Positions 1 through 64,000 of a DNA stretch of 64,000 nt are shown here, piece after piece. Origin of the DNA: Pseudomaricurvus alkylphenolicus (GTDB taxonomy: Bacteria; Pseudomonadota; Gammaproteobacteria; Pseudomonadales; Cellvibrionaceae); NCBI RefSeq assembly GCF_011683955.1, contig NZ_JAAQPI010000003.1, forward strand, positions 1 through 64,000. The letters are read 5' to 3'. The number at the start of each line of letters is the position of its first letter. The stretch's first letter is position 1. Both the position numbers and the translations under genes were made by a program. The notes under the pieces were generated by a model. That model was not told the DNA's origin, did not search any database, and was given only the letters and a program-made list of their open reading frames with translations.

Positions 1-2250
1 CGCCCCTTCGGTAACGGTGGCCGGGCCACTGATCACCGCGTAAACCGTGTCGGCCGAGGTGGTGTCTTCCGGATCATCGGTTTCACTGCCGGCATCGGTA
101 ATGGTGCCCACGCCCACCAGGTCGTTGCCCGCCGCGGCCACATTGGCGCTCAGGTTCGACAAGGTGACGTTGTAGGTTTCGTCGCCTTCTTTCAGGAAGT
201 CATCGGTGATGGCCACGGTGAGGGTGGTTTGGGTATCACCGGCACCGATCGAGCCGCTGCCGCTGTTGGCGGCGTAGTCCGCGCCGGCGATGGCGCTGTC
301 GTCGCTGGTGGCAAAGTCGAAGGTCACCGCTTCGGTGGTGGCGTGACTCAGGCTGACGGTAAAGGTGGCCGTGCCCGCGTCTTCGTTCACCGTCACGTCG
401 TTGATGCGGATGGTCGGGGCGGTGTCGTTGTCCTGGATGGTGGTCAGCTGGCTCGGGGTTTGACCGTCGGCACCGTTGGTGGTGTCGATGGCTTCAAACT
501 GACCGGTGTCTTCCACGCTTTGGATGCTGGCGGTAAAGGTGTCGTTGTCGAAGTCGGCGTCTTCGTGGGTATCAACCGTGAGTGTGGTGCTGCTGGCACC
601 ACTGCTGATGGTGACGGTCTGCGAGGTCGCGTCGTAGTCGCCCACTTCCGCGCTGCCGTTGGTAAAGACCACGGTCACATCGGTGTCGGCATTGACCGTG
701 ACCGCGTTGCCGCTGGCGTCGATCAAACTGACGGTGTAGTCGGTGGTGGTCGCCCCTTCGGTAACGGTGGCCGGGCCACTGATCACCGCGTACACGGTAT
801 CGGTGGCATTCACCGTTTCAGGATCGTCGGTCTCACTGCCGGCGTCGGTGATGGTGCCCACACCCACCAAGTCGTTGCCGGTGGCGGCCACATTGGCGCT
901 CAGGTTCGACAGAGTGACGTCGTAAGTTTCGTCGCCTTCTTTCAGGAAGTCGTCGGTGATGGCAACGGTTATCGTGGTTTCCGTATCACCGGCACCGATC
1001 GAGCCATTGCCACTGTTGGCGGTGTAGTCCGCACCGGCGGTGGCGCTGTCATCGCTGGTGGCAAAGTCGAAGGTCACCGCCTCGGTGGTGGCGTGACTGA
1101 GGCTGACGGTAAAGGTGGCCGTACCCGCGTCTTCGTTCACGGTCACATCATTGATGCGGATCGTCGGCGCCGTGTCGTTGTCCTGGATGGTGGTCAGCTG
1201 GCTCGGGGTTTGACCGTCGGCACCGTTGGTGGTGTCGATGGCTTCAAACTGACCGGTGTCTTCCACGCTCTGGATGCTGGCGGTAAAGGTCTCGTTGTCG
1301 AAGTCGGCGTCTTCGTGGGTATCCACAGTGAGCGTTGTGCTGCTAGAGCCACTGCTGATGGTCACGGTCTGCGAGGTCGCATCGTAGTCGCCCGCTTCCG
1401 CGCTGCCGTTGGTAAACACCACGGTCACATCGGTGTCGCTGTTAACAGTAACAGCATTACCAGACGCATCGATCAGACTGACGGTGTAATTGGTGGTGGT
1501 CGCCCCTTCGGTGACGGTGGCCGGGCCACTGATCACCGCGTACACGGTATCGGTGGCATTCACCGTTTCGGGATCGTCGGTCTCACTGCCGGCGTCGGTG
1601 ATAGTGCCCACGCCCACCAAGTCGTTGCCGGTGGCCGCCACATTGGCACTCAGGTTCGACAGGGTGACGGTGTAGGTTTCGTCGCCTTCTTTCAGGAAGT
1701 CATCGGTGATGGCCACGGTGAGGGTGGATTGGGTCTCACCGGCACCGATGGAACCGCTGCCGCTGTTCGCGGTGTAATCCGCACCCGCCGTAGCGCTGTC
1801 ATCGCTGGTAGCAAAGTCAAAGGTCACCGCTTCGGTGGTGGCGTGACTGAGGCTGACGGTAAAGGTGGCCGTGCCCGCGTCTTCGTTCACCGTCACATCA
1901 TTGATGCGGATTGTTGGCGCGGTGTCCTCTTCGCGAATGGTGGTAGTCTGGGTCGGCGTTTGCCCAGATGCACCATTGGTAATATCGATGGTTTCAAACT
2001 CACCGGTATCCTGAACACTTTGGATACTGGCGGTAAAGGTTTCATCGTCAAAATCTGCATCTTCAACGGTATCCACAGTAAACGTTGCACTGCTGCTACC
2101 GCTGCTGATCGTTACGGTTTGGGGCGCTGCATCGTAATCACCGGCCTCTGCTGTGCCATTGGTAAAGACGACGGTCACATCCGTATCGCTGGTAACCGTC
2201 ACAACGTTGCCACTGGCATCGATGAGGCTTACGGTATAGTCCGTGGTGGT
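1..2250 (-). repeat. Tandem 750-bp repeat units (250 aa) in the adhesin gene
   Basis: The same sequence block begins at 1, 751 and 1501, an exact 750-bp period; a more diverged copy begins at 2251. Each unit encodes one LapA-type module (from DTVYAVISGPATVTEGA) followed by a Calx-beta-like module (NDVTVNEDAGTATFTVSLS). The first copies are almost identical at DNA level, which implies recent duplication or gene conversion. The array continues past the left edge. Confidence 0.92.
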
Positions 2251-5200
2251 GTTACCTTCAACAACTGCACTTGGACCACTGATCACTGCATACACAGTGT
2301 CTGCTGCACCGGTTTCTTCTGGATCATCGGTTTCGCTACCGGCGTCGGTGATCAGCCCATTACCCGTGGCAGAGGTATTTGACGCATTGATAATGGAGGT
2401 CGCGTTCAGGGTAAATCCTTCATCACCCTCCAGCAGGAAATCATCCACAACTGGTGTGCGCACCTTGACTTCGGTATCCCCTGCGGCAATCGTGGCACTG
2501 GCAGCGTTTACCCAACTTCCGCCAACCTGAACCTGAATATTAGAAGCACCGACGGCACCATAATCCACTCCACTTCCTGTCGCTCCAGCATTCGACAAGG
2601 AAAGATCAAAGCTCACCGACTCTGCGCTCGGCGTGCTCAGACTGATGGTAAATTCTGCATAGTCCGCGTCTTCATTGACGGTAACATCGTCGATACTGAG
2701 GAGCGGGGCTTCATTACTGTCTAATACCACTGTCGTGGCCGAGCCGGTACCGATCAACGCCCCCGCACCAACAACAGAGTTAATGGTTACGGTTAAATCT
2801 TCTGCCCCTTCGAACACCTCATCGGCGATGGTCTGAAGATTAATAGTGACCTGGCTATCCGCATCGCCCGCAGGAATCACAACCGAATAGCCCAGTGGTG
2901 CAACGTAGTCGGAACCGTCAACATCACCACTGATGCTAAAGCTGATCACAACATTTTCGCTGGCGACCGAAGTCTGACTGAAGGTAAAAGTGGCTTGATT
3001 GCCTTCAATAACCGCTTCGTCCGTGGCGACACTGACATACAGAGTGTCGTCATTGTCCCCGATAAACCCATGAGCGGATACGCCACCAACACTTAGTGAC
3101 AGGGCCTCTGTATCTTCATCCAGCACATCATCGATGGTCGGCAAAAGCACCTGAAATGAACTGACGCCTTCAGGCACCGTAAGCTGAGTACCCGCGCCAT
3201 TCAAAGTCACACCGTTGGTAAAACTGATGCTGCCAAGATCATAGTCAGAATTGACGGTCGAAATATTTGCAACGGAAAACGCGTACTGCTCGGCCTCCTG
3301 TGTGGCTTGACTCAATGTAACGCTGAAGCTGAGGGTGTTGCCTTCCGTCTGGAAATCACCAGAGACACTTTGTACGCCAGGCGCCGGAAAATCATTATCA
3401 ATGACAGAGGCGGTAACGGAATCGACAGGAAGACCGTCAAAATTAGGATCATCGCTCTCGACTGTACCCGTAATTGCAGAAACGTGGTTACCCTCGATCA
3501 CTACATCATCAAACGCCCTGACGGTAATGCGCTGACTCTGATCCCAATCGTCGGGTGTAAAAGTCACCCGATGCGGTTGACCGACACCACTGCCCAAATC
3601 ACTTTGAGCATCCGGCTGCAGGGTCACGGTAACGTTTTCTTCAGGACGAGCGGTCAGAACCACAACCAGATCGTCTCTGGCGCCGTCTTCAGAGACGGTG
3701 GTACTGCCACCCGTTTCAATCAGCCTGACACCCGCTTGGTCGTTGTCCTGAATTTCAACAATACCCGTGCCGTTGGTCACCACCAGATCTTCAAAACCAC
3801 CGCCGCTGGTGCCTGTGATGGTCACCTGTGCGGTCTCGGTATTTTCAATTCGGAAGTCGTCAAAGGTGTCGATGCCAAAGCTGACGCTGGTAGCGCCGGC
3901 CGGAATAACCACCTCCCGTGTCACTGCCTCAAGGTCACCGTCATCGGTGGTGATATGCCCGATCACAACGGTCACGGTCAGATCTGTAGCAGGCGGATGA
4001 CTGACGGTAAGAACGCAAACCGCCGTTTCTCCCTCCACTACCGGGCCTTCACCCGTCATGGTCAGGGTCGCGCTTTCCGTAGGCCCTGCGTCCAGAATGG
4101 TGGTTTCAATTGCCTCACCCAGTGCGACATTTTCGAAGCCGCCACCGCTACTGCCTTGTAGCGAAATCGAGAAAATCTCGCCGCTGTCGACATAGATATC
4201 ATCCAATGTATCAACACTGAAATTGGCGCTGGTGGTACCCGCTGCAATTAAGATCTGTTGCGTGACGGGGGTAATATCTCCATCGTCTGTGGTGATGTGA
4301 CCGACTTGAATTTCGACCAGCAGATCCGAGACAGGTGCCTTATCGACGCTGACGGTGTAGTTGGCAGTATCTCCTTCGTCCACCGAAGCATCCCCGGCAA
4401 GCGTGATGGTGGCCGTATCTTCGGGACCAGGGGTCGCGTCGCTGCCAATTTGATCAAGGATTGTGGTTACAACCGAGGTATCACCCAGAACCAGGTTCTC
4501 GAAACCGCCACCTGAGCTGCTATCAATACTGATCCGGAAGTCGCGATTGTCATTGTCGTAGGCATTATCGAGTGTTTCGACCTGGAAAGAGACGGACGTC
4601 TCACCGGGATTGAGAACAAAGGTTTCGTTGACCGGCACCAGGTCACCGTTGTCCGCGGTAATAAAACCGGTGACGATACTGACGCTCAACGGCGTTGCAA
4701 CGGGATGCTCGACACTGAGGGTATAGTTGGCGGATTCGCCTTCTACGACACTGGTGTCACCACTGATATTGAGAACAACTTCATCACCTTCACCCTGGTC
4801 AATGATAGTGGTGTTGACGGGTTCGGCTGGCAGTTGTATCGCTTCATAGCCACCACCGCTGGACCCAACGACCGCAACGGAAAACTCTTCGCCGCCATCG
4901 GCATAAACGTCATTGAAGGTTTCAACGCTGAAATCGACGCTGGTACTGCCCGCCGGCAGTGTTACCTGCCGGGTGACTGCGCTGACGTCGCCATCGTCCG
5001 TGGTGATGTGGCCAATAACGATTTCGAGCACCAGATCTTGTGCCGGTGCCGGTCCCGCAGTGATGGTATATACCGCGGAATCTCCCTCGTTGACCGTTTC
5101 TGCACCCGCCAGGGAAATGACGGCGGTATCTTCCACGCCAGGTGTCGCGTCACTGCCCACCTGGTCCACGATGGTGGTTAAGACCCGGGGTTCCGCCACC

Positions 5201-8200
5201 TCGGTATTTTCAAAACCACCACCATCGACGGTAGTAATTTGCAGATCAAATTGACGCTCAGTGTTGTCATAGGCGTTATCCAATGTTTCAACACTGAAGC
5301 TGACTGAAGTCTCGCCGGCGGCAATCACAAACGTATCGTTAACCGCTACCAGATCACCATTGTCGGCGGTGATAAATCCGGTCACCACAGAAATTTGCAG
5401 ATCGCTGGCTGGAGCCTTGTCCACACTCAGTGTGTAGCTGGCACTTTCACCCTCTACGACCTCGACATCCCCGGTAATAGATACATAAGCGGTATCCTCT
5501 TCTCCCGCAGGCGCATCGCTTCCGGTCTGGTCCAGAATCGTTGTGACCACCGGTTCGGGGTCCAGAGCAACCGCTTCGAACCCGCCGCCACTGAAGCTCT
5601 GCAGGCTGACGTTAAACTGCTCGCCGCTGTCAGTGTAGGCATCATCTAACGTCTCGACAGAGAAACTGACTTCATTTTGGCCCGCCGGAATGGTTACCTG
5701 CTGTACCACCGCGTTGATGTCGCCGTCGCTCGTCGTTAGATGCCCAACAACGACATCCACCACAAGATCAATGGCGGGAACTGGTGTCACTGAGAGCGTA
5801 TAACTGGCAGCTTCCCCTTCAACCACCTGGGTGTCGCCGCTCAGGGACACCACGGCGGTATCCTCTTCCCCGGCGATGGCATCACTACCCACCTGATCGA
5901 GAATGGTAGTGACCTGCGTGGCGGTACCCACACTGAGTTGTTCGAATCCGCCTCCGGTCACCTCGGTAATGGTGACATCGAACTGACGCGCGTCATTATC
6001 GTAGGCGTTGTCCAGGGTTTGGATTTCGAAACTGACGGAGGTTTCCCCCGCGGGAATGACAAAGGTCTCATTGACCGGTATCAGATCACCGTTGTCCGCG
6101 GTAATAAAGCCGGTGACTACGGACACGTTCAAGTCTGTCGCTGCAACCTGGTCGACGGTCAGGGTGTAGCTCGCATTCTCGCCTTCGACAACCGTTTCGG
6201 AACCGCCGATGCTGACTGTAGCCCTATCTTCCTCACCGGCGATCGCATCACTGCCGACCTGATCAAGGATCGTGGTCTCAACCGAATCGTTGCCCACCTC
6301 AAGGGCCTCAAAGCCACCCCCGTTGACAGATTCAATTGAGACCGAAAAACGCTCTCCGCTGTCGGCGTAGGCATCGTCGAGCGTACTGACAGTGAAGTTG
6401 ATCTCGGTCTGCCCGGCGGGCAGGGTAACCTGTTGCACCAGCGCCGATAGGTCACCTTCGTCCGTGGTGATGTGACCAACCACCACATCGATCTGAATAT
6501 CGGTTTGCGGAGCAAGATCAACGCTGAGCGTATAGTTCGCGCTCTCGCCTTCAACGACCTCAGCATCGCCGCTCAGAGTCAGGGTGGCCGTATCTTCGAC
6601 ACCGGCAATGGCATCACTTCCGATTTGATCCAGTATTGCAGTGGTTGTGGTTGCGCCACTGAAGTCGACGTTTTCAAAACCGCCACCGGTACTGCCCTGC
6701 ACCCTTACTTCAAATTGTTCTCCCGAATCCGCATAAGCGTCATCCAGAGTAGCCACGGTAAAATCAGCACTGGTGGTGCCTGCGGCAATGGTGATCTGAA
6801 CACTCACAGGCACCAGATCGCCATCGTCCGTTGTTACATGGCCGGTGACCACATCCAAAAGCAGATCGGTGACGGGGGCCAGATCAACGCTAAGGGTGTA
6901 GCTGGCCGTTTCCCCTTCAACCACTGTTGCGTCTCCGGTGAGACTGATGGTTGCCGTATCTTCGGCACCGGGTTCGGCATCACTGCCTACCTGGTCCACA
7001 ATCGTCGTGGTGATAACATCGTTGTCCACAACGACGTTTTCAAAACCACCACCGCTGGTGTTTGCCAGAGTGACATTGAATTCACGGCCGGAATCGGCGT
7101 AGGCGTTATCCAGTGTCTCGACCTCAAAGCTGACCGAAGTCTCCCCGGCTGGAATCACAAAGCTCTGGTTAACAGGGACTAAATCGCCCTCGTCACTGCT
7201 GATAAATCCGGTGGTAACCCCTACGGTAAGGTCCGTTGCTGTGGGCAGATCAACGCTGATGGTATAGGTGGCGTTTTCGCCCTCGACCACTTCCGCATCG
7301 CCGCTGAGCGTCACCGTCGCGGTGTCTTCCGGACCCGGTTCGGCATCGCTTCCGGTCTGATCGAGAATGGTGGTCGTCACCGGGTCTGTGTTCAGTTCGA
7401 TGGCTTCGTAGCCACCGCCAATGGAGTCACCGGTTAAGGCAACCGTAAAGGTTTCACCACTATCGGCGTAGGCATCATCACTGGTATTAACCACAAAGGT
7501 GATGCTGGCCTGGCCTGCGGGCAGCACCACTTGCTGTACAACAGGCACAAGATCATCATCGTCTGTGCTAACGTGTGCGACGACGACATCAACGGTCAGA
7601 TCTTCGCCGGGCACAGGATCTGCGCTTAGGGTGTAGGTAGCGGCTTCCCCTTCAACCACGGATTCGACGCCACTCAGGGTAATGATGGCAGTATCTTCCG
7701 GTCCGGGTTCGGCATCACTGCCAACCTGATCGACGATGGTGGTTGCCACCGTGCCGTTATCAATGACCAGATTTTCGAAACCACCGATGCCGGTAGCGGC
7801 AATGCTGATATCAAACTGCCTGGCGTCATTATCGTAGGCGTTGTCCAGTGTCTGGACGGTAAACGAGATGCTGGTTTCTCCAGCGGGAATGATCAGGGTT
7901 TCGTTAACCGGGATCAGATCACCATCGGCAGCGGTAATAAATCCGGTCACGATTTCAATTGTGAGATCTTCGCCTGCCGGATGGTCAAGACTCAGGGTAT
8001 AGCTCGCGGCTTCCCCTTCCACCACTTCGTCCTGTCCAGTCAGGGTGAGAGTCGCGGTATCGTCTTCTTCATTGCCTGCATCATCAATGATGGTGACATC
8101 GACGAAGCGAGCGTTGCTGTCGATCAAAATGGCGCCGCCATCGCCGCGCTCAACAGCTTCAATGGTGATGGTAAAACCGCGGGATTCGTCAAGATAGACG

Positions 8201-8973
8201 TTATCGATGGAGTTGATAGGGAACTGCGCCGTATCGAGGCCGGCCGGTAGTGTTACGCTGGAGACGCCAGCGAAATCGGTGCCATCCTGAGCCACACCAC
8301 TGTATGAAAAATAAACAGTAACTTCTGCGTCGACGCCGAAATTCAGGTTCAACTGAAACAGGCCGCTTTCACCTTCCAGAATTTCAGTGGTACCCGTTAG
8401 CCCCACCGCGGGCACACTGCTGCCACTGAAGTCGTCGGTGGTTTCAGTGCTGGCTGCCAGACCGTCGGTTTCAAATCCACTGGTAGGCGTCACCCTATCC
8501 GCCGTCAACTCAATACGGATTCCGGGAGTACCGGCACCACCCTCGGCACCACCGCCCTCACCGGCAGCAGGCGCTGGCAGCAATTCGTTAAGATCACCGC
8601 CGGCCTCCAGGGCCTCGGCAATTTTATCAAAATCGATGATCTCTTCTGGTTGGTCAGGCTGTGTGCTTTGCTGAATATCTTCGAGCAGCTGGAAAAGCTG
8701 TTGGTCCAGGGTCAATTGCTGATCCTGGCCGAGGGAAATCACTTTGCCATTGGTGAGTTTGAGCACAACCACACTGGCGGAGCCAGTCTGGAGGATGTCG
8801 TTTTCTCGCAAATGGTCGCCAACCGCCAGCGTGCGCGCTCCTTCCCCGGTCTTGGACACCGCCTCTCCCTGAGACGAAACGATCAGTCCGACCACGTTGG
8901 AACTGCCCTCATTCTGGGCGACAGCTTTTTGACCATCAACGAATTGCTGATTGAGTTTTACGTCATCTGCCAT
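1..8973 (-). CDS. Giant LapA-type RTX/Calx-beta biofilm adhesin, C-terminus beyond window
   Basis: An uninterrupted minus-strand frame of 2991 codons starts at ATG 8973 and runs off the left edge, so the C-terminus (expected RTX and secretion signal) is not seen. Residues ~25-95 resemble a LapA retention module (VVGLIVSSQGEAV, LAVGDHLRENDILQTGS, NGKVISLGQDQQL). PAAG at residues 135-138 matches the dialanine site cut by LapG-type proteases. Next comes a Gly-rich linker, then ~12 Calx-beta-like modules of ~122 residues, a divergent stretch, and near-identical 250-residue modules to the edge. The protein is acidic and Thr/Ser/Asp-rich with almost no Cys, typical of large Ca-binding adhesins. Upstream are its probable secretion genes. 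I infer an outer-membrane-anchored adhesin released by proteolysis when cyclic-di-GMP falls, as for LapA; LapD and LapG are not in the window. Long open frames on the other strand here are shadows of the repeats. Confidence 0.93.
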   Translation of the reverse strand, partial: MADDVKLNQQFVDGQKAVAQNEGSSNVVGLIVSSQGEAVSKTGEGARTLAVGDHLRENDILQTGSASVVVLKLTNGKVISLGQDQQLTLDQQLFQLLEDIQQSTQPDQPEEIIDFDKIAEALEAGGDLNELLPAPAAGEGGGAEGGAGTPGIRIELTADRVTPTSGFETDGLAASTETTDDFSGSSVPAVGLTGTTEILEGESGLFQLNLNFGVDAEVTVYFSYSGVAQDGTDFAGVSSVTLPAGLDTAQFPINSIDNVYLDESRGFTITIEAVERGDGGAILIDSNARFVDVTIIDDAGNEEDDTATLTLTGQDEVVEGEAASYTLSLDHPAGEDLTIEIVTGFITAADGDLIPVNETLIIPAGETSISFTVQTLDNAYDNDARQFDISIAATGIGGFENLVIDNGTVATTIVDQVGSDAEPGPEDTAIITLSGVESVVEGEAATYTLSADPVPGEDLTVDVVVAHVSTDDDDLVPVVQQVVLPAGQASITFVVNTSDDAYADSGETFTVALTGDSIGGGYEAIELNTDPVTTTILDQTGSDAEPGPEDTATVTLSGDAEVVEGENATYTISVDLPTATDLTVGVTTGFISSDEGDLVPVNQSFVIPAGETSVSFEVETLDNAYADSGREFNVTLANTSGGGFENVVVDNDVITTTIVDQVGSDAEPGAEDTATISLTGDATVVEGETASYTLSVDLAPVTDLLLDVVTGHVTTDDGDLVPVSVQITIAAGTTSADFTVATLDDAYADSGEQFEVRVQGSTGGGFENVDFSGATTTTAILDQIGSDAIAGVEDTATLTLSGDAEVVEGESANYTLSVDLAPQTDIQIDVVVGHITTDEGDLSALVQQVTLPAGQTEINFTVSTLDDAYADSGERFSVSIESVNGGGFEALEVGNDSVETTILDQVGSDAIAGEEDRATVSIGGSETVVEGENASYTLTVDQVAATDLNVSVVTGFITADNGDLIPVNETFVIPAGETSVSFEIQTLDNAYDNDARQFDVTITEVTGGGFEQLSVGTATQVTTILDQVGSDAIAGEEDTAVVSLSGDTQVVEGEAASYTLSVTPVPAIDLVVDVVVGHLTTSDGDINAVVQQVTIPAGQNEVSFSVETLDDAYTDSGEQFNVSLQSFSGGGFEAVALDPEPVVTTILDQTGSDAPAGEEDTAYVSITGDVEVVEGESASYTLSVDKAPASDLQISVVTGFITADNGDLVAVNDTFVIAAGETSVSFSVETLDNAYDNTERQFDLQITTVDGGGFENTEVAEPRVLTTIVDQVGSDATPGVEDTAVISLAGAETVNEGDSAVYTITAGPAPAQDLVLEIVIGHITTDDGDVSAVTRQVTLPAGSTSVDFSVETFNDVYADGGEEFSVAVVGSSGGGYEAIQLPAEPVNTTIIDQGEGDEVVLNISGDTSVVEGESANYTLSVEHPVATPLSVSIVTGFITADNGDLVPVNETFVLNPGETSVSFQVETLDNAYDNDNRDFRISIDSSSGGGFENLVLGDTSVVTTILDQIGSDATPGPEDTATITLAGDASVDEGDTANYTVSVDKAPVSDLLVEIQVGHITTDDGDITPVTQQILIAAGTTSANFSVDTLDDIYVDSGEIFSISLQGSSGGGFENVALGEAIETTILDAGPTESATLTMTGEGPVVEGETAVCVLTVSHPPATDLTVTVVIGHITTDDGDLEAVTREVVIPAGATSVSFGIDTFDDFRIENTETAQVTITGTSGGGFEDLVVTNGTGIVEIQDNDQAGVRLIETGGSTTVSEDGARDDLVVVLTARPEENVTVTLQPDAQSDLGSGVGQPHRVTFTPDDWDQSQRITVRAFDDVVIEGNHVSAITGTVESDDPNFDGLPVDSVTASVIDNDFPAPGVQSVSGDFQTEGNTLSFSVTLSQATQEAEQYAFSVANISTVNSDYDLGSISFTNGVTLNGAGTQLTVPEGVSSFQVLLPTIDDVLDEDTEALSLSVGGVSAHGFIGDNDDTLYVSVATDEAVIEGNQATFTFSQTSVASENVVISFSISGDVDGSDYVAPLGYSVVIPAGDADSQVTINLQTIADEVFEGAEDLTVTINSVVGAGALIGTGSATTVVLDSNEAPLLSIDDVTVNEDADYAEFTISLSTPSAESVSFDLSLSNAGATGSGVDYGAVGASNIQVQVGGSWVNAASATIAAGDTEVKVRTPVVDDFLLEGDEGFTLNATSIINASNTSATGNGLITDAGSETDDPEETGAADTVYAVISGPSAVVEGNTTTDYTVSLIDASGNVVTVTSDTDVTVVFTNGTAEAGDYDAAPQTVTISSGSSSATFTVDTVEDADFDDETFTASIQSVQDTGEFETIDITNGASGQTPTQTTTIREEDTAPTIRINDVTVNEDAGTATFTVSLSHATTEAVTFDFATSDDSATAGADYTANSGSGSIGAGETQSTLTVAITDDFLKEGDETYTVTLSNLSANVAATGNDLVGVGTITDAGSETDDPETVNATDTVYAVISGPATVTEGATTTNYTVSLIDASGNAVTVNSDTDVTVVFTNGSAEAGDYDATSQTVTISSGSSSTTLTVDTHEDADFDNETFTASIQSVEDTGQFEAIDTTNGADGQTPSQLTTIQDNDTAPTIRINDVTVNEDAGTATFTVSLSHATTEAVTFDFATSDDSATAGADYTANSGNGSIGAGDTETTITVAITDDFLKEGDETYDVTLSNLSANVAATGNDLVGVGTITDAGSETDDPETVNATDTVYAVISGPATVTEGATTTDYTVSLIDASGNAVTVNADTDVTVVFTNGSAEVGDYDATSQTVTISSGASSTTLTVDTHEDADFDNDTFTASIQSVEDTGQFEAIDTTNGADGQTPSQLTTIQDNDTAPTIRINDVTVNEDAGTATFTVSLSHATTEAVTFDFATSDDSAIAGADYAANSGSGSIGAGDTQTTLTVAITDDFLKEGDETYNVTLSNLSANVAAAGNDLVGVGTITDAGSETDDPEDTTSADTVYAVISGPATVTEGA
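3745..8060 (-). repeat. Array of about 12 Calx-beta-like modules of ~366 bp
   Basis: The recurring motif VVEGExAxYTLSV starts each module, and each ends in an ILDQxGSDA-type linker. Spacing of the linker codons is 366-369 bp (for example near 7711, 7342, 6976, 6610, 6244, 5878, 5512). Two subtypes can be told apart: A (FITADNGDLVPVNETF ... LDNAYDN) and B (GHVTTDDGDL ... TLDDAYADSGE). They mostly alternate. The copies have diverged more than the 750-bp units. Boundaries are approximate. Confidence 0.85.
8560..8571 (-). other. Candidate LapG periplasmic protease cleavage motif (PAAG) in the adhesin
   Basis: Codons for Pro135-Ala136-Ala137-Gly138 lie between the retention module and the first extracellular repeat. 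LapG-family proteases cut between two alanines in a (T/A/P)AA(G/V) context, at about residue 108 in Pseudomonas LapA, so sequence and position both fit. Cleavage itself is inference. Confidence 0.6.
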
Positions 8974-9000
8974 ATTAACAACACCTAAGTGAAAGTCCCT

Positions 9001-9028
9001 ATAAACACAAAAGCCGCCCGTAGGCGGC
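9001..9028 (-). terminator. Rho-independent terminator between tolC-like gene and adhesin gene
   Basis: On the minus strand GCCGCC-TACG-GGCGGC forms a perfect 6-bp GC stem with a 4-base loop, followed by TTTTGTGTTT. It lies just after the stop of the TolC-like gene and 28 bp before the adhesin start. This suggests the secretion genes and the adhesin are at least partly separate transcripts, or that the hairpin attenuates read-through. Confidence 0.75.
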
Positions 9029-9035
9029 ATTGGCT

Positions 9036-10331
9036 CTAAGATTCAGAGCTTAAATCCCGAAACTCGAAAAGCAGCTTGCCCATCGAGTTGTAAATTCTGT
9101 ATTGAGAAAACAGCCGGTCGTAGGTGGCGTTAATCAACGTCCGCTTGGAATCCACCAACTCATTCTCCGTATTCAGCAAGTCCAACAGGGTTCGTCGACC
9201 GATGTTGAACTGTTTTAAATAGGCCGCTTTGGTATCTGTGGCCGCCCTAACGTGCATTTCCAGATATTTCATCTGCGCCTCAATCGCTTTAAAGGCACTC
9301 CAGGACAGTCGCAGACTTTCCACCACCTGGCGCTGGGTGTTGCCACGAATGTCTTTCGCCTCTTCCAACAAATAGGCCGTCTGTTTGCGACGGGCCTGGT
9401 CCGCACCACCGTTGTAAAGGTTGTAGGTCATCCGCAAAGCGACAATCAGGTCTTCGTTATCACCTTCGATCCCACCGATGTCTTCATCCCAACGTTTGTC
9501 GGCTTCCAGTTGCAGGCGAGGCCAAAACGCACTTTCGCTCGCCTTGTACTGGGCATGGGCCGAGTCTATATCGGCTCCCGCTGACAGCAGCGTTGGATGA
9601 TTCTCCAGAGCCAATGCCTGGGCCGCTTCTACACTGGGTGGAAGCGATTGCCGCATGGTCGGCATGTGCAAGTCGTCCAGCTGCACATCAACACCGGTGA
9701 TACGGTAAAAATTGGTTCTCGCGTCCATCAGATTGGTCTGGGCACTGATCAAGTTGCTCTGTGCCAGTGCCAATCGCGCGGAGATCTGGTCCAGGTCCGC
9801 CTTGCTGCCAACTCCGGATTTGTTCCGCAGCACCATCTGGTCATGGATATTCTGGTGTGCATATAGCGTCTCGCGAGCCAGGTCCAGCAGCTGATTGCGG
9901 CGCAGCAGGTTGAGATAGAGCTCAGCGGTTCGCAGCGCCGTTCGCTCTTCTATTTCCTGCAGCTTATAGGCGGAGCTGTCTGTCCTCGCCTTTTGCCGCT
10001 TGATCTCTTCGCTGGTGGCAAAACCATCGAAAACCATCTGGCGGGCTGCAATCGACGCCTCCTGACGAGTCAGGTCCACCTCTTCATTGCCGGTCGCGGG
10101 CGCTTCAATGGTCTCTCGACCGATTCCTGCAGCCAGATCGACAGTGGGAAGATAGCCGGCCTTCGCCTGGCGGATTTCCTGCCCCCTTGAACGTACCTCA
10201 TTGCGCGCTGCCTGGACTTCAGGATTGGTTTCCAGGGTATGCCTTACCGCCTCCTTCAGCGTTAAGCCATGAGCCCCCATGGCCAGCAGCGCACCACACG
10301 CTGCCGCTCCGATGATCCCCATCAATCTCAT
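9036..10331 (-). CDS. TolC-family type I secretion outer membrane protein (LapE-like)
   Basis: The 431-residue protein has a signal peptide (residues 1-22, cleavage near MGAHG) and the two-fold repeat of outer membrane efflux proteins: SGVGSKADLDQISARLALAQSNL in the first half and FNIGRRTLLDLLNTENELVDSKRT in the second. It would form the trimeric outer membrane and periplasmic tunnel of the type I secretion system. Its gene lies downstream of the HlyD-like and ABC genes and directly upstream of the adhesin, so the adhesin is the likely substrate. In LapA systems the surface protein is held in this pore by its retention module. The 455-bp gap upstream suggests its own promoter. Length is normal for the family. 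Confidence 0.92.
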   Translation of the reverse strand: MRLMGIIGAAACGALLAMGAHGLTLKEAVRHTLETNPEVQAARNEVRSRGQEIRQAKAGYLPTVDLAAGIGRETIEAPATGNEEVDLTRQEASIAARQMVFDGFATSEEIKRQKARTDSSAYKLQEIEERTALRTAELYLNLLRRNQLLDLARETLYAHQNIHDQMVLRNKSGVGSKADLDQISARLALAQSNLISAQTNLMDARTNFYRITGVDVQLDDLHMPTMRQSLPPSVEAAQALALENHPTLLSAGADIDSAHAQYKASESAFWPRLQLEADKRWDEDIGGIEGDNEDLIVALRMTYNLYNGGADQARRKQTAYLLEEAKDIRGNTQRQVVESLRLSWSAFKAIEAQMKYLEMHVRAATDTKAAYLKQFNIGRRTLLDLLNTENELVDSKRTLINATYDRLFSQYRIYNSMGKLLFEFRDLSSES

Positions 10332-10786
10332 AACGTTGGATTTCTCCCAAATCCCTAAAGCAAAACCGAAACTTTCTTCGTAACAATCTCTTTAACAGCG
10401 GATTGTAACGTTAAGAAAGTAACTAACAAAAGCTTCGCCTTAGCATGAAATCCTATATAGGGGCCAAATATCCACCAAAAGCGATACAAATCAACCAGAT
10501 AACATCTAATCCACAGGGTTCAAATATTAAACTATGATGATTATAACGCCAAACAGCGGTTAAAAAAGGCTACCCTAATCACATTTAGGAATATAAAGAT
10601 GATTTTTATGCCATTTCACTCAGATCGTGAAAAATCGGATTTTACGTGTTTTTACAACTCGCTGAGTGCCCCCACCCGCCCTGTCGGCGATACCTTCACA
10701 TTTATTATTTCTGTTGAAGGTAGCCAGTGACGGTATATCGAACTCGAGTATAAACAAGCAGGCGCAAGAAAGCAGCCAACTCACGG
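10332..10786. other. 455-bp intergenic region upstream of the tolC-like gene
   Basis: No convincing gene on either strand. The part next to the tolC-like start is AT-rich (about 10380-10620) and probably holds its promoter, but I cannot fix -35/-10 boxes with confidence. No strong GC-stem terminator follows the HlyD-like gene, so read-through from it is possible. Confidence 0.5.
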
Positions 10787-12229
10787 CTATCGCTCTCGCA
10801 GCGCCAACTGCTTGGTCTTGAGTATGGGCTTTAACAGATAATCCAGTACAGATTTTTTGCCCGTCAGAATGTCTACACTGGCGGTCATGCCCGCAATGAT
10901 CGGCAGTGCCTGGCTCTCACTGCCCAGAAAGTTTCGATCGGTTTCCACCCGCACCAGATAAAAGCTCTCATCGCTCTCATCGACAATAGTGTCCGGGCTG
11001 ATATGGACCACCTCGCCGTCCAAGCCACCATGAATGGAGAAATCATAGGCCGAGAATTTAACCATGGCCTTTTGGCCGGGGTGTAAAAAGGCGATATCCG
11101 CAGGACGGACCCTTGCCTCCACCAGTAACTTATCTTCTGTGGGGACAATCTCGACAATATCCATACCCGGCTGAATCACACCGCCGATTGTTTTGACCAG
11201 CAGCTGCTTGACCGTGCCCGCCACCGGCGAGCGCACCAGGGTACGTTGCACCCGGTCTTCCAGTGCATCGCTGGTCTCCACCAGCCGCGACAGCTCCGCC
11301 GCCGCCTCACTTTTTTCCCGGCGCGCTTCAGCCTGAAAGGCAAGCTCTGCGTTATTGAGTTTCTGGCGGGCCTCCTCCAGACTCGACTCGGCTCTCGGCA
11401 GAGCCAGTTTGGCCCCCTGGAGCTCGCCTTCCAGATCATTGACCTGCCGTTCCAATCGCAGCAATTCTACACGAGAGATGGCCCCCTCATCGGCCAGAGG
11501 GCGAGTCATATTCAACTCGCTTTTTAACAGCTTCAGACTGCGTGCGAGCTGGTTTCGCTTGGCCTCCAGCTCAGACAACTCCTGACGCTTTTGCTGAACC
11601 TGCTGGTGCAGTACCTGGTTGCGGCTGTTGAGCTCCCGGCGGCGGGAGTCAAACACAGCTTGCTCTTCATCAAGCACCGAGGCCTCCAGATCCGAGAGCG
11701 CACTGATATCAAAGGGCTCGCCCTCTGCCTCGGCATCCAGCCTAGCCACCTTTGCCTTAAGCTGCGCAAGGGTCACGTCGGCCTCACGCAAGGATGAAGA
11801 AAAACGGGTATCGTCAATACGCAGCAACGCCTGGTTGGGTTCTACCCTTTGACCTTCCTGCACATGCAATTCAGCCAGAATGCCGCCCTCAAGATTCTGA
11901 ACCACCTGCACATGGCTGGAAGGAATCACCTTGCCATCGCCACGTGTAAACTCATCCACATCCGCCAAGGCCGCCCAAATCAGCATCACCACAAAAAACA
12001 GGGCGATGGCCCACAGTAATTGCTGCCCGCCACGGGGGGACTGCTCCAGCACCGCACCCGCCGCTGAGGACATGTAGTCAATGTCGCGCGGGTCTCCCTG
12101 GGTATCCTGTTCAAACCACTGCTTCCACAGAGGTTTGCCCTGAATCTCGCGGCGCAGGGCGTCCTTAAGGTTGTGCAACACGGAGCTGTCCTTTTCTGAG
12201 GGCTTCCACAACGGATTCCTTGGGACCAT
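10787..12229 (-). CDS. HlyD-family type I secretion membrane fusion protein (LapC-like)
   Basis: The 480-residue protein has a cytoplasmic N-terminus, one transmembrane helix at ~72-92 (LLWAIALFFVVMLIWAALADV), a biotinyl-lipoyl-like half motif (GKVIPSSHVQVVQNLEGGILAELHVQEGQ), long coiled-coil hairpins (~150-330) and a C-terminal HlyD beta domain (RSPVAGTVKQLLVKTIGGVIQPG). It bridges the inner-membrane ABC transporter and the outer membrane channel. Its start lies inside the 3' end of the ABC gene, giving a 65-bp overlap. In-frame GTG or TTG codons at 12181 and 12178 would cut the overlap to about 15 bp, so the first ~16 residues are uncertain. The overlap implies translational coupling. Confidence 0.93.
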   Translation of the reverse strand: MVPRNPLWKPSEKDSSVLHNLKDALRREIQGKPLWKQWFEQDTQGDPRDIDYMSSAAGAVLEQSPRGGQQLLWAIALFFVVMLIWAALADVDEFTRGDGKVIPSSHVQVVQNLEGGILAELHVQEGQRVEPNQALLRIDDTRFSSSLREADVTLAQLKAKVARLDAEAEGEPFDISALSDLEASVLDEEQAVFDSRRRELNSRNQVLHQQVQQKRQELSELEAKRNQLARSLKLLKSELNMTRPLADEGAISRVELLRLERQVNDLEGELQGAKLALPRAESSLEEARQKLNNAELAFQAEARREKSEAAAELSRLVETSDALEDRVQRTLVRSPVAGTVKQLLVKTIGGVIQPGMDIVEIVPTEDKLLVEARVRPADIAFLHPGQKAMVKFSAYDFSIHGGLDGEVVHISPDTIVDESDESFYLVRVETDRNFLGSESQALPIIAGMTASVDILTGKKSVLDYLLKPILKTKQLALRER

Positions 12230-14339
12230 CGGCGATCAATTTACCGCGATCCAACACAATGACCCGATCCACCAGGGACAAGAGTCCGGTCTTGTGGGTA
12301 ACGAGCACCAGTGTTTTACCCGCAGAGGCCTTCTCAAATTTATCCTTCAGGCGAGCTTCGGTGCTGTGATCCATACCGGTGGTTGGCTCATCCAACAGAT
12401 AAATGGGTGGATCGGTTAACACAGCCCTGGCAACCGCAATGCTCTGGCGCTGCCCGCCGGACAAGGCCCTACCCCGCTCCCCGACGGAGCGGTTAAAACC
12501 CGCCGGATGGCTGTTCACAAATTCAGTGACACCGGCAATATCGGCAGCTCGCAGAATCTCAGCGTCCTCCACATGGGGGGCGCCGTAGACAATATTGTCT
12601 TTGACAGAGCCATAAAACAGCACGGCGTCCTGAGGGACACAGCCGATATTGCTGCGAAGATCCGCGGGGTCAATCTGCTTGATGTCAACGCCGTCAACCA
12701 AAACGGCTCCGGATTGCGCCTGGTACAGGCCCAACATCAATTTTTGCAGAGTACTTTTACCGGAGCCGATGCGCCCGATAATGCCCACCCGCTCGCCGGG
12801 ATTAATGGTAAAAGACACATTGCTCAAGGATTCCTGCTCTTCGCCGGGGTAGGCAAAGCTCACCTGATCAAAACGCAGACTTCCCTGCAGCACCGGTCGC
12901 TGGACAAACTGCTTGTCCTCGGGACGTTCCTGTTGCTTCTCCATAATCTGCTGCAGGCCGGTGTAGGCGGTCACGGTTTGATGATAATTAACCAACAATC
13001 CTGCTACCTGCCCCATAGGGCTGAGGGCACGGGAGGTCAGCATCACCGTCGCAATCAAAGCCCCCATCGTCAGCTCCCGATCGGCGATCAAATAGACACC
13101 GATGACCACCACCGCAACCGAGGTAAACTGCTGAACGGCCGCGGCGACACTGGTCGAGCTGCTCGACAACAGCCGCATTTTCTGGCCCCACTGGGACAAG
13201 TGGCCTACCGATGCCTCCCACTGGCTCTGTATGCGCCCTTCCGCCCCGAGGATTTTGACCGTCTCCAGGCCAGACAAGGTTTCAATCAAGGCTGCATTTT
13301 TCTGGGCACCCGCCTGATAGGTTTGCTCCACAGCCTGGCGCAACGGCCGCTGCAGGTAGAGGGCGTAGCCGATAATAATGGGAATCGCCGCCAGTGGCGC
13401 AAACACAACCGGGCCGCCCACATAGGCAATCACCACCAGGAACAACAGAACAAACGGAAGATCCACAAATGCGGTTACCGTCGATGAGGTGATAAAGTTG
13501 CGTACGGTATCGAATTCTCTGAGCTGGCTGGCAAAGGCACCGACAGATTCCGCCCTGTCGGCCAGCCGGGCACCCAGCACTTTTTCGAAAATATAGCTGG
13601 AAAGCAGCACGTCGGACTTTTTACCGGCCACTTCCAAAAAATAGGTACGCAGGGTTTTCAGCACCAGATCAAAGCCGTAAACGATCATGACACCGATGGC
13701 CAGAACCCAGAGTGTTTCCAACGCGTCATTGGGAACCACCCGGTCATAGACGTTCATGACAAACAGGGGATTGGCCAGTGCAAACAGATTGATCAGCAAT
13801 GACGCCAGGAGTACGTCCCGATAGATACGCCAGGAGCCCGCCATTACGCTCCAGAACCAGTGCCCCTCTCTCTTGCGTTGGACGTGTTGAGTACGCTTAT
13901 CAAAACGATAGGCCGGACGGGCAAAGATGCAGTACCCACTATAGAGGGCCGCCAATTCATCCAACTTCAGCTTTTGCTCGCCGTCGGTTTCCAGATCCAG
14001 CAATACCGCCTCTTGGGCAGTTTGATTGATCTCTACCAAAACAACAGCAGAATCATTACTCAACAACAAAACAGCGGGTAGGACCAGCGGCTGTATATCG
14101 GAGAGGTCCCGTTCAAGAATTTGCGCCTTGAACCCTGCCCGGTCCGCCGCCCTCACAAACAGCTCGGGGGTCAGCTTCTCGTTTACCAGCGGCAATCCAG
14201 CGGTGACGGCAGCCGCCGAACAGGGTCGATGTTCCAGCTTTGAAAGCTGCAACAGACAGGTCAACAGGGGGTCAAATACGCCTGAACTCACCTGAGCGTC
14301 GTCGATCATCTGGGGTCGGCCTTGAGAAGTCATTGGCAT
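12165..14339 (-). CDS. Type I secretion ABC transporter (LapB-like)
   Basis: The 724-residue protein has the three-part layout of adhesin exporters: an N-terminal C39-like domain (~20-150) that lacks the catalytic cysteine context of bacteriocin exporters and so probably binds substrate; a six-helix ABC transmembrane domain (~165-450); and a nucleotide-binding domain (~490-724) with Walker A GRIGSGKST, signature LSGGQRQ and Walker B IYLLDEPTTGMD. It would energise export of the adhesin through the HlyD-like and TolC-like partners. Two in-frame ATGs lie six bases apart (14339 and 14333). The next gene upstream is divergent, so a promoter should lie in 14340-14460. Confidence 0.94.
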   Translation of the reverse strand: MPMTSQGRPQMIDDAQVSSGVFDPLLTCLLQLSKLEHRPCSAAAVTAGLPLVNEKLTPELFVRAADRAGFKAQILERDLSDIQPLVLPAVLLLSNDSAVVLVEINQTAQEAVLLDLETDGEQKLKLDELAALYSGYCIFARPAYRFDKRTQHVQRKREGHWFWSVMAGSWRIYRDVLLASLLINLFALANPLFVMNVYDRVVPNDALETLWVLAIGVMIVYGFDLVLKTLRTYFLEVAGKKSDVLLSSYIFEKVLGARLADRAESVGAFASQLREFDTVRNFITSSTVTAFVDLPFVLLFLVVIAYVGGPVVFAPLAAIPIIIGYALYLQRPLRQAVEQTYQAGAQKNAALIETLSGLETVKILGAEGRIQSQWEASVGHLSQWGQKMRLLSSSSTSVAAAVQQFTSVAVVVIGVYLIADRELTMGALIATVMLTSRALSPMGQVAGLLVNYHQTVTAYTGLQQIMEKQQERPEDKQFVQRPVLQGSLRFDQVSFAYPGEEQESLSNVSFTINPGERVGIIGRIGSGKSTLQKLMLGLYQAQSGAVLVDGVDIKQIDPADLRSNIGCVPQDAVLFYGSVKDNIVYGAPHVEDAEILRAADIAGVTEFVNSHPAGFNRSVGERGRALSGGQRQSIAVARAVLTDPPIYLLDEPTTGMDHSTEARLKDKFEKASAGKTLVLVTHKTGLLSLVDRVIVLDRGKLIADGPKESVVEALRKGQLRVAQP

Positions 14340-14462
14340 TACTAAATAATGAACGTGGCCCGCATTGTAAACCCTTGCCAGCGAAATAGCAGTGCCTGTT
14401 CAATGCAGAAGCAGTTTGAGGGCCATCTGATCAAACCCATCCAGAGGGAGCTCACAAATATC

Positions 14463-14798
14463 ATGCCTTACGTCATTCGAAACCGGCAAGGTCAGATCAC
14501 GGCGCTGCTTAAAGAACCTGCCTTGGGTCTGGAGGAGCACCTGGACTCGGCTCACGAAGATATTGTTGAGTTTCTAAACGAAAAAAAAGAGGATAGCCCC
14601 GAAAAGGCACTGGCCAGCTCGGATAGAGACATTGCTCGGGTGACTGAAGATTTGGTAAATCTGCTGATCGCCAAAAACCTGATTCTGTTTACAGAATTAC
14701 CTGAGGCAGTGCAACGCAAGCTGCTGAACCGGGAGAAACTACGCTCTTCGCTACAGGGCGCCATTGAGAATTTTCTCGACGACGATGATGCTATATAA
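14463..14798 (+). CDS. Conserved small protein annotated in relatives as 'tryptophan synthase subunit beta like'
   Basis: This 111-residue protein starts MPYVIRNRQGQITALLKEP and contains the conserved segment DIARVTEDLVNLLIAKNLILFTELPEAVQRKLLNREKLRSSL followed by an acidic tail. I recognise it as a short gammaproteobacterial family whose database name is misleading: no PLP-binding or tryptophan synthase domain is present. Function is unknown. I chose ATG 14463 because the family begins MPYV and GGGAG lies upstream; an in-frame extension to 14349 is open but unlikely. The gene converges on recX, overlapping its 3' end by 8 bp. Confidence 0.75.
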   Translation: MPYVIRNRQGQITALLKEPALGLEEHLDSAHEDIVEFLNEKKEDSPEKALASSDRDIARVTEDLVNLLIAKNLILFTELPEAVQRKLLNREKLRSSLQGAIENFLDDDDAI

Positions 14799-15396
14799 AG
14801 TGCTGGTAGTCGTCCTGGCTAAAACCACGATACTGTAGAAAGCGCAGCTGTTTGGCTTTTTCTTTGAGATCCCGCTGCGTGTTTCCTTGGGCAGCGCGGG
14901 TGAATTTTCGACTCCAGCTGGCAAAAGCCGCTTCTGCCCAGTCGTTTTGCTCGCCGAACACCTCGGCGTTGGCCAACTCACCATTGACCCCTTTGTCCCG
15001 CAACTCTTGAATGATGCGTTGAGGACCAAACCCCTTGCGTTTACGCATGGCAACATAGGCCTCTGCGAATCTCGCATCGCTCTGCAGATTCTCTGCCTGC
15101 AACTGATCAAGAACTACGTCCACAAGCGTTGAGTCATCAGGGTAGCGTTTGAGTAGTTTTTGCCGCAACTCCCGATAGGCGTGTTCCCTCCTGGCCAACA
15201 ACCCCATTGCAGACCAGCGGATTGATCTGAGAGTGTCATCGGAGGAGTCTGACTCTGACTCGTCTGATTGAGAACTGATGGAGTTGAGCTGGGGGGAGAG
15301 TGAAGGGGAAGCAGCAACCTCCCCTTTTAATAGCGATCGCGCAGTGACCAGACCAAGCTCGTCGAGATTCAGCGGCGGGTTGGTCACCTTGGACAA
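14791..15396 (-). CDS. recX: Regulatory protein RecX
   Basis: RecX binds RecA filaments and inhibits or modulates recombinase activity. The 201-residue protein has the three-helix RecX repeats: SIRWSAMGLLARREHAYRELRQKL, then LDQLQAENLQSDARFAEAYVAMRKRKGFGPQRIIQELRDKGV and a C-terminal helical repeat. An N-terminal extension of ~55 Ser/Asp-rich residues precedes the family core; its start is uncertain and an internal start could be used. It lies 16 bp downstream of recA on the same strand, the usual arrangement, so it is probably expressed by read-through from the LexA-controlled recA promoter. Confidence 0.92.
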   Translation of the reverse strand: MSKVTNPPLNLDELGLVTARSLLKGEVAASPSLSPQLNSISSQSDESESDSSDDTLRSIRWSAMGLLARREHAYRELRQKLLKRYPDDSTLVDVVLDQLQAENLQSDARFAEAYVAMRKRKGFGPQRIIQELRDKGVNGELANAEVFGEQNDWAEAAFASWSRKFTRAAQGNTQRDLKEKAKQLRFLQYRGFSQDDYQHFI

Positions 15397-15412
15397 GAGA
15401 GCTTAACCTCGA

Positions 15413-16444
15413 TCAGGCCTCAGCTTCTGCAGCGCTTTCCTCTTCCGCCCCGTTAGACTCGGGTAGCAATTCCGCACGGATCTGTGCCTCAATGGTTTCG
15501 GCAACTTCGGTATTTTCCTGCAGATATTTCACAACGTTGTTTTTACCCTGGCCAATTTTGGTGCCCTGATAGCTGTACCAGGCGCCGGCTTTGTCCACCA
15601 GGCCAAGCTTAACGCCAAAATCGATCACTTCGCCCAGGCGGTTAATGCCTTGGCCGTAGAGAATTTGAAATTCGGTTTGTGTAAATGGAGGCGCGACTTT
15701 GTTTTTGACCACTTTCACCCGGGTTTCAGAACCAATCACTTCATCGCCATCCTTGACCGCACCAATACGACGGATATCGAGACGAACCGAAGAATAGAAC
15801 TTAAGAGCGTTACCACCGGTGGTGGTTTCCGGGTTACCAAACATAACGCCGATCTTCATACGAATCTGGTTAATAAAGATGGCCAGGCAGTTGGCGCTCT
15901 TGATGTTACCGGTGATTTTACGCAGAGCCTGGGACATCAAACGTGCCTGCAGCCCCACGTGGTGATCACCCATTTCACCTTCAATTTCAGCCTTGGGGGT
16001 CAGGGCTGCGACGGAGTCCACTACCAGCACATCAATGGCTCCGGAACGCACCAGCATATCCGCCACTTCCAGCGCCTGCTCACCGGTGTCCGGCTGAGAC
16101 ACAATCAGGTCATCAACATTAACACCGAGCTTTTCAGCGTAGATGGGGTCCAGGGCGTGTTCAGCGTCGATAAAGGCACAGGTGCCGCCGGCTTTCTGGG
16201 CCTCGGCAATCGCCTGCAGGGTCAGTGTGGTTTTACCAGAAGATTCCGGACCGTAAATCTCTACAATCCGCCCCTTGGGGAGGCCGCCAATACCCAGAGC
16301 CACATCGAGGCCCAGGGAGCCGGTGGAGATGGCGGGAATGCGCTCACGCTCTTTGTCGCCCATGCGCATAACAGTGCCTTTACCAAATTGGCGCTCAATT
16401 TGGCCGAGGGCGGCCTGTAATGCTTTTTCCTTATTCTGGTCCAT
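15413..16444 (-). CDS. recA: Recombinase RecA
   Basis: The 343-residue protein is almost unmistakable: N-terminal [18 protein letters not shown], Walker A GPESSGKT (~66-73), Walker [11 protein letters not shown]-type strand, L2 region [19 protein letters not shown], and an acidic C-terminal tail ([10 protein letters not shown]). It forms ATP-dependent filaments on single-stranded DNA for homologous recombination and triggers LexA self-cleavage. A LexA box lies about 115 bp upstream. The pncC-recA-recX order is typical of gammaproteobacteria. Length is normal. Confidence 0.99.
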
Positions 16445-16558
16445 GACCCACCTCTTTATAGATTCTCAAACCGACACGCTAGCCGGCTCTTAGTTATTCA
16501 GTTATTGACCACTGTTGGCTGGTAAACTCAACTGGGTGCATTGAAACACAATCGAATC

Positions 16559-16578
16559 TACTGTACAACCAAACAGTA
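16559..16578 (-). promoter_or_regulatory. LexA (SOS) box upstream of recA
   Basis: TACTGTACAACCAAACAGTA fits the gammaproteobacterial LexA consensus CTGT-N8-ACAG with the flanking TA bases. It lies between pncC and recA, ~115 bp before the recA start, and is the only such site I noticed. SOS induction of recA and recX is the expected consequence. Confidence 0.9.
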
Positions 16579-16622
16579 CTATTTTTTTATACAGCCTTTT
16601 TGCTGCAGCTTGCGCATCGGTC

Positions 16623-17150
16623 TCAGCCTGCCGCCTGCAGCTGCTCCATAAGACCGTTCAGGGCGAATAACACCGCTTGTTCGCGCACCTGGCGCCGGTT
16701 GCCGGCAAAGACTTCGCACTGGCTGTGAGTGCCCTGAGCCGTTCCCCAGGCGAGCCAGACCGTTCCGACCGGCTTATCGGCACTGCCACCATCGGGGCCG
16801 GCAATGCCACTGGTGGCAACCGCAACATCAGCGCCCCGTGCCAGGACTCCGGCAACCATCGCCTCTACTACGGGCCGACTCACCGCCCCGTGCTGATCCA
16901 GAACAGCCTCATCCACTCCCAGAAGGCGCTGCTTGCTTTGGTTGGCGTAGGTCACCAGCCCCTCCTCAAACCAGGCGGAACTGCCGGCGGTATCGGTAAT
17001 GGCCGCAGCGATCATGCCACCGGTGCAAGACTCCGCCGTGCCCAGGACCAGTCCCTGCTGTAGCAGTTCTCTACCCAGAGATTTTGACAGCGCCTCACAG
17101 CTCTGTTGGTACGCCTCTTCACTGCTGGTGTCGCTGTGATTTACAGTCAT
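16623..17150 (-). CDS. pncC: Nicotinamide-nucleotide amidohydrolase PncC (CinA C-terminal domain)
   Basis: The protein deamidates nicotinamide mononucleotide to nicotinate mononucleotide, recycling NAD by-products. The CinA C-terminal fold is clear: LVLGTAESCTGGMIAAAITDTAGSSAWFEEGLVTYAN, then AVATSGIAGPDGGSADKPVGTVWLAW. From ATG 17150 it has 175 residues, close to the ~165 of stand-alone PncC. An in-frame ATG at 17201 would add 17 residues with no family match. It sits upstream of recA as in Pseudomonas, but a foreign-looking four-gene operon now separates it from mutS. Confidence 0.92.
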   Translation of the reverse strand: MTVNHSDTSSEEAYQQSCEALSKSLGRELLQQGLVLGTAESCTGGMIAAAITDTAGSSAWFEEGLVTYANQSKQRLLGVDEAVLDQHGAVSRPVVEAMVAGVLARGADVAVATSGIAGPDGGSADKPVGTVWLAWGTAQGTHSQCEVFAGNRRQVREQAVLFALNGLMEQLQAAG

Positions 17151-17201
17151 TGGAATGCCCGAGTCCTTGATGAAAGCGGGAGCAATTATGCCAAAGTTCA
17201 T

Positions 17202-17846
17202 CAGGACCCAGTAGACTCAGCCTCTCAGAAATTTGATTGAATCGGGGCTATCGACTGCCCATAAATTTGTCGCCGTTCCAGCACCGAGCCCTTGTCATTT
17301 TATTAGCCAAATACACACCACCGGACAGCTCATTGGCTCAACCCGGGTCAGCGTCGACAAATTAGATCAGGAACTTCTCAAACTCCGGCCACATATGCGT
17401 AAATGTGATTAGAACGATAGAATAACAGTCGGTACAAAGTAGAATAAGGCGACACCGGCAACCTGACATCAATTTCAACAAGCAGATTCAAAGATATTTC
17501 ACACTCCTTTGGGAAAATTTGAACAATCCGAACTTGTGTTTGCAAATTATGTCGTTACTATTGGATGCAGCTGGTTTTAATGGCTTCGGAGGCAGCCCGA
17601 CCATAAAAACCTAAGCAATTGTTTTACAAGGATTTTTGCCAGAGAAAATCACCCTTGGACGCAAATGACCGGCATCAGTCCAAGCCTGGTGGCCCGCAGT
17701 TTGCTTACCAATGATCAAACAGTGAAGAATTCTGGCAGATTGTAAATTTAGCTGACAGCAACACGATCGGCGTGAGTATATTCCAGCAGCCCAACATGCT
17801 GGCCTGTAAATAAAACTGACAGAATTGCGATCGATGTGAGTGAATT
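17202..17846. other. 645-bp intergenic region upstream of the HPr-rel-A operon
   Basis: No convincing coding sequence. It must hold promoters for pncC (minus) and the HPr-rel-A operon (plus). At its right end are two ~31-bp imperfect direct repeats (17752-17782 and 17816-17846). They share CTGACAG, CGATCG and GTGAGT in the same order, and the second ends exactly at the start codon of the next gene. Confidence 0.6.
17752..17846 (+). repeat. Pair of 31-bp direct repeats, 64 bp apart, at the start of the HPr-rel-A operon
   Basis: Copies at 17752-17782 and 17816-17846 share CTGACAG, CGATCG, GTGAGT and a final ATT/ATT-type end. The second carries the purine-rich GTGAG used as ribosome binding site for ATG 17847. 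The first looks like a copy of the same leader without its gene, or a repeated regulator site. Confidence 0.55.
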
Positions 17847-18626
17847 ATGGAAAGTAAAAAACCTGTAGAGGAATCTGCATCAGTGCCAGTGGACTCCAGC
17901 AAAAACGAGAGTCGCAGGAAGCTGATTAAAAAGGCGGGAGTGGTTGCTCCGGGCCTTCTCATACTCGCAAATCGCCCTGCGATGGCAGCAAGTTGCTCTA
18001 TTTCCGGGTTTATGTCGGCTCGCGTTGGCACCTCTTTGACTACCTATGACCCGGGTCTTTGTGACGGCTGGAGTCCAGGCAACTGGACACAGAATGTCGG
18101 CCAGATCACCGACCAGGCCTGGGCGCTTGCCGGAATTGCTCGAACCACACCGTTCAACAGCGAGTTTACAACGTCGGGTCCAAATTTTAGTGGCGGAGTG
18201 ATTCGTCGGGTTGTCGATGGCGTCCCGGACGCTGCGGCCTATGATTACGACAGCATGTTCGCCCAGACCTTTCAACAGATATTAGAGGGCATACTTCCCG
18301 GTCAAGGCAGCCTTAAGGACATTACAAAACACGCCGCGGCGGCCCTGCTCAATGCCCTGTTCATTCAAAATGGTGGCGGCGGTGGCAATCCGGACCCCTG
18401 GATGATCAATTATGTGTCACCCGAGGATGTGATAGGGCTGTATCTGTTGTATGAGCTGACTTTTCAAGACCCGACACCACAACCAGCGAATACTACGTTT
18501 GTATACGAGCGCGGCGGCGTGGTTATCGCTAGTTCGGAGGGCATGTCATCTGCGGATTATGCTGCCTTCTTCTTGAGCCTTGCAAACGGCTCCGGAAGCC
18601 AGGCCTGGCAGGATGGACTCCCATAA
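17847..18626 (+). CDS. Tat-exported protein with a degenerate SPGxW motif, first gene of the HPr-rel-A operon
   Basis: The 259-residue protein has a twin-arginine signal (SRRKLIKKAG, then VVAPGLLILANRPAMA) and probable cleavage after AMA near residue 47. The mature part opens with Cys, then CDGWSPGNWTQN, a variant of the SPGYWKNH-type motif of certain secreted bacterial proteins. It later has ITKHAAAALLNALF and a VSPEDVIGLYLLYE segment, in the same order as in that family. A run of five glycines and a Ser/Gly-rich C-terminus (LANGSGSQAW) are notable. The enzymatic function is unknown. Tight spacing with the next three genes suggests it is their substrate or co-functions with them. Tat export would mean it folds, and perhaps is modified, in the cytoplasm first. 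Confidence 0.7.
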   Translation: MESKKPVEESASVPVDSSKNESRRKLIKKAGVVAPGLLILANRPAMAASCSISGFMSARVGTSLTTYDPGLCDGWSPGNWTQNVGQITDQAWALAGIARTTPFNSEFTTSGPNFSGGVIRRVVDGVPDAAAYDYDSMFAQTFQQILEGILPGQGSLKDITKHAAAALLNALFIQNGGGGGNPDPWMINYVSPEDVIGLYLLYELTFQDPTPQPANTTFVYERGGVVIASSEGMSSADYAAFFLSLANGSGSQAWQDGLP

Positions 18627-18912
18627 CAATGGAATGACTAGCAGCCAACTTTACTGTTTGAAACATACAGAATACCTTGAATACACGGCCAACGATGAGT
18701 TGGTCGTGTTTGTATCTGCCTCTAAGAAAACCTTATTACTGCCGGGCCACTTCAAAGTTTATTTGGACTATCTCAGGCAGGCCTTTCCAGCCACACTGGG
18801 TTTTTCAATTCTGGCAGAGACCACCATGGAACAGTTCGATATCAGCATGGATCAGGTTGCCGACGATCTCAATACACTGATCAGAGCCGAATTGGTTGCC
18901 CTTAGCCAATGA
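18613..18912 (+). CDS. HPr-rel-A system PqqD-family peptide chaperone
   Basis: A protein of ~99 residues with the PqqD/RRE-like winged-helix pattern: short beta strands (YLEYTANDELVVFVSASKKTLLLPG) followed by helices (FDISMDQVADDLNTLIRAELVALS). PqqD-like proteins bind peptide substrates and present them to modifying enzymes. The next gene is an HprK-related kinase, which matches the NCBI family pair 'HPr-rel-A system PqqD family' plus 'HprK-related kinase A'. ATG 18613 overlaps the previous gene by 14 bp; ATG 18634 is an alternative giving 92 residues, and neither has a strong ribosome binding site. It overlaps the kinase start by 4 bp. Confidence 0.75.
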   Translation: MDSHNNGMTSSQLYCLKHTEYLEYTANDELVVFVSASKKTLLLPGHFKVYLDYLRQAFPATLGFSILAETTMEQFDISMDQVADDLNTLIRAELVALSQ

Positions 18913-19820
18913 GATTGGAAGACGCTGAACCCGGGAAATTGCGGGACAGGCTCTCGCAACGCGGACTGACACTGCGAACCGGGAGATTCACTACCTGTAT
19001 CCGCAGCTCAATTGAGCCTTTGGCCAACGAAATTATTAACCTTTATGGTCAATCTGAGTTGGTCGAATCGGGGTACGTAGACTTCAACGTCGAACTAAAC
19101 CCCTCGTCCGGGCTTCGCCGCTACTACCGCCCCCAGGTAAACTTCAGTTTTAATGGCCTGCAGCCCTTTGCTCCCCTTCCTGTCGACCAGTGCCTGCCAC
19201 TGATGGAATGGGGGTTAAACTGGTGCGTCAGCACACACTTTCATCAGTGCCTGATCATCCATGCGGCCGTTGTCGAGAAATATGGAAAATCTCTAGTACT
19301 CCCCGGTCAGCCCGGCTCCGGGAAGAGTACCCTTTGCGCGGCACTTGTCACCCAGGGCGGATTCCGACTGCTTTCCGATGAACTCACTCTGATCGATCCG
19401 GATACCGGGCGCATCCTGCCCAACCCGAGGCCGGTAAGTCTCAAGAACCGATCAATCGATATCGTTAAGGAAATCAATCCTAGCGGTTATTTTTCTTCCG
19501 TGGTCAGTGACACCATTAAAGGTACCGTTTGCTTAATGGCGCCACCCGAAGGAAGCTATACACAGTTTCGGACCTGTGCGGAACCAGGCCTGGTGATATT
19601 TCCGACTTTTGACCAATCCTTTACATCCTTTGAGCTTGAAGCCGTCACTAAGGGGCGCACTTTTTTGGAGTTGGCCAACCAGTCGTTTAACTATTCAATT
19701 CTGGGAGAAACCGGCTTCAAAGCGATTGGCAAACATTTGGATTTTGCCGAAGGTTACAACTTCAGGTACGACGGCAATTTAGAACAGGCCGTTGCCGTAA
19801 TAGACGAGTTTATGCAGTGA
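18909..19820 (+). CDS. HprK-related kinase A
   Basis: A 303-residue protein whose C-terminal two-thirds resemble HPr kinase: HQCLIIHAAVVEKYGKSLVLPG, Walker A GQPGSGKST (~residues 136-144), and LLSDELTLIDPDTG as the Walker B and acidic segment. HprK-like kinases phosphorylate serine in proteins, and in some lasso-peptide clusters they phosphorylate the C-terminus of the peptide. Here the target is probably the Tat protein encoded first in the operon, but that is inference. It overlaps the PqqD-like gene by 4 bp (ATGA) and the nucleotidyltransferase start by 1 bp. Confidence 0.82.
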   Translation: MRLEDAEPGKLRDRLSQRGLTLRTGRFTTCIRSSIEPLANEIINLYGQSELVESGYVDFNVELNPSSGLRRYYRPQVNFSFNGLQPFAPLPVDQCLPLMEWGLNWCVSTHFHQCLIIHAAVVEKYGKSLVLPGQPGSGKSTLCAALVTQGGFRLLSDELTLIDPDTGRILPNPRPVSLKNRSIDIVKEINPSGYFSSVVSDTIKGTVCLMAPPEGSYTQFRTCAEPGLVIFPTFDQSFTSFELEAVTKGRTFLELANQSFNYSILGETGFKAIGKHLDFAEGYNFRYDGNLEQAVAVIDEFMQ

Positions 19821-20908
19821 TGGAAACACTCTCGCTGTTGATTGGCGTGATCAGGAACCCGGAACTGATTCGGGGACTCGATACGGAAGCATGGAATCTT
19901 CTGATGGCACAAGCTTACCAGTGCAAACTCATGGGGCGCCTGCATGCCATTTTCGACAACAACGAACTCCTGGATCAGATTCCCGCAGCCATTGCCTGGC
20001 ATTTTCATTCCGCCAGGGTCATGGCCAGTGCCCACGCACAGGATGTGGAAATAGAAATTGGTAAGATCAACCAAGCCCTGAAGATAGGGGGCCTGGTTCC
20101 CACCTTCTTAAAAGGGGCAGCCTATCAGCTGGCAGATAAAGAGGTGGCCGATGGCAGATTATACTCAGACGTCGACATTTTCGTGCATAAGAAGGATCTG
20201 CCCGCCGCAGAGCATCTGCTAAAAATAAACGGCTGGCAACCGGGAGACATGAACGAATACGACCAACAGTATTACCGGCGCTGGATGCATGAAATCCCAC
20301 CCTTGGTTCATAGAGGCAGAGGGACGACACTGGATGTTCACCACAATCTGTTGCCTCTGACCTCCCGCATCAGTCTGGATGCCGACAAGTTAAGCGAGGG
20401 TATAGATAACTCCCAACGGGTTCTGCAACCAACTGACCGTATTCTGCACAGCATTGTTCATCTGCTCCTGGAAAGTGAGTTCGACAAGGGCATTAGAGAT
20501 TTGTCGGATATCCATTTGCTGATCCAACACCACGGGGCGGAGAATGCGCTTTTCTGGGATCAACTTATCGACCGGGCGTTGGAATTGGGGGTTCAACGAC
20601 TGCTTTTCTACGCCATTAGGTATCTGCAAAAGATTTTCGGAGCATCCCCTCCAGCACAGTTCGCGAAAAGGCTGGCCCAATACGCGCCAAATAAACCCAT
20701 GTTAGGCGTTATGGATTGGCTGTTTATCAGCGTCCTGTCTGAGCCTTTGGATCTTAACAAGCAGCTGAACAATAGAACTGCGCACCTTCTGATGTACCTC
20801 AGGGGGCACTGGATGAGAATGCCACTGCGCTTGCTGCTCCCTCACCTGCTGACTAAGGCTGTCTCCGGCTTGAAACGCCAGCAGGACGAAACAGCAGAAG
20901 TCGTCTGA
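19820..20908 (+). CDS. Nucleotidyltransferase-family protein of the HPr-rel-A operon
   Basis: The 362-residue protein matches the uncharacterised nucleotidyltransferase family (NTP_transf_5 type): FLKGAAYQL followed by RLYSDVDIFVHKKDLPAAEHLL, where the DVD acidic pair is the expected metal-binding site, and later a TLDVHHNLLP segment. Relatives sit in lasso-peptide clusters beside HprK-like kinases and modify the phosphorylated peptide. ATG 19820 overlaps the kinase stop codon; a GTG one codon upstream is also open. It ends the operon; no clear terminator follows before mutS. Confidence 0.8.
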   Translation: METLSLLIGVIRNPELIRGLDTEAWNLLMAQAYQCKLMGRLHAIFDNNELLDQIPAAIAWHFHSARVMASAHAQDVEIEIGKINQALKIGGLVPTFLKGAAYQLADKEVADGRLYSDVDIFVHKKDLPAAEHLLKINGWQPGDMNEYDQQYYRRWMHEIPPLVHRGRGTTLDVHHNLLPLTSRISLDADKLSEGIDNSQRVLQPTDRILHSIVHLLLESEFDKGIRDLSDIHLLIQHHGAENALFWDQLIDRALELGVQRLLFYAIRYLQKIFGASPPAQFAKRLAQYAPNKPMLGVMDWLFISVLSEPLDLNKQLNNRTAHLLMYLRGHWMRMPLRLLLPHLLTKAVSGLKRQQDETAEVV

Positions 20909-21154
20909 AGTCGAAATACAGTCTCAATTTCAACACAATATTGGTGCCCTCAGTCGCCCAACCGGCCAGTTGACCATTTGCCAATGCCTCAAATCGAGCA
21001 GTTCTGATAGTGGTTTATCAGCCCTTTTGGTATCCTCTCCGGCTTGGATTTTGACGCCCAACCGACTTATCGGCGATCAACTTATCGCCAAATAGTGGGC
21101 AGCCGACAGAAATACTCATAACACTCTGTTTTCTATCAAATTAATACTGCAAGC

Positions 21155-23833
21155 ATGACCAAAAACACCACCAAATCCAGCGCTTCCAACACCACCCATA
21201 CCCCCATGATGCAGCAGTACCTGAAGATCAAGGCGGAACACCCCCACGAGCTGGTGTTCTACCGCATGGGGGACTTCTATGAGCTGTTCTACGACGACGC
21301 CAAACGCGCCTCTGAACTGCTGGATGTAACCCTCACCGCCCGCGGCAAGTCCGGCGGCGAACCCATCCCCATGGCCGGCATCCCCTTCCATGCCGCCGAT
21401 GGCTATCTGGCGAAATTGGTCCGCAAGGGTGTGTCGGTAGCGATCTGTGAGCAGATTGGCGACCCTGCCACCAGCAAGGGTCCGGTGGAGCGCAAGGTGG
21501 TGCGTATTGTCACACCCGGCACGGTCAGCGATGAGTCACTATTGGATGAAAGCCGGGATAATCTGCTGGTGGCGCTGCATGTGGTGGAGGACACCTTTGG
21601 TATTGCCACCATGGACATCGGCTCCGGTCGTTTTCAGGTTTTGGAGGTACAGGGCCTGGATGCCGTGCTGGGAGAGTTGCAGCGGCTGAATCCGGCGGAG
21701 CTGCTGGTACCCGAGGATTTGATGGCCACCGGGATTCTGGAAAATCGCCCGGGCCTGCGCCGCCGTGCGCCCTGGGAGTTTGAACTGGAAACCGCGCAGC
21801 GACTGCTGACCCAGCAGTTTGGCACCCAGGATCTGGCCGGCTTCGGCTGTGACCATATGACCGTCGCTTTGGCTGCTGCGGGCTGCCTGCTGTCCTACGC
21901 CCAGGAAACCCAGCGCACCGCCCTGCCCCACGTCAATTCCATCAGCAGCGAAAACCGGGACGAGGCGGTGGCGATGGACGCCAGCACCCGACGTAACCTG
22001 GAGTTGGATATCAATCTCAATGGCAGCGATGAAAACACGCTGTTTGATGTGCTGAATACTTCTGCGACGGCCATGGGCGGGCGTCTGCTGCGCCGCTGGC
22101 TGAACCGCCCCCTGCGTGATTTGCACACCCTGAGCGCCCGCCAGGATGCAATTGCCAACCTGCTGGAAAATTATCAATTCGAACCCCTGCACCAAAGCCT
22201 TAAGCGAGTGGGGGATCTGGAGCGGATTCTTGGCCGTGTAGCCCTGAGATCCGCCCGCCCAAGGGACTTATCTCGCCTTTATAGCTCCCTGGCCACTTAT
22301 CCCGAATTACAGAGCCTGTTGGCGCAAACCTCTGCACTTCATCTCGCCGAGCTCGCAAAAACTGTCGGCACCTTCCCGGAATTGGAAGACCTTCTGTGCC
22401 GGGCAATTGTCGAGAACCCTCCAGTCGTCATCCGCGATGGTGGTGTGATCGCCGAGGGGTACGACAGCGAGCTGGACGAGCTGCGCAATATCAGCACCAA
22501 TGCCGGTCAGTTTCTGGTGGATCTGGAAACCCGCGAACGGGAGAAGACCGGCATCAGCACGCTAAAAGTCGGCTACAACCGGGTTCATGGTTATTATATT
22601 GAGATCAGCCGCGCCCAATCTGAACAGGCCCCCACAGAATATATCCGCCGCCAGACACTCAAGAACGCTGAACGCTTTATAACGCCGGAACTGAAAGAGT
22701 TTGAAGACAAGGCCCTGTCTGCAAAGAGCCGCGCTCTGGCGCGCGAAAAGGCGCTCTATGACGATATCGTTGAGCAGCTCAACCAGCAGCTGTTGCGCCT
22801 CCAGGATGCCGCAGGCGCCGTCTCAGAACTGGATGTACTGACCACCCTGACGGAACGTGCCGACGCCCTGAACTTTACCCGCCCCTCGCTGACACAGGAG
22901 CCGGGCATCCGCTACAGTGCCGGGCGCCATCCCGTGGTGGAGAAGGTTTCCGATCACCCCTTTGTGCCTAACGATCTCGATCTGAGCCAAACACGCCAGA
23001 TGCTGATCGTGACCGGCCCAAACATGGGCGGTAAATCAACTTATATGCGCCAGACGGCCCTGATCACACTACTGGCCCATATCGGCAGCTATATTCCCGC
23101 CGAGAGCGCCACCATTGGCATGGTGGACCGTATTTTCACCCGTATCGGTTCCTCAGATGACCTGGCTGGCGGACGATCCACCTTTATGGTGGAAATGACC
23201 GAGACTGCTAATATTCTTAACAATGCCAGTGACCGCAGCCTGGTCTTGATGGACGAAATCGGCCGTGGTACCAGTACCTTTGACGGCCTGTCCCTGGCCT
23301 GGGCCTGCGCGGTGCAGCTGGCCGAGCAAGTCAAGGCATTTACCCTGTTCGCCACTCACTACTTCGAGCTGACAGAACTGCCTCAGACCCACAACAATGT
23401 TGCCAATGTGCACCTGGACGCCACTGAGCACAACGACAACATTGTCTTTCTACATAATATCCAGGAGGGGCCGGCCAGTAAGAGTTATGGCCTCCAGGTG
23501 GCAAAACTGGCGGGAATTCCAGCGCCAGTGGTGGCGCTCGCCCAGCAACAGCTGCAGCATCTCGAGGAACAATCACAAACGGAAGTGGCAACCGCATCGA
23601 ACTTGACGCCGCCATCGCCCCCAGCCACTGAAGAATCGACTCCTGGCTACACTCCTGAGCCAACGCCGGTGCATAGCCCCAGCCCTGCCAACCCTTTTCA
23701 GGGGGATATGTTTGGCTCGGGAGAACCCCATCCTGCGCTTGAGCAACTAGAGGACCTGGACCCGGATAACCTGACGCCACGCCAGGCACTTGAGCAGCTT
23801 TACGCACTCAAACAGACATTGGCGGAAAATTGA
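21155..23833 (+). CDS. mutS: DNA mismatch repair protein MutS
   Basis: The 892-residue protein has the N-terminal mismatch-recognition motif [14 protein letters not shown] (Phe and Glu of the F-x-E motif), connector and lever domains, Walker [10 protein letters not shown] near residue ~622, Walker [21 protein letters not shown], and the dimerisation helix-turn-helix ([14 protein letters not shown]). It recognises mismatches and recruits MutL. A Pro/Thr/Ser-rich linker (~805-855) precedes the C-terminal tetramerisation segment, longer than in Escherichia coli (853 residues). The ferredoxin gene follows, as in Pseudomonas. Confidence 0.99.
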
Positions 23834-23997
23834 CCGGTTAACGGGAAAATCGTTAAGGATAATCAGATATTAAGTCTCCCGCCGATTAGAGCAAGCTGGT
23901 ACAATCCTCCGCCATTAGCCTGGGGCAGGGCATAGCACCCTGCCCGGAGAACGATTTCAATCCAAGATAGACAATTTAGAAAAGTGGAGTTTTGACC

Positions 23998-24321
23998 ATG
24001 ACTTTTGTGGTTGCGGATAACTGCGTCAAATGTAAGCACACCGACTGCGTTGAAGTGTGCCCGGTAGATTGCTTTTACGAAGGCCCCAATTTCCTGGTTA
24101 TCCACCCAGACGAATGTATCGACTGCGCCCTGTGTGAGCCAGAGTGCCCCGTGGACGCCATCTTCTCAGAAGATGAACTGCCTGCCGGTCAGGAAGTGTA
24201 TCTGGAGCTGAATGCGGAGCTGGCTGAAGTCTGGCCCAACATTACTGAGAAAAAAGACGCTCCGGCCGATGCCGAAGAATGGGATGGCGTCGAGAACAAG
24301 CTGCAGTATCTGGAGCGCTGA
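23998..24321 (+). CDS. fdxA: Seven-iron ferredoxin FdxA
   Basis: A 107-residue ferredoxin with two cluster motifs, [17 protein letters not shown] and [16 protein letters not shown], matching the [3Fe-4S][4Fe-4S] type of Azotobacter and Pseudomonas FdxA. The acidic C-terminal half ([15 protein letters not shown]) is typical. GGAG lies 8 bases before ATG 23998, which decides this start over the in-frame TTG at 23992. It sits between mutS and rpoS as in pseudomonads and is followed by a strong bidirectional terminator. Confidence 0.96.
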
Positions 24322-24400
24322 GCTCAATCTGCTGACCCATCAAAGGATATGTGATCTTGTCATAGCCCCATAGGGATATGATGGACACCTCCCTGAAATA

Positions 24401-24427
24401 AAAAACCGCGGCAAGCCGCGGTTTTTT
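24401..24427. terminator. Bidirectional rho-independent terminator between fdxA and rpoS
   Basis: A near-perfect inverted repeat, AAAAACCGCGGC facing GCCGCGGTTTTT, with A-runs on one side and T-runs on the other. It lies between the convergent fdxA and rpoS genes and can stop transcription from both directions. Confidence 0.92.
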
Positions 24428-24464
24428 ATTGGTCAGATATTATCAGCGCTGTAGTTATCGGCCT

Positions 24465-25490
24465 CTAAAGGCTGCCAAACAAAGATTCGCTGTTTAGCCC
24501 CTGTTTCTCCATGATATCCCGCAGGCGCTTTAGCGCCTCCACCTGGATCTGCCGCACGCGTTCGCGAGTCAGGCCGATTTCACGCCCCACTTCTTCCAGA
24601 GTGCTCATCTCGTAGCCCCGCAACCCAAAGCGCCGGGCAACCACTTCCCGCTGCTTTTCGGTCAACTCAGTGAGCCAGCCGTCGATGCTGTCACTGAGAT
24701 CACTGTCCTGCAGCAACGACGCCGGATCGGAGACCTGCTGATCGGCAATGGTGTCCACCAGTGTTTTCTCGGAAGACTGGCCGATGGGCACATCCATGGA
24801 GGTGACACGTTCATTAAGCCCCAACATGCGCTGAACATCTTCGATGGGTTTTTCCAACAGGTCAGCAATATCTTCCGGGGTAGGCTCATGATCCAGCTTC
24901 TGAGCCAGTTCACGCGCTGCTCGCAGGTAAACATTGAGTTCCTTCACCACATGAATCGGCAGGCGAATGGTGCGGGTCTGATTCATGATGGCCCGCTCAA
25001 TAGTCTGCCGGATCCACCAGGTGGCATAGGTGGAGAAACGGAACCCCCGCTCCGGATCAAATTTTTCCACCGCGCGGATCAGGCCGAGATTGCCTTCTTC
25101 AATCAGATCCAGAAGGGCCAGCCCGCGATTCACGTAGCGGCGGGCGATTTTTACCACCAGGCGCAAATTGCTCTCAATCATGCGCTTGCGTGATGCCTCA
25201 CAGCCCCGCAGCGCCTTGCGGGAGAAGTAGACCTCTTCCTCAGCCGACAGCAGCGGCGAAAAGCCGATTTCGTTGAGATACAGTTGGGTGGCGTCCAGTG
25301 TCTTCTGGAACTTGTCGGAATCTTTCTGTTCGATGGCGCCCTTGCGTGCGCGCGGTTTGGTTGGTTTGGCGGGCGTCGTCTTTTTAGACGCTGCCTTTTT
25401 AGGTGCGTTTTTGCCGTCACAGAAGTCCAAATCCGTGACCGCAGCTACAACTTCACTCTTCTGATAGGTTGATTCTGTTTGTACTGCCAT
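24465..25490 (-). CDS. rpoS: RNA polymerase sigma factor RpoS
   Basis: The 341-residue sigma-70-type factor has region 1.2 ([31 protein letters not shown]), region 2 ([29 protein letters not shown]), region 3 and region 4 ([27 protein letters not shown]). An N-terminal Lys/Ala-rich stretch (residues ~25-55) is variable in the family. RpoS directs the stationary-phase and general stress response. The nlpD-like gene lies directly upstream on the same strand, the conserved arrangement in which a major rpoS promoter often lies inside nlpD. Confidence 0.97.
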
Positions 25491-25663
25491 GTCGCTAGCC
25501 CCGTGAGTCTTCGGTTTATCGTTAGTCCAAGCGACTCCGATACCCCGGGAGCGCCTAACTTCACCCTCAGTGGACCACTTTTACCCTTCTGCAGCAGTAG
25601 TCACTGCACGTGGTTATTATTGTTAAGTGTGGTCAGCAGCCACATCAATGGAACCCAGACCTT

Positions 25664-26440
25664 TCAGCGCTTTGGCAGATACCTCAGAGGATCCACCGGC
25701 TTCCCTTCCCGCCGAATTTCAAAATGCAGCTTGCTTTGGTTGGTGCCACTATTACCTATCTCGGCAATTTTCTGGCCCCCTTTAACAACCCCCCTCTCTT
25801 TAACAAGCAGCCGGCTATTGTGTGCGTAAGCACTCAAGAACTTCTCGTCATGCTTGATGATCAGCAGATTGCCGTAGCCGCGAATCCCGCTGCCAGCGTA
25901 AACAACGACACCGGGAGCAGCAGCAACTACAGATTCTCCCAAACGACCGTCAATATCAACTCCCTTGTTTAGATTCTTTTGTGAGGAGAAACCGGCTAAA
26001 ACCTTACCTTTGGCCGGCCACTGCCACTTCCACTTTCCGCTGTTCTTTGGTAGTGGCGATGTTTTAACCACCCGAGTTGTCGTGGTTTTTGAACGCTTGG
26101 TTGGCGTGGATTTTACTGTTGATTTAGGCGCCGCTTTCGGGAGATTCGCGGCAGCCTTATAGAGCTGGATCTTCTGGCCGGGATAAATGGTATAACGCCC
26201 GGATATCCCGTTACGTCTCGCCAGCAGTTTGTAGTCGATTCCATATCGCCACGCAATGGAGTACAGAGTTTCTCCCTTGCTGACAACATGGTATCCCAAT
26301 TTACTGGTTTTAAGAGAAGGCCTGTCCTGCACAGGCGCCCTCTGTGATGCACTGGAGCAAGACAACAACAGCGCCACCGCGATCAAAATCTTGAACACGT
26401 TGATGACACTTTTATTGCACTTACAGCCCTCAGCCAGCAT
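25664..26440 (-). CDS. nlpD: NlpD-like lipoprotein, LysM plus degenerate M23 domain
   Basis: The ~258-residue protein has a lipoprotein signal (FKILIAVALLLSC, lipid-modified Cys), a LysM peptidoglycan-binding domain (~50-95, YHVVSKGETLYSIAWRYG), a basic linker and a C-terminal M23/LytM domain. The LytM metal site is degenerate: the usual HxGxD is NKGVD and HLHFE is KLHFE. It therefore probably does not cut peptidoglycan itself but activates an amidase, as NlpD and EnvC do in E. coli. The track to the start codon is weak: ATG 26440, with an adjacent TTG. Location directly upstream of rpoS supports the name. Confidence 0.9.
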   Translation of the reverse strand: MLAEGCKCNKSVINVFKILIAVALLLSCSSASQRAPVQDRPSLKTSKLGYHVVSKGETLYSIAWRYGIDYKLLARRNGISGRYTIYPGQKIQLYKAAANLPKAAPKSTVKSTPTKRSKTTTTRVVKTSPLPKNSGKWKWQWPAKGKVLAGFSSQKNLNKGVDIDGRLGESVVAAAPGVVVYAGSGIRGYGNLLIIKHDEKFLSAYAHNSRLLVKERGVVKGGQKIAEIGNSGTNQSKLHFEIRREGKPVDPLRYLPKR

Positions 26441-26521
26441 CAATTTGGCGTCTCAATCCGGTCAAATTACAGTTGTTAATAGTCGATTAAACAATTAACT
26501 ACATGGGGTTATGCGAAAACC

Positions 26522-26538
26522 GTCTAAGAAACTTAGAC
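26522..26538 (-). terminator. Perfect 7-bp hairpin after the DUF368 and small gene
   Basis: GTCTAAG and CTTAGAC face each other across a 3-base loop. On the minus strand the stem is followed by GGTTTTCG, so it is a weak terminator candidate for the transcript from the DUF368 gene. It overlaps the last codons of the small reading frame. Confidence 0.4.
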
Positions 26539-26661
26539 AAATTTACCAAATAAAGCTTCGATTCTGACCCGTTTCCGAGGTTGCGCACAGTTCAGCACAA
26601 TATCCCAAGCATTGATGAAAAATCTGTCCAGCCAGTCATCTAAAAAAACAATCTGATTCAC
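26533..26661 (-). CDS. Possible 42-aa protein translationally coupled to the DUF368 gene
   Basis: A GTG at 26661 overlaps the stop codon of the DUF368 gene (GTGA) and has GAGG 6 bases upstream. It opens a 42-codon frame (MNQIVFLDDWLDRFF ... ALFGKFV). The peptide is not recognised. The good ribosome binding site and the stop/start overlap are the only evidence; it could equally be chance. Confidence 0.3.
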   Translation of the reverse strand: MNQIVFLDDWLDRFFINAWDIVLNCAQPRKRVRIEALFGKFV

Positions 26662-27593
26662 CTGTCGCCTCGCTTGGCCCAGAACTCCAGGGCCAATACT
26701 AGAGCCATTCCCAGCAGACACACAATCAGTGCCATCACCAGCTGCGAAGGCTGCGATACCAATTCAGAATATTGAGCAGGTAAAACGGCTTCCTGTCGCA
26801 GGGGAACCACTTCTCCATGGCGGTTCAAGGTGGTTTCAACCGTCACCTTCCAGGGCCAGATGATTTTCAAAGAACCCACCAGAATGCCCGTTAACAGGGC
26901 CATAGTGGCCGCGGCAAAGCGGCGCAACAACCAGCTCAACACATGGGAGAAGAGCAGTAGCCCCAGACCGCAACCCAAGGCAAAGGGGACCAGGAGCAAC
27001 AACTGAAACTGGGATACCGCTTCAACCACCCTGGCATACATGCCCATCATAAGGAGAAGAAAGCCGCCGGAAATGCCGGGCAGAATCATGGCGCAAATAG
27101 CGATGGCGCCCGCCAGCGTCAACATCCACCAGGTATCCGGTAATTGTGCCGGTCGCATCTCCGACACCATCAGGGCAATGCCCATTCCCAACAGCAGCAG
27201 CAGCGTCCGAGCGGGATTCCAGTAGGGTATTTGTCGCAATAAATGCACGGAGGCAGCAGCGATGAGGCCAAAGAAAAACGACCACACCAGTATGGGTTGC
27301 CGCTCCAGACACCAGGTCACCAGCTTGGCCAGAGAAAAAATGCTGAGCAGGATGCCGCCGAACAGGCTCAGTAGAAAAGCCCCGTTGATGTGCTGCCAGG
27401 CCGCCTTGGGGCCTCGCTGCCAAAGAACCCGCAGCGCATGATGATCACAGCTTCTCAGCGAGTCGATCAGCTCATGGTATACACCGGTAATAAAGGCGAT
27501 GGTACCGCCTGAAACACCCGGTATCACGTCCGCGGCCCCCATCGCAGCCCCGCGTGCGAAGACCGACAGATAATGCTTCATTCCCTTGCGCAA
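26658..27593 (-). CDS. DUF368 polyprenyl-phosphate translocase (PopT-like)
   Basis: A 311-residue inner-membrane protein with about eight to ten hydrophobic segments and the DUF368 signature GAADVIPGVSGGTIAFITGVYHELIDSL near the N-terminus, repeated in inverted form as AICAMILPGISGGFLLLMMGMY. DUF368 proteins (PopT) were recently shown to recycle undecaprenyl phosphate, the lipid carrier for peptidoglycan and polysaccharide synthesis, across the membrane. That fits a cell with a large polysaccharide cluster. GGAGG six bases before TTG 27593 favours this start over ATG 27581. It lies between pcm and nlpD, a common place for it. Confidence 0.9.
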   Translation of the reverse strand: MRKGMKHYLSVFARGAAMGAADVIPGVSGGTIAFITGVYHELIDSLRSCDHHALRVLWQRGPKAAWQHINGAFLLSLFGGILLSIFSLAKLVTWCLERQPILVWSFFFGLIAAASVHLLRQIPYWNPARTLLLLLGMGIALMVSEMRPAQLPDTWWMLTLAGAIAICAMILPGISGGFLLLMMGMYARVVEAVSQFQLLLLVPFALGCGLGLLLFSHVLSWLLRRFAAATMALLTGILVGSLKIIWPWKVTVETTLNRHGEVVPLRQEAVLPAQYSELVSQPSQLVMALIVCLLGMALVLALEFWAKRGDR

Positions 27594-27620
27594 ACTGCGC
27601 CTCCGTTGATTATGTGGTGA

Positions 27621-28292
27621 TCAGCGGGTAACGCCCGAGAGCAGAGGCACAAACTTGACGGGCTCCAGCACCTGCGTAACGAAATCTTCAGAGTCACCAT
27701 CGCGGATGATTAGACGCAGCTCCTGGGTATTGCCACCCACCGGAATCACCAGCACGCCATTGGGTCCCAGTTGGGCCAGCAGTTCCGCGGGCACTTCCCG
27801 CGGCGCAGCAGTACTGAGAATGCCATCGAAGGGCCCTTTTTCAGGCCAGCCAAAGCCGCCGTCCGCGTGCTTCAGCTCCACATTGTTCAAACCCAGCTGC
27901 CGCAGGCGCTGGCGAGCTTTATCCTGCAGTGGCTTGATGCGCTCAACGCTATAGACCTTTGGCACCAGCTGTGCCAACACACTGGTCTGAAAACCGGAGC
28001 CGGTACCCACTTCCAGCACACGCTCAAGTTTGCCCGCCGCACCCAGCAACACTTCCGTCATGCGGGCAACGATATAGGGTTGGGACAGGGTTTGGCCGTA
28101 GCCAATGGGAAGGGCGGTATCTTCGTAGGCTCGATGCGACAGGGCTTCGTCGAGAAAGATGTGGCGCGGGGTATCCCCCATCACGTCCAGCACTTGTAAA
28201 TTGGTGACGCCCTGTTCCGACAATCGATCCACCAGCCGTTGCCTCGTACGCTGCGAGGTCATTCCAATACCTTGTAACTGCAGGCTGCTCAC
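27621..28292 (-). CDS. pcm: Protein-L-isoaspartate O-methyltransferase
   Basis: The 223-residue enzyme methylates isoaspartyl residues in aged proteins, starting their repair. It shows [11 protein letters not shown] (SAM-binding motif I), [24 protein letters not shown] and [32 protein letters not shown]. The gene starts GTG at 28292; an ATG at 28262 is an alternative. Normally surE lies between truD and pcm, but only 53 bp separate them here. Confidence 0.95.
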
Positions 28293-28345
28293 CCTCTATC
28301 CCCCGATAAAAGCTGTTATTTGTTCTGATATCGCTAAGCGGAGAA

Positions 28346-29326
28346 CTATACCATATCCTCAGGCGCTGACATCTGTTTCAACTGGCAGATTTCCCTTAGA
28401 ACTGCAGTGGCATAAGTCCCCGGGGGCAAGGAGAATTGCAGCTTCAAATCCTCTGCTTGCCGCTGCCATTGAAGAGCCTCAGGAATTAGCTGCAGCGCCC
28501 GCCTCTCCTGGGTCAGCCCCACGTGCTCCAAGCCGTTGCACCAGGCTTGCAGCGGCTGCAGAATGTCCAACTCAAGCTGCTGGCACTCATCGCTGGTGGC
28601 CAGCCGACCTCTACCCCAGAGTGGGCCTGACGGAGCATCATTAATGGCAACCTCCCCCGGCAGTTGGCTGAGCCAATCCCCTCGCCGAACCCGCTCACTC
28701 AATACCCGATTGAATAAATAGGATCGGGCCGCCGACATCGTCAGGCCGCGCCTTTGACGATTGCGTATTTTGTCGCCGTCCACCAGCAGCCGCTGAGCCA
28801 GCTCCAGATTGCCGCCATCGTGACCAAAACGCTGTTCCCCAAAATAGTTGGGCACACCCTGCTGTGCCACTCGCTCCAGTCGCGGCTGCAATCCTGAATC
28901 ATCGCCCTGCAACTGCCGCAGTCGAATCGCAAATAAGTTGGCTCGATGGGTACCGCGGCGCAGTTTCTGGCGATGACGCGTAACCGCCAACACCTTGATG
29001 GACTCACTGTTGAGCGAAGCCCAATCCGGCTCCTCCCCTTTTGGCAGGTATACGCTGAACCACTGAGTGGTTACCGCGTTGCGATCCTTGAGACCGGCAT
29101 AACCAACATCCCCGGTGTTGACGTCGGCCAGGCGCGCTATCTGCTTGGCCACCCAGGCGGTGTTGTCTCCGCGCTTACGGATGTGCAGATAAACATGTTC
29201 GCCCTCACCGGTCAGTTCAATACCAAGATCTTCGTCCACCTGAAAATCTTCCGGCTGTGCACGAAACAGCCCCGTGACCTCGGGGGCACCCTGGGCATAG
29301 GCCCAGTTAAGAGGAAATTGGGTCAT
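28346..29326 (-). CDS. truD: tRNA pseudouridine(13) synthase TruD
   Basis: TruD converts U13 of tRNA-Glu to pseudouridine. The 326-residue protein shows the catalytic region DVGYAGLKDRNAVTTQWFS (Asp in GLKDRNA) and the insertion-domain motif VPNYFGEQRFGHDGGNLELAQRLL. ATG 29326 lies 2 bp beyond the ygiQ stop; a GTG codon directly before it is also open. Family length is ~340. Confidence 0.96.
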   Translation of the reverse strand: MTQFPLNWAYAQGAPEVTGLFRAQPEDFQVDEDLGIELTGEGEHVYLHIRKRGDNTAWVAKQIARLADVNTGDVGYAGLKDRNAVTTQWFSVYLPKGEEPDWASLNSESIKVLAVTRHRQKLRRGTHRANLFAIRLRQLQGDDSGLQPRLERVAQQGVPNYFGEQRFGHDGGNLELAQRLLVDGDKIRNRQRRGLTMSAARSYLFNRVLSERVRRGDWLSQLPGEVAINDAPSGPLWGRGRLATSDECQQLELDILQPLQAWCNGLEHVGLTQERRALQLIPEALQWQRQAEDLKLQFSLPPGTYATAVLREICQLKQMSAPEDMV

Positions 29327-29328
29327 CA

Positions 29329-31620
29329 CTAGCGTCGGCGGCCCTTATGAGATGTTCTGCCACCGCCGCGGTTCGGTTTGCGGGCATCTGGCTTGCGCTG
29401 GTTGGTTGTTTTGCGACTGGACTCTCCGTCCCCCGCACTGCGCCCCTGGGAGCCAATGGCAGGATTGTAATCCTTGTACTGACTGGAACGCTTATCGCCT
29501 CGCTTCTGACCGCTGCGCTGGCGCCCTTTGCCCTTTTCCTCCCAAGGTACCAACTGATTGGGGCCATCACCAATTAAGTCCCGGCGATTCATATCGATCA
29601 GCGCCTTGCGCAGATAAGCCCAGTTTTTGGGGTCGTGATAGCGCAGAAAGGCTTTCTGCAGGCGTCTCTGCTCCAGTTTGCGGGGAATATAGATGGGTTT
29701 GCTCTTGTAGCTGAGGCGATGCAGCGGATCTCGCTCGGAATGATACATGGCGGTGGCCAGGGACATGGGTGAGGGATAGAAGGTCTGCACCTGATCAACA
29801 CGGAACTTGTTTTTCTTCAACCACAGGGACAGATTCAGCATGTCCTCATCTTCGCAGCCGGGGTGTGCGGCAATGAAGTACGGAATCAGGTATTGCTCTT
29901 TGCCCGCCTCCTTGGAGTATTTGTCAAACATGCGCTTGAAGCTGTAGTAGGTATCCATTCCCGGCTTCATCATTTTATTCAGTGTGCCCTCTTCACTGTG
30001 CTCCGGGGCAATCTTCAGATACCCACCCACATGGTGGGTCACCAGCTCCCTGACATACTCGGGGTCACGCACCGCCAGGTCATAGCGCAGGCCAGAAGCA
30101 ATTGCCACCCGCTTGACGCCGGGTATCTGCCGCGCCTTGCGATAGAGCTTGGTTGTAGGCGAGTGATCCGTCACCAGATTTTTACAGATGGTGGGAAACA
30201 CGCATGACAATCGCCGGCAATTGGCATGGATCATCGGATCCTTGCAGTTAAGGTGATACATATTGGCCGTGGGGCCACCCAGATCGGAAATGGTACCGGT
30301 GAATCCGGGCACCTTATCGCGGATCTCTTCGATTTCGCGCAATACCGACTCCTCAGAGCGGCTCTGGATCACCCTGCCCTCGTGTTCGGTAATCGAACAG
30401 AAGGTGCAACCACCAAAGCACCCGCGCATGATGTTCACCGAGGTTTTGATCATCTCGTAGGCGGGTATATTCGCATCACCATAGCTGGGGTGCGGACGAC
30501 GCTGATACGGCAGTGCGAACACATCATCCATCTCATCGGTTTCCAGGGGAATCGGCGGCGGATTTACCCACAGTTCGTGATTGCCGTGCTTTTGTACCAG
30601 CACCCGCGCGTTTTGAGGATTCGACTCCTGGTGCAATACCCGCGAGGCATGGGAATACAACACCGCATCCTTGCTGACTTTCTCAAAAGAAGGCAAGCGA
30701 ATACAGGTCTTGTCCATATCCCACACACTCTTACCCTGCAGCGGCATGGGAATAATACGTACCGGTTCATCAACGGCCTCACCTGCAGCCGTGTCCGCCT
30801 TGGAACACTGGCCTTCGCTGGTATCCTCAACGTCGTAAGGATTGGGCATCGCATCAATATGTTTGGGCCAGTCGATACGGGTGGAATCGATTTCCGTCCA
30901 GCCACCCGGAACCGCGTTGCGAATAATGGCGGTACCGCGAATATCCTTAAGCTCGCTGATGTCCTTGCCCAGGGCAAGCTCGTGAGCCACCTCAGCAATG
31001 GCACGCTCGGCGTTGCCGTAAAGCAGAATATCGGCGGTGGCATCAAACAACACAGAGCGACGCACCTGATCGCTCCAGTAGTCGTACTGGGCAATCCGGC
31101 GCAGACTCGCCTCAATACCTCCCAATACCACGGGTACGTCTTTATAGGCTTCTTTGCAGCGTTGACTGTAGACGGTCACCGCACGATCCGGGCGTTTGCC
31201 AGGTGCACCATCGGGCGTATAGGCATCGTCGTTTCGGACTTTCATATCCGCTGTATAGCGGTTGATCATGGAGTCCATATTGCCGGCGGATACCCCAAAA
31301 AACAGATTCGGCTTCCCCAGCGCCTTGAAGGGCTCGGCACTGCGCCAATCGGGCTGGGCGATAATACCCACCCGAAAGCCCTGAGCCTCCAGAAAACGGC
31401 CCATCACCGCCATACCGAAGCTGGGGTGATCCACATAGGCATCGCCACAGACGATAATAATATCGCAACTGTCCCAACCCAGATCATCCATCTCCTGGCG
31501 CGACATCGGCAGATAAGGTGCTGTGCCATAGCATTCCGCCCAGTACTTGGGGTAGCCAAACAGGGGATCGGCCACCACTGGCTGGCCAGCGCGGCGGGAT
31601 TGGACATTGGGACGGGACAT
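29329..31620 (-). CDS. YgiQ-family radical SAM protein
   Basis: A 763-residue protein with the UPF0313/YgiQ N-terminal domain ([27 protein letters not shown]), a radical SAM core with [4Fe-4S] motif CFGGCTFC (residues ~405-412), and a DUF3362 C-terminal domain ([20 protein letters not shown]). A basic Arg/Lys/Gly-rich tail (~690-763) suggests RNA contact. The substrate and reaction are not known for the family. The gene abuts truD. Confidence 0.95.
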
Positions 31621-31886
31621 CGAGAACTAGCCTTGGGTCAAACCTGAGTAAAAAGGTCGGCTATTTTCCCAAAAAATACCGCCTGGTGACAGCAATATTC
31701 CCCATTGACTGAAAAATAAACAACCGTCCTATTGCATCCTCTGTACTGTTACGGAGACACTGAGATTTGCCACACTCTTGATACAACTTTGCGACAAAAG
31801 TTAACCAAGGTAAAAAACAGGGTTAACGGCAGACACGGACCAGCAAAATGAGTACTCTTGCCAGCAATTCCACCCAGGTCGTGAAG

Positions 31887-33245
31887 ATGTTCCCGCCAAT
31901 TCGCCCACTACTGGTCGTTTTACTCCTGGCAGGTTGCCAGTCGGTCGCCATTGACCCTGAAATTCGGCAACTGGCCCCCGATTCACTGGGCGCATCTGCC
32001 GCAGAAACATCGATAGCCGCCCCTTCCGGCTGGCTGCAAACCTTTGCAGACCCCCAACTGAACCAGTGGGTCGGCCAGGCCATCAACGACAATTTCAGCT
32101 TGCAGGAAGCCCGAGCCAGAGTTGAGGCCGCCCGCCAACAGCGCCGGATTACAGCTGCCAGCCTCTGGCCACAACTGGATCTCGGGCTCGACGGACAGCG
32201 ACGCAAGGCAGAGGATGTCACTCCTGTTAACAGCTTTGACGTGAGCCTGGACATCAGTTGGGAGCTGGATCTGTGGGGCAAACTGGATGACAGCCGCGAT
32301 GCTTCTGATTACCGCCTGATGTCTGAACAGGCCCAATTTCAGGCCACCAGGATCTCCCTGGCCGCCCAAGTAGCCCGCAGATGGTACGATCTGGTGGCAC
32401 AGCGGCAACTCAGTGAACTCTTCCGCCAGCGGGTGCATAACCTGCAGACCAATCTGGACATTATTCGCAGCGGTTACCGCCAGGGCATCAACAGCGCCCT
32501 GGACGTTTACCTCGCGCGCAGCGACCTGGCCACTGAAAACAGTAACCTGAGCGCTCAACTGGAACGGCAGAAAGAGGCCGTGCGGCAATTACAATTACTG
32601 TTGGGGCAACATCCCAGTGGCTCACTGACATCGGCGGACAGTAGCGAGTTACCCGAGTTACCAGGCCTGGATGCCGAAAATCTGAATTCGCAGCTGGTGC
32701 GTAACCGTTATGATGTTCAAGCCAGTTACCTGACTCTGCTGGCCGGCGACCGGGAACTGGCCCGCGCCCATAAGGACCGGTTTCCCAGCGTGCGCCTGAC
32801 CGGCAGTACTGGCGACAGCAGTGACGAATTTGACCAACTGTTGGATGGCGGCTCTCTGGCCTGGAGCCTGCTCGGTGGTCTGACCCAGCCACTGTTTGCC
32901 GGTGGTCGCCTGCAGGCACGGCAATACCAGGCCAAGGCAGAGCTGGAACAACAGGAACAACGCTACCTTCAGACCCTGTTTGACGCCTTTGCCGAAGTGG
33001 AGCGTGGTCTCACCAACGAAGTGGCCCTTAGACAACAGCTGGAACAACTATTTGCCGCCCGCAAACACGCGGAGGCAGCGGAAGAACTGGCATTTGAGCA
33101 ATATCGGCAGGGGCTGCAGGAATACACGTCGGTACTGGAAGCCCAACGCCGGGCCTTTAGCGCCCAGAATAATGTTATCGGCCTGCGTAATCAGTTACTG
33201 CAGAACCGCATTAATCTTTACCTCGCCCTTGGCGGAGATTATTAA
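31887..33245 (+). CDS. NodT-family efflux outer membrane lipoprotein
   Basis: Outer membrane channel of an RND efflux pump. From ATG 31887 the protein has a lipoprotein signal (MFPPIRPLLVVLLLAGC), then two outer-membrane-efflux repeats with the typical WELDLWGKLDDSRDASDYRL segment and a second GGLTQPLFAGGRLQARQYQAKAELEQ. An in-frame ATG at 31848 would add 13 residues before the signal and is less likely. The two other pump parts follow within 22 bp and by overlap, so the three genes form one operon. Confidence 0.93.
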   Translation: MFPPIRPLLVVLLLAGCQSVAIDPEIRQLAPDSLGASAAETSIAAPSGWLQTFADPQLNQWVGQAINDNFSLQEARARVEAARQQRRITAASLWPQLDLGLDGQRRKAEDVTPVNSFDVSLDISWELDLWGKLDDSRDASDYRLMSEQAQFQATRISLAAQVARRWYDLVAQRQLSELFRQRVHNLQTNLDIIRSGYRQGINSALDVYLARSDLATENSNLSAQLERQKEAVRQLQLLLGQHPSGSLTSADSSELPELPGLDAENLNSQLVRNRYDVQASYLTLLAGDRELARAHKDRFPSVRLTGSTGDSSDEFDQLLDGGSLAWSLLGGLTQPLFAGGRLQARQYQAKAELEQQEQRYLQTLFDAFAEVERGLTNEVALRQQLEQLFAARKHAEAAEELAFEQYRQGLQEYTSVLEAQRRAFSAQNNVIGLRNQLLQNRINLYLALGGDY

Positions 33246-33266
33246 CCCAGGACCACAGAAGAGCTT

Positions 33267-34463
33267 ATGCAAACCCGAGCGCCACAATTGATTAAAGCTG
33301 TTGCTGTACTGGCCGTGTTCGTGGTCATTGCTTTTGTGATCTCCATGAACAAACCGGAGGTCAAGCGCAAGACGGACAGGGCTCGGCCGGTTCTCAATGT
33401 GGACAGTCAGGTCATCACGCCCCAGCGTTTTCAGGTGGAAATCCGCAGTTTTGGTACCGTGCAACCCCGCACTCAGACCTTGCTGGTGGCGCAGGTCAGT
33501 GGGCAGATCGTTGAAGTAAACCCAAGCTTTCGCGATGGTGGCTTCTTTAATAAAGACGATATATTGATCCGCATCGACGACCGGGATTACCAGGCAGCCG
33601 TTAAAGTTGCCGAAGCCGCCCTGCTGCAGGCCAAAGTATCCCTGGAAGAAGAAAAAGCCCGCGCCGTTCAGGCTGAACGCGATTGGCAGCGGTTGGGCGA
33701 CGGCTCGCCGGCGCCAGCTTTGGTGCTGCGCAAACCACAACTGGCGGCCGCTGAAGCTCAACTGATTTCCGCCCAGGCCAACTTCGATAAGGCCCGTCTG
33801 GACCTGGAACGTACCCGTATCCGCGCCCCCTATGATGGCCGCGTAAAAACCATTCGAGTGGACCTGGGCCAGTTTGTTAACAGCAGCGCACAGTTGGCGG
33901 ACGTGTTTGCCACCGACGTGGTGGAAATCCGATTGCCCTTGAAGAACAGTGAGCTGGAACTGGTTAACCTGCCGGAAAACTTCCGAGGCAAAACGCTGAG
34001 CGAAGCGGATTACCCCAATGCCACTATTGTCAGCGAGCTGGGCCAGCGCCAGGAGTGGTCCGCACAGATCGTTCGCACCGAAGCCGCGCTGGATGAAAAC
34101 AGCCATCAACTCTACGTCGTGGCACAGATTAAAGATCCCTTCGCCGTGCAACAGAGCAATAAGGCGCCACTGAAAATCGGACAGTATGTGACCGCCAAAA
34201 TCGAAGGTAAAAGAGTGGAGCAGGCTCTGGTGGTGCCGACAAGCAGTCTCTACCAGGGCAGCTTTGTCTATGTCATCAAGGATGGCCTGCTGCAAAGACG
34301 CGAAGTCAGTCTGCAGTTCCAAACGCCCGAACACTCGGTGTTACTCAGCGGGATCGAGGGGGGCGAGGTTCTGGTGACCTCTCCCTTGGGCCAGGTATCG
34401 AGTGGCACAGCGGTCAATGACGGCACCCAGGCCATGGCCACCCGCGCGGAGACCCAACCATGA
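33267..34463 (+). CDS. RND efflux periplasmic adaptor (membrane fusion protein)
   Basis: A 398-residue HlyD/AcrA-type adaptor with an N-terminal membrane anchor (LIKAVAVLAVFVVIAFVISMN), lipoyl half motifs (TLLVAQVSGQIVEVNPSFRDGGFFNKDDILIRID and ARTRIRAPYDGRVKTIRVDLGQFVNSS-type), a coiled-coil hairpin between them and a beta barrel. It couples the permease to the outer membrane channel. The stop codon overlaps the permease start (ATGA). Confidence 0.94.
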   Translation: MQTRAPQLIKAVAVLAVFVVIAFVISMNKPEVKRKTDRARPVLNVDSQVITPQRFQVEIRSFGTVQPRTQTLLVAQVSGQIVEVNPSFRDGGFFNKDDILIRIDDRDYQAAVKVAEAALLQAKVSLEEEKARAVQAERDWQRLGDGSPAPALVLRKPQLAAAEAQLISAQANFDKARLDLERTRIRAPYDGRVKTIRVDLGQFVNSSAQLADVFATDVVEIRLPLKNSELELVNLPENFRGKTLSEADYPNATIVSELGQRQEWSAQIVRTEAALDENSHQLYVVAQIKDPFAVQQSNKAPLKIGQYVTAKIEGKRVEQALVVPTSSLYQGSFVYVIKDGLLQRREVSLQFQTPEHSVLLSGIEGGEVLVTSPLGQVSSGTAVNDGTQAMATRAETQP

Positions 34464-37400
34464 TCGCCTGGTTTGCCCGCAACGACGTCGCCGCCAACCT
34501 GTTGATGGCAACCCTGCTGCTGCTCGGGATTATGTCGTTGCAACTGCGTATTCCGCTGGAGGTATTCCCCACCTTTGGTGCCGATACGATCAGCGTCTCT
34601 GTGTCACTGCGAGGGTCCACTCCTGAAGAGGCCGAGCAGTCGGTAGCGATTCGCATCGAAGAAGCCGTACAGGACCTGGAGGGCATTGAAAAAATCAGCA
34701 GTCGCTCTACTGAAGGCAACGCCCGTGTCACCATTGAGGTGGACACCGGTTACGACCCCCGCGAGCTGCTCAACGATGTCAAAACCCGGGTCGACGCTAT
34801 CAACACCTTTCCGGCAGAAGCGGAAAAACCCGTTATCAGCCTTGCCATTCGTACCCGTGAAGTGATCGATGTTTCCGTCTCCGGCCCGTTCAGCGAAAAG
34901 GAAATCCGCCAGCAGGCTGAGCGGGTGCGGGATGATCTGCTGCAGATTCCCGGCATCACCCAACTCTCTCTGGACGATGTGCGGGATTACGAAATCTCCA
35001 TTGAGGTCTCCCAGGACCGGCTGCGCCAATACAACCTGCGCCTGGCCGATGTAGCTGCAGCCATCCAGAGCAGCTCACTCGATCTTTCAGCCGGCAATGT
35101 CAAAACCCGCGGTGGTGAAGTATTGATTCGCCTGAAAGGCCAGGCCTACGACCGCCCCCAATTTGAAAGCATTGTGGTTGCCACTGACCGCGATGGCAGC
35201 ATCGTGCGCCTGGGCGATATCGCCATCGTGCGCGACGCCTTTACCGAAGATCCCATGCAAACCCGCTTTAACGGACAGCCCGCCGCCATGATTGAAGTCT
35301 TCCGGGTGGGTGACCAAAGTGCGATCGACGTTGCCGACAAGGTCAAAGCCTATATCGCCAGTCAGCAGGATCGCCTTCCCGTGGGCATGGAATTGTCCAC
35401 CTGGCGCGACCGCTCCAAAATCGTAAAAGCCCGCCTGCAAACCCTGACCAGTAGTGCGATCCAAGGTGGTATTCTGGTGCTGGCTCTGCTCACCCTGTTC
35501 CTGCGCCCATCGGTGGCGCTATGGGTCTTTATCGGCATACCCGTGAGTTTTACCGGCGCCTTTCTGGTGATGCCAATGTTCGATATCAGCCTCAATCTGA
35601 TGAGCCTGTTTGGCTTTATTCTGGTGCTGGGTATCGTCGTGGATGATGCCATTGTCACGGGGGAAAACGTCTACCGGCACTTGGAAAACGCCGAGTCGGG
35701 AGAACACGCGGCCATTGTCGGCACCCGCGAGGTTGCGGCCCCGGTCACCTTCGGCGTGCTCACTACCGTCGTCGCTTTTCTGCCCATGACCATGATCGAC
35801 GGTCCCCGTTCGATTCTATTTCAGCAGCTGGCCGTGGTTATCATTCCCATCCTGCTGTTTTCGCTGATCGAATCCAAGTTTGTACTGCCGGCGCATCTCA
35901 AGCACATTAACATCAGCAAAGCACGCAATGCCAATGCCTTTTCCCGTTGGCAGCAGTCTTTTGCCAAAGGTTTTGAACGCGGTATTCTGCGTTATTACCA
36001 ACCTCTGTTAAAACACGCCCTCGCCCACCGCTACACCACATTGGCGGTCTTCCTGGGTGTCTTTATTGTACTCATGACGTTGGTTACCAGTGGCTGGACC
36101 CGTTTTGTTTTCTTCCCTCGTATTCCGTCTGAGACCATCAGCGTTACTTTGACGATGCCCGCCGGCACACCATTTGAAGTCACTGATCGCCACATCGAGC
36201 ACATTACCCAACAGGCCATGAAGCTGCAGCAAAGATACCGCAATGATGCCGACGGCGAGTCGGTGATCATGAACGTCTACTCCACCACTGGCAGTGGTGG
36301 CCGCGGTCGCAAGAGCAGTAACTACGGCCGGGTCCGCTTTGAGATCACGCCGCCGGAGCTGCGTGACAACCCTGTCAGCAACCGGGAATTGGTCACCGAA
36401 TGGCGAAAACTGGTGGGCACCATTCCGGGCGCAGAAGAACTCGCCTTCCGCTCCGAAATTATGCACGGCGGCAACCCGGTGAATATCCAACTGGGTGGCA
36501 ATCACTTTACCGAGTTGCGCATCGTCGCCGACAAAGTGAAAGAGCGCCTGGCCACCCACCAGGGCATATACGACATCATTGACAGCATGTCCACGGGTAA
36601 AGAAGAACTGCGCCTGCAACTCAAACCCGAAGCCTACGCCCTGGGCATCAGCGAATCCGACGTAGTGCGGCAGGTACGCGAAGCGTTTTACGGTTACGAA
36701 GCCCAACGCATTCAGCGCGGTCGCGAAGATGTGAGAGTCATGGTGCGCTTCCCGCGGGAAGAACGGCAAGCCATTGCCAACCTGCAGGACTTCCGCATCA
36801 CCACCGCAGACGGGCGCAGTGTACCGGTGGCGCAAGTTGTCGAGCTGGTCCCGGGCAAAAGCCCCACCGCCATCTATCGCAATGACCTCAAGCGCACGCT
36901 CAGCGTCGAAGCTGAAATCGACAAGGGCAGCGTTAATATGGCGCTGGTCAACGATGATATGCGAGGCTTTCTCGACGAGCTCCTGATTCAGTATCCCGGC
37001 GTCAGCTACAGCCTGGAAGGCGAAGCCAAAGAGCAGGCGGACTCCTTCCGCAGTCTGGCCTATGGTTTGATCTTTGTGCTCTTCGCCATTTACACCCTGC
37101 TGGCGATTCCGTTTAAGTCTTATGCACAGCCGTTACTGGTGATGTCCGTTATTCCCTTCGGCACCATTGGGGCCTTTATCGGGCACTGGATCATGGGCAT
37201 CCCCATGACCCTGTTCAGCATACTCGGCATGTTGGCGTTGATTGGTGTGTTGGTGAATGACAGCCTGGTATTGGTGGACTTTATCAATCAGCAACGTCGC
37301 CAGCACGGTGTGCCGGTTCTGGATGCGGTGTTAAAAGCGGGAGCTGCGCGCTTCCGCCCTGTGATGCTGACCTCACTGACGACGTTTTTTGGTCTCGTGC

Positions 37401-37585
37401 CGCTGTTGTTTGAGCAGAGCACTCAAGCTCAATTTTTGATCCCAATGGCGGTGTCACTGGCATTTGGGATTATTTTCGCAACCTTTATTACGCTGCTTTT
37501 GGTACCGGTAAATTACCTGACCGCCTATGAACTGCGTGAATGGTTCAGAGGCCGGAAGTTGGAGTTTCATACTGAGGAAGCCTAA
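34460..37585 (+). CDS. RND efflux permease (hydrophobe/amphiphile type)
   Basis: A 1041-residue inner-membrane proton-driven pump with the usual two homologous halves: 12 membrane helices and two large periplasmic loops. TM4 carries the proton-relay motif GIVVDDAIVTGENVYR (DD pair), and the second half has NDSLVLVDFINQQRRQHG. The closest known groups are AcrB/MdtBC-like and HAE families; the substrate cannot be predicted. The last 41 bases overlap the 3' end of the convergent rfbD. Confidence 0.95.
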   Translation: MIAWFARNDVAANLLMATLLLLGIMSLQLRIPLEVFPTFGADTISVSVSLRGSTPEEAEQSVAIRIEEAVQDLEGIEKISSRSTEGNARVTIEVDTGYDPRELLNDVKTRVDAINTFPAEAEKPVISLAIRTREVIDVSVSGPFSEKEIRQQAERVRDDLLQIPGITQLSLDDVRDYEISIEVSQDRLRQYNLRLADVAAAIQSSSLDLSAGNVKTRGGEVLIRLKGQAYDRPQFESIVVATDRDGSIVRLGDIAIVRDAFTEDPMQTRFNGQPAAMIEVFRVGDQSAIDVADKVKAYIASQQDRLPVGMELSTWRDRSKIVKARLQTLTSSAIQGGILVLALLTLFLRPSVALWVFIGIPVSFTGAFLVMPMFDISLNLMSLFGFILVLGIVVDDAIVTGENVYRHLENAESGEHAAIVGTREVAAPVTFGVLTTVVAFLPMTMIDGPRSILFQQLAVVIIPILLFSLIESKFVLPAHLKHINISKARNANAFSRWQQSFAKGFERGILRYYQPLLKHALAHRYTTLAVFLGVFIVLMTLVTSGWTRFVFFPRIPSETISVTLTMPAGTPFEVTDRHIEHITQQAMKLQQRYRNDADGESVIMNVYSTTGSGGRGRKSSNYGRVRFEITPPELRDNPVSNRELVTEWRKLVGTIPGAEELAFRSEIMHGGNPVNIQLGGNHFTELRIVADKVKERLATHQGIYDIIDSMSTGKEELRLQLKPEAYALGISESDVVRQVREAFYGYEAQRIQRGREDVRVMVRFPREERQAIANLQDFRITTADGRSVPVAQVVELVPGKSPTAIYRNDLKRTLSVEAEIDKGSVNMALVNDDMRGFLDELLIQYPGVSYSLEGEAKEQADSFRSLAYGLIFVLFAIYTLLAIPFKSYAQPLLVMSVIPFGTIGAFIGHWIMGIPMTLFSILGMLALIGVLVNDSLVLVDFINQQRRQHGVPVLDAVLKAGAARFRPVMLTSLTTFFGLVPLLFEQSTQAQFLIPMAVSLAFGIIFATFITLLLVPVNYLTAYELREWFRGRKLEFHTEEA

Positions 37586-38549
37586 GTGCCTGTGGCTGGG
37601 ACAGTAAGCGACATGACGACTCTGCGACGTGCTCAGATAGTGAGCTGCCTGGTAACATAAGCCTGCTGCTGAGCATTGCTCTGAGCTCATCGCACCAGCT
37701 GACAGTGTGTATCTTGGGATATACTGATTCGATCTTGCTGCAATCAAGTACCGAATTCAATGGCCGCCTGGCTGCGACGGGATATTGATTGGACGAGATA
37801 GGCACGAGCGCTGGCGGTGCTGGCACCACCCCAATTCGAGCCGCTTCAGCAAAAATGGCTTTGCCAAACTGATACCACGAACAAGCTCCCTTGCCACTGT
37901 AGTGATATAACCCCCAGCGCAGAGTTCCATGGGCGAAGTACTGTTCTGCCAAATAAATGATTACCGCTGCGATATTAGCGGCAGGGGTCGGGCAGCCCTT
38001 CTGGTCCGAAACGATACGCAATGTTTTGTTGTTGGCCCCCAGGCGCAACATCGTCTTTACGAAGTTGTTTCCATTCGCACCGAATACCCAAGAGGTCCGC
38101 AAGATAATGTGCTTACGCAGTAAACACTGTATAGCCCTATCACCGTCCAGCTTGGTTCTCCCGTAGACATTGATAGGATTGCTGTAATCTGTCTCCTGGT
38201 AGGCACAGGTTTTTTCGCCGTCAAACACGTAATCCGTGGACAGGTGAAACAGTGGGATCGACAAGGCATTACAGGCCCTGGCCATAGCCGCTGCCGCATG
38301 GTGATTAATTCGATCCGCTAGCTTTCGCTCCGACTCGGCCTTATCCACCGCCGTGTAGGCGGCGACGTTAATCACTAAGTGAGGCTTGCAAGCAATAATT
38401 GCTGTGCTTATGTCTTCCGTCTTGGTCAAATCCAACTGCTCTCGATTTGGCAAAATCATATCAATCTGACGGTTCATAAAACCCTGTAAACATTCGATAC
38501 CCACTTGACCGGATACACCCAACATCAGCACTCTTTTCTTCTCAGTCAT
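37545..38549 (-). CDS. rfbD: dTDP-4-dehydrorhamnose reductase
   Basis: Last step of dTDP-L-rhamnose synthesis. The 334-residue protein has the SDR Rossmann motif LMLGVSGQVG, the catalytic YxxxK (YGRTKLDGD) and the family segments NVAAYTAVDKAESE, FHLSTDYVFDG and LRTSWVFGANGNNFVKTML. A C-terminal tail of ~40 residues (LPGSSLSEHVAES...) goes beyond the usual length and lies over the convergent RND permease end, so it may have arisen by stop-codon loss. It overlaps rfbC by 8 bp. Confidence 0.95.
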   Translation of the reverse strand: MTEKKRVLMLGVSGQVGIECLQGFMNRQIDMILPNREQLDLTKTEDISTAIIACKPHLVINVAAYTAVDKAESERKLADRINHHAAAAMARACNALSIPLFHLSTDYVFDGEKTCAYQETDYSNPINVYGRTKLDGDRAIQCLLRKHIILRTSWVFGANGNNFVKTMLRLGANNKTLRIVSDQKGCPTPAANIAAVIIYLAEQYFAHGTLRWGLYHYSGKGACSWYQFGKAIFAEAARIGVVPAPPALVPISSNQYPVAARRPLNSVLDCSKIESVYPKIHTVSWCDELRAMLSSRLMLPGSSLSEHVAESSCRLLSQPQALRLPQYETPTSGL

Positions 38550-39099
38550 CCGCCTGGCCTCCAGGTTCAACGAATTGCATTAACGTAGGCGCTTTAGCGT
38601 CCTTAGGCGATAAGGTTGGTTTGACGACAGGCCAGTCCACACCGACCAATGGGTCATCCCAAGCCACACTGCCTTCGTCAGAAGGGTCATAGTAATCTGT
38701 GCACTTGTATTCGAAATCTGCCACATCAGAAACGACCACAAAGCCATGAGCATAACCCGGAGGCACCCAGAACTGACGTTTGTTGGCCTCACTGAGGAAG
38801 ACACCTTCATACTGCCCAAAAGTGCTCGATTGAGGGTTAATATCAACGGCGACGTCATAGACCTCGCCGGTTACCACCCTTACCAATTTCCCCTGAGGTC
38901 TGGACTTTTGAAAGTGCAGTCCCCGCAAGACGCCCGATGTGGAGCGGGAATGATTGTCCTGCACAAAAGGCTGATCGATTCCTACTAAGTCCCGGTAACG
39001 CTCAACCTGAAAAGACTCCACGAAAAATCCACGCTCGTCACCAAATACCTGCGGCTCGATAATAGTGACCCCAGGCAGTTTTGTTTTGATAATTTCCAT
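38542..39099 (-). CDS. rfbC: dTDP-4-dehydrorhamnose 3,5-epimerase
   Basis: Third step of dTDP-L-rhamnose synthesis. The 185-residue cupin shows EPQVFGDERGFFVESFQVERY, QDNHSRSTSGVLRGLHFQ (catalytic His region) and WVPPGYAHGFVVVSDVADFEYKCTDYYDPSDEGS. Start ATG 39099 gives the family-typical N-terminus MEIIKTKLPGVTII; longer in-frame starts are not conserved. Confidence 0.97.
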   Translation of the reverse strand: MEIIKTKLPGVTIIEPQVFGDERGFFVESFQVERYRDLVGIDQPFVQDNHSRSTSGVLRGLHFQKSRPQGKLVRVVTGEVYDVAVDINPQSSTFGQYEGVFLSEANKRQFWVPPGYAHGFVVVSDVADFEYKCTDYYDPSDEGSVAWDDPLVGVDWPVVKPTLSPKDAKAPTLMQFVEPGGQADD

Positions 39100-39115
39100 A
39101 GTCAGTCGCTCCTGA

Positions 39116-39979
39116 TCAATGCACCAGACTCTCCAGATAGACACCATACCCACATTGGACCAACGGCTTCGCCAGAGCACGAAGCTGCTCATCACCAACC
39201 CACCCCATGCGCCAGGCAACCTCCTCCGGGCAAGCTACCTTCAGGCTCTGGCAGTGTTCTATGGTTTGAATAAACTGTCCGGCTTCCAACAACGATTCGT
39301 GGGTCCCCGTATCCAGCCACGTCATGCCGCGCCCCATCACTTGCACCTGCAATTGCCCCCGTTCTAGATAGATATTGTTAAGGTCAGTGATTTCAATCTC
39401 GCCCCTACTGGAGGGCTTGAGTGAGCGGGCAAGATCAACGACAGCGTTGTCGTAAAAATACAGTCCGGTAGCCGCGTAGCGACTTCTCGGTTTGGTGGGC
39501 TTTTCCTCCAGACTGATAGCGGATCCAGAAGCATCGAACTCGACGACACCGAAGCGTTCCGGGTCTTTGACTGGGTGCGCGAAAATGCTGGCGCCGTGAG
39601 TTTGACTCGCGGCCCGTTTCAAAAGCTCAGACAGGTTTTGACCATAAAACAGGTTATCACCCAAAATCAGGGCGCAGTTGTCGTTTCCTATAAACGGCTC
39701 ACCGATAATAAACGCCTGTGCCAGCCCTTCCGGACGTTGCTGTACAGCGTACTCAATACTAATGCCCCACTGACTGCCACTGCCTAACAGCTGTTCAAAT
39801 CGACAGGTATCCTGTGGAGTGGAAATTACCAGTATCTCTCGTATCCCGGCCAACATCAGTGTGGTCAGTGGGTAATAGATCATGGGCTTGTCATGTACCG
39901 GCAGAAGCTGCTTGCTCACCGCCAAAGTGACAGGATGAAGTCGAGTTCCGCTGCCGCCGGCCAGAATAATACCTTTCAT
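39116..39979 (-). CDS. rfbA: Glucose-1-phosphate thymidylyltransferase
   Basis: First step of dTDP-L-rhamnose synthesis: glucose-1-phosphate plus dTTP gives dTDP-glucose. The 287-residue protein starts [18 protein letters not shown], the nucleotide-binding signature, with [23 protein letters not shown] and the product-binding region [15 protein letters not shown] 39979 lies 2 bp from the rfbB stop. It is in the order rfbB-rfbA-rfbC-rfbD. Confidence 0.97.
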
Positions 39980-39981
39980 AA

Positions 39982-41064
39982 TTATGCGCTCCTCTGTAGA
40001 GGCAGGTCTTGCCATTGAATCGTTAGATAGCTGCCATCACGCACTCTTCGGCACCAGGCTTCATTGTTCAGATACCAAAGAACCGTGTCACGAATACCGC
40101 TCTCAAAGCTCCTTTTTGGCGCCCAACCGAGTTCTCGTTCGATCTTTGAAGCGTCAATAGCATAGCGTTGATCGTGTCCGGGCCGGTCAGGCACGTGAAC
40201 CATTAAGTCCTTGTAATTTCTCACTCCCGACGTTTTTTCAGGGACAAGCACTTCCAGGACTTCACAGATCTTTGCAATAACATCAATGTTTCTTTTCTCA
40301 CAGCTGCCACCAATATTGTAGGTCTGGCCCACTTTTCCCTGGAAAATAGCGGCCAAGAGTCCACCAACATGATCATCCACATGCAACCAATCCCGAATCT
40401 GGCTGCCATCGCCATAAATCTTCAGCGGTTTGCCTTGCAGCGCATTCAGAATAGTCAGAGGTATCAATTTCTCTGGAAACTGAAAAGGACCATAGTTGTT
40501 TGAACAGTGCGTGATAACGATCGGCAGTCGGTAGGTTCGGTACCAGGCGTAAACAAGATGATCAGAAGCCGCCTTTGATGCGGAATAAGGCGAACTTGGG
40601 TGGTACGTGGACTGCTCGCTAAACAGGGCGGAACTCCCTGATCCAAGGTCTCCAAAGACTTCGTCGGTCGATACATGATGAAAACGGAAAATTTCCCGCT
40701 GTTTCTGAGACAACTGACAATAGTAACGACGACTCGCCTCCAGCAGGGTACAGGTTCCTGCAATATTGGTTTCGATAAAAGTGTGTGGCTCATCGATAGA
40801 CCGATCAACGTGCGACTCCGCTGCCAGATGCATCACGACATCTGGCTGGTGCTGGAGGAATACGCGCTCAAGCTCGCGTGCATTGCAGACATCAACCCGT
40901 TCAAAACAGTATCTATCGTGCGCGGACACCGATTTGAGAGAGTCAAGATTGCCAGCATAGGTAAGCTTATCGACGTTAACAACGCAGTGATCGGTATGAT
41001 GTATCAGGTGACGAACCAATGCAGACCCAATAAATCCAGCACCACCGGTAACCAATAATTTCAT
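39982..41064 (-). CDS. rfbB: dTDP-glucose 4,6-dehydratase
   Basis: Second step of dTDP-L-rhamnose synthesis. The 360-residue extended SDR has [15 protein letters not shown] (NAD binding), [15 protein letters not shown], the active-site segment [14 protein letters not shown] and [19 protein letters not shown] (YxxxK). It starts the rhamnose block at the 3' end of the glycosyltransferase genes, so rhamnose is probably a component of the polysaccharide. Confidence 0.97.
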
Positions 41065-41067
41065 TGT

Positions 41068-42339
41068 CTAGTTCCTTCCAAGCAGATGTAATGAGGCTAG
41101 TGCGAATCCCGTAGAGGCCAAGGTAATACCTTGTGCGTAGGCCAGCCCGGGATTAAGCACCAGGTTAAATGCGAGGGCTGTGAGCCACATAAAGATCCCC
41201 CAAAGCAGCGGGTGAATTCGGCCGTTTTGTTCAACATGCCGCATATTGGCCATCCACAACCGTCGCCAAATTTTGAAGTGCATAAACAAATAGAGTGCGG
41301 CACCCATCACCCCATATTTATAAAGCGTGCCTACCAGACCGATATCATCAGGATAAAAATAGGGAGCAACAATATCCTGATACGTGGCTCCATAGGCATT
41401 ATCCTCTCCCGCACCAAAGAGTGGATGCATGGGAATCTTCTGAAATGCCAATCCGAAGGCCTTGGAGCGAATCGCTCCACCATCGGACCCCAGAAAAACG
41501 TCAAGCATGACTTGAAAGCCGATGGGAAGCAGAAGAATAACCAAAGGGCACAACACCACCATTAAAGGCAAACGGGTTTTAGACGAAAAAAATATAGGAT
41601 ACAACACAATGGAAAACAGCATTGTGGCCAGAGTGGACCGGAACATCACAATGGACCAGATATAAACAGCAATAGCTAATATGGAGCACGAGATTACCCA
41701 GGATAAAGGCCCTCTCGCCTGCCCCAGTGAAATCAAAGCGGCCATTAGAGCTACCATGATTGCGAACAGTGGGGGCTTTAAACGAAAACCTCTCCATTCA
41801 TCATAGGTAACGAGATTGCTGAGCGTATGGTCCGTAGAGAAAAACAGCGATTTCAGGTCTAGGGTAAAATAGAAAAATAGGTAATTCAGCATTAACGCAA
41901 TCAGGGTAAATTGAATAATCCTCTCCGCGACACTCAGTGGTAAGCCAGATCGACAAAGCAGAAATATTCCCGGGCCTACAAATGCCAACAAGAACTCTCT
42001 GGCAGAGAAGAAGCTGTATAACGGATTGCCACCATAATTCAGGTAAAATGCCAACGAGCTGACGACCATAATGCCTAGGATCAGGCAGACCGGCCGTACA
42101 AACCAAGCCAGCCAAGTACGGAGATCAAGCTGAAACAGAGCCCTCCAGGTACCAAGCAGAAACAACCCCAGTGCAGAGGCAATCCCCAGCTCCTGCAATC
42201 GATTGGCGAGGTAGTAACGTCCTCCCTGACAGCCTGCAAAAATTGCGATGAAAATCAAGGCACACACCAGCGGCTGGATATTCAGGGGGCTGCTCTGCCT
42301 GGCCTTTGAGTCAATGCCCTGCAGCGGTTGAACCAGCAT
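41068..42339 (-). CDS. O-antigen ligase/polymerase-family membrane protein (Wzy-like)
   Basis: A 423-residue protein with about ten to twelve hydrophobic segments and a large periplasmic loop near residues 290-345 (PMHPLFGAGEDNAYGATYQD), the pattern of Wzy_C/RfaL polymerases and ligases, where a conserved Gly/His-containing loop handles lipid-linked sugars. In a cluster with a Wzx flippase, Wzz and Wza-like protein, polymerase is the more likely role than lipid A ligase. It overlaps the preceding glycosyltransferase by 4 bp (ATGA). Confidence 0.8.
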   Translation of the reverse strand: MLVQPLQGIDSKARQSSPLNIQPLVCALIFIAIFAGCQGGRYYLANRLQELGIASALGLFLLGTWRALFQLDLRTWLAWFVRPVCLILGIMVVSSLAFYLNYGGNPLYSFFSAREFLLAFVGPGIFLLCRSGLPLSVAERIIQFTLIALMLNYLFFYFTLDLKSLFFSTDHTLSNLVTYDEWRGFRLKPPLFAIMVALMAALISLGQARGPLSWVISCSILAIAVYIWSIVMFRSTLATMLFSIVLYPIFFSSKTRLPLMVVLCPLVILLLPIGFQVMLDVFLGSDGGAIRSKAFGLAFQKIPMHPLFGAGEDNAYGATYQDIVAPYFYPDDIGLVGTLYKYGVMGAALYLFMHFKIWRRLWMANMRHVEQNGRIHPLLWGIFMWLTALAFNLVLNPGLAYAQGITLASTGFALASLHLLGRN

Positions 42340-43400
42340 CAGTGTTCTCCTGAGCCAAAACTGCGGACGTTAGCGTGCTTTGCCAACAACACTGAACAGA
42401 CTATTCGAGCGTTTTTGTATTGCCTCCTTAAAAGTCGTTTTCCGACCTCTGCCCAGCTGCTCAGATAGCACCAAATCATGCTGCCTGGATAGTAACGGCG
42501 CATAAACAGGTGCTTGCTGCGAAACACGTGATAGTCCGCAATCAGAGAAGGGGTTCGTCTCTGCCAGGTAGGCGAGCCAATAGAGCCTCCCTCACGATGG
42601 TAAACATGCGCATCTTTTGCAACACAGCGCTGGCAGTAGTTGCCCGCACGCGTAAACCAGTCAATCTCCTCGTAGTACAAGAAGTAGTTTTCATTTAACA
42701 ATCCCACCTCCTCCAGGAGACAGCGAGGCATCATCCATGAACAGCCGCTGATGTAATCAATTTCGTTCTCAGCAGCCTTACAGTCGCCTATATCCTGCTC
42801 TTTTTTGAACCGCCCTGCAGACTGCATAGCGACACCGGTGCGTTTATTGAACCGATTACCGCCAATCGCTTGAATGGTTTCAGGCTGATCGAAGAAATGG
42901 ATAATAGAACCACAAGCCGAGGGCGCCTTTTCCGCCGCTAAACGCTTTTGCATGTTGGCCAGACAATCCGGATCAATGATCGTGTCATTATTCAGAAGCC
43001 AAATGTGCGTCATGTCTTCTTGGGCAAGCGCGAAGCGTATACCGACGTTGTTGCCTCCGGCAAAGCCGAGATTGGCTTCGTTGTCAATAATGACAAGAGA
43101 GGCACCCTCGTCACTTGCTCCCGCTGAGTTCACCTCTGTGGCCGTCAACTGTGAATATGCAATAGGTCGAGAGCAATGCCCCACCAAACGGCGCAGCCTC
43201 GGGTGTTTCGGGGATGGCGCCGCGATTTCCCCCCGCGCCCAAGCGGCAATTGAGGACAAACTGGTGTCTGTGGACTGATTATCGCAGACAACAACCCGAA
43301 AACGCGCCGCTCTGGAAAGGAAAACCGATTCCAAGCACGCTATCGTGTCCCCCCAACTGTTCCAGTTCAGTATCACCACATACGTGCAATTGCTCGACAT
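42339..43400 (-). CDS. Glycosyltransferase family 2
   Basis: A 353-residue GT2 enzyme. The start YVVILNWNSWGDTIACLESVF, VVCDNQSTDTS, the metal-binding region IWLLNNDTIIDPDCL and FDQPETIQAIGGNRFN followed by YEEIDWFTRAG are typical of rhamnosyltransferase-like GT2 enzymes (dTDP-rhamnose transferases among them). It is therefore a candidate rhamnosyl transferase. ATG 43400 has AAGGTGG just upstream, which favours it over the TTG at 43424. Confidence 0.9.
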   Translation of the reverse strand: MSSNCTYVVILNWNSWGDTIACLESVFLSRAARFRVVVCDNQSTDTSLSSIAAWARGEIAAPSPKHPRLRRLVGHCSRPIAYSQLTATEVNSAGASDEGASLVIIDNEANLGFAGGNNVGIRFALAQEDMTHIWLLNNDTIIDPDCLANMQKRLAAEKAPSACGSIIHFFDQPETIQAIGGNRFNKRTGVAMQSAGRFKKEQDIGDCKAAENEIDYISGCSWMMPRCLLEEVGLLNENYFLYYEEIDWFTRAGNYCQRCVAKDAHVYHREGGSIGSPTWQRRTPSLIADYHVFRSKHLFMRRYYPGSMIWCYLSSWAEVGKRLLRRQYKNARIVCSVLLAKHANVRSFGSGEH

Positions 43401-43420
43401 ATTCGCCACCTTCGTTTTGT

Positions 43421-44305
43421 TCAAGAAACAGCTGCCAATTGATTGCGAACCAACCTCATTAGGAGATTGACTTCCTTGTCATCGAGACCGATATTGGACT
43501 GCAGTAAAACAGCTTGAGGGGACCGTTCGTAGTTAAAGTCTTTCAAGAACGAATTGGCCTCATCGCCAAACCATAGACAATGACAGAGATCATCCGCATT
43601 AGCGAAATGTCCGGAGTTTGGCAAGCCCAATATCCGCTCGACAAATACCCCATAGAGCGTGTATTCGGATACGGTCAGCCGACGACCGACCGATTCGAAC
43701 CAGGGCCGCTGGGTACCTTCCTGGATATGCTCCTTGAGTTTAATCAGATTGCTGCGCCGCCAGGTGGCCAGAGGCCCGATATAGTCAAAGTCGCCCACTT
43801 CGACATCCAACCCCAGGAGTTCTGCGGCTCCACGGTGCCACTGACAATGCATGTCATCGGGATTTGTCATGGGCTTGCGGTGCAATCGTAGTGCTCCGTT
43901 TTGGAAAAATCTGCCAATTTGCAGCGGCGTAATAAATTCGATATCCGAATCAACAAACACAATGTGTTCGCAATCAGTCACTGCGTCTGCACTCAGTTTT
44001 GTGAGTTGTTGCATGATCCACCCCCTGACAGGCCATAAGGTGTGGTCCAGCCACCACTTTTTGAACAGAGGTAAATGGAAAAAGCGCGCCGGCAGAACAT
44101 CCTGTGCACTGACGACTTCGCGACTTTCAGAGCGCAACGGTGAGAATAGTTTACGATCCCGATTTGGAACAACGAGAAACTGTCTGACGTGTTTACCGGC
44201 AAATGCATCGATACTTGAGCACAATCGAGAACAGCGGTCAAAGTCCGGCCCATAAGAACAGATCATCAGGGCCAATTGATTGTTGGTTTTGCTAGAGCTG
44301 AACAT
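43421..44305 (-). CDS. DUF6492-type putative glycosyltransferase
   Basis: A 294-residue protein with NQLALMICSYGPDFDRCSRLCSSI at the N-terminus and CEHIVFVDSDIEFITPLQI, a DxD-like motif that suggests a GT-A nucleotide-sugar transferase. Other conserved parts are LHRKPMTNPDDMHCQWHRGAAELLG. The closest name I know is DUF6492; the sugar is unknown. GGAGG before ATG 44305 sets the start. It is the first gene of the transcript that continues through the GT2, Wzy-like and rfb genes. Confidence 0.75.
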   Translation of the reverse strand: MFSSSKTNNQLALMICSYGPDFDRCSRLCSSIDAFAGKHVRQFLVVPNRDRKLFSPLRSESREVVSAQDVLPARFFHLPLFKKWWLDHTLWPVRGWIMQQLTKLSADAVTDCEHIVFVDSDIEFITPLQIGRFFQNGALRLHRKPMTNPDDMHCQWHRGAAELLGLDVEVGDFDYIGPLATWRRSNLIKLKEHIQEGTQRPWFESVGRRLTVSEYTLYGVFVERILGLPNSGHFANADDLCHCLWFGDEANSFLKDFNYERSPQAVLLQSNIGLDDKEVNLLMRLVRNQLAAVS

Positions 44306-44347
44306 TGTATACCTCCAGTCTTTGCCAAAGCATTTATTAACGTTACT

Positions 44348-44362
44348 GCAGCATTTGTACCA
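44348..44362 (-). promoter_or_regulatory. Sigma-54 promoter for the DUF6492-GT2-wzy-rfbBADC operon
   Basis: TGGTACAAATGCTGC has the GG-N10-GC spacing of sigma-54 -24/-12 elements (consensus TGGCACG-N4-TTGC) and is very like the other candidate at 58131-58145. The predicted transcript would start near 44336, about 30 bases before the ATG at 44305. It has two mismatches to consensus. Confidence 0.55.
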
Positions 44363-44489
44363 ATCTCTCAAAGACCCCCAAGCACTTCTGTGGCCCACTA
44401 TTCCAAAGGGCTCTGGCGACAAAAGATGAAAAAGACAAATCCTGAACCGGCTTTTACGCTCGGGGAGGCAAAGTGGCTCCAGCTATGCA

Positions 44490-44502
44490 ATGCAAATTGC
44501 AA
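44490..44502. promoter_or_regulatory. Dyad TTGCA-N3-TGCAT, putative enhancer site of the sigma-54 regulator
   Basis: Read on the minus strand it is TTGCA-ATT-TGCAT, one mismatch from a perfect palindrome. It lies ~128 bp upstream of the -24 element at 44362, within the 319-bp gap between the kinase gene and the DUF6492 gene. The same dyad occurs upstream of the other polysaccharide transcription units. Confidence 0.5.
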
Positions 44503-44624
44503 ATAGGGCGGGGAATCGTTTCCGAGATTGGGATTGTGACGCCGCAATGCCTCAAGACCTTGCGATCTTAAGATCAGAACAAGATATTATCGTTTGATCT
44601 CAGGCGAACACCTGAAGAAAGAAA

Positions 44625-46631
44625 TCAGAAATTTGAGAGCTCAGCCTTTAACGCGAGCATTCCCCTGTTAAGCTTTTGCCCGGTTTCAGCAACAAAATCC
44701 GAGCTGCTACCGACGGGCGTATTGGCTTGCGCCTCGATGACATTGAGGGCGTCCGCCACCTCAGGCAAGCCAAAGCTGCGACAGGTACTGGCCAATGTGT
44801 GTGCCTCTCGCACCACATCATTATTGTTCGATGCCAGTTGCAAAGTCCGCCACCGACGATCAGCCTCATCACAAAACTTCAAAATAATGGATGATAGACG
44901 TTCTCTACCAATCTGTTTGAGCAGGTTACCTAACACCTCCCTGTCTAATCGAACAGGCTCTTGTATAACGGCCTGCTCATCTGCGAATAATTGCTCATCC
45001 TTACCCTTTCTGAGCAGCCAGGTTTCCAGTGTTGACAACAGTTTCTCTCGCTCGATTGGTTTGGTTAGATAACCACGCATGCCACACGCCCGGCTCTTTT
45101 CCTGCTCTACCGAGCTCGCATAGGCGCTCAAGGCCACGACCGGGATGTCCTGCCCCCCCTCATCTGCACAAATTCTCCGCGTTGCTTCGAAGCCATCGAT
45201 TCCAGGCATGCTGATGTCCATCAACACCAAATCGAAGTCCTCGCCAACCGCCAGCTCAACTGCCTGTTCACCCGAATTGGCCGTGGCCACCGAAACGCCC
45301 AGATCTTCCAACAACATGGTACCCAGCATCAGATTGATGTCATTGTCATCGACCAACAGAACCCGCCCACGAAACAGGATTTCCTGATCAACCACAGGCG
45401 TGGCCTCATAGTAGGCTGACAGGGTTTTAGCGACAGCCTTAAACGGCAATTCAATCCAGAAGGAGGACCCGGATCCCGCTTTGGAAATAACGCCAATCTG
45501 GCCTAACATGGAATCAATATTTCGCTTTGCAATGTCGAGTCCCAGGCCAGTCCCTTGATGATCAATGCCGGGTAGACCTGACTCCAAAGTCGAAAATGGT
45601 TGAAAGACGCTCTGTTGGTCTTTCTCGTTAATACCGATACCCGTGTCATTGACCTCAAATCTCAGCGTATGATCCGACAGCTGGGCTTTACTGACCAACA
45701 GTGAAACTTCCCCGGCTTCTGTAAATTTGATAGCGTTGATCATCAGATTCAATAATGTCTGCCGCAGACGAGTGGCATCGCCAAGGTAGGTAGCCGCAAG
45801 TCCTTGACCGATATCACAGCGGAGTTCCAGGCCTTTTTCCAATGCTCTGGCACGAACAATATCCGTTACCGAGGTGACTAATTCCCTCAAATCAAACTCT
45901 ATATTTTCAGGCGGCGAGTAGGCAGACTCCAACTTGGAAATATCCAATACATAATTAATCACCTGCATCAGGTTGGCGGATGACTTACTGGCCAGATCCA
46001 AAAGCTCCTTGGCTCGCCCCGATAGATCCTGCTCCTTAATCAGAGATAGTGCTGAAACGACGCCATTGAGTGGAGTGCGCATTTCATGACTCATCTGGGC
46101 AAAAAATGCGTTCTTGACCGCCTGAGCTGACTCTGCTTCCTCCTTCGCTCGCTTTAACTGATCGTTCAGTGCTTCCAGGTCCTCAACCATTTGTTTTTCC
46201 GTGGTCATATAGAACAATTGATCAAACTGAACGTCTTGTGCTGAGAAGTCGTTAAGCCCCAACTTCAAGTCCGGACGATGGTTAAGCAGCCAGGACAGCC
46301 ACGGAGCCCCACAGAACACCAGATATTGCTCATTCTCCCAGGTTTTTTGAATCATTTGCCCACGGATAGCGAAGCTTTGATCTCGGGCAACAAACAGGAA
46401 CAGCGAGTTCAAATGCTTGGAGACGGATTCGTAATTTTGCAGTGCTCGCGGCCTGACAGGATCGAGCAGTTCTGTCAATTTTGGCGCTTCGGTGATATCC
46501 GGCAAGTGTCGAATCAGAGTGTCGCTGCTATGAACAATTGTGAGCTCGCGATTCAGAACCATCACGACCGAGAATAACCGCTGCAATGTTCCCAGACCTG
46601 GTGTATCACCAAGACTGTTGCTGGCTGTCAT
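44625..46631 (-). CDS. HNOBA-domain hybrid histidine kinase with receiver and HPt domains
   Basis: The 668-residue protein begins with an HNOB-associated (HNOBA) domain at ~15-150 (VVMVLNRELTIVHSS ... FAIRGQMIQKT ... YLVFCGAPWLSWL). This domain partners H-NOX in animal guanylate cyclases and bacterial kinases. Next are a coiled coil (~145-175), HisKA with His182 (MSHEMRTPL), a HATPase domain with NDTGIGI and GTGLGLDI, a receiver domain with phospho-acceptor Asp472 (LVLMDISMPG), and a C-terminal HPt domain with His611 (EAHTLASTCRSFG). It has no membrane helix, so it is cytosolic. It follows the H-NOX gene with a 4-bp overlap, so its input is almost surely haem-bound NO. The internal phosphorelay probably ends at the response regulator in the same operon. 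Confidence 0.95.
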   Translation of the reverse strand: MTASNSLGDTPGLGTLQRLFSVVMVLNRELTIVHSSDTLIRHLPDITEAPKLTELLDPVRPRALQNYESVSKHLNSLFLFVARDQSFAIRGQMIQKTWENEQYLVFCGAPWLSWLLNHRPDLKLGLNDFSAQDVQFDQLFYMTTEKQMVEDLEALNDQLKRAKEEAESAQAVKNAFFAQMSHEMRTPLNGVVSALSLIKEQDLSGRAKELLDLASKSSANLMQVINYVLDISKLESAYSPPENIEFDLRELVTSVTDIVRARALEKGLELRCDIGQGLAATYLGDATRLRQTLLNLMINAIKFTEAGEVSLLVSKAQLSDHTLRFEVNDTGIGINEKDQQSVFQPFSTLESGLPGIDHQGTGLGLDIAKRNIDSMLGQIGVISKAGSGSSFWIELPFKAVAKTLSAYYEATPVVDQEILFRGRVLLVDDNDINLMLGTMLLEDLGVSVATANSGEQAVELAVGEDFDLVLMDISMPGIDGFEATRRICADEGGQDIPVVALSAYASSVEQEKSRACGMRGYLTKPIEREKLLSTLETWLLRKGKDEQLFADEQAVIQEPVRLDREVLGNLLKQIGRERLSSIILKFCDEADRRWRTLQLASNNNDVVREAHTLASTCRSFGLPEVADALNVIEAQANTPVGSSSDFVAETGQKLNRGMLALKAELSNF

Positions 46632-47215
46632 TTTACGCTGACCTCGAAGATTGCGTGCGTACCCTGAGCTACATCCTCGGACTGCTTGTTGTGATAGAGC
46701 AACTCACAGTCGAAACGTTTCGCTAGTCCATTAAATAATCCCACGACAAAGGGAACCAAGCCCTCTCGCTGACTGATATAGTGTATGCGATAGCGATTCT
46801 CTCCCACATCCTCCACTTCAAATTCGGGAGGGACGTAGTTTAAGAACGTACCCGTAATGCGATCGTGCAGAGCATTCAAGTTTCTGAGGAACTCCACCAT
46901 ATCCCTTCCCGACGCATCCATTAATGGCCCATAGGACTTTGTCGCAGTTTCCAGAACCCAATACTCTCCGAACATTTCCAGACAGGTTTCAATCGGCGCA
47001 CCCAAGACCTCGGCAGCAGCACCGGCCAGTTGGTAAGTAATGCTGTCGTCGTAGCTACGCATGGTCAGGAAAGAATCGTCAGGAACTCCAGACCTTTCGA
47101 GAATCTGTTGCCATTTTTCATCGCCGTAGTTTTGGCGGATCATGCTTTGCAAGGCGTTGTTAATTAGACCGTACACTTTTTCGTCCTTATCTGAGTTGAC
47201 GTTGGATTTGAGCAT
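46628..47215 (-). CDS. H-NOX haem nitric oxide sensor protein
   Basis: The ~195-residue protein is a stand-alone H-NOX: VYGLINNALQSMIRQNYGDEKW at the start, LAGAAAEVLGAPIETCLEMFGEYWV, the proximal haem ligand His117 in NLNALHDRI, and the haem-propionate motif YxSxR (YISQR, Tyr146/Ser148/Arg150). Such proteins bind NO and control a neighbouring kinase or cyclase. Start is uncertain: ATG 47215 overlaps the regulator stop (TGATG), while GTG 47176 has AAGGA 7 bases upstream and would give the standard N-terminus. It lies between the regulator and the HNOBA kinase, overlapping both. Confidence 0.95.
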   Translation of the reverse strand: MLKSNVNSDKDEKVYGLINNALQSMIRQNYGDEKWQQILERSGVPDDSFLTMRSYDDSITYQLAGAAAEVLGAPIETCLEMFGEYWVLETATKSYGPLMDASGRDMVEFLRNLNALHDRITGTFLNYVPPEFEVEDVGENRYRIHYISQREGLVPFVVGLFNGLAKRFDCELLYHNKQSEDVAQGTHAIFEVSVK

Positions 47216-48633
47216 CAGGCTTGGCGTTTCTTCCAGGATTGCAGCTTCCGGTACACCGTTGAAGGAGCCACCTCCAGTAGTCCAGCGGCCTGATTGACAC
47301 TACCACCGCAAACTTCAATGGCAGCCTCAATGGCATTTTTCTCCGTCAACCAAAGCGGTTCTACTTGTTGGCGCCGCTGCACATGTGGCACAGCGCCCTC
47401 ACTGATATGCTGGTGGGCATTCTCGGACCCGGTGGCTCCAGTCGCGGGAACATCTATCTGTCCCGAAGTAACAGAGGTCGGCAGCATGGATAGTTCAACG
47501 CTATCGCCTTCGCTGAGCACTACCACCTGATGCATGGCATTTTGCAACTGCCGTACGTTGCCGGGCCAGGGATAACGGCGAATCGCTTCTTCCGCGGCAA
47601 CGCTAAAACCCTCAAAGGATTTTGCTTCTCTGTTGTTAAACAGTGCCAGAAAATGGTTTGCAATCAGCAGAACGTCTTCGCCGCGTTCACGCAGGGGAGG
47701 CATTCGCACTGGCACCACATGAAGACGGTAAAACAGGTCTTCACGGAACCGCCCTTCTCGAACTTCTACCAGTGGGTCTCGATTAGTTGCGCAGACAAAG
47801 CGCAAATCGACTTTCTCCAAAGTGTTACTGCCTACCTTTCGGAAGGTACCTGTCTGGATAAACCGCAATAGTTTTTTCTGCAGCTCAAGATTCATTTCAC
47901 AGATTTCGTCGAGAAACAACGTGCCTCCGTTGGCGACACTGACGGCGCCCTCGCGACTGCTACTGGCCCCGGTAAACGCACCTTTCACATGACCGAACAG
48001 CTCACTCTCCATTAACTCGCCCGGTATGGCTCCACAGTTAATGGCAACAAACTCCTTGTTATGGCGTCTGCTGTGTTGATGGATCGCTTCCGCAGCCAGC
48101 TCTTTGCCAGTACCGCTCTCCCCCACAATAAACCCCGTAGCATCACTACTGGCAAGAGATTCGATGGTTTTGTATACGGACTGCATCGCCGGAGACTTGC
48201 CGATAAAGCTGCCGAAATGATCGCGCTGCAAACTCGCCAGCTCGCTGACTCGCTTGCCAAGCCGCAGTTGCGAGGCCGCATTGTTCAGTGTGACTTTCAA
48301 GCGTGCGGCGTCAAAAGGCTTGGTCAGAAAATCAATCGCCCCCAGCTGTATGGCTTCCACGGCCATGTCGGTGGTGCCGTGGGCAGTCATAACAATTATC
48401 TTTGTTGGTTTGTCCGAGGCCTGTGCGTCCGCGAGAAAGTCCATACCACTGCCATCAGGTAATTCAATATCCAGAAGCACAATGTCGGGCTGATACGCTG
48501 CCAGTGCGGTATGAGCTGCGGCCAGCGTCTCGACCGATACGATGTCATAGTTGGTTCCGTCCAGATACGCCTTATAGACCTCAGTCAACGAGGAACTGTC
48601 CTCAATCATCAGGACCTTCAGTATTGAATTCAT
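47215..48633 (-). CDS. NtrC-type sigma-54-dependent response regulator
   Basis: The 472-residue protein has a receiver domain (residues ~5-120, Asp55 in VLLDIELPDGSG), an AAA+ domain with Walker A GESGTGKE, the sigma-54 contact loop GAFTGA, LFLDEICEM and RLHVVPVRMPPLRER, and a Fis-type helix-turn-helix (NQAAGLLEVAPSTVYRKLQ). It would oligomerise when phosphorylated, bind upstream enhancers and open sigma-54 promoters. AGGAGG precedes ATG 48633 and decides that start. It opens the regulator-H-NOX-kinase operon and lies between two polysaccharide operons. I infer it activates the four sigma-54 promoters of the cluster. Confidence 0.95.
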   Translation of the reverse strand: MNSILKVLMIEDSSSLTEVYKAYLDGTNYDIVSVETLAAAHTALAAYQPDIVLLDIELPDGSGMDFLADAQASDKPTKIIVMTAHGTTDMAVEAIQLGAIDFLTKPFDAARLKVTLNNAASQLRLGKRVSELASLQRDHFGSFIGKSPAMQSVYKTIESLASSDATGFIVGESGTGKELAAEAIHQHSRRHNKEFVAINCGAIPGELMESELFGHVKGAFTGASSSREGAVSVANGGTLFLDEICEMNLELQKKLLRFIQTGTFRKVGSNTLEKVDLRFVCATNRDPLVEVREGRFREDLFYRLHVVPVRMPPLRERGEDVLLIANHFLALFNNREAKSFEGFSVAAEEAIRRYPWPGNVRQLQNAMHQVVVLSEGDSVELSMLPTSVTSGQIDVPATGATGSENAHQHISEGAVPHVQRRQQVEPLWLTEKNAIEAAIEVCGGSVNQAAGLLEVAPSTVYRKLQSWKKRQA

Positions 48634-48857
48634 CAGCTCATACCTCCTGCAGCGATCATTTTCCCAACGCGATGGACTTAGATAGTCAAAAATTGTACCA
48701 ACTCGTTGCAAAATGAAATGCAACCCATTAGAAATTCGTAATCCATTGATTTTACTGTGAAAATCACCTAGAACTCTTTTTTTCCAGCCCGGAATTTCTA
48801 ACTTTAAGCTTAGACCATAATTGCAGTTTGCAACGTATTTTGCGTTGCTCTATGCAT
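48634..48857. promoter_or_regulatory. Regulatory region of the regulator-H-NOX-kinase operon with two TTGCA dyads
   Basis: TTGCA-GTT-TGCAA at 48821-48833 is a perfect copy of the dyad found in front of the polysaccharide operons; it overlaps a second inverted repeat GCAACG-N7-CGTTGC (48830-48848). GTTGCA-N8-TGCAAC lies at 48705-48724. No convincing sigma-54 promoter is here: one GG-N10-GC match (48652-48666) would start transcription too close to the ATG. Autoregulation from a sigma-70 promoter is plausible. Confidence 0.5.
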
Positions 48858-50423
48858 TCAATGTGCGTCACAGATGGCACTAAAGAGACCTTGATCGCTT
48901 AGAAAATGCTCGGGAGAACCCAGTCCGGCCATCCGGAACATCTGCATCACCCCGACACGAGCGCCACTGAAGAGCACTCGCCCCGGCTGGCCAGGCTCGC
49001 TGCACAGAAACGGCTTAAGAGCGACAATTGCGGAGCTTTCCAATAGAGAGACGTTGCGAAGGTCAACGATGCAGTCTCGATCCCGAGCAGTCTGAGACAG
49101 ACACTCAACGAACCCCATATGAGACAAATCCTTTTCTGTGACCTTGCCCCCCAGGAAAATCAAGGCGCTGTCTTTCATCACGAAACTGCGGCAGGAGAAG
49201 CGAGCACCACAGCTGGCACCGTGACTGCCTAAAGCCTCCAGCGTGTCTCCCTCTTCGGTCTGCAGCGCATCCAGTACCCGAGTCCTGCATAAGTCTCGTC
49301 GAAGACCGGCAGGAATACCCAATAACAGCAAATTGTGGTCTTCTCGCTGTTGCAGTTCCGCCAGGGAAAGCAGAGCCTGGTGCCCTGACATCTGCACCTT
49401 TTTGACGGCACTGAAATCCAGCAGTCGCAGTGTCGTATCGCTGGGCTGCGCAATGATGCTCTCTACCAGCGCTACGAGGTACTGGCGTGTTACCAGGGGC
49501 GGCAATCTGAGTACGTCTAGAGACTGGTCTCTGGCTGACCAGATCGAACGCCAACGCAATGATTCCGGAGTGGCAACTCGCCTGCCCGCAAAAGCCATCA
49601 TCTCCGATACCCTGGCCACAAGCAGAGGAGCCGTCAGCAGGCCGAGTTTAATCAACCCCTTAGCGTAGCGAGCCCAAAGTCTTGCGGGGTCTTGGGTGAT
49701 ACGAAAAGCCCATTCCAAATTAAGCCGCTGCAGCCAGAGCGGTGCTCGCTTTATGTTCCCCGTAATAAATTCGAATGTACCGCCAACACCTATCGTAACC
49801 GGAACCTGCAACTTATTGCGGTTGCGATTGAACCAAAGCTCCTGCTTGGGATTACCAAGACCAACCAAGAGAATGTCGGCGCGGGACTGATTGATTAAAT
49901 CCGCAATTACCGCGTCGTCTTCTACACAGTTCGCCAACTCAGGACCGTGCGTGTGAATAAAGGGCGCCGCAACCCCAGCGATCCGTAACCCGGGATACCA
50001 GCCCTTCAGTTTGTCAGCAGCTGCCTCGGCGACTCCACCACTGCCTCCTAACAGGAATATTGACAACCCTTCTCGAGCGGCGCGCGCAGCCAGGCCAGGC
50101 ACCAGATCGGAACCACAGACCCTCTGACGCAGGGGCTTGCCTACAATACTGCTTAGCCAGAGGATCGGGAAGCCGTCCGCAGTCACCAGATCAGCATCCC
50201 GAAGCACACTGAGTAACTCTGGGTGACGCGCCCGAGAAAAGCGCGTACCCAGACAATTGACGAGAAAGTCTACGTTCAGCGTTGATACCAGTCGTGACCT
50301 GCCTCCTCGCGTCTTCGCCATTTCTGTGATTTTGGCAATTGCATCTTCCAGGGTAAGATCGTCCACCGGAATACCCAATGAACTCACACAATCGCGCTGA
50401 GGGTTGTGAATTAAAGTACTCAT
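48858..50423 (-). CDS. WecG/TagA/CpsF (GT26) glycosyltransferase fused to two STAS-like domains
   Basis: The 521-residue protein combines an N-terminal GT26 domain (~15-260) with a C-terminal half of two STAS-like domains. GT26 motifs: STLNVDFLV, LVTADGFPILWLS, LLGGSGGVAEAAADKL, LLVGLGNPKQELWFNRN, GVGGTFEFITGNIKRAPLWLQ. STAS-like strands: LLDFSAVKKVQMSGHQALLSLAELQ (~320-350) and CIVDLRNVSLLESSAIVALKPFL (~455-480). GT26 enzymes add ManNAc-type sugars to lipid-linked precursors. STAS domains usually bind partner proteins in anti-sigma or transporter regulation, so the sugar transfer may be regulated by protein binding. ATG 50423 has AAGGGG upstream. It is the third gene of the SLBB-Wzz operon. 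Confidence 0.88.
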   Translation of the reverse strand: MSTLIHNPQRDCVSSLGIPVDDLTLEDAIAKITEMAKTRGGRSRLVSTLNVDFLVNCLGTRFSRARHPELLSVLRDADLVTADGFPILWLSSIVGKPLRQRVCGSDLVPGLAARAAREGLSIFLLGGSGGVAEAAADKLKGWYPGLRIAGVAAPFIHTHGPELANCVEDDAVIADLINQSRADILLVGLGNPKQELWFNRNRNKLQVPVTIGVGGTFEFITGNIKRAPLWLQRLNLEWAFRITQDPARLWARYAKGLIKLGLLTAPLLVARVSEMMAFAGRRVATPESLRWRSIWSARDQSLDVLRLPPLVTRQYLVALVESIIAQPSDTTLRLLDFSAVKKVQMSGHQALLSLAELQQREDHNLLLLGIPAGLRRDLCRTRVLDALQTEEGDTLEALGSHGASCGARFSCRSFVMKDSALIFLGGKVTEKDLSHMGFVECLSQTARDRDCIVDLRNVSLLESSAIVALKPFLCSEPGQPGRVLFSGARVGVMQMFRMAGLGSPEHFLSDQGLFSAICDAH

Positions 50424-50442
50424 GTCGTTAAACCCCTTTATG

Positions 50443-51414
50443 TTAGTGATGGGCCGCCTGGCAGTCAGAGAATCCATCTCTGGACTGAAGCTCTCGATAA
50501 TGCATAATGGACCGCCACATACGCATCAGAAGCACCCAAGCAAGAATGGCAAAGGTGGCCAGCAAGGCTCCCACAACAGAGCCAATAAGAATCTTTTTCT
50601 TTCGAGACATATTAAAACTACGATAGGGCAAGGCTGCCGGGTCTATTATCTCTAGCACATACTCCTCTCTGGCACTGGCCAACATCGCGATGGCAGTTTG
50701 CGCTTCTATCAGGCGATATATCGACTGCTGAATTTCAAGCACGTCAGAACGACGCAGCTCCTCTTCCAGGTACGCCTGTTTTCGCCGAACATCGTTCATC
50801 GTACGTGCGCGGATAAATTCGTTGAAACTGGCCACATATTGGTTGGCCCAATCCCGTGCGACAGCGGGGTCGATCCAGTTCATACTGACGGTAATGATGT
50901 CAGTTTCCTCGTCCCGATAAATCGTTCTTACTTCGTCTCTGAAACGCGTGAAGACTTCCCCTCGATCGGGTTTGAATCCATCCTTCCAGCGTTGCTCTTT
51001 CGACAGCCATTGGCCCGCATAGAAGTGACGATACACATTGTGTGCATCGAGAAAGCGCATCGTAAAATCACGCGACGCCAGTCGGCCACGGATAACATCG
51101 TTGTAATTGTCATGGGTTGTTCCCATGACGAAGCCATGTTCAACAAGCGTGATGACCTCCGAGGCTCGTCGGTCATCTGGGGCGACCCCACCCGGGTCCT
51201 CTATATCGACAATACTGACCTTGACTCCAGACTGAAAAACATAAGGTTTCGAATAGGCCCAGAACCCTGTCAAAGCCGCCGACAATAGAGCCGCTGCCAG
51301 CGGTAACCACCAAAGTTTGATAAGGGCCAGAACGTACACCATAAGATCCAATTGTATGGCCGCTGTCGTTTCGGGAATAGATTGTTCTGATCTGCTAACA
51401 TTGTGCGTCGTCAT
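50443..51414 (-). CDS. Wzz/chain-length-determinant protein without a kinase domain
   Basis: A 323-residue inner-membrane protein with two transmembrane helices (~32-52 WWLPLAAALLSAALTGFWAY and ~286-306 KILIGSVVGALLATFAILAWVLL) around a large periplasmic domain, the Wzz/PCP layout. No tyrosine kinase domain follows, and none was seen elsewhere in the window, so chain length is probably not controlled by the Wzc-type BY-kinase cycle. The short helical segment LEEELRRSDVLEIQQSIYRLIEAQ fits the coiled-coil arm. It sits 20 bp downstream of the SLBB gene. Confidence 0.88.
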   Translation of the reverse strand: MTTHNVSRSEQSIPETTAAIQLDLMVYVLALIKLWWLPLAAALLSAALTGFWAYSKPYVFQSGVKVSIVDIEDPGGVAPDDRRASEVITLVEHGFVMGTTHDNYNDVIRGRLASRDFTMRFLDAHNVYRHFYAGQWLSKEQRWKDGFKPDRGEVFTRFRDEVRTIYRDEETDIITVSMNWIDPAVARDWANQYVASFNEFIRARTMNDVRRKQAYLEEELRRSDVLEIQQSIYRLIEAQTAIAMLASAREEYVLEIIDPAALPYRSFNMSRKKKILIGSVVGALLATFAILAWVLLMRMWRSIMHYRELQSRDGFSDCQAAHH

Positions 51415-51434
51415 AACAATTTTACCTTCATGAA

Positions 51435-54380
51435 TTAGAGTACGACTCCAGCCAGAATCGCGGAGTTCACCAATGTTTGTACCCAGGTTTGCGCCTTCTC
51501 TGTGGCATTCATACGGTCAACATTCAACGGGACATAAATTCTGGCTCCGGGCATCACCTTGTTGCGTGCAATACGCTTGGAGATACGGCTACCTTTGTGG
51601 CTCAGGACTTCACCATTGGCCTGAATGACGTACGCATGGCTCAACTTTCCAATAACCGTAGGGCCTCCGCTGAGAGCCAGGTAGTCTGCAACTCTTCTCT
51701 GAGGCTCATACCGATGCGAAGTCGGCACATAGACTTGGCCGGTCACCTGCACGTAATCTGGCTGTCTGGGAACAGAGAGACTATCGCCGGGCTCAAGTCT
51801 CAGAAGGTCTTTTCTTCGGCACCTGCTGTGTCTTTTGAGATCGACAACCAGGCGGCCATTTGCTTCCGCACGCTCCAGCTGCTGGATGGCTTTGAGATAA
51901 TCCTGCTTGCCACCCCATTCGTGAGAGCTTTTGTCACGGTTGTTAAATGAATGGGATAGTGACAACTCCACCATTAGGTTATCCAACTGCGCATGAAGCT
52001 GATCAATCGTCTGTTGCTGCATCGCACGCACAGATTCTCTGGTAAACACAGCCCCAAAGGGGTATGCCTCGGAAGTGAGACCGCCTGCACGCTTCAACAG
52101 CTGGCAGAGAGTCTCTCCTCTCTCAATGGTATATACCCCCGGATGTCGCACCTCCCCGCTGACAGTTACCGAGGCCTGATCCAGCCAACCGGATTTTCGG
52201 CTGAACGTCATCTGGTCCAAAGGTGTGAGACGAGGATTGAGACGGTCATCATCGTATAACGCCTGATATTCCACTCGGTTTCTTCGCCCTTTTTCCAGTT
52301 GGCGCTTTAGCAAACAAATTCGCAACAACAACTGGCTGTCCAGAGACATGTGCTCAGTGTTCGCACTTGCCCCAGAGCGGTACGATACGCGCGACAGCTC
52401 GGCTGTCACGCCATTGGCTTTTCGGGTCAAGCCTCCAGCGGCGCACAACAGGTCACTGGCTCGCATTTCCGGCACCCTGGGGTAAACTCCTCCATGCTGC
52501 ACTTCTCCCAGAATCGTTACCAGGTTTTCGTCTGCTCCGTATCGAGCCTGCTCGCGCAAACGTTTTACCTCATTCACCAACAGTGACGAACGCGCTTGTT
52601 TTTCGAAAAAAAAATAGAGTCGATCACCAGGTGAGACAAAGGGATTGTGTTCGGAGGTGGGGCTCTGCCTAGCCGCGCGCAGGCTAAAAGAATGTATCTC
52701 CACCTCACTGCTGGGATGCCGGGTTCTAGCCAGCACTCCATAGTGCAGATCCGCGCCGACACTGAGACCTCCCCCCAAGGCAACCACATCCAGCAGCCTG
52801 GCTCCCTCTTGTAGCGGCAGGCGACCGGAAAAGCGGAGCGCTCCTCGCAACTCGACGACCCGTGCCGGCCGATAGTCCGTTGCCTGCAGTTCCAGATTAC
52901 GTACCACGGATGCCAGAGCTTTTTCCCGTTCCTGCGCGAGATTAAACACCTGAACCTGATCCCTGGGCTGAAGCAATAAATCCGCCTCGCCCCCCGGTGT
53001 TTCGAGCACTTTGAGTAAATTGGTATAGAGCACATGATTTAGCAGAGTTTCGCGTTGTTCGCGCTTTATCAGCAGAAATTCCATATCCGCCCCCGGCAGA
53101 AGCGCCCGTGCGCTGTCAATCAGATCGCTGATTCGCATTCCCTCGCGGTACTGATATCCTCCCGGGCGCTGCACCTGCCCAGAAAGCAGCACCACGTCTC
53201 GCAACTGATCTTCAAGCGCCAATACCCGCAGGAAATCACCATTGGAGACACCCATCTTGCGTATCGCCATTTCATCATTGGCGTTTGAAAAATCCAGGAG
53301 TGACCGAAAACCACCCTCTTCTATCCTCTCGATATGGGAGTCTTTCAGTGAGGCAGTTGGCAAGAGCCCGCCCGCCATATCGATCATTTGGCCGACGCTG
53401 GTTTCTCCACGCAATTCGTAAATGGCGGGACGCTGCACCTCCCCACCCACATACACCACGGGCCCGATGGGCGGTACGAATATCGTATCATTGTGCGCCA
53501 AATAGATGTCCTGACCACTGTGCCCTTTCAAAAGCAGATCATAGAGATCAAGATTGGCTACGCGTTCGCTGCCTCGAATTAATTGGATGTTTCGTAAAGA
53601 ACCGGTCGTTTGCACACCACCAGTCGACAGCAGAGCATCAATCAGAGTGGACAATCCACCAACCGTATAGATACCTGGCTTCACAACATCGCCAGCCAGG
53701 CGAATCTGTACTGTACGCAAAGCTCCCATGGTTACAACGGCTCTCACCCCAATGACCCGACGTTCGAAGCCTTCGGTAATCAATCGTTCGGATTCATCAA
53801 ACCCCAGTCCCGCCACTTTTACGGGTCCATATTCCGGTATCAGAATATGGCCATCCCGGGTGACAACCAATTTGTATTCCACATTGAGTTTGCCATAGAG
53901 CTGGACAATCAAAGTGTCTCCCGGACCAATAATGTAACTTGCCGGTACAGGTATGCCTTCGACAGGTGCAAATGTAGTTGGAACGTCGCTAAAAATGTCA
54001 TAGCCAAACAGACTCAGATCAGAAGTCATGATTTGATCCTGTTGCGTTTCCGCCAGACTTAGAGGTCCTGACTTCTCTTCTGCGATAACCTCCAACCGGG
54101 ATTCTTCCATCGTCGACGGCATACCGGACTTCTGCTCAGCGATGGTTTGGTCTGGCAGACTCAGAGGCTGGTCCTGCCCCTGAGGAGCGGATGCCCTCGC
54201 TTGCCGAAATTGAGTTATTGCAAGGGATTCAATATATGGAGCATACGACTCCTTGGCGTGGGTAGCGTCAACAAGAAAAAATGTAGCGAAAAGTGCTGCC
54301 ATGCACCACAGACCCACTGCGTGCATGAAGCATTTTGGGTAAACCTGGCCCGCCTGATTTTCACGATCAATGTTTTGCAT
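51435..54380 (-). CDS. Large multi-SLBB polysaccharide export protein (Wza-like)
   Basis: A 981-residue export protein with a signal sequence (~19-43, MHAVGLWCMAALFATFFLVDATHA), an acidic linker, the Poly_export domain (~145-220, IIGPGDTLIVQLYGKLNVEYKLVVTRDGHILIPEYGPVKV), and several SLBB domains (VRLAGDVVKPGIYTVGG-type motifs near 230, 310, 395, 510, 645, 755 and 905). It is about two and a half times the size of E. coli Wza (379 aa) and resembles the long SLBB proteins of Pseudomonas and Vibrio biofilm clusters. The outer membrane pore would carry the polysaccharide. No clear lipobox was seen. A strong sigma-54 promoter lies 38-52 bp upstream of the ATG. Confidence 0.92.
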   Translation of the reverse strand: MQNIDRENQAGQVYPKCFMHAVGLWCMAALFATFFLVDATHAKESYAPYIESLAITQFRQARASAPQGQDQPLSLPDQTIAEQKSGMPSTMEESRLEVIAEEKSGPLSLAETQQDQIMTSDLSLFGYDIFSDVPTTFAPVEGIPVPASYIIGPGDTLIVQLYGKLNVEYKLVVTRDGHILIPEYGPVKVAGLGFDESERLITEGFERRVIGVRAVVTMGALRTVQIRLAGDVVKPGIYTVGGLSTLIDALLSTGGVQTTGSLRNIQLIRGSERVANLDLYDLLLKGHSGQDIYLAHNDTIFVPPIGPVVYVGGEVQRPAIYELRGETSVGQMIDMAGGLLPTASLKDSHIERIEEGGFRSLLDFSNANDEMAIRKMGVSNGDFLRVLALEDQLRDVVLLSGQVQRPGGYQYREGMRISDLIDSARALLPGADMEFLLIKREQRETLLNHVLYTNLLKVLETPGGEADLLLQPRDQVQVFNLAQEREKALASVVRNLELQATDYRPARVVELRGALRFSGRLPLQEGARLLDVVALGGGLSVGADLHYGVLARTRHPSSEVEIHSFSLRAARQSPTSEHNPFVSPGDRLYFFFEKQARSSLLVNEVKRLREQARYGADENLVTILGEVQHGGVYPRVPEMRASDLLCAAGGLTRKANGVTAELSRVSYRSGASANTEHMSLDSQLLLRICLLKRQLEKGRRNRVEYQALYDDDRLNPRLTPLDQMTFSRKSGWLDQASVTVSGEVRHPGVYTIERGETLCQLLKRAGGLTSEAYPFGAVFTRESVRAMQQQTIDQLHAQLDNLMVELSLSHSFNNRDKSSHEWGGKQDYLKAIQQLERAEANGRLVVDLKRHSRCRRKDLLRLEPGDSLSVPRQPDYVQVTGQVYVPTSHRYEPQRRVADYLALSGGPTVIGKLSHAYVIQANGEVLSHKGSRISKRIARNKVMPGARIYVPLNVDRMNATEKAQTWVQTLVNSAILAGVVL

Positions 54381-54417
54381 AACGGGATACCGGAAATTGC
54401 GTCTTTCCTGTATCGGA

Positions 54418-54432
54418 GCAATGGCTGTGCCA
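54418..54432 (-). promoter_or_regulatory. Sigma-54 promoter for the SLBB-wzz-wecG/STAS operon
   Basis: TGGCACAGCCATTGC is a near-perfect match to TGGCACG-N4-TTGC. Transcription would start near 54406, leaving a 26-base leader before ATG 54380. It is the best of the four sigma-54 candidates. Confidence 0.8.
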
Positions 54433-54516
54433 GTTGAGAAAAGTTCTAAAACCTCTTTAAAATTAGCGTGTTAGCCGCGCAATCTGATTGTAGGCCAAGG
54501 GCCATTTCAATCCGGG

Positions 54517-54529
54517 TTGCAATCTGCAA
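54517..54529. promoter_or_regulatory. Perfect dyad TTGCA-N3-TGCAA upstream of the SLBB operon promoter
   Basis: TTGCAATCTGCAA, a perfect 5-3-5 palindrome 85 bp upstream of the -24 element, a normal distance for a sigma-54 enhancer site. A second half site (TTTTGCAATC) follows near 54543. Confidence 0.55.
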
Positions 54530-54554
54530 TACGATTTTAAGCATTTTGCAATCA

Positions 54555-55481
54555 CTACGCCTGAAGATATGCCTGGAGCCAGGGTGGTGCTTCGATTGGT
54601 AGCTTCAACAGCGCCTGAAGATCCTCGCCATAGTGCTTTTGCAATGCATCGCGCGTTGCAACAGAAATCTGCTTTTTCGTCAAAGGGAGTTTTCGCACAT
54701 TCCATTGTTCATAGAGAAAACGAAGCCTGCCGCGTTTCGCTTCCGGCAGACACTGCCAAAGGCTATAAAGTAAATGGCGCTGACGTAGCCAGACTCTGAC
54801 ACTGTGAGGAATGAAATTGCTTGCGCCGCCTTGATGGATAACCTGCCCCAAGGTCTCAGGCCGAAACCCAGGCGTCAAGCCAATGAATGATAGCAAGCGG
54901 TCAAGCGTTTCTTCAGGTTTCGATTGTAAATCCTCCGTGTACAACACTAGTAACTTCTCTGGCGGAAACCATTGTGCGTAGCGACGAAGAATTCGGCCGT
55001 ATTCACTCCAGGCCACATAGAAATCGGACTCCGATTCAAATCCTGATTCGTGTGTTGGTACCGGCAGAGATCTGACCCTGGTCATAGCCTCCGCTTGAAG
55101 CAATTCATCTACTGCCTCATCAAATGATCTTTCTTCAGTGCCTCTGCGTCTGCCCATTTGGTAATGCGACCATGTGCGTTCGATTGGATCCCGAAGAATT
55201 GCAATCAACTTTAGCTCGGGCATTAATTGGTGGATGCGCTCGGGAACGGAATCGTGACACATATATTGGGGCGTCGCCTTACCCCATAACCGATCGTCAT
55301 TCTCTTCAAAATGCGACTTCGTAAAGTTCCTCCAGCGCTCCTTGGTGCAAGTGGCTTTCGTGAAGAAGGGGACTTCTTTTTCAAGTGGCATATTGATATC
55401 AGGATGTAAGCGCAAATGTTCGAACAGTGTGGTGGTTGCGCATTTCTGTGCACCAACAATCAAGAAATCAAGATTTTTCAT
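54555..55481 (-). CDS. Sulfotransferase (PAPS-dependent)
   Basis: A 308-residue cytosolic sulfotransferase. The 5'-phosphosulfate loop LIVGAQKCATTTLFEHLRLHPDINM lies at the N-terminus, with a 3'-phosphate-binding segment LKLIAILRDPIERTWSHYQMGRR (~75-97). The protein should transfer sulfate from PAPS to a sugar hydroxyl, so the polysaccharide is probably sulfated, a feature of marine exopolysaccharides. ATG 55481 overlaps the flippase stop (ATGA). Confidence 0.9.
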   Translation of the reverse strand: MKNLDFLIVGAQKCATTTLFEHLRLHPDINMPLEKEVPFFTKATCTKERWRNFTKSHFEENDDRLWGKATPQYMCHDSVPERIHQLMPELKLIAILRDPIERTWSHYQMGRRRGTEERSFDEAVDELLQAEAMTRVRSLPVPTHESGFESESDFYVAWSEYGRILRRYAQWFPPEKLLVLYTEDLQSKPEETLDRLLSFIGLTPGFRPETLGQVIHQGGASNFIPHSVRVWLRQRHLLYSLWQCLPEAKRGRLRFLYEQWNVRKLPLTKKQISVATRDALQKHYGEDLQALLKLPIEAPPWLQAYLQA

Positions 55482-56827
55482 AACACTTCTCCAACCGTCT
55501 TCAAGTAGCGAATCGCCAGAAGATAGGAAACAACGTTTTTGAAAATGATGGTAATGCTGAACAACCAGGCGAGACCAATGGCCCCGTAGTTGGCTCCAAC
55601 AACAGGAGTGATAGAAAGCGCCAAAAACAAAGACAGGCATAAGGCTCCTAGTTCCAGCCGAGCACCACCACTCATATTCAGCAGCACCCCACTCAGCCCG
55701 GTGATCGAGTTGACCAGATGCCCCAGAGACAAAATAAGTAGATAGGACATCAGCAATCGGCCATCGACGTTGAAAACCGTCGACAAGGGCCCACTTGATA
55801 ACAGCAAAGTGGCCGTAATAGGCACAAAAATCGCTGTGGATATCACCTGCGTTTTCCAGAGCAACCGCCACAATTCTCTTCTATTTTTGTGACCTGCAGC
55901 TCGGGCAAACGCAGGTCCAAATACCGCACCAAGGAGGATCAGTAAGGTGGTCGCGACATTCACCAGTTTATGTGCAACAGCATAGATACCGATATCGGAC
56001 GTATTCGCGTACCAGGGCAGCACCAGAAACGGTAAATGCAGAAACACGATGCTCAACACACCACTCAGCCACAAAGAGCACAGTTCTTCGTCAAAGAGTT
56101 TTCTCTCACCATGCGACACCTTTGAATTCAAGTCGATTCGTTTGGATACAGAACCAACCAGACCTAACCAGGTTGCGGCAAAACCACTGACTCCCGCCAC
56201 TAAAAGCGTTAGGGTATTGAGGGGCCAACCAAACGCCCAATAGACACTGCAAAAAACCAAGGCAACAAGCGGAATCAGTAGATTCTCAAGGGTGACCGCG
56301 ACCAGAGGAGCGTCGACTGCTTTTAACGTTTCCGCCCAGAGACGCTGCCAAGCGAACAAAGGAGCCCCGATAAAAACCGCCATCACGACCAGAATAGAGT
56401 CAGACTCCAGGACCTTTTGAGCGTCAAACAGGCCTATAACCGAAAATGCAACACCTGACAGAATGAGAAGTACTGCGGCCCCTAAAATCCTCCGGGTCGC
56501 TCTTTTCAATATAAGAGCGATCTTATCGGTATCTCCTCTGGGGTAGAGCACAGCAACGCGACGCATGCTATGGGTCGGCAACCCCTGGCCCAACACCTCA
56601 GCCAACATCGACGACCAGGACATAAACAATTGCAACACGCCTAAACCGGCCGACCCGGCCAGAGCACCGACAACGACCTGGACAAGCAGTTGCAGACCAA
56701 CCGCACTGCCACGACTGGTGGCGAGTCGCAAGGCAGGAAGGCAACGCCGAAAGCCATTCCAGCCCTTCGTTTGCTCACCAGACGGGGCAAGATCACCAGA
56801 TGGGGTTTGATAGGCTTCAGCCCCCAT
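55478..56827 (-). CDS. Polysaccharide flippase (Wzx/MATE-like)
   Basis: A 449-residue protein with about 12 to 14 hydrophobic segments, in the lipopolysaccharide biosynthesis/Wzx family. Typical features are the N-terminal segment SRGSAVGLQLLVQVVVGALAGSAGLGVLQLFMSW and the middle PWYANTSDIGIYAVAHKLVNVATTLLILLGAVFGPAFAR. It would flip lipid-linked repeat units for the Wzy-like polymerase. It overlaps the GT4 gene by 11 bp and the sulfotransferase by 4 bp. Confidence 0.88.
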   Translation of the reverse strand: MGAEAYQTPSGDLAPSGEQTKGWNGFRRCLPALRLATSRGSAVGLQLLVQVVVGALAGSAGLGVLQLFMSWSSMLAEVLGQGLPTHSMRRVAVLYPRGDTDKIALILKRATRRILGAAVLLILSGVAFSVIGLFDAQKVLESDSILVVMAVFIGAPLFAWQRLWAETLKAVDAPLVAVTLENLLIPLVALVFCSVYWAFGWPLNTLTLLVAGVSGFAATWLGLVGSVSKRIDLNSKVSHGERKLFDEELCSLWLSGVLSIVFLHLPFLVLPWYANTSDIGIYAVAHKLVNVATTLLILLGAVFGPAFARAAGHKNRRELWRLLWKTQVISTAIFVPITATLLLSSGPLSTVFNVDGRLLMSYLLILSLGHLVNSITGLSGVLLNMSGGARLELGALCLSLFLALSITPVVGANYGAIGLAWLFSITIIFKNVVSYLLAIRYLKTVGEVL

Positions 56828-58064
56828 AAGGCACCATGTTCTCCGAGTCTTCTTTGATTGGCTGGTTGCTATCTGCGAGAGTCTGATCGAGAATACGATG
56901 CATTTTGCGAAACATACTGTTCCAGTTGTATTTTTCGCGCACTAGCGCTCTGGAATGATGCTGCATTCGTTGCCACAGCTCCTGATTAATCAAGAGCTCA
57001 TCGATACATTCACACATCGACACTGGCTCATCTTCCACAAACAGATGACTCCCGTTAACGACATCGATACCTTCCGCACCAATGGTGGTCGTTACAGTGG
57101 GCAACCCGCGAGACATCGCATCGAGCACCTTTACTTTCATTCCGCTTCCAAATAAGAGAGGCGCAACCGAGACCCTGCTTTGCTGATAAATCTCCTGTAA
57201 ATCTGAAACAAAGCCTTTCAGGGTGATTCCCGAGCACGAGGCCACAGCAGAGGTCAGTCGCTCGTCCGGGTTTTTTCCAACAATTGAAAAGCCGAGATCT
57301 GGGTGTTTCTTTTGCAACCGAGGCCAGACCTCTCGAATAAACCAAAGGAGCCCTTGCACATTGGGCTCCCACCCAAGATAACCAACGTACATCAGGCACT
57401 TTTTCGTATCTTGGAAACGTAACTCCGGGAGTGCCAACTGGCTGTCATCGCCCAGGTGATAGGTATCATGTATTTTGTCAGGGGCAACGTCCATCTCCAC
57501 CAGTTCCCGGGCATCATTTGGCGCAGCGAAAACCAGATTGGCTCTTTGAGCGACTGAGGATTCATAGGTTTTTACTCGCCAGGCTTCCAATCTGGCAACA
57601 CATCGAAAAGCAGGATTACCCGGCAGGGAGGCATAGCGCTCCCACATTTTGTAGTACGCATTGTGTGCGTGATAGACCACAGTACCGCTATAGTCATCGG
57701 GCAAGTATGGAAAAACCTCATAGTGATCCAGAAAAACGATGTCATGCTGACTGACCAACTTCGATATTTTTTGATTCAGGCCAGATGAAAACGTTCGCCT
57801 TACATTCAGAGGTTTCCCTTGAAGATAGCTGGCAACCAGCTGATACGGGTTGCGCGCAACACTCAACTCAACATGAAAGTGTTGACTGCAAGGCGATATC
57901 GAATGAAAGGCGTCGAGATATTTGGCGTCATCCTGTTTAAGTGGCGACACCAGCGTAACGTCATATCGCTCTGCAAGCGACTGCAGCAACTTCATGCTTT
58001 TCACCTTGCCTCCACTCTGCAGCGGAAAAGGAAGCTCAGGCGTAATAAATAACAGTTTTTTCAT
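56817..58064 (-). CDS. Glycosyltransferase family 4 (GT1-type)
   Basis: A 415-residue GT-B enzyme: MKKLLFITPELPFPLQSGGKVKSMKLLQSLAERYDVTLV at the N-terminus, and a C-terminal donor-binding domain with MYVGYLGWEPNVQGLLWFIREVWPRL, SIVGKNPDERL and APLLFGSGMKVKVLDAMSRGLPTVTTTIGAEGI. The nucleotide-sugar donor is not predictable. The start is chosen at ATG 58064 because the family core begins there; in-frame ATGs upstream (58082, 58103) are open. It begins the GT4-wzx-sulfotransferase operon. Confidence 0.92.
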   Translation of the reverse strand: MKKLLFITPELPFPLQSGGKVKSMKLLQSLAERYDVTLVSPLKQDDAKYLDAFHSISPCSQHFHVELSVARNPYQLVASYLQGKPLNVRRTFSSGLNQKISKLVSQHDIVFLDHYEVFPYLPDDYSGTVVYHAHNAYYKMWERYASLPGNPAFRCVARLEAWRVKTYESSVAQRANLVFAAPNDARELVEMDVAPDKIHDTYHLGDDSQLALPELRFQDTKKCLMYVGYLGWEPNVQGLLWFIREVWPRLQKKHPDLGFSIVGKNPDERLTSAVASCSGITLKGFVSDLQEIYQQSRVSVAPLLFGSGMKVKVLDAMSRGLPTVTTTIGAEGIDVVNGSHLFVEDEPVSMCECIDELLINQELWQRMQHHSRALVREKYNWNSMFRKMHRILDQTLADSNQPIKEDSENMVPYGG

Positions 58065-58130
58065 ATTCTCTGATTCCTTCATGAAGTGAAAATCTTCGAA
58101 CACATTGGCGGCTTCTCACTGATGCTCACA

Positions 58131-58145
58131 GCAGAGTTTGTGCCA
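58131..58145 (-). promoter_or_regulatory. Sigma-54 promoter for the GT4-wzx-sulfotransferase operon
   Basis: TGGCACAAACTCTGC has correct GG-N10-GC spacing and one base off in the -12 TTGC. Transcription would start near 58119, ~55 bases before ATG 58064. Confidence 0.6.
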
Positions 58146-58235
58146 ACCCCGGATTCATCGGAGTCATACGTATCCACGTGAGCGTTTCTCCGTCGTCGCC
58201 TGACAACAAAATCAAACGAAAAACCTCAATCTGAC

Positions 58236-58248
58236 TTGCAAAATGCAC
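58236..58248. promoter_or_regulatory. Dyad TTGCA-N3-TGCAC between two divergent sigma-54 promoters
   Basis: TTGCAAAATGCAC, one mismatch from the TTGCA-N3-TGCAA palindrome. It lies ~91 bp from the minus-strand -24 element and ~87 bp from the plus-strand -24 element, so one site could serve both promoters. Confidence 0.55.
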
Positions 58249-58334
58249 TTCGCTTCGCAAAAAGAAGAAGCCACGAGCGAAACTGTTTTCATGTGAACAC
58301 TCAGAAATTTCTAAAAAACAGGCACTTACAAACC

Positions 58335-58349
58335 TGGCGCGACGTTTGC
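58335..58349 (+). promoter_or_regulatory. Sigma-54 promoter for the sugar transferase gene
   Basis: TGGCGCGACGTTTGC matches TGGCACG-N4-TTGC with one change. Transcription would start near 58361, ~38 bases before ATG 58399. Confidence 0.75.
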
Positions 58350-58398
58350 CATAGATACATCGAACCTATGAGTCAACCGTTGTAAAAGGAGTATCTAT

Positions 58399-59091
58399 AT
58401 GGCCGATGTTATGAGTAACAGGGGGAACCTTGAGGCATCCCCTCAACAGCTAAAAGCTCCGGCGATTCGTGACACATTAGAAAACGGGCTTTACTTATCT
58501 CTGAAACGTTTTATGGACTGCACGCTTGCAGGGTTGGGCATATTGGTATTGAGCCCGCTACTACCCGTATTGGCCCTGCTCATTCGCTGGGATTCCAGAG
58601 GGCCTATATTTTATGCTCAACGGCGTGTCGGCGAAAACGGAAAAGAGTTCCAATGTTGGAAGTTTCGCTCAATGTGTAGCGACGCCGAACGGCAAAGGCA
58701 GGCTCTCAACGAACGAAATCAAATGGATGGTGGAATACTTTTCAAGATCAAAGACGATCCAAGAATCACCAAACTGGGCCGTTACCTGAGAAAGTATTCA
58801 ATCGACGAATTGCCTCAATTATGGAACGTTTTCTCCGGCGATATGTCTTTGGTCGGCCCTCGTCCCCCACTTCCCGTCGAAGCGGCTCAGTACACGCCTT
58901 TTGAACGCAACAGATTGAGTGTAAAACCTGGCATCACCTGCTTGTGGCAAATATCCGGCAGAAGTGATTTGCCATTCGATCAACAAGTAAAACTTGACTT
59001 AAAGTACATTCGTTTAAGGTCCATCGCTCTGGATCTGAAAATCCTTCTGCAAACTGTACCAGCCGTACTGTCAGCTCGTGGTGCTTATTAA
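58399..59091 (+). CDS. Initiating bacterial sugar transferase (polyprenyl phosphate glycosylphosphotransferase)
   Basis: A 230-residue monotopic phosphoglycosyl transferase: one hydrophobic hairpin (LAGLGILVLSPLLPVLALLIR), then RWDSRGPIFYAQRRVGENGKEFQCWKFRSM, ITKLGRYLRKYSIDELPQLWNVFSGDMSLVGPRP and VKPGITCLWQISGRSDLPFDQQVKLDLKYI. It starts the repeat unit by attaching a sugar-1-phosphate to undecaprenyl phosphate. AAGGAG seven bases before ATG 58399 supports the start. It is a short, WcaJ-type catalytic core without the extra N-terminal membrane domain. Confidence 0.95.
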   Translation: MADVMSNRGNLEASPQQLKAPAIRDTLENGLYLSLKRFMDCTLAGLGILVLSPLLPVLALLIRWDSRGPIFYAQRRVGENGKEFQCWKFRSMCSDAERQRQALNERNQMDGGILFKIKDDPRITKLGRYLRKYSIDELPQLWNVFSGDMSLVGPRPPLPVEAAQYTPFERNRLSVKPGITCLWQISGRSDLPFDQQVKLDLKYIRLRSIALDLKILLQTVPAVLSARGAY

Positions 59092-59107
59092 CAAAAGGGG
59101 TAGAAAA

Positions 59108-59323
59108 ATGAATACATCCAACCATTGTTCTTCAGCAAAACAAAAGAGAATGAAAAATACAAACCCATCATCTACGCAAGACGGTGTCAGCTTACTCAGG
59201 ATGGCTCATCTGAACTTTGGACTCTTCCAGCAGCTGTATCACCTGGGAACCGCTAAAGATCGTGTCTGTGGCGTATTGCAGATAAACGCTTCGGAATATG
59301 ACTATCTAGCGACATTGTGTTGA
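59108..59323 (+). CDS. Small 71-aa protein after the sugar transferase, faintly FlhD-like
   Basis: A 71-residue open frame 16 bp after the sugar transferase, presumably on the same sigma-54 transcript, followed by a terminator. The C-terminal part (LLRMAHLNFGLFQQLY ... KDRVCGVLQINASEYDYLATL) has a spacing pattern like the FlhD helices (LLKHIYDINLSYLLLAQRL ... INEEMATTLAAL) but similarity is weak. It could be a small transcriptional regulator of the switch between motility and matrix production, or an unrelated protein. The start ATG 59108 has only a weak upstream AG-rich region. Confidence 0.55.
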   Translation: MNTSNHCSSAKQKRMKNTNPSSTQDGVSLLRMAHLNFGLFQQLYHLGTAKDRVCGVLQINASEYDYLATLC

Positions 59324-59418
59324 GCCTTCCCTGCCAAACTGTCCTAGACAACATCGCCCTTGCTGAGCTGACTGACACAATCATCTTTAGAAGCCAGACA
59401 AGTCAGCTGACGAAAACG

Positions 59419-59446
59419 AAAAACCCAGCCTGATGGCTGGGTTTTT
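59419..59446. terminator. Rho-independent terminator after the small protein gene
   Basis: AAAAACCCAGCC-TGAT-GGCTGGGTTTTT is a perfect 12-bp stem with a 4-base loop and flanking A and T runs. It ends the sugar transferase transcript and can act in both directions. It marks the right end of the polysaccharide cluster. Confidence 0.93.
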
Positions 59447-59480
59447 CAATCGAGATGACAGGCTGTGATTGCCTTTTCAA

Positions 59481-59495
59481 TCACTCCCACTCGAT
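59481..59495 (-). other. GuaA-tail-like sequence, possible att site of a guaA-targeting element
   Basis: On the minus strand ATCGAGTGGGAGTGA encodes IEWE-stop, the conserved C-terminus of GMP synthase GuaA. The 3' end of guaA is a known integration site for genomic islands. No other part of guaA is in the window, so this may be an attachment site left by an element. Hairpins GTGATTG-N6-CAATCAC and CTCG-N8-CGAG surround it. Confidence 0.4.
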
Positions 59496-59742
59496 TATAA
59501 ACGAGGGTGTTTTTATCTTATTTTTCATATAGTTAGAAATCAATATTTTGGAAGTACCATGAAAAATACCATGATTAGAAAAAATTCTAAAAAATTTACA
59601 TTTATTTCTTAGGGCGTACAAAAAACGACCAGAAATCATTAAAAATGAGAAAATGCTTGGATTTTCAACTTTATCAAAGCAGCATTTACGAAGCATACAC
59701 TTCTTCGTCCCAAGGAAGCTACATCCATAGGTCTGTTGAGTT

Positions 59743-59829
59743 GCCAGAGTGATGAAATTGGTAGACATGGGAGATTCAAAATCTCCTGCCCGCAAGGGCG
59801 TGCCGGTTCAAGTCCGGCCTCTGGTACCA
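59743..59829 (+). tRNA. tRNA-Leu (anticodon CAA)
   Basis: Complete cloverleaf: acceptor GCCAGAG pairing with CTCTGGT (first pair G-U), D arm ATG/CAT around AAATTGGTAGA, anticodon stem GGAGA/TCTCC with loop TTCAAAA giving anticodon CAA, a long class II variable arm GCCC-GCAA-GGGC, T arm GCCGG-TTCAAGT-CCGGC, and an encoded 3' CCA ending at 59829. It reads UUG. The metal-resistance block begins about 170 bp beyond its 3' end, a usual place for integrated DNA. Confidence 0.95.
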
Positions 59830-59928
59830 TCTTTCCCTCTACCTAACGTAACGGATTATTTCCAGCAATCAGCTTAAACTAGCGCTTTGGGATGCAAACT
59901 GGAGTAACTCCGATAATCCTCAGGTAAT

Positions 59929-59985
59929 GTTAGATAACCTCATCTAACGATATAAAGTAGGGCCAAATGCAAGAATTTGCATTTG
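59929..59985. repeat. Two perfect inverted repeats downstream of tRNA-Leu
   Basis: GTTAGAT-N6-ATCTAAC at 59929-59948 and CAAATGCAA-GAAT-TTGCATTTG at 59964-59985. They lie just beyond the stop codon of the envelope protein gene (minus strand) and may work as weak terminators, or as recombination or protein sites. Confidence 0.6.
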
Positions 59986-60000
59986 AGTAATCTATTTATC

Positions 60001-60723
60001 TCAATGAAACCGCACGCTGAGTAAAAAACCAGTAGAATCCGGGCCATTCAAATCCTGAACAACACCACCCTCTATCACCCAGCGCCCTTGCGTCCACTGC
60101 AGGCCCAAAGTGAATTGATGGACAAACGAAGCTCCCTTTTGCCAGCGGCCACCCAGCTCAACGACTCCATACACTTCTGACGGAATCCCCCACTCTGGGT
60201 ACACCGTTGGAATCAATCGATGCTGCCAGGATAGATCATAGCGTGCAGAATCCCGTCGATCTCCAGTACCGACCTGATATAGAGCATCAATATCCCATTC
60301 ATTCTTATCCCGAAACCAGGTAGCTACTGCACCGGCTTGAAACGCCCCGTCCCGTGAGCTATCAGTTGGAATCACTGCACCGCCCAACAGTCCCAGACGA
60401 CGCGTGCCTTTAGGTTCATCTACCTGAGAAAGAATCTGCCGGTATAGCAGGCTAAAGTCCTCAAGCCGTTCAGTATTTCCAGATGACAGGCGATAAGGAG
60501 CACCGACTAACAGCGTTTTTTTATGATCAATACCGTAGGCTAGGTTGGCTGTTAGCTGGTTAATATTAGTTTCATTGTCGTGGCTAACAACACCGCGTAA
60601 GACAGTACCACCCTTCTCTACTGGTAGCGCCACGAAAGAGCGCAACCCCATACCCAACGCGCCCGACTGGAAACACAGCCCAAGCAAACCAATCCAAAGT
60701 AGTGTCGCCCATTTATTTGGCAT
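60001..60723 (-). CDS. Putative outer-membrane/envelope protein of the metal block
   Basis: A 240-residue protein with a signal peptide (WATLLWIGLLGLCFQSGALG) and alternating hydrophobic beta-strand patterns with aromatic ends (TANLAYGIDHKKTLLVGAPYRL, VYGVVELGGRWQKGASFVHQFTLGLQW, WVIEGGVVQDLNG), ending in SVRFH, which suits an outer-membrane beta-barrel with a C-terminal aromatic residue nearby. I do not recognise a named family. It overlaps the MerP-like gene by 11 bp and ends the operon, so it probably acts in metal transport across the outer membrane or as an accessory transporter; this is inference. Confidence 0.6.
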   Translation of the reverse strand: MPNKWATLLWIGLLGLCFQSGALGMGLRSFVALPVEKGGTVLRGVVSHDNETNINQLTANLAYGIDHKKTLLVGAPYRLSSGNTERLEDFSLLYRQILSQVDEPKGTRRLGLLGGAVIPTDSSRDGAFQAGAVATWFRDKNEWDIDALYQVGTGDRRDSARYDLSWQHRLIPTVYPEWGIPSEVYGVVELGGRWQKGASFVHQFTLGLQWTQGRWVIEGGVVQDLNGPDSTGFLLSVRFH

Positions 60724-60994
60724 GGACCTTCACCGGTGTAAATCCGGAATCAATGATTGCCTGCTTGATTGCATCAATATCAGCTTTTTCATCACCGGTA
60801 TCGATCCTAACTTTTTTGTTTTTTAAGCTAACATCTACCTGGGCAATTTCAGGTAACTTGCCCAATTTACGTAGCAAGCCATCAACACAGAACGCACAGG
60901 TCATACCATTGATTTCAATTTCCAAAGTCTCAGAAAATACTGTGACGGGAAATGTGATTCCCATTAATAGTGTCAACAAGGTCATAATTTTCAT
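60713..60994 (-). CDS. Periplasmic heavy-metal-associated (MerP-like) protein
   Basis: A 93-residue protein with a signal peptide (MKIMTLLTLLMGITFPVTVFS) and one HMA domain, ferredoxin-like fold, with metal-binding motif MTCAFC (GMTCAFCVDGLLRKL). MerP binds metal ions in the periplasm and hands them to a MerT-type membrane carrier, the gene directly upstream. The MTCAFC spacing CxxC is the usual site. Confidence 0.88.
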   Translation of the reverse strand: MKIMTLLTLLMGITFPVTVFSETLEIEINGMTCAFCVDGLLRKLGKLPEIAQVDVSLKNKKVRIDTGDEKADIDAIKQAIIDSGFTPVKVHAK

Positions 60995-61004
60995 CTTAAC
61001 CTCC

Positions 61005-61403
61005 CTAAACGCCCAACAGGTTCCTGAGGGGCAATAACAAAAAGGCTGCAGTAAATCCTACCGACCACACCGCCAAGGCCAGAAAAAAGATGCGTCGGTT
61101 CCAAGTCTGTGCTCGCATGCAACGGTCAGCCAAAATTGGATCAGCAGGGCAACTAACAGGGCTTTTCCAGAGTACCCATGCAGCAATTCCTAAAATCAGG
61201 GCTGAACCACCAAACATCCATGACTCATAGGACGCCAACGCGGCCAATACGGGAAATTGGCTGGTTAAGGACGCTACGACTGCCCCCATACCAATACTGA
61301 CCAATAAGATAGGTAGTGCACAGCAAAGCAAGGTGCCGGTGGAAGCAAAGAGAGCCAACCAGCCCAACGCTTTTTGGGAGCCCTCAATTGATTCTCTCTT
61401 CAT
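61005..61403 (-). CDS. MerT-like inner membrane metal transport protein
   Basis: A 132-residue membrane protein with three or four hydrophobic segments. The first has a vicinal Cys pair (STGTLLCCALPILLVSIGMGA) as in MerT, and a Cys-containing loop follows (CPADPILADRC). Such proteins take up Hg(II) or related soft metals from the periplasmic partner. ATG 61403 overlaps the stop of the GDCCVxC gene (ATGA), which favours it over the TTG at 61412. No mercuric reductase gene follows, so mercury reduction cannot be assumed. Confidence 0.8.
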   Translation of the reverse strand: MKRESIEGSQKALGWLALFASTGTLLCCALPILLVSIGMGAVVASLTSQFPVLAALASYESWMFGGSALILGIAAWVLWKSPVSCPADPILADRCMRAQTWNRRIFFLALAVWSVGFTAAFLLLPLRNLLGV

Positions 61404-61633
61404 CGGCAACACCCCGTTTTTACACCGGATTTAATAGCCTGCTGGACCGGTGGACAGGGAACACTGCCATAAGAACAAAATACGCAGCAGTCGCCTGCCA
61501 CAGGCTTAAACACCACAGAGCACTGGGGACATTGAAAGAAATACATGCAGGCGTCTTCCGGCATGATCTCTACAGTTTTGTGGCCACATTCGGGGCAGAT
61601 CAGCTCAGATTCAAGCAGGACTGTCATCGGCAT
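61400..61633 (-). CDS. GDCCVxC-domain cysteine-rich protein
   Basis: A 77-residue Cys-rich protein with CPECGHKTVEIMP, CPQC, GDCCVFCSYGSVPCPP and terminal GCC. This matches the small family named for its GDCCVxC motif, often found in heavy-metal islands. Role unknown; it has enough cysteines to bind metal ions, and a zinc-ribbon-like N-terminus. First gene after the MerR-type promoter, so it is probably induced by the metal. Confidence 0.85.
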   Translation of the reverse strand: MPMTVLLESELICPECGHKTVEIMPEDACMYFFQCPQCSVVFKPVAGDCCVFCSYGSVPCPPVQQAIKSGVKTGCCR

Positions 61634-61661
61634 ACCTCTATCATTTTGAGCCAGTAGTGCT

Positions 61662-61692
61662 AGTATAAAACCTGTAGTAACTACAGGTTCAA
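61662..61692 (-). promoter_or_regulatory. MerR-type operator-promoter with 19-bp spacer and perfect palindrome
   Basis: On the minus strand -35 TTGAAC and -10 TATACT are separated by 19 bp, the long spacer typical of MerR-controlled promoters. Between them lies a perfect 21-bp dyad, AACCTGTAGT-A-ACTACAGGTT (61669-61689). It faces the GDCCVxC-MerT-MerP operon, while merR is divergent. The metal-bound MerR homologue should untwist this promoter to activate it. Confidence 0.93.
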
Positions 61693-61701
61693 GTGATTTA
61701 T

Positions 61702-62136
61702 ATGCAAGAACATTCAGCTAAGACAGCGTTTAGTGTTGGAGATCTCGCCCGCGCGAGCCAATGCAAGGTCGAGACAGTTCGCTACTACGAAAAGATCGGC
61801 CTGATGCCAACTCCACAACGCACGGAAGGCGGACATCGGATATATAACCAGCCAGAGTTGAAGCGATTGATTTTTATACGTCGCAGCCGTGATTTGGGCT
61901 TTAGTGTGTCGCAGGTTCGTGACTTGTTGCGATTCGTCGATGAACCAAATCACACCTGTGGCGAAGTTAAAACCCTGACCCTGGCGCAATCTGAAGAGGT
62001 ACAACGAAAAATTGACGACCTCCAGCGTCTGCATAAGGCACTATTGGAGATGGCTGATAGATGTAAAGGCGAGAACTACTCTTTGGAACAATGCCCAATT
62101 ATCGACGCCCTATTTGAAGACCAAAATGAACAATAA
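61702..62136 (+). CDS. MerR-family heavy-metal-responsive regulator
   Basis: A 144-residue regulator with MerR helix-turn-helix (FSVGDLARASQCKVETVRYYEKIGLM), dimer helix and metal site Cys86, Cys121, Cys130. Spacings of 35 and 9 residues equal those of Tn501 MerR (Cys82/117/126), which suggests trigonal mercury binding, but soft metals such as Pb or Cd remain possible. ATG 61702 is preferred over GTG 61693. It lies divergently from the GDCCVxC-MerT-MerP operon and its operator covers both starts; dmeF follows downstream. Confidence 0.93.
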   Translation: MQEHSAKTAFSVGDLARASQCKVETVRYYEKIGLMPTPQRTEGGHRIYNQPELKRLIFIRRSRDLGFSVSQVRDLLRFVDEPNHTCGEVKTLTLAQSEEVQRKIDDLQRLHKALLEMADRCKGENYSLEQCPIIDALFEDQNEQ

Positions 62137-62206
62137 TGGCATACAGAGACTAAAACTGATCGCCATCGACTATCATATTGTTGCTCGAATACAGCAGAGA
62201 TAACTA

Positions 62207-63142
62207 ATGCATACAAACGATTTATCCAATTGGCAGCACGACCACACCTTCGGTCAAGATCAAATACGGGCAGGAGAAAAGCGTACACTTTTTGTTGTTA
62301 TCCTAACCGCTGTAATGATGGTTATTGAGATCGTTGCGGGTGTTGTCTACGGATCAATGGCCTTGCTGGCGGACGGACTCCATATGGCCTCGCACGCTGC
62401 AGCGCTGTGCATATCTCTGTTTGCTTATATTGCCGCTAGGCGACTAGCCAGTGATCGACGTTTCACTTTTGGCACTGGAAAAATAAACAGTTTAGCCGGG
62501 TTTGGCAGTGCTATTTTGCTCGCTGGTTTCGCATTGGTAATGGCAACAGAGAGCATCAGTCGGTTGCTTAACCCCGTAACAATTACCTTCAACCAGGCGA
62601 TTGTTGTAGCAGTAATTGGGCTAATAGTGAATGGAGTTAGCGCCTGGTTGCTAATGGCAACTCCACATGAACACCATCATGGTCACGATCACCACCACGA
62701 CCACAATTTAAAAGCAGCCTATCTACATGTAGTAGCCGATGCATTAACATCATTTATGGCAATCGGCGCATTGCTAGCGGGAAAATATTGGGGGGCGAGC
62801 TGGCTAGATCCTACAATGGGTATTGTAGGTGCAATTTTGGTTGCCCGGTGGTCGTTTGGTCTACTGCTCGAAACTGGGCGTGTTCTTCTAGATCAACAAG
62901 CTAACGATGAAATTATTGACGAACTAATTAAGTCTATTGAAAAACCTGGAACAGACCGTGTTTCAGATATCCACGTATGGTGCATAGGACATGGTATTTA
63001 CTCCGCTGCGCTTGTCATTATTTCTGATAAACCAATGACACCTGATCACTATCGAACTCTGCTTCCAGTGCAAAGTAACATTGTACATACAACGATTGAA
63101 GTCCATCAGTGCTCTTCTCACGTAAGCAACAAACAAAAATAG
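62207..63142 (+). CDS. dmeF: CDF-family metal exporter, DmeF-like
   Basis: A 311-residue cation diffusion facilitator with six membrane helices and a His-rich loop (HEHHHGHDHHHDH, ~150-162) plus the DmeF-type N-terminus HDHTFGQDQIRAGEKRT. The CDF metal site appears as LLADGLHMASH and LHVVADALTS. Relatives export Co2+ and Ni2+ (also Zn2+ or Cd2+) from the cytoplasm by proton antiport. It follows the MerR gene by 70 bp on the same strand and may be in its operon. No DmeR-type repressor is visible. Confidence 0.93.
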   Translation: MHTNDLSNWQHDHTFGQDQIRAGEKRTLFVVILTAVMMVIEIVAGVVYGSMALLADGLHMASHAAALCISLFAYIAARRLASDRRFTFGTGKINSLAGFGSAILLAGFALVMATESISRLLNPVTITFNQAIVVAVIGLIVNGVSAWLLMATPHEHHHGHDHHHDHNLKAAYLHVVADALTSFMAIGALLAGKYWGASWLDPTMGIVGAILVARWSFGLLLETGRVLLDQQANDEIIDELIKSIEKPGTDRVSDIHVWCIGHGIYSAALVIISDKPMTPDHYRTLLPVQSNIVHTTIEVHQCSSHVSNKQK

Positions 63143-63490
63143 ATAAACGTTAGTTTCTTTTTTAAATTGCGCATCTCTTAATGACTGCACTCGTTTTGGT
63201 TTTATTGAAATCCCTAATCCTTTGAAACATGACGATGCGTTCGCGTATCGAAAGCCGTATTAAACTGTCTCCTAATTCGAGCATCACCAAAGACAGCATT
63301 ATTGATTAAATCAGACAATCGACCTTCCATTTTTTCCTGTGTGTTTTTCCCCAAAAGGACTTAAGTGTTATAGCAATATATAAATTTCGACACTACACAC
63401 TTTTAATGTAAAGATGATTGAGCTCTATATTTGGTTGTATGGCCGCAAGACGTCCCTTGGATTACTCGCTCAGTTATTAACAGTCTCGTC
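63143..63490. other. 348-bp AT-rich intergenic region between dmeF and the antiporter gene
   Basis: Holds one possible small frame (63214-63330) and nothing else that I can support. No clear terminator for dmeF. GC content is below that of the neighbouring genes. Confidence 0.5.
63214..63330 (-). CDS. Possible 38-aa small protein
   Basis: ATG 63330 with AGGAA 4 bases upstream starts a 38-codon frame (MEGRLSDLINNAVFGDARIRRQF...). Not recognised. It may be the remnant of a larger gene. Evidence is only the ribosome binding site and composition. Confidence 0.25.
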   Translation of the reverse strand: MEGRLSDLINNAVFGDARIRRQFNTAFDTRTHRHVSKD

Positions 63491-64000
63491 CTATGTAAAA
63501 CGACCAAATCGGCGGTAATAAAGCTTGATCCAAAAAGGCGAAAGCAGCGTCGTATAAGCGATCACCATAATCAGTGATGTATACATATCACCTCTGATAA
63601 CGCCAGCGGCACTGCCAAGACCGGCGAAAATCAAACCCACTTCACCCCTGGGTACCATTGCCATACCCACTACAATACGTCGCGGAAAGGGCTCTGCAAT
63701 CAACAGTGCTCCGGCAAACTTGCTCCCAATGGCTACTATCGCCAGTGTTAGCGACATGCCCCAGAAAAACCACGAACCCCAATCAACTTGGCGAAGATCT
63801 AGGGATAAACCGATCATCACAAAGAAAATTGGGGTAAATAACTGTACGATCGGTTTCATCTGGCTTTCGATTTTGCGGGCAAAGGCTGTATCAGTTTTTA
63901 CCGTCAGGCCGAAGGGAAGAAAAAACCGGCGTGACAGTGCTAGGCCTGCAGCAAAGCCTCCTAGTAGCTCCGGCGCACCAAACAGGTGTGCCAACCAGGC
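63491..64000 (-). CDS. Cation:proton antiporter (CPA2/KefB-like), N-terminus beyond the window
   Basis: Only the last 170 codons are seen; the frame is open through the right edge with no start. The fragment has membrane segments with LGGFAAGLALS, TPIFFVMIGLSLDLRQV, and VPRGEVGLIFAGLG, matching the C-terminal half of monovalent cation:proton antiporter-2 proteins. Part of the ion-path motif (FVMIGLSL) is intact. It would exchange Na+ or K+ for H+. A metal link is possible but unproven. Confidence 0.85.
   Translation of the reverse strand, partial: AWLAHLFGAPELLGGFAAGLALSRRFFLPFGLTVKTDTAFARKIESQMKPIVQLFTPIFFVMIGLSLDLRQVDWGSWFFWGMSLTLAIVAIGSKFAGALLIAEPFPRRIVVGMAMVPRGEVGLIFAGLGSAAGVIRGDMYTSLIMVIAYTTLLSPFWIKLYYRRFGRFT

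Follow-up and report, generated by a model that had tools for sequence, protein, structure and literature searches.

A four-gene HPr-rel-A-type operon for the probable phosphorylation of a protein ahead of its folded export by the Tat pathway

The operon described here, which lies in a 64,000-nucleotide stretch of the Pseudomaricurvus alkylphenolicus genome (contig NZ_JAAQPI010000003.1; hereafter the window), is likely to phosphorylate a protein that is then exported in its folded state. The best reading of the evidence is an LPP-like pathway with a folded substrate that leaves through the Tat system, the phosphorylation itself being predicted. We lean towards a RiPP-type cassette for protein modification, with a substrate that exits by the Tat pathway and acts in the exopolysaccharide matrix.

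As the original prediction held, four translationally packed genes occupy positions 17847-20908 (Table 1). The gene for a Tat-signal protein is followed, after a gap of 7 bases, by that of a PqqD-like protein, which overlaps the gene for an HprK-related kinase A by 4 bases; the kinase gene in turn overlaps that of a PF14907 nucleotidyltransferase by 1 base. This order is that of other HPr-rel-A loci. Also in keeping with that prediction, which had noted no cyclase or protease gene, inspection by eye of the frames listed between positions 14500 and 24500 revealed no lasso cyclase or leader peptidase, and likewise no SpI-like leader peptidase or MsbA-like exporter; a lasso cluster was rejected, as neither a macrolactam cyclase nor a B2 protease was seen there. 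The flanking genes resemble recX, recA, cinA, mutS and rpoS, names that were given by eye.

Table 1. Features of the operon and its upstream region (positions in the window)
Feature	Position	Strand	Basis
Weak PrsR-type motif TAAGCAATTGTTTTACA with a fit at the 3' TTTACA alone; 61 nt separate its end from the -24/-12 box	17612..17628	+	sequence; weak alone
Sigma-54-type -24/-12 box TGGCCCGCAGTTTGC, 142 nt upstream of the start codon	17690..17704	+	pattern scan
Exact PrsR-type 17-mer TGTCAGCTAAATTTACA	17741..17757	- (reverse orientation)	motif scan
Second exact PrsR-type 17-mer TGTCAGTTTTATTTACA, 64 bp after the first	17805..17821	- (reverse orientation)	motif scan
Tat-signal precursor, putative substrate, 259 aa	17847..18626	+	sequence, alignment, class scan
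Leader (N-extension plus twin-arginine signal peptide), residues 1-47; putative RRE ligand	17847..17987	+	99 type-A rows; cleavage site by eye
Mature-protein tail ASCSISGFMS..., residues 48-70; candidate phosphorylation site S53 and/or S57	17988..18056	+	conservation, low pLDDT
Folded domain, residues 71-255, including SPGNW (76-80) and ALLNA	18057..18611	+	pLDDT
PqqD-like protein, 92 aa, RRE-type fold, in the place of TIGR04353	18634..18912	+	model, position
HprK-related kinase A (TIGR04352)	18909..19820	+	profile match
PF14907 nucleotidyltransferase-fold protein; putative second step on phosphoserine	19820..20908	+	profile match

The kinase matches TIGR04352 at 329.7 bits (cut-off 200) and so belongs to the HPr-rel-A family; its residues H118, G136, G138, K139, T141, D157, E158, K179 and N180 are invariant in 14 aligned sequences. 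Kinases of this family are common: among 398 sampled genomes of the phylum, 61 have one that exceeds the cut-off. The evidence now names a probable substrate and a candidate site. HPr itself is phosphorylated at Ser46 by an HprK-type kinase. The PqqD-like protein has no meaningful match in Pfam or NCBIfam and misses TIGR04353 ('HPr-rel-A system PqqD family peptide chaperone'), for which reason we file the kinase as a family member and the operon as HPr-rel-A-type. At the corresponding position of other loci, all three PqqD-like proteins scanned pass TIGR04353 (39.6, 53.5 and 60.8 bits; cut-off 35). The AlphaFold2 model of the window's protein (pLDDT 87.4) has a predicted RRE-type fold, and its top PDB match is TbiB1, the RRE from a lasso-peptide pathway (Foldseek probability 1.00, TM 0.66, E 1.1e-3), with no PDB match reaching E 0.001. 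A sequence search that started from this protein returned nothing in 80 regions; the PqqD genes of other loci were therefore chosen by position, which gave no pick in 4 loci and some picks that are not PqqD (for example L062 and L105).

The fourth protein matches PF14907 at 149.6 bits (cut-off 31.2). Twelve of the 80 fetched regions, some of them at contig ends, yielded no such gene, so that the PF14907 step may be optional. According to the original prediction the substrate is nucleotidylated, and this part of it is doubtful. The profile match speaks for a true nucleotidyltransferase, which would AMPylate or UMPylate the protein, as does the stretch GRLYSDVDIFV, which we take to resemble the catalytic D-x-D of nucleotidyltransferases; such a reaction would bear on the third step of the pathway proposed below and is compatible with the rest. 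It is nonetheless the less likely chemistry, given that genes of sugar-nucleotide metabolism or for glycosyltransferases are found repeatedly close to some of the cassettes and that PsmN, a homologue and the nucleotidyltransferase-fold partner of PsmK in the pseudomycoidin lasso pathway, was needed for the addition of one or two hexoses to phosphoserine, with a nucleotidyl intermediate possible (PMC9266682).

That the Tat protein is the substrate of the cassette, as originally proposed, is very probable, because it is a conserved and nearly constant member of HPr-rel-A loci. A check suggested with that proposal was conservation of the precursor upstream of HprK-related kinase A in other genomes, and the precursor is indeed conserved there, contrary to the absence that was to refute the proposal: of 80 HPr-rel-A loci, the window included, 73 have a Tat-signal gene ahead of those for PqqD and the kinase, with no recognisable Tat precursor in 7 of the 79 others (L078, L080, L081, L087, L095, L103 and L141). 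Among named loci, which are the best 80 of at least 436 relatives and partly overlap the unnamed set (L207 is L114), it lies upstream in 77 of the 78 that have enough upstream sequence; L171 has no recognisable Tat precursor, and in L192 the open frame of the precursor shows no RR. The type of precursor tracks the kinase tree (14 changes against 50.0 in shuffles, with a possible minimum of 3; A clade support 90), two precursor-bearing loci, one partly masked and one without a visible RR, having been entered as 'none'. In a class scan of 274 genomes, with at most 12 candidates scored per genome, all 20 full precursors with their leader had an adjacent kinase, and six TPGYWK domains lacking a Tat leader had none within 1.5 kb.

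These observations bear on the possibility that the Tat protein is an ordinary co-transcribed matrix protein, and that the RRE, kinase and nucleotidyltransferase have a different target, either another peptide or a carbohydrate precursor. The seven loci without a Tat gene would fit this, as would the location of some cassettes in polysaccharide loci, and the modification is one that we infer. We nevertheless consider it unlikely: the Tat gene accompanies the kinase across classes and follows its clades, the six domains without leader and tail are not linked to a kinase, and no other family holds a fixed same-strand place in as many loci when frames of at least 110 aa are clustered. An RRE, moreover, implies a leader-bearing substrate, as is established for RiPPs.

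The precursor has the features of a Tat substrate, namely a twin-arginine motif (SRRKLIKK, residues 22-29), a hydrophobic stretch and an A-x-A site at residues 45-47, all read by eye, and its export is predicted from them. In the type-A alignment, whose rows are anchored on RR, RR stands in 99 of 99 rows, L40 in 73, S at column 42 in 80 of 99 (N in the window) and A or G at column 47 in 92 of 98. The type-B leader has RR, K, P and T in all 32 rows and L in 31, and the mature parts of that type can hardly be aligned; a conserved leader with a variable core, which is a RiPP trait, is clearest there. The degenerate SPGxW motif noted at the outset is the local form, SPGNW, of a family motif [ST]PG[YF]W (P in 74, G in 70 and W in 80 of 95 rows). 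Precursors of types A, B and C matched no Pfam or NCBIfam family when scanned, and a search of the window's genome for a second precursor recovered only P0001. A Foldseek comparison of the mature domain with the PDB gave no match (best E 2.5), which is no proof of a new fold, and a second structure comparison returned one chain (Z 2.6) for residues 152-258 only. A lipoprotein was rejected by eye, the first Cys having no fixed +1 place after the A-x-A site.

Where the modification falls is likely to differ from what was first supposed. The C-terminal serines of the original prediction were rejected as the type-A site, since that end is variable and does not align. The most conserved mature residues are instead C50 (94 of 98), S53 (95 of 98) and S57 (95 of 97), together with C72, and they surround a tail with mean pLDDT of 49, 43 and 46 for residues 41-50, 51-60 and 61-70 (ten-residue means across residues 71-255 are 65-97). 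Such low-confidence prediction fits a flexible, accessible stretch, which the tail around S53 and S57 probably is. The mature N-terminus is thus the likely target in the window's type, with S53 and/or S57, near the cleavage site, as the candidate phosphate-bearing core serines. The conserved cysteines, or some other position, might carry the modification, the serine tail being kept for signal cleavage or RRE contact; C50 and C72 are conserved as well as the serines are, a conserved Ser next to a Cys could serve folding or signal cleavage, and types B (32 of 32) and C (8 of 8) carry a further serine within a C-terminal C-[WYF]-x-S, the motif by which both types are defined, so that the site may differ between types. 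This is improbable for the window's type, as the tail appears accessible and the HprK-type kinases studied act on serine, either the C-terminal Ser of lasso peptides (PMC9266682) or, in the LPP that was studied, core Ser3 beside a signal-peptidase-type cut, the variants S3T and S3Y receiving no phosphate (PMC13381572).

The pathway that we favour would run as follows. The PqqD/RRE-like protein, to judge by family and fold, would bind the conserved Tat-signal leader of the new precursor and offer the tail C50-S-I-S53-G-F-M-S57 to the HprK-related kinase, which would attach at least one phosphate, at S53 and/or S57. The PF14907 enzyme may then decorate the phosphoserine, with a sugar likelier than a nucleotide; this step is the least certain. 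The Tat system would export the folded, tagged protein, and the cut by signal peptidase would place the modified serines close to the N-terminus that it creates; C50 may pair there with C72. Outside the cell the protein may act in the exopolysaccharide matrix, being produced along with the XrtA/PEP-CTERM system under the control of PrsK/PrsR and sigma-54, a regulation with which partial gene linkage, co-occurrence and motifs are consistent. If the leader is both Tat signal and RRE ligand, two separate fields would join. Going further, there may be a large undescribed proteobacterial RiPP-like class in which the RRE-bound leader is a Tat signal, serines are phosphorylated and then glycosylated, and the phospho-sugar ties the folded-exported protein to exosortase-associated exopolysaccharide; we hold this only tentatively, but were it so, the matrix would have a built-in protein-glycan link.

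It is worth considering how this operon compares with known systems. The original prediction knew of no described pathway of the kind, and a close relative, the LPP system, was published in May 2026, although without Tat export. The lpp cluster of Paenibacillus alginolyticus (PMC13381572) is the closest system, sharing a discrete RRE, an HprK-like kinase, an uncharacterised NTP transferase (LppN, without detectable effect in the test host), a linear precursor, the lack of a cyclase, a Ser adjoining a signal-peptidase-type cleavage site and the placement of clusters in polysaccharide loci. In the account given there, however, LPP is mostly found in Bacillota, its precursors measure 35-200 aa and bear a YxxPxVL-type motif, and it has its own SpI-like peptidase and MsbA-like exporter; the cassette described here is mostly proteobacterial, uses a Tat signal for its leader, includes a folded domain of about 185 residues and has PrsR/sigma-54-type motifs upstream, and no dedicated peptidase or exporter was seen, which is why we call the operon LPP-like and not an LPP member. 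The main text of PMC13381572 does not mention Tat, twin-arginine, Proteobacteria, Pseudomonadota or HPr-rel. With the kinase-tailored lasso peptides (paeninodin PadeK, ThcoK, SyanK; PMC9266682) the operon shares an HprK-related kinase, an RRE, a leader-bearing precursor and, in the case of pseudomycoidin (PsmK/PsmN), a nucleotidyltransferase-fold partner, but it is without the macrolactam cyclase and B2 peptidase, and its precursor is large, folded and equipped with a Tat signal. In the open-licence literature searched we found no substrate of an HPr-rel-A kinase and did not meet the terms 'HprK-related kinase', 'HPr kinase-related' or 'HprK-rel-A', and 'HPr-rel-A' was absent from the matching papers that were listed; in their main texts, RRE-Finder and a 2025 RRE paper do not mention kinase, HPr, phosphorylation, TIGR04353 or nucleotidyltransferase. 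The enzymes are thus of a known kind, and the exported substrate and the link to matrix genes look new.

By gene content and motifs, the cassette is associated with the exosortase (XrtA/PEP-CTERM) exopolysaccharide system, with whose genes many environmental bacteria build a slimy outer matrix; its regulation is predicted. The two occur in the same genomes and partly the same loci, with a like upstream motif (Haft 2006, PMC1569441), whereas the precursor here differs in its Tat leader, and we saw no PEP-CTERM tail in the window's protein. The two exact PrsR-type 17-mers of the window (0.02 expected) lie just before the operon, reversed and downstream of the sigma-54-type box; genome-wide there are four in 8.88 Mb (control pattern: one). 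The half-motif TGTC[AG]G, drawn in part from the window's own repeats, and the sigma-54 box pattern of the scan are assumed forms. Only motif length, the TTTACA end, the sigma-54 nature and the spacing (mean 62.8 nt from motif to box, range 32-92 nt) come from the text of Haft 2006 (PMC1569441). In the orientation given there, a PrsR-type motif stands upstream of 41 of 148 loci, near-identical Thiobacillus loci included, and the forward motif is lacking in 107; the 53 motifs in 1.84 Mb include these 41 within the upstream window of the precursor, where 1.7 were expected. A scan for the opposite orientation (TGTAA..C[CT]GACA) found it in a single locus, among the 105 of type A, and in none of the 34 type-B or the 8 type-C loci. 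Sigma-54-type boxes number 20 in the upstream windows of the 148 loci, that of the window included (2.1 expected), and motif and box occur together in 8, as counted by eye.

Of 159 loci, only 20 showed a PrsK-family gene inside the stretch that was fetched, and the 33 NtrC-like neighbours are not all PrsR (family representative 372.6 against a PrsR cut-off of 502.6). Across the order, PrsK is present in 22 of 24 cassette genomes and in 93 of 366 others (Fisher p 7e-11, ignoring relatedness), the two cassette genomes without it being 87% and 83% complete. The window's own genome carries both PrsK (729.4 bits) and PrsR (734.1 bits), with the operon and the XrtA locus on different contigs.

The operon at 17847-20908 (+) has the layout that the original prediction gave it: four genes in one direction, encoding in order a 259-aa Tat-signal precursor, a PqqD-like protein, HprK-related kinase A (TIGR04352, 329.7 bits; cut-off 200) and a PF14907 nucleotidyltransferase (149.6 bits; cut-off 31.2). 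The tight packing also holds, with the Tat gene stopping 7 bases ahead of the PqqD-like start and the next junctions overlapping by 4 and then 1 bases. Neither the Tat protein nor the PqqD-like protein matched a family in Pfam and NCBIfam scans.

The Tat protein had been proposed as the candidate substrate, and other genomes show its gene to be a conserved partner of this kinase. Kinases above the TIGR04352 cut-off are encoded by 61 of the 398 phylum genomes scanned and by 24 of 390 in the order, and the Tat protein, used as a query against 194 genomes of the order, gave five other matches, all immediately upstream of PqqD and kinase genes. Outside the window genome 83 loci passed the cut-off, and 79 were fetched (loci are numbered with L; genomes G097, G173, G189 and G241 were left out). 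A script search covered 80 regions, these 79 plus the window genome's own sub-threshold paralogue (itself without such a frame), and picked an upstream Tat-type frame in 69. Revision by eye removed two false picks (L078, L087), substituted another frame at L100, L119 and L138, and brought in five loci missed by the script (L068, L090, L101, L107, L112), giving an upstream Tat precursor in 72 of 79 other loci, or 73 of 80 counting the window; none was found in L078, L080, L081, L087, L095, L103 and L141. In a second, partly overlapping set, public genomes were scanned with a kinase alignment and the best 80 of at least 436 relatives taken, from Bowmanella, Thiobacillus, Massilia, Noviherbaspirillum, Gallionella, Methylococcaceae and others. 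With L166 and L198 left out for short upstream sequence, 77 of 78 of these best relatives have a precursor (L146, L192 and L195 by eye), with a visible RR in all but L192 (76 of 77); L171 alone has none.

These precursors are of three types. Type A, the window's, joins a Tat leader and short tail to a domain with [ST]PG[YF]W and, further on, AAxLNA; in type B the leader is followed by a variable core, with CWxS at the C-terminus; type C ends in C[FY]ASLQ. Types B and C were assigned by these C-terminal motifs and type A comprises all the rest, with 31 A, 34 B and 8 C among the 73. Mapped onto a quickly built tree of 159 kinases, the type labels need 14 changes (50.0 when shuffled; minimum 3), and within one family of the window's order that has both A and B, type tracks kinase clade; L088 (whose frame stops early), L093 and L120 are filed as A yet lie outside the A clade. 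Because linked genes are co-inherited, this agreement is by itself no proof of contact.

In type A, RR is present in 99 of 99 non-redundant rows, the mature part retains C50 (94/98), S53 (95/98), S57 (95/97) and C72 (93/95), numbered as in the window's protein, and the domain retains W92 (88/95), L168 and N169 (both 87/97); the next Ser column (82/99) is Thr in the window's protein. The AlphaFold2 model averages 43-49 per ten-residue block over residues 41-70 and is mostly 80-97 in the domain from residue 71. Taken together, conservation and model therefore place the best-conserved serines in a probably flexible stretch close to the signal cleavage site. The type-B leader (32 non-redundant rows) has RR, K, P and T in 32/32 each and L in 31, whereas the mature part keeps a Cys, two Gly, a tail Ser (29/32) and the C-terminal motif; the type-C core is also conserved (8 rows, a single family).

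A natural control comes from the domain without the leader. Across 274 genomes of the class the type-A profile matched in 28, counting that of the window, and no ordinary Tat enzymes were seen among its matches. Among 29 other loci read, the kinase is adjacent in 20 of the 20 with a full precursor and lies within 1.5 kb in none of the six that match the TPGYWK domain only, mostly inside larger proteins (DUF7507 is also present in one of two scanned). The domain is therefore more general, and it is the leader and tail, not the TPGYWK domain, that are associated with the kinase cassette.

The modelled PqqD-like protein (13 rows; pLDDT 87.4) resembles a leader-binding domain (RRE) in fold: among PDB structures it comes closest to TbiB1 with its leader peptide (E 1.1e-3, probability 1.00, TM 0.66), followed by other RREs and a similar domain of NO66, and the sequence profile weakly favors TfuB1 (E 0.029). 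RRE, HprK-like kinase and NTP transferase are likewise the parts of the pathway for linear polyphosphorylated peptides, as described in PMC13381572. There, core Ser3, which directly follows a signal-peptidase-type cut, receives one to four phosphates from the kinase, and the gene cluster is part of a polysaccharide locus. By analogy, we infer that similar chemistry may phosphorylate S53 and/or S57; the Tat signal would then serve as the leader, bound by the PqqD-like protein, a second modification might be added, and Tat would export the modified protein.

Several gene families near the cassettes are parts of the XrtA/PEP-CTERM (exosortase) system, each in 10 to 20 of 159 loci. One representative per family was scored, all above cut-offs: PrsK 780.7, PrsT 892.2, amidotransferase 979.2, chain-length protein 641.0, export protein 242.1 and acyltransferase 227.9 bits. 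Within the order, 115 of 390 genomes encode a PrsK above cut-off: 22 of the 24 cassette carriers and 93 of the 366 others (Fisher p 7e-11, kinship ignored). The exported protein may act in the exopolysaccharide matrix. The window genome's XrtA/PEP-CTERM locus, on a different contig from the operon, holds the nearest homologue (48% identity) of a trypsin-like protease beside the Bowmanella cassette. In 23 of 159 loci the kinase has, no more than about 3 kb away, a trypsin/HtrA-like protease that seems to carry a signal peptide and may process the exported protein; that of L142 matches Pfam Trypsin_2, and the protease's NCBIfam matches are all below cut-off.

According to Haft 2006 (PMC1569441), PEP-CTERM genes are preceded by a 17-nt motif with a TTTACA end and a sigma-54 box. 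A gene-strand scan of 148 loci (1.84 Mb) for TGTC-x-G-N4-6-T[TC]TACA gave 53 occurrences of this PrsR-type motif, 41 of them 30-420 nt before the RR codons versus 1.7 expected from density; the sigma-54 box falls in this zone in 20 of 67 cases (2.1 expected), and both occur together in 8 of the 148 loci. The cassette may be regulated by PrsK/PrsR and sigma-54. Two exact copies precede the window operon in reverse orientation, with no others in the window (0.02 expected); the whole genome has four (a control pattern, one match), the remaining two 88 and 155 nt ahead of genes of unknown function. By eye, 17741-17846 comprises a pair of like stretches, spaced 64 bp apart, of which the second finishes at the start codon; each bears a reverse-orientation motif, an unusual layout.

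Features at related loci
Feature	Location	Strand	Remark
Tiny Tat-leader peptide	L264:4576-4746	+	near HprK-like kinase
Tiny Tat-leader peptide	L261:1507-1686		near HprK-like kinase
Tiny Tat-leader peptide	L259:1513-1776		near HprK-like kinase
Tiny Tat-leader peptide	L266:5127-5408		no such kinase in stretch read
Second pair, window genome	L121:6802-9190 (contig C34, ~577-579 kb)		PqqD-HprK fusion + PF14907 protein
TPGYWK...AALLNA domain in other, mostly larger proteins	L254, L255, L256, L257, L260, L263		HPr-rel-A kinase absent within 1.5 kb
Trypsin/HtrA-like protease	L142:3013-3759		
Trypsin/HtrA-like protease	L195:2353-3162		
Trypsin/HtrA-like protease	L224:10605-11414		

The second pair in the window genome has no upstream Tat-type frame; its fusion scores 106.9 bits with TIGR04352 (below cut-off) and 32.5 with PF05402, and its PF14907 protein 180.1 bits. 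The last three of the 29 loci carry tiny Tat-leader peptides next to a weaker HprK-like kinase (69.3 bits at L264 and L261, 71.9 at L259, far under the TIGR04352 cut-off); around a fourth such peptide (genome G923, E 8.7e-4) the 10 kb read contains no such kinase. These peptides, of 57-94 aa and from two genomes of the class, have a leader of like kind (e.g. APVVLTLKA) and possibly represent a short-peptide sister system; one locus also has a PqqD gene (PF05402, 65.6 bits), and GS[RK]K is repeated in two of the cores.
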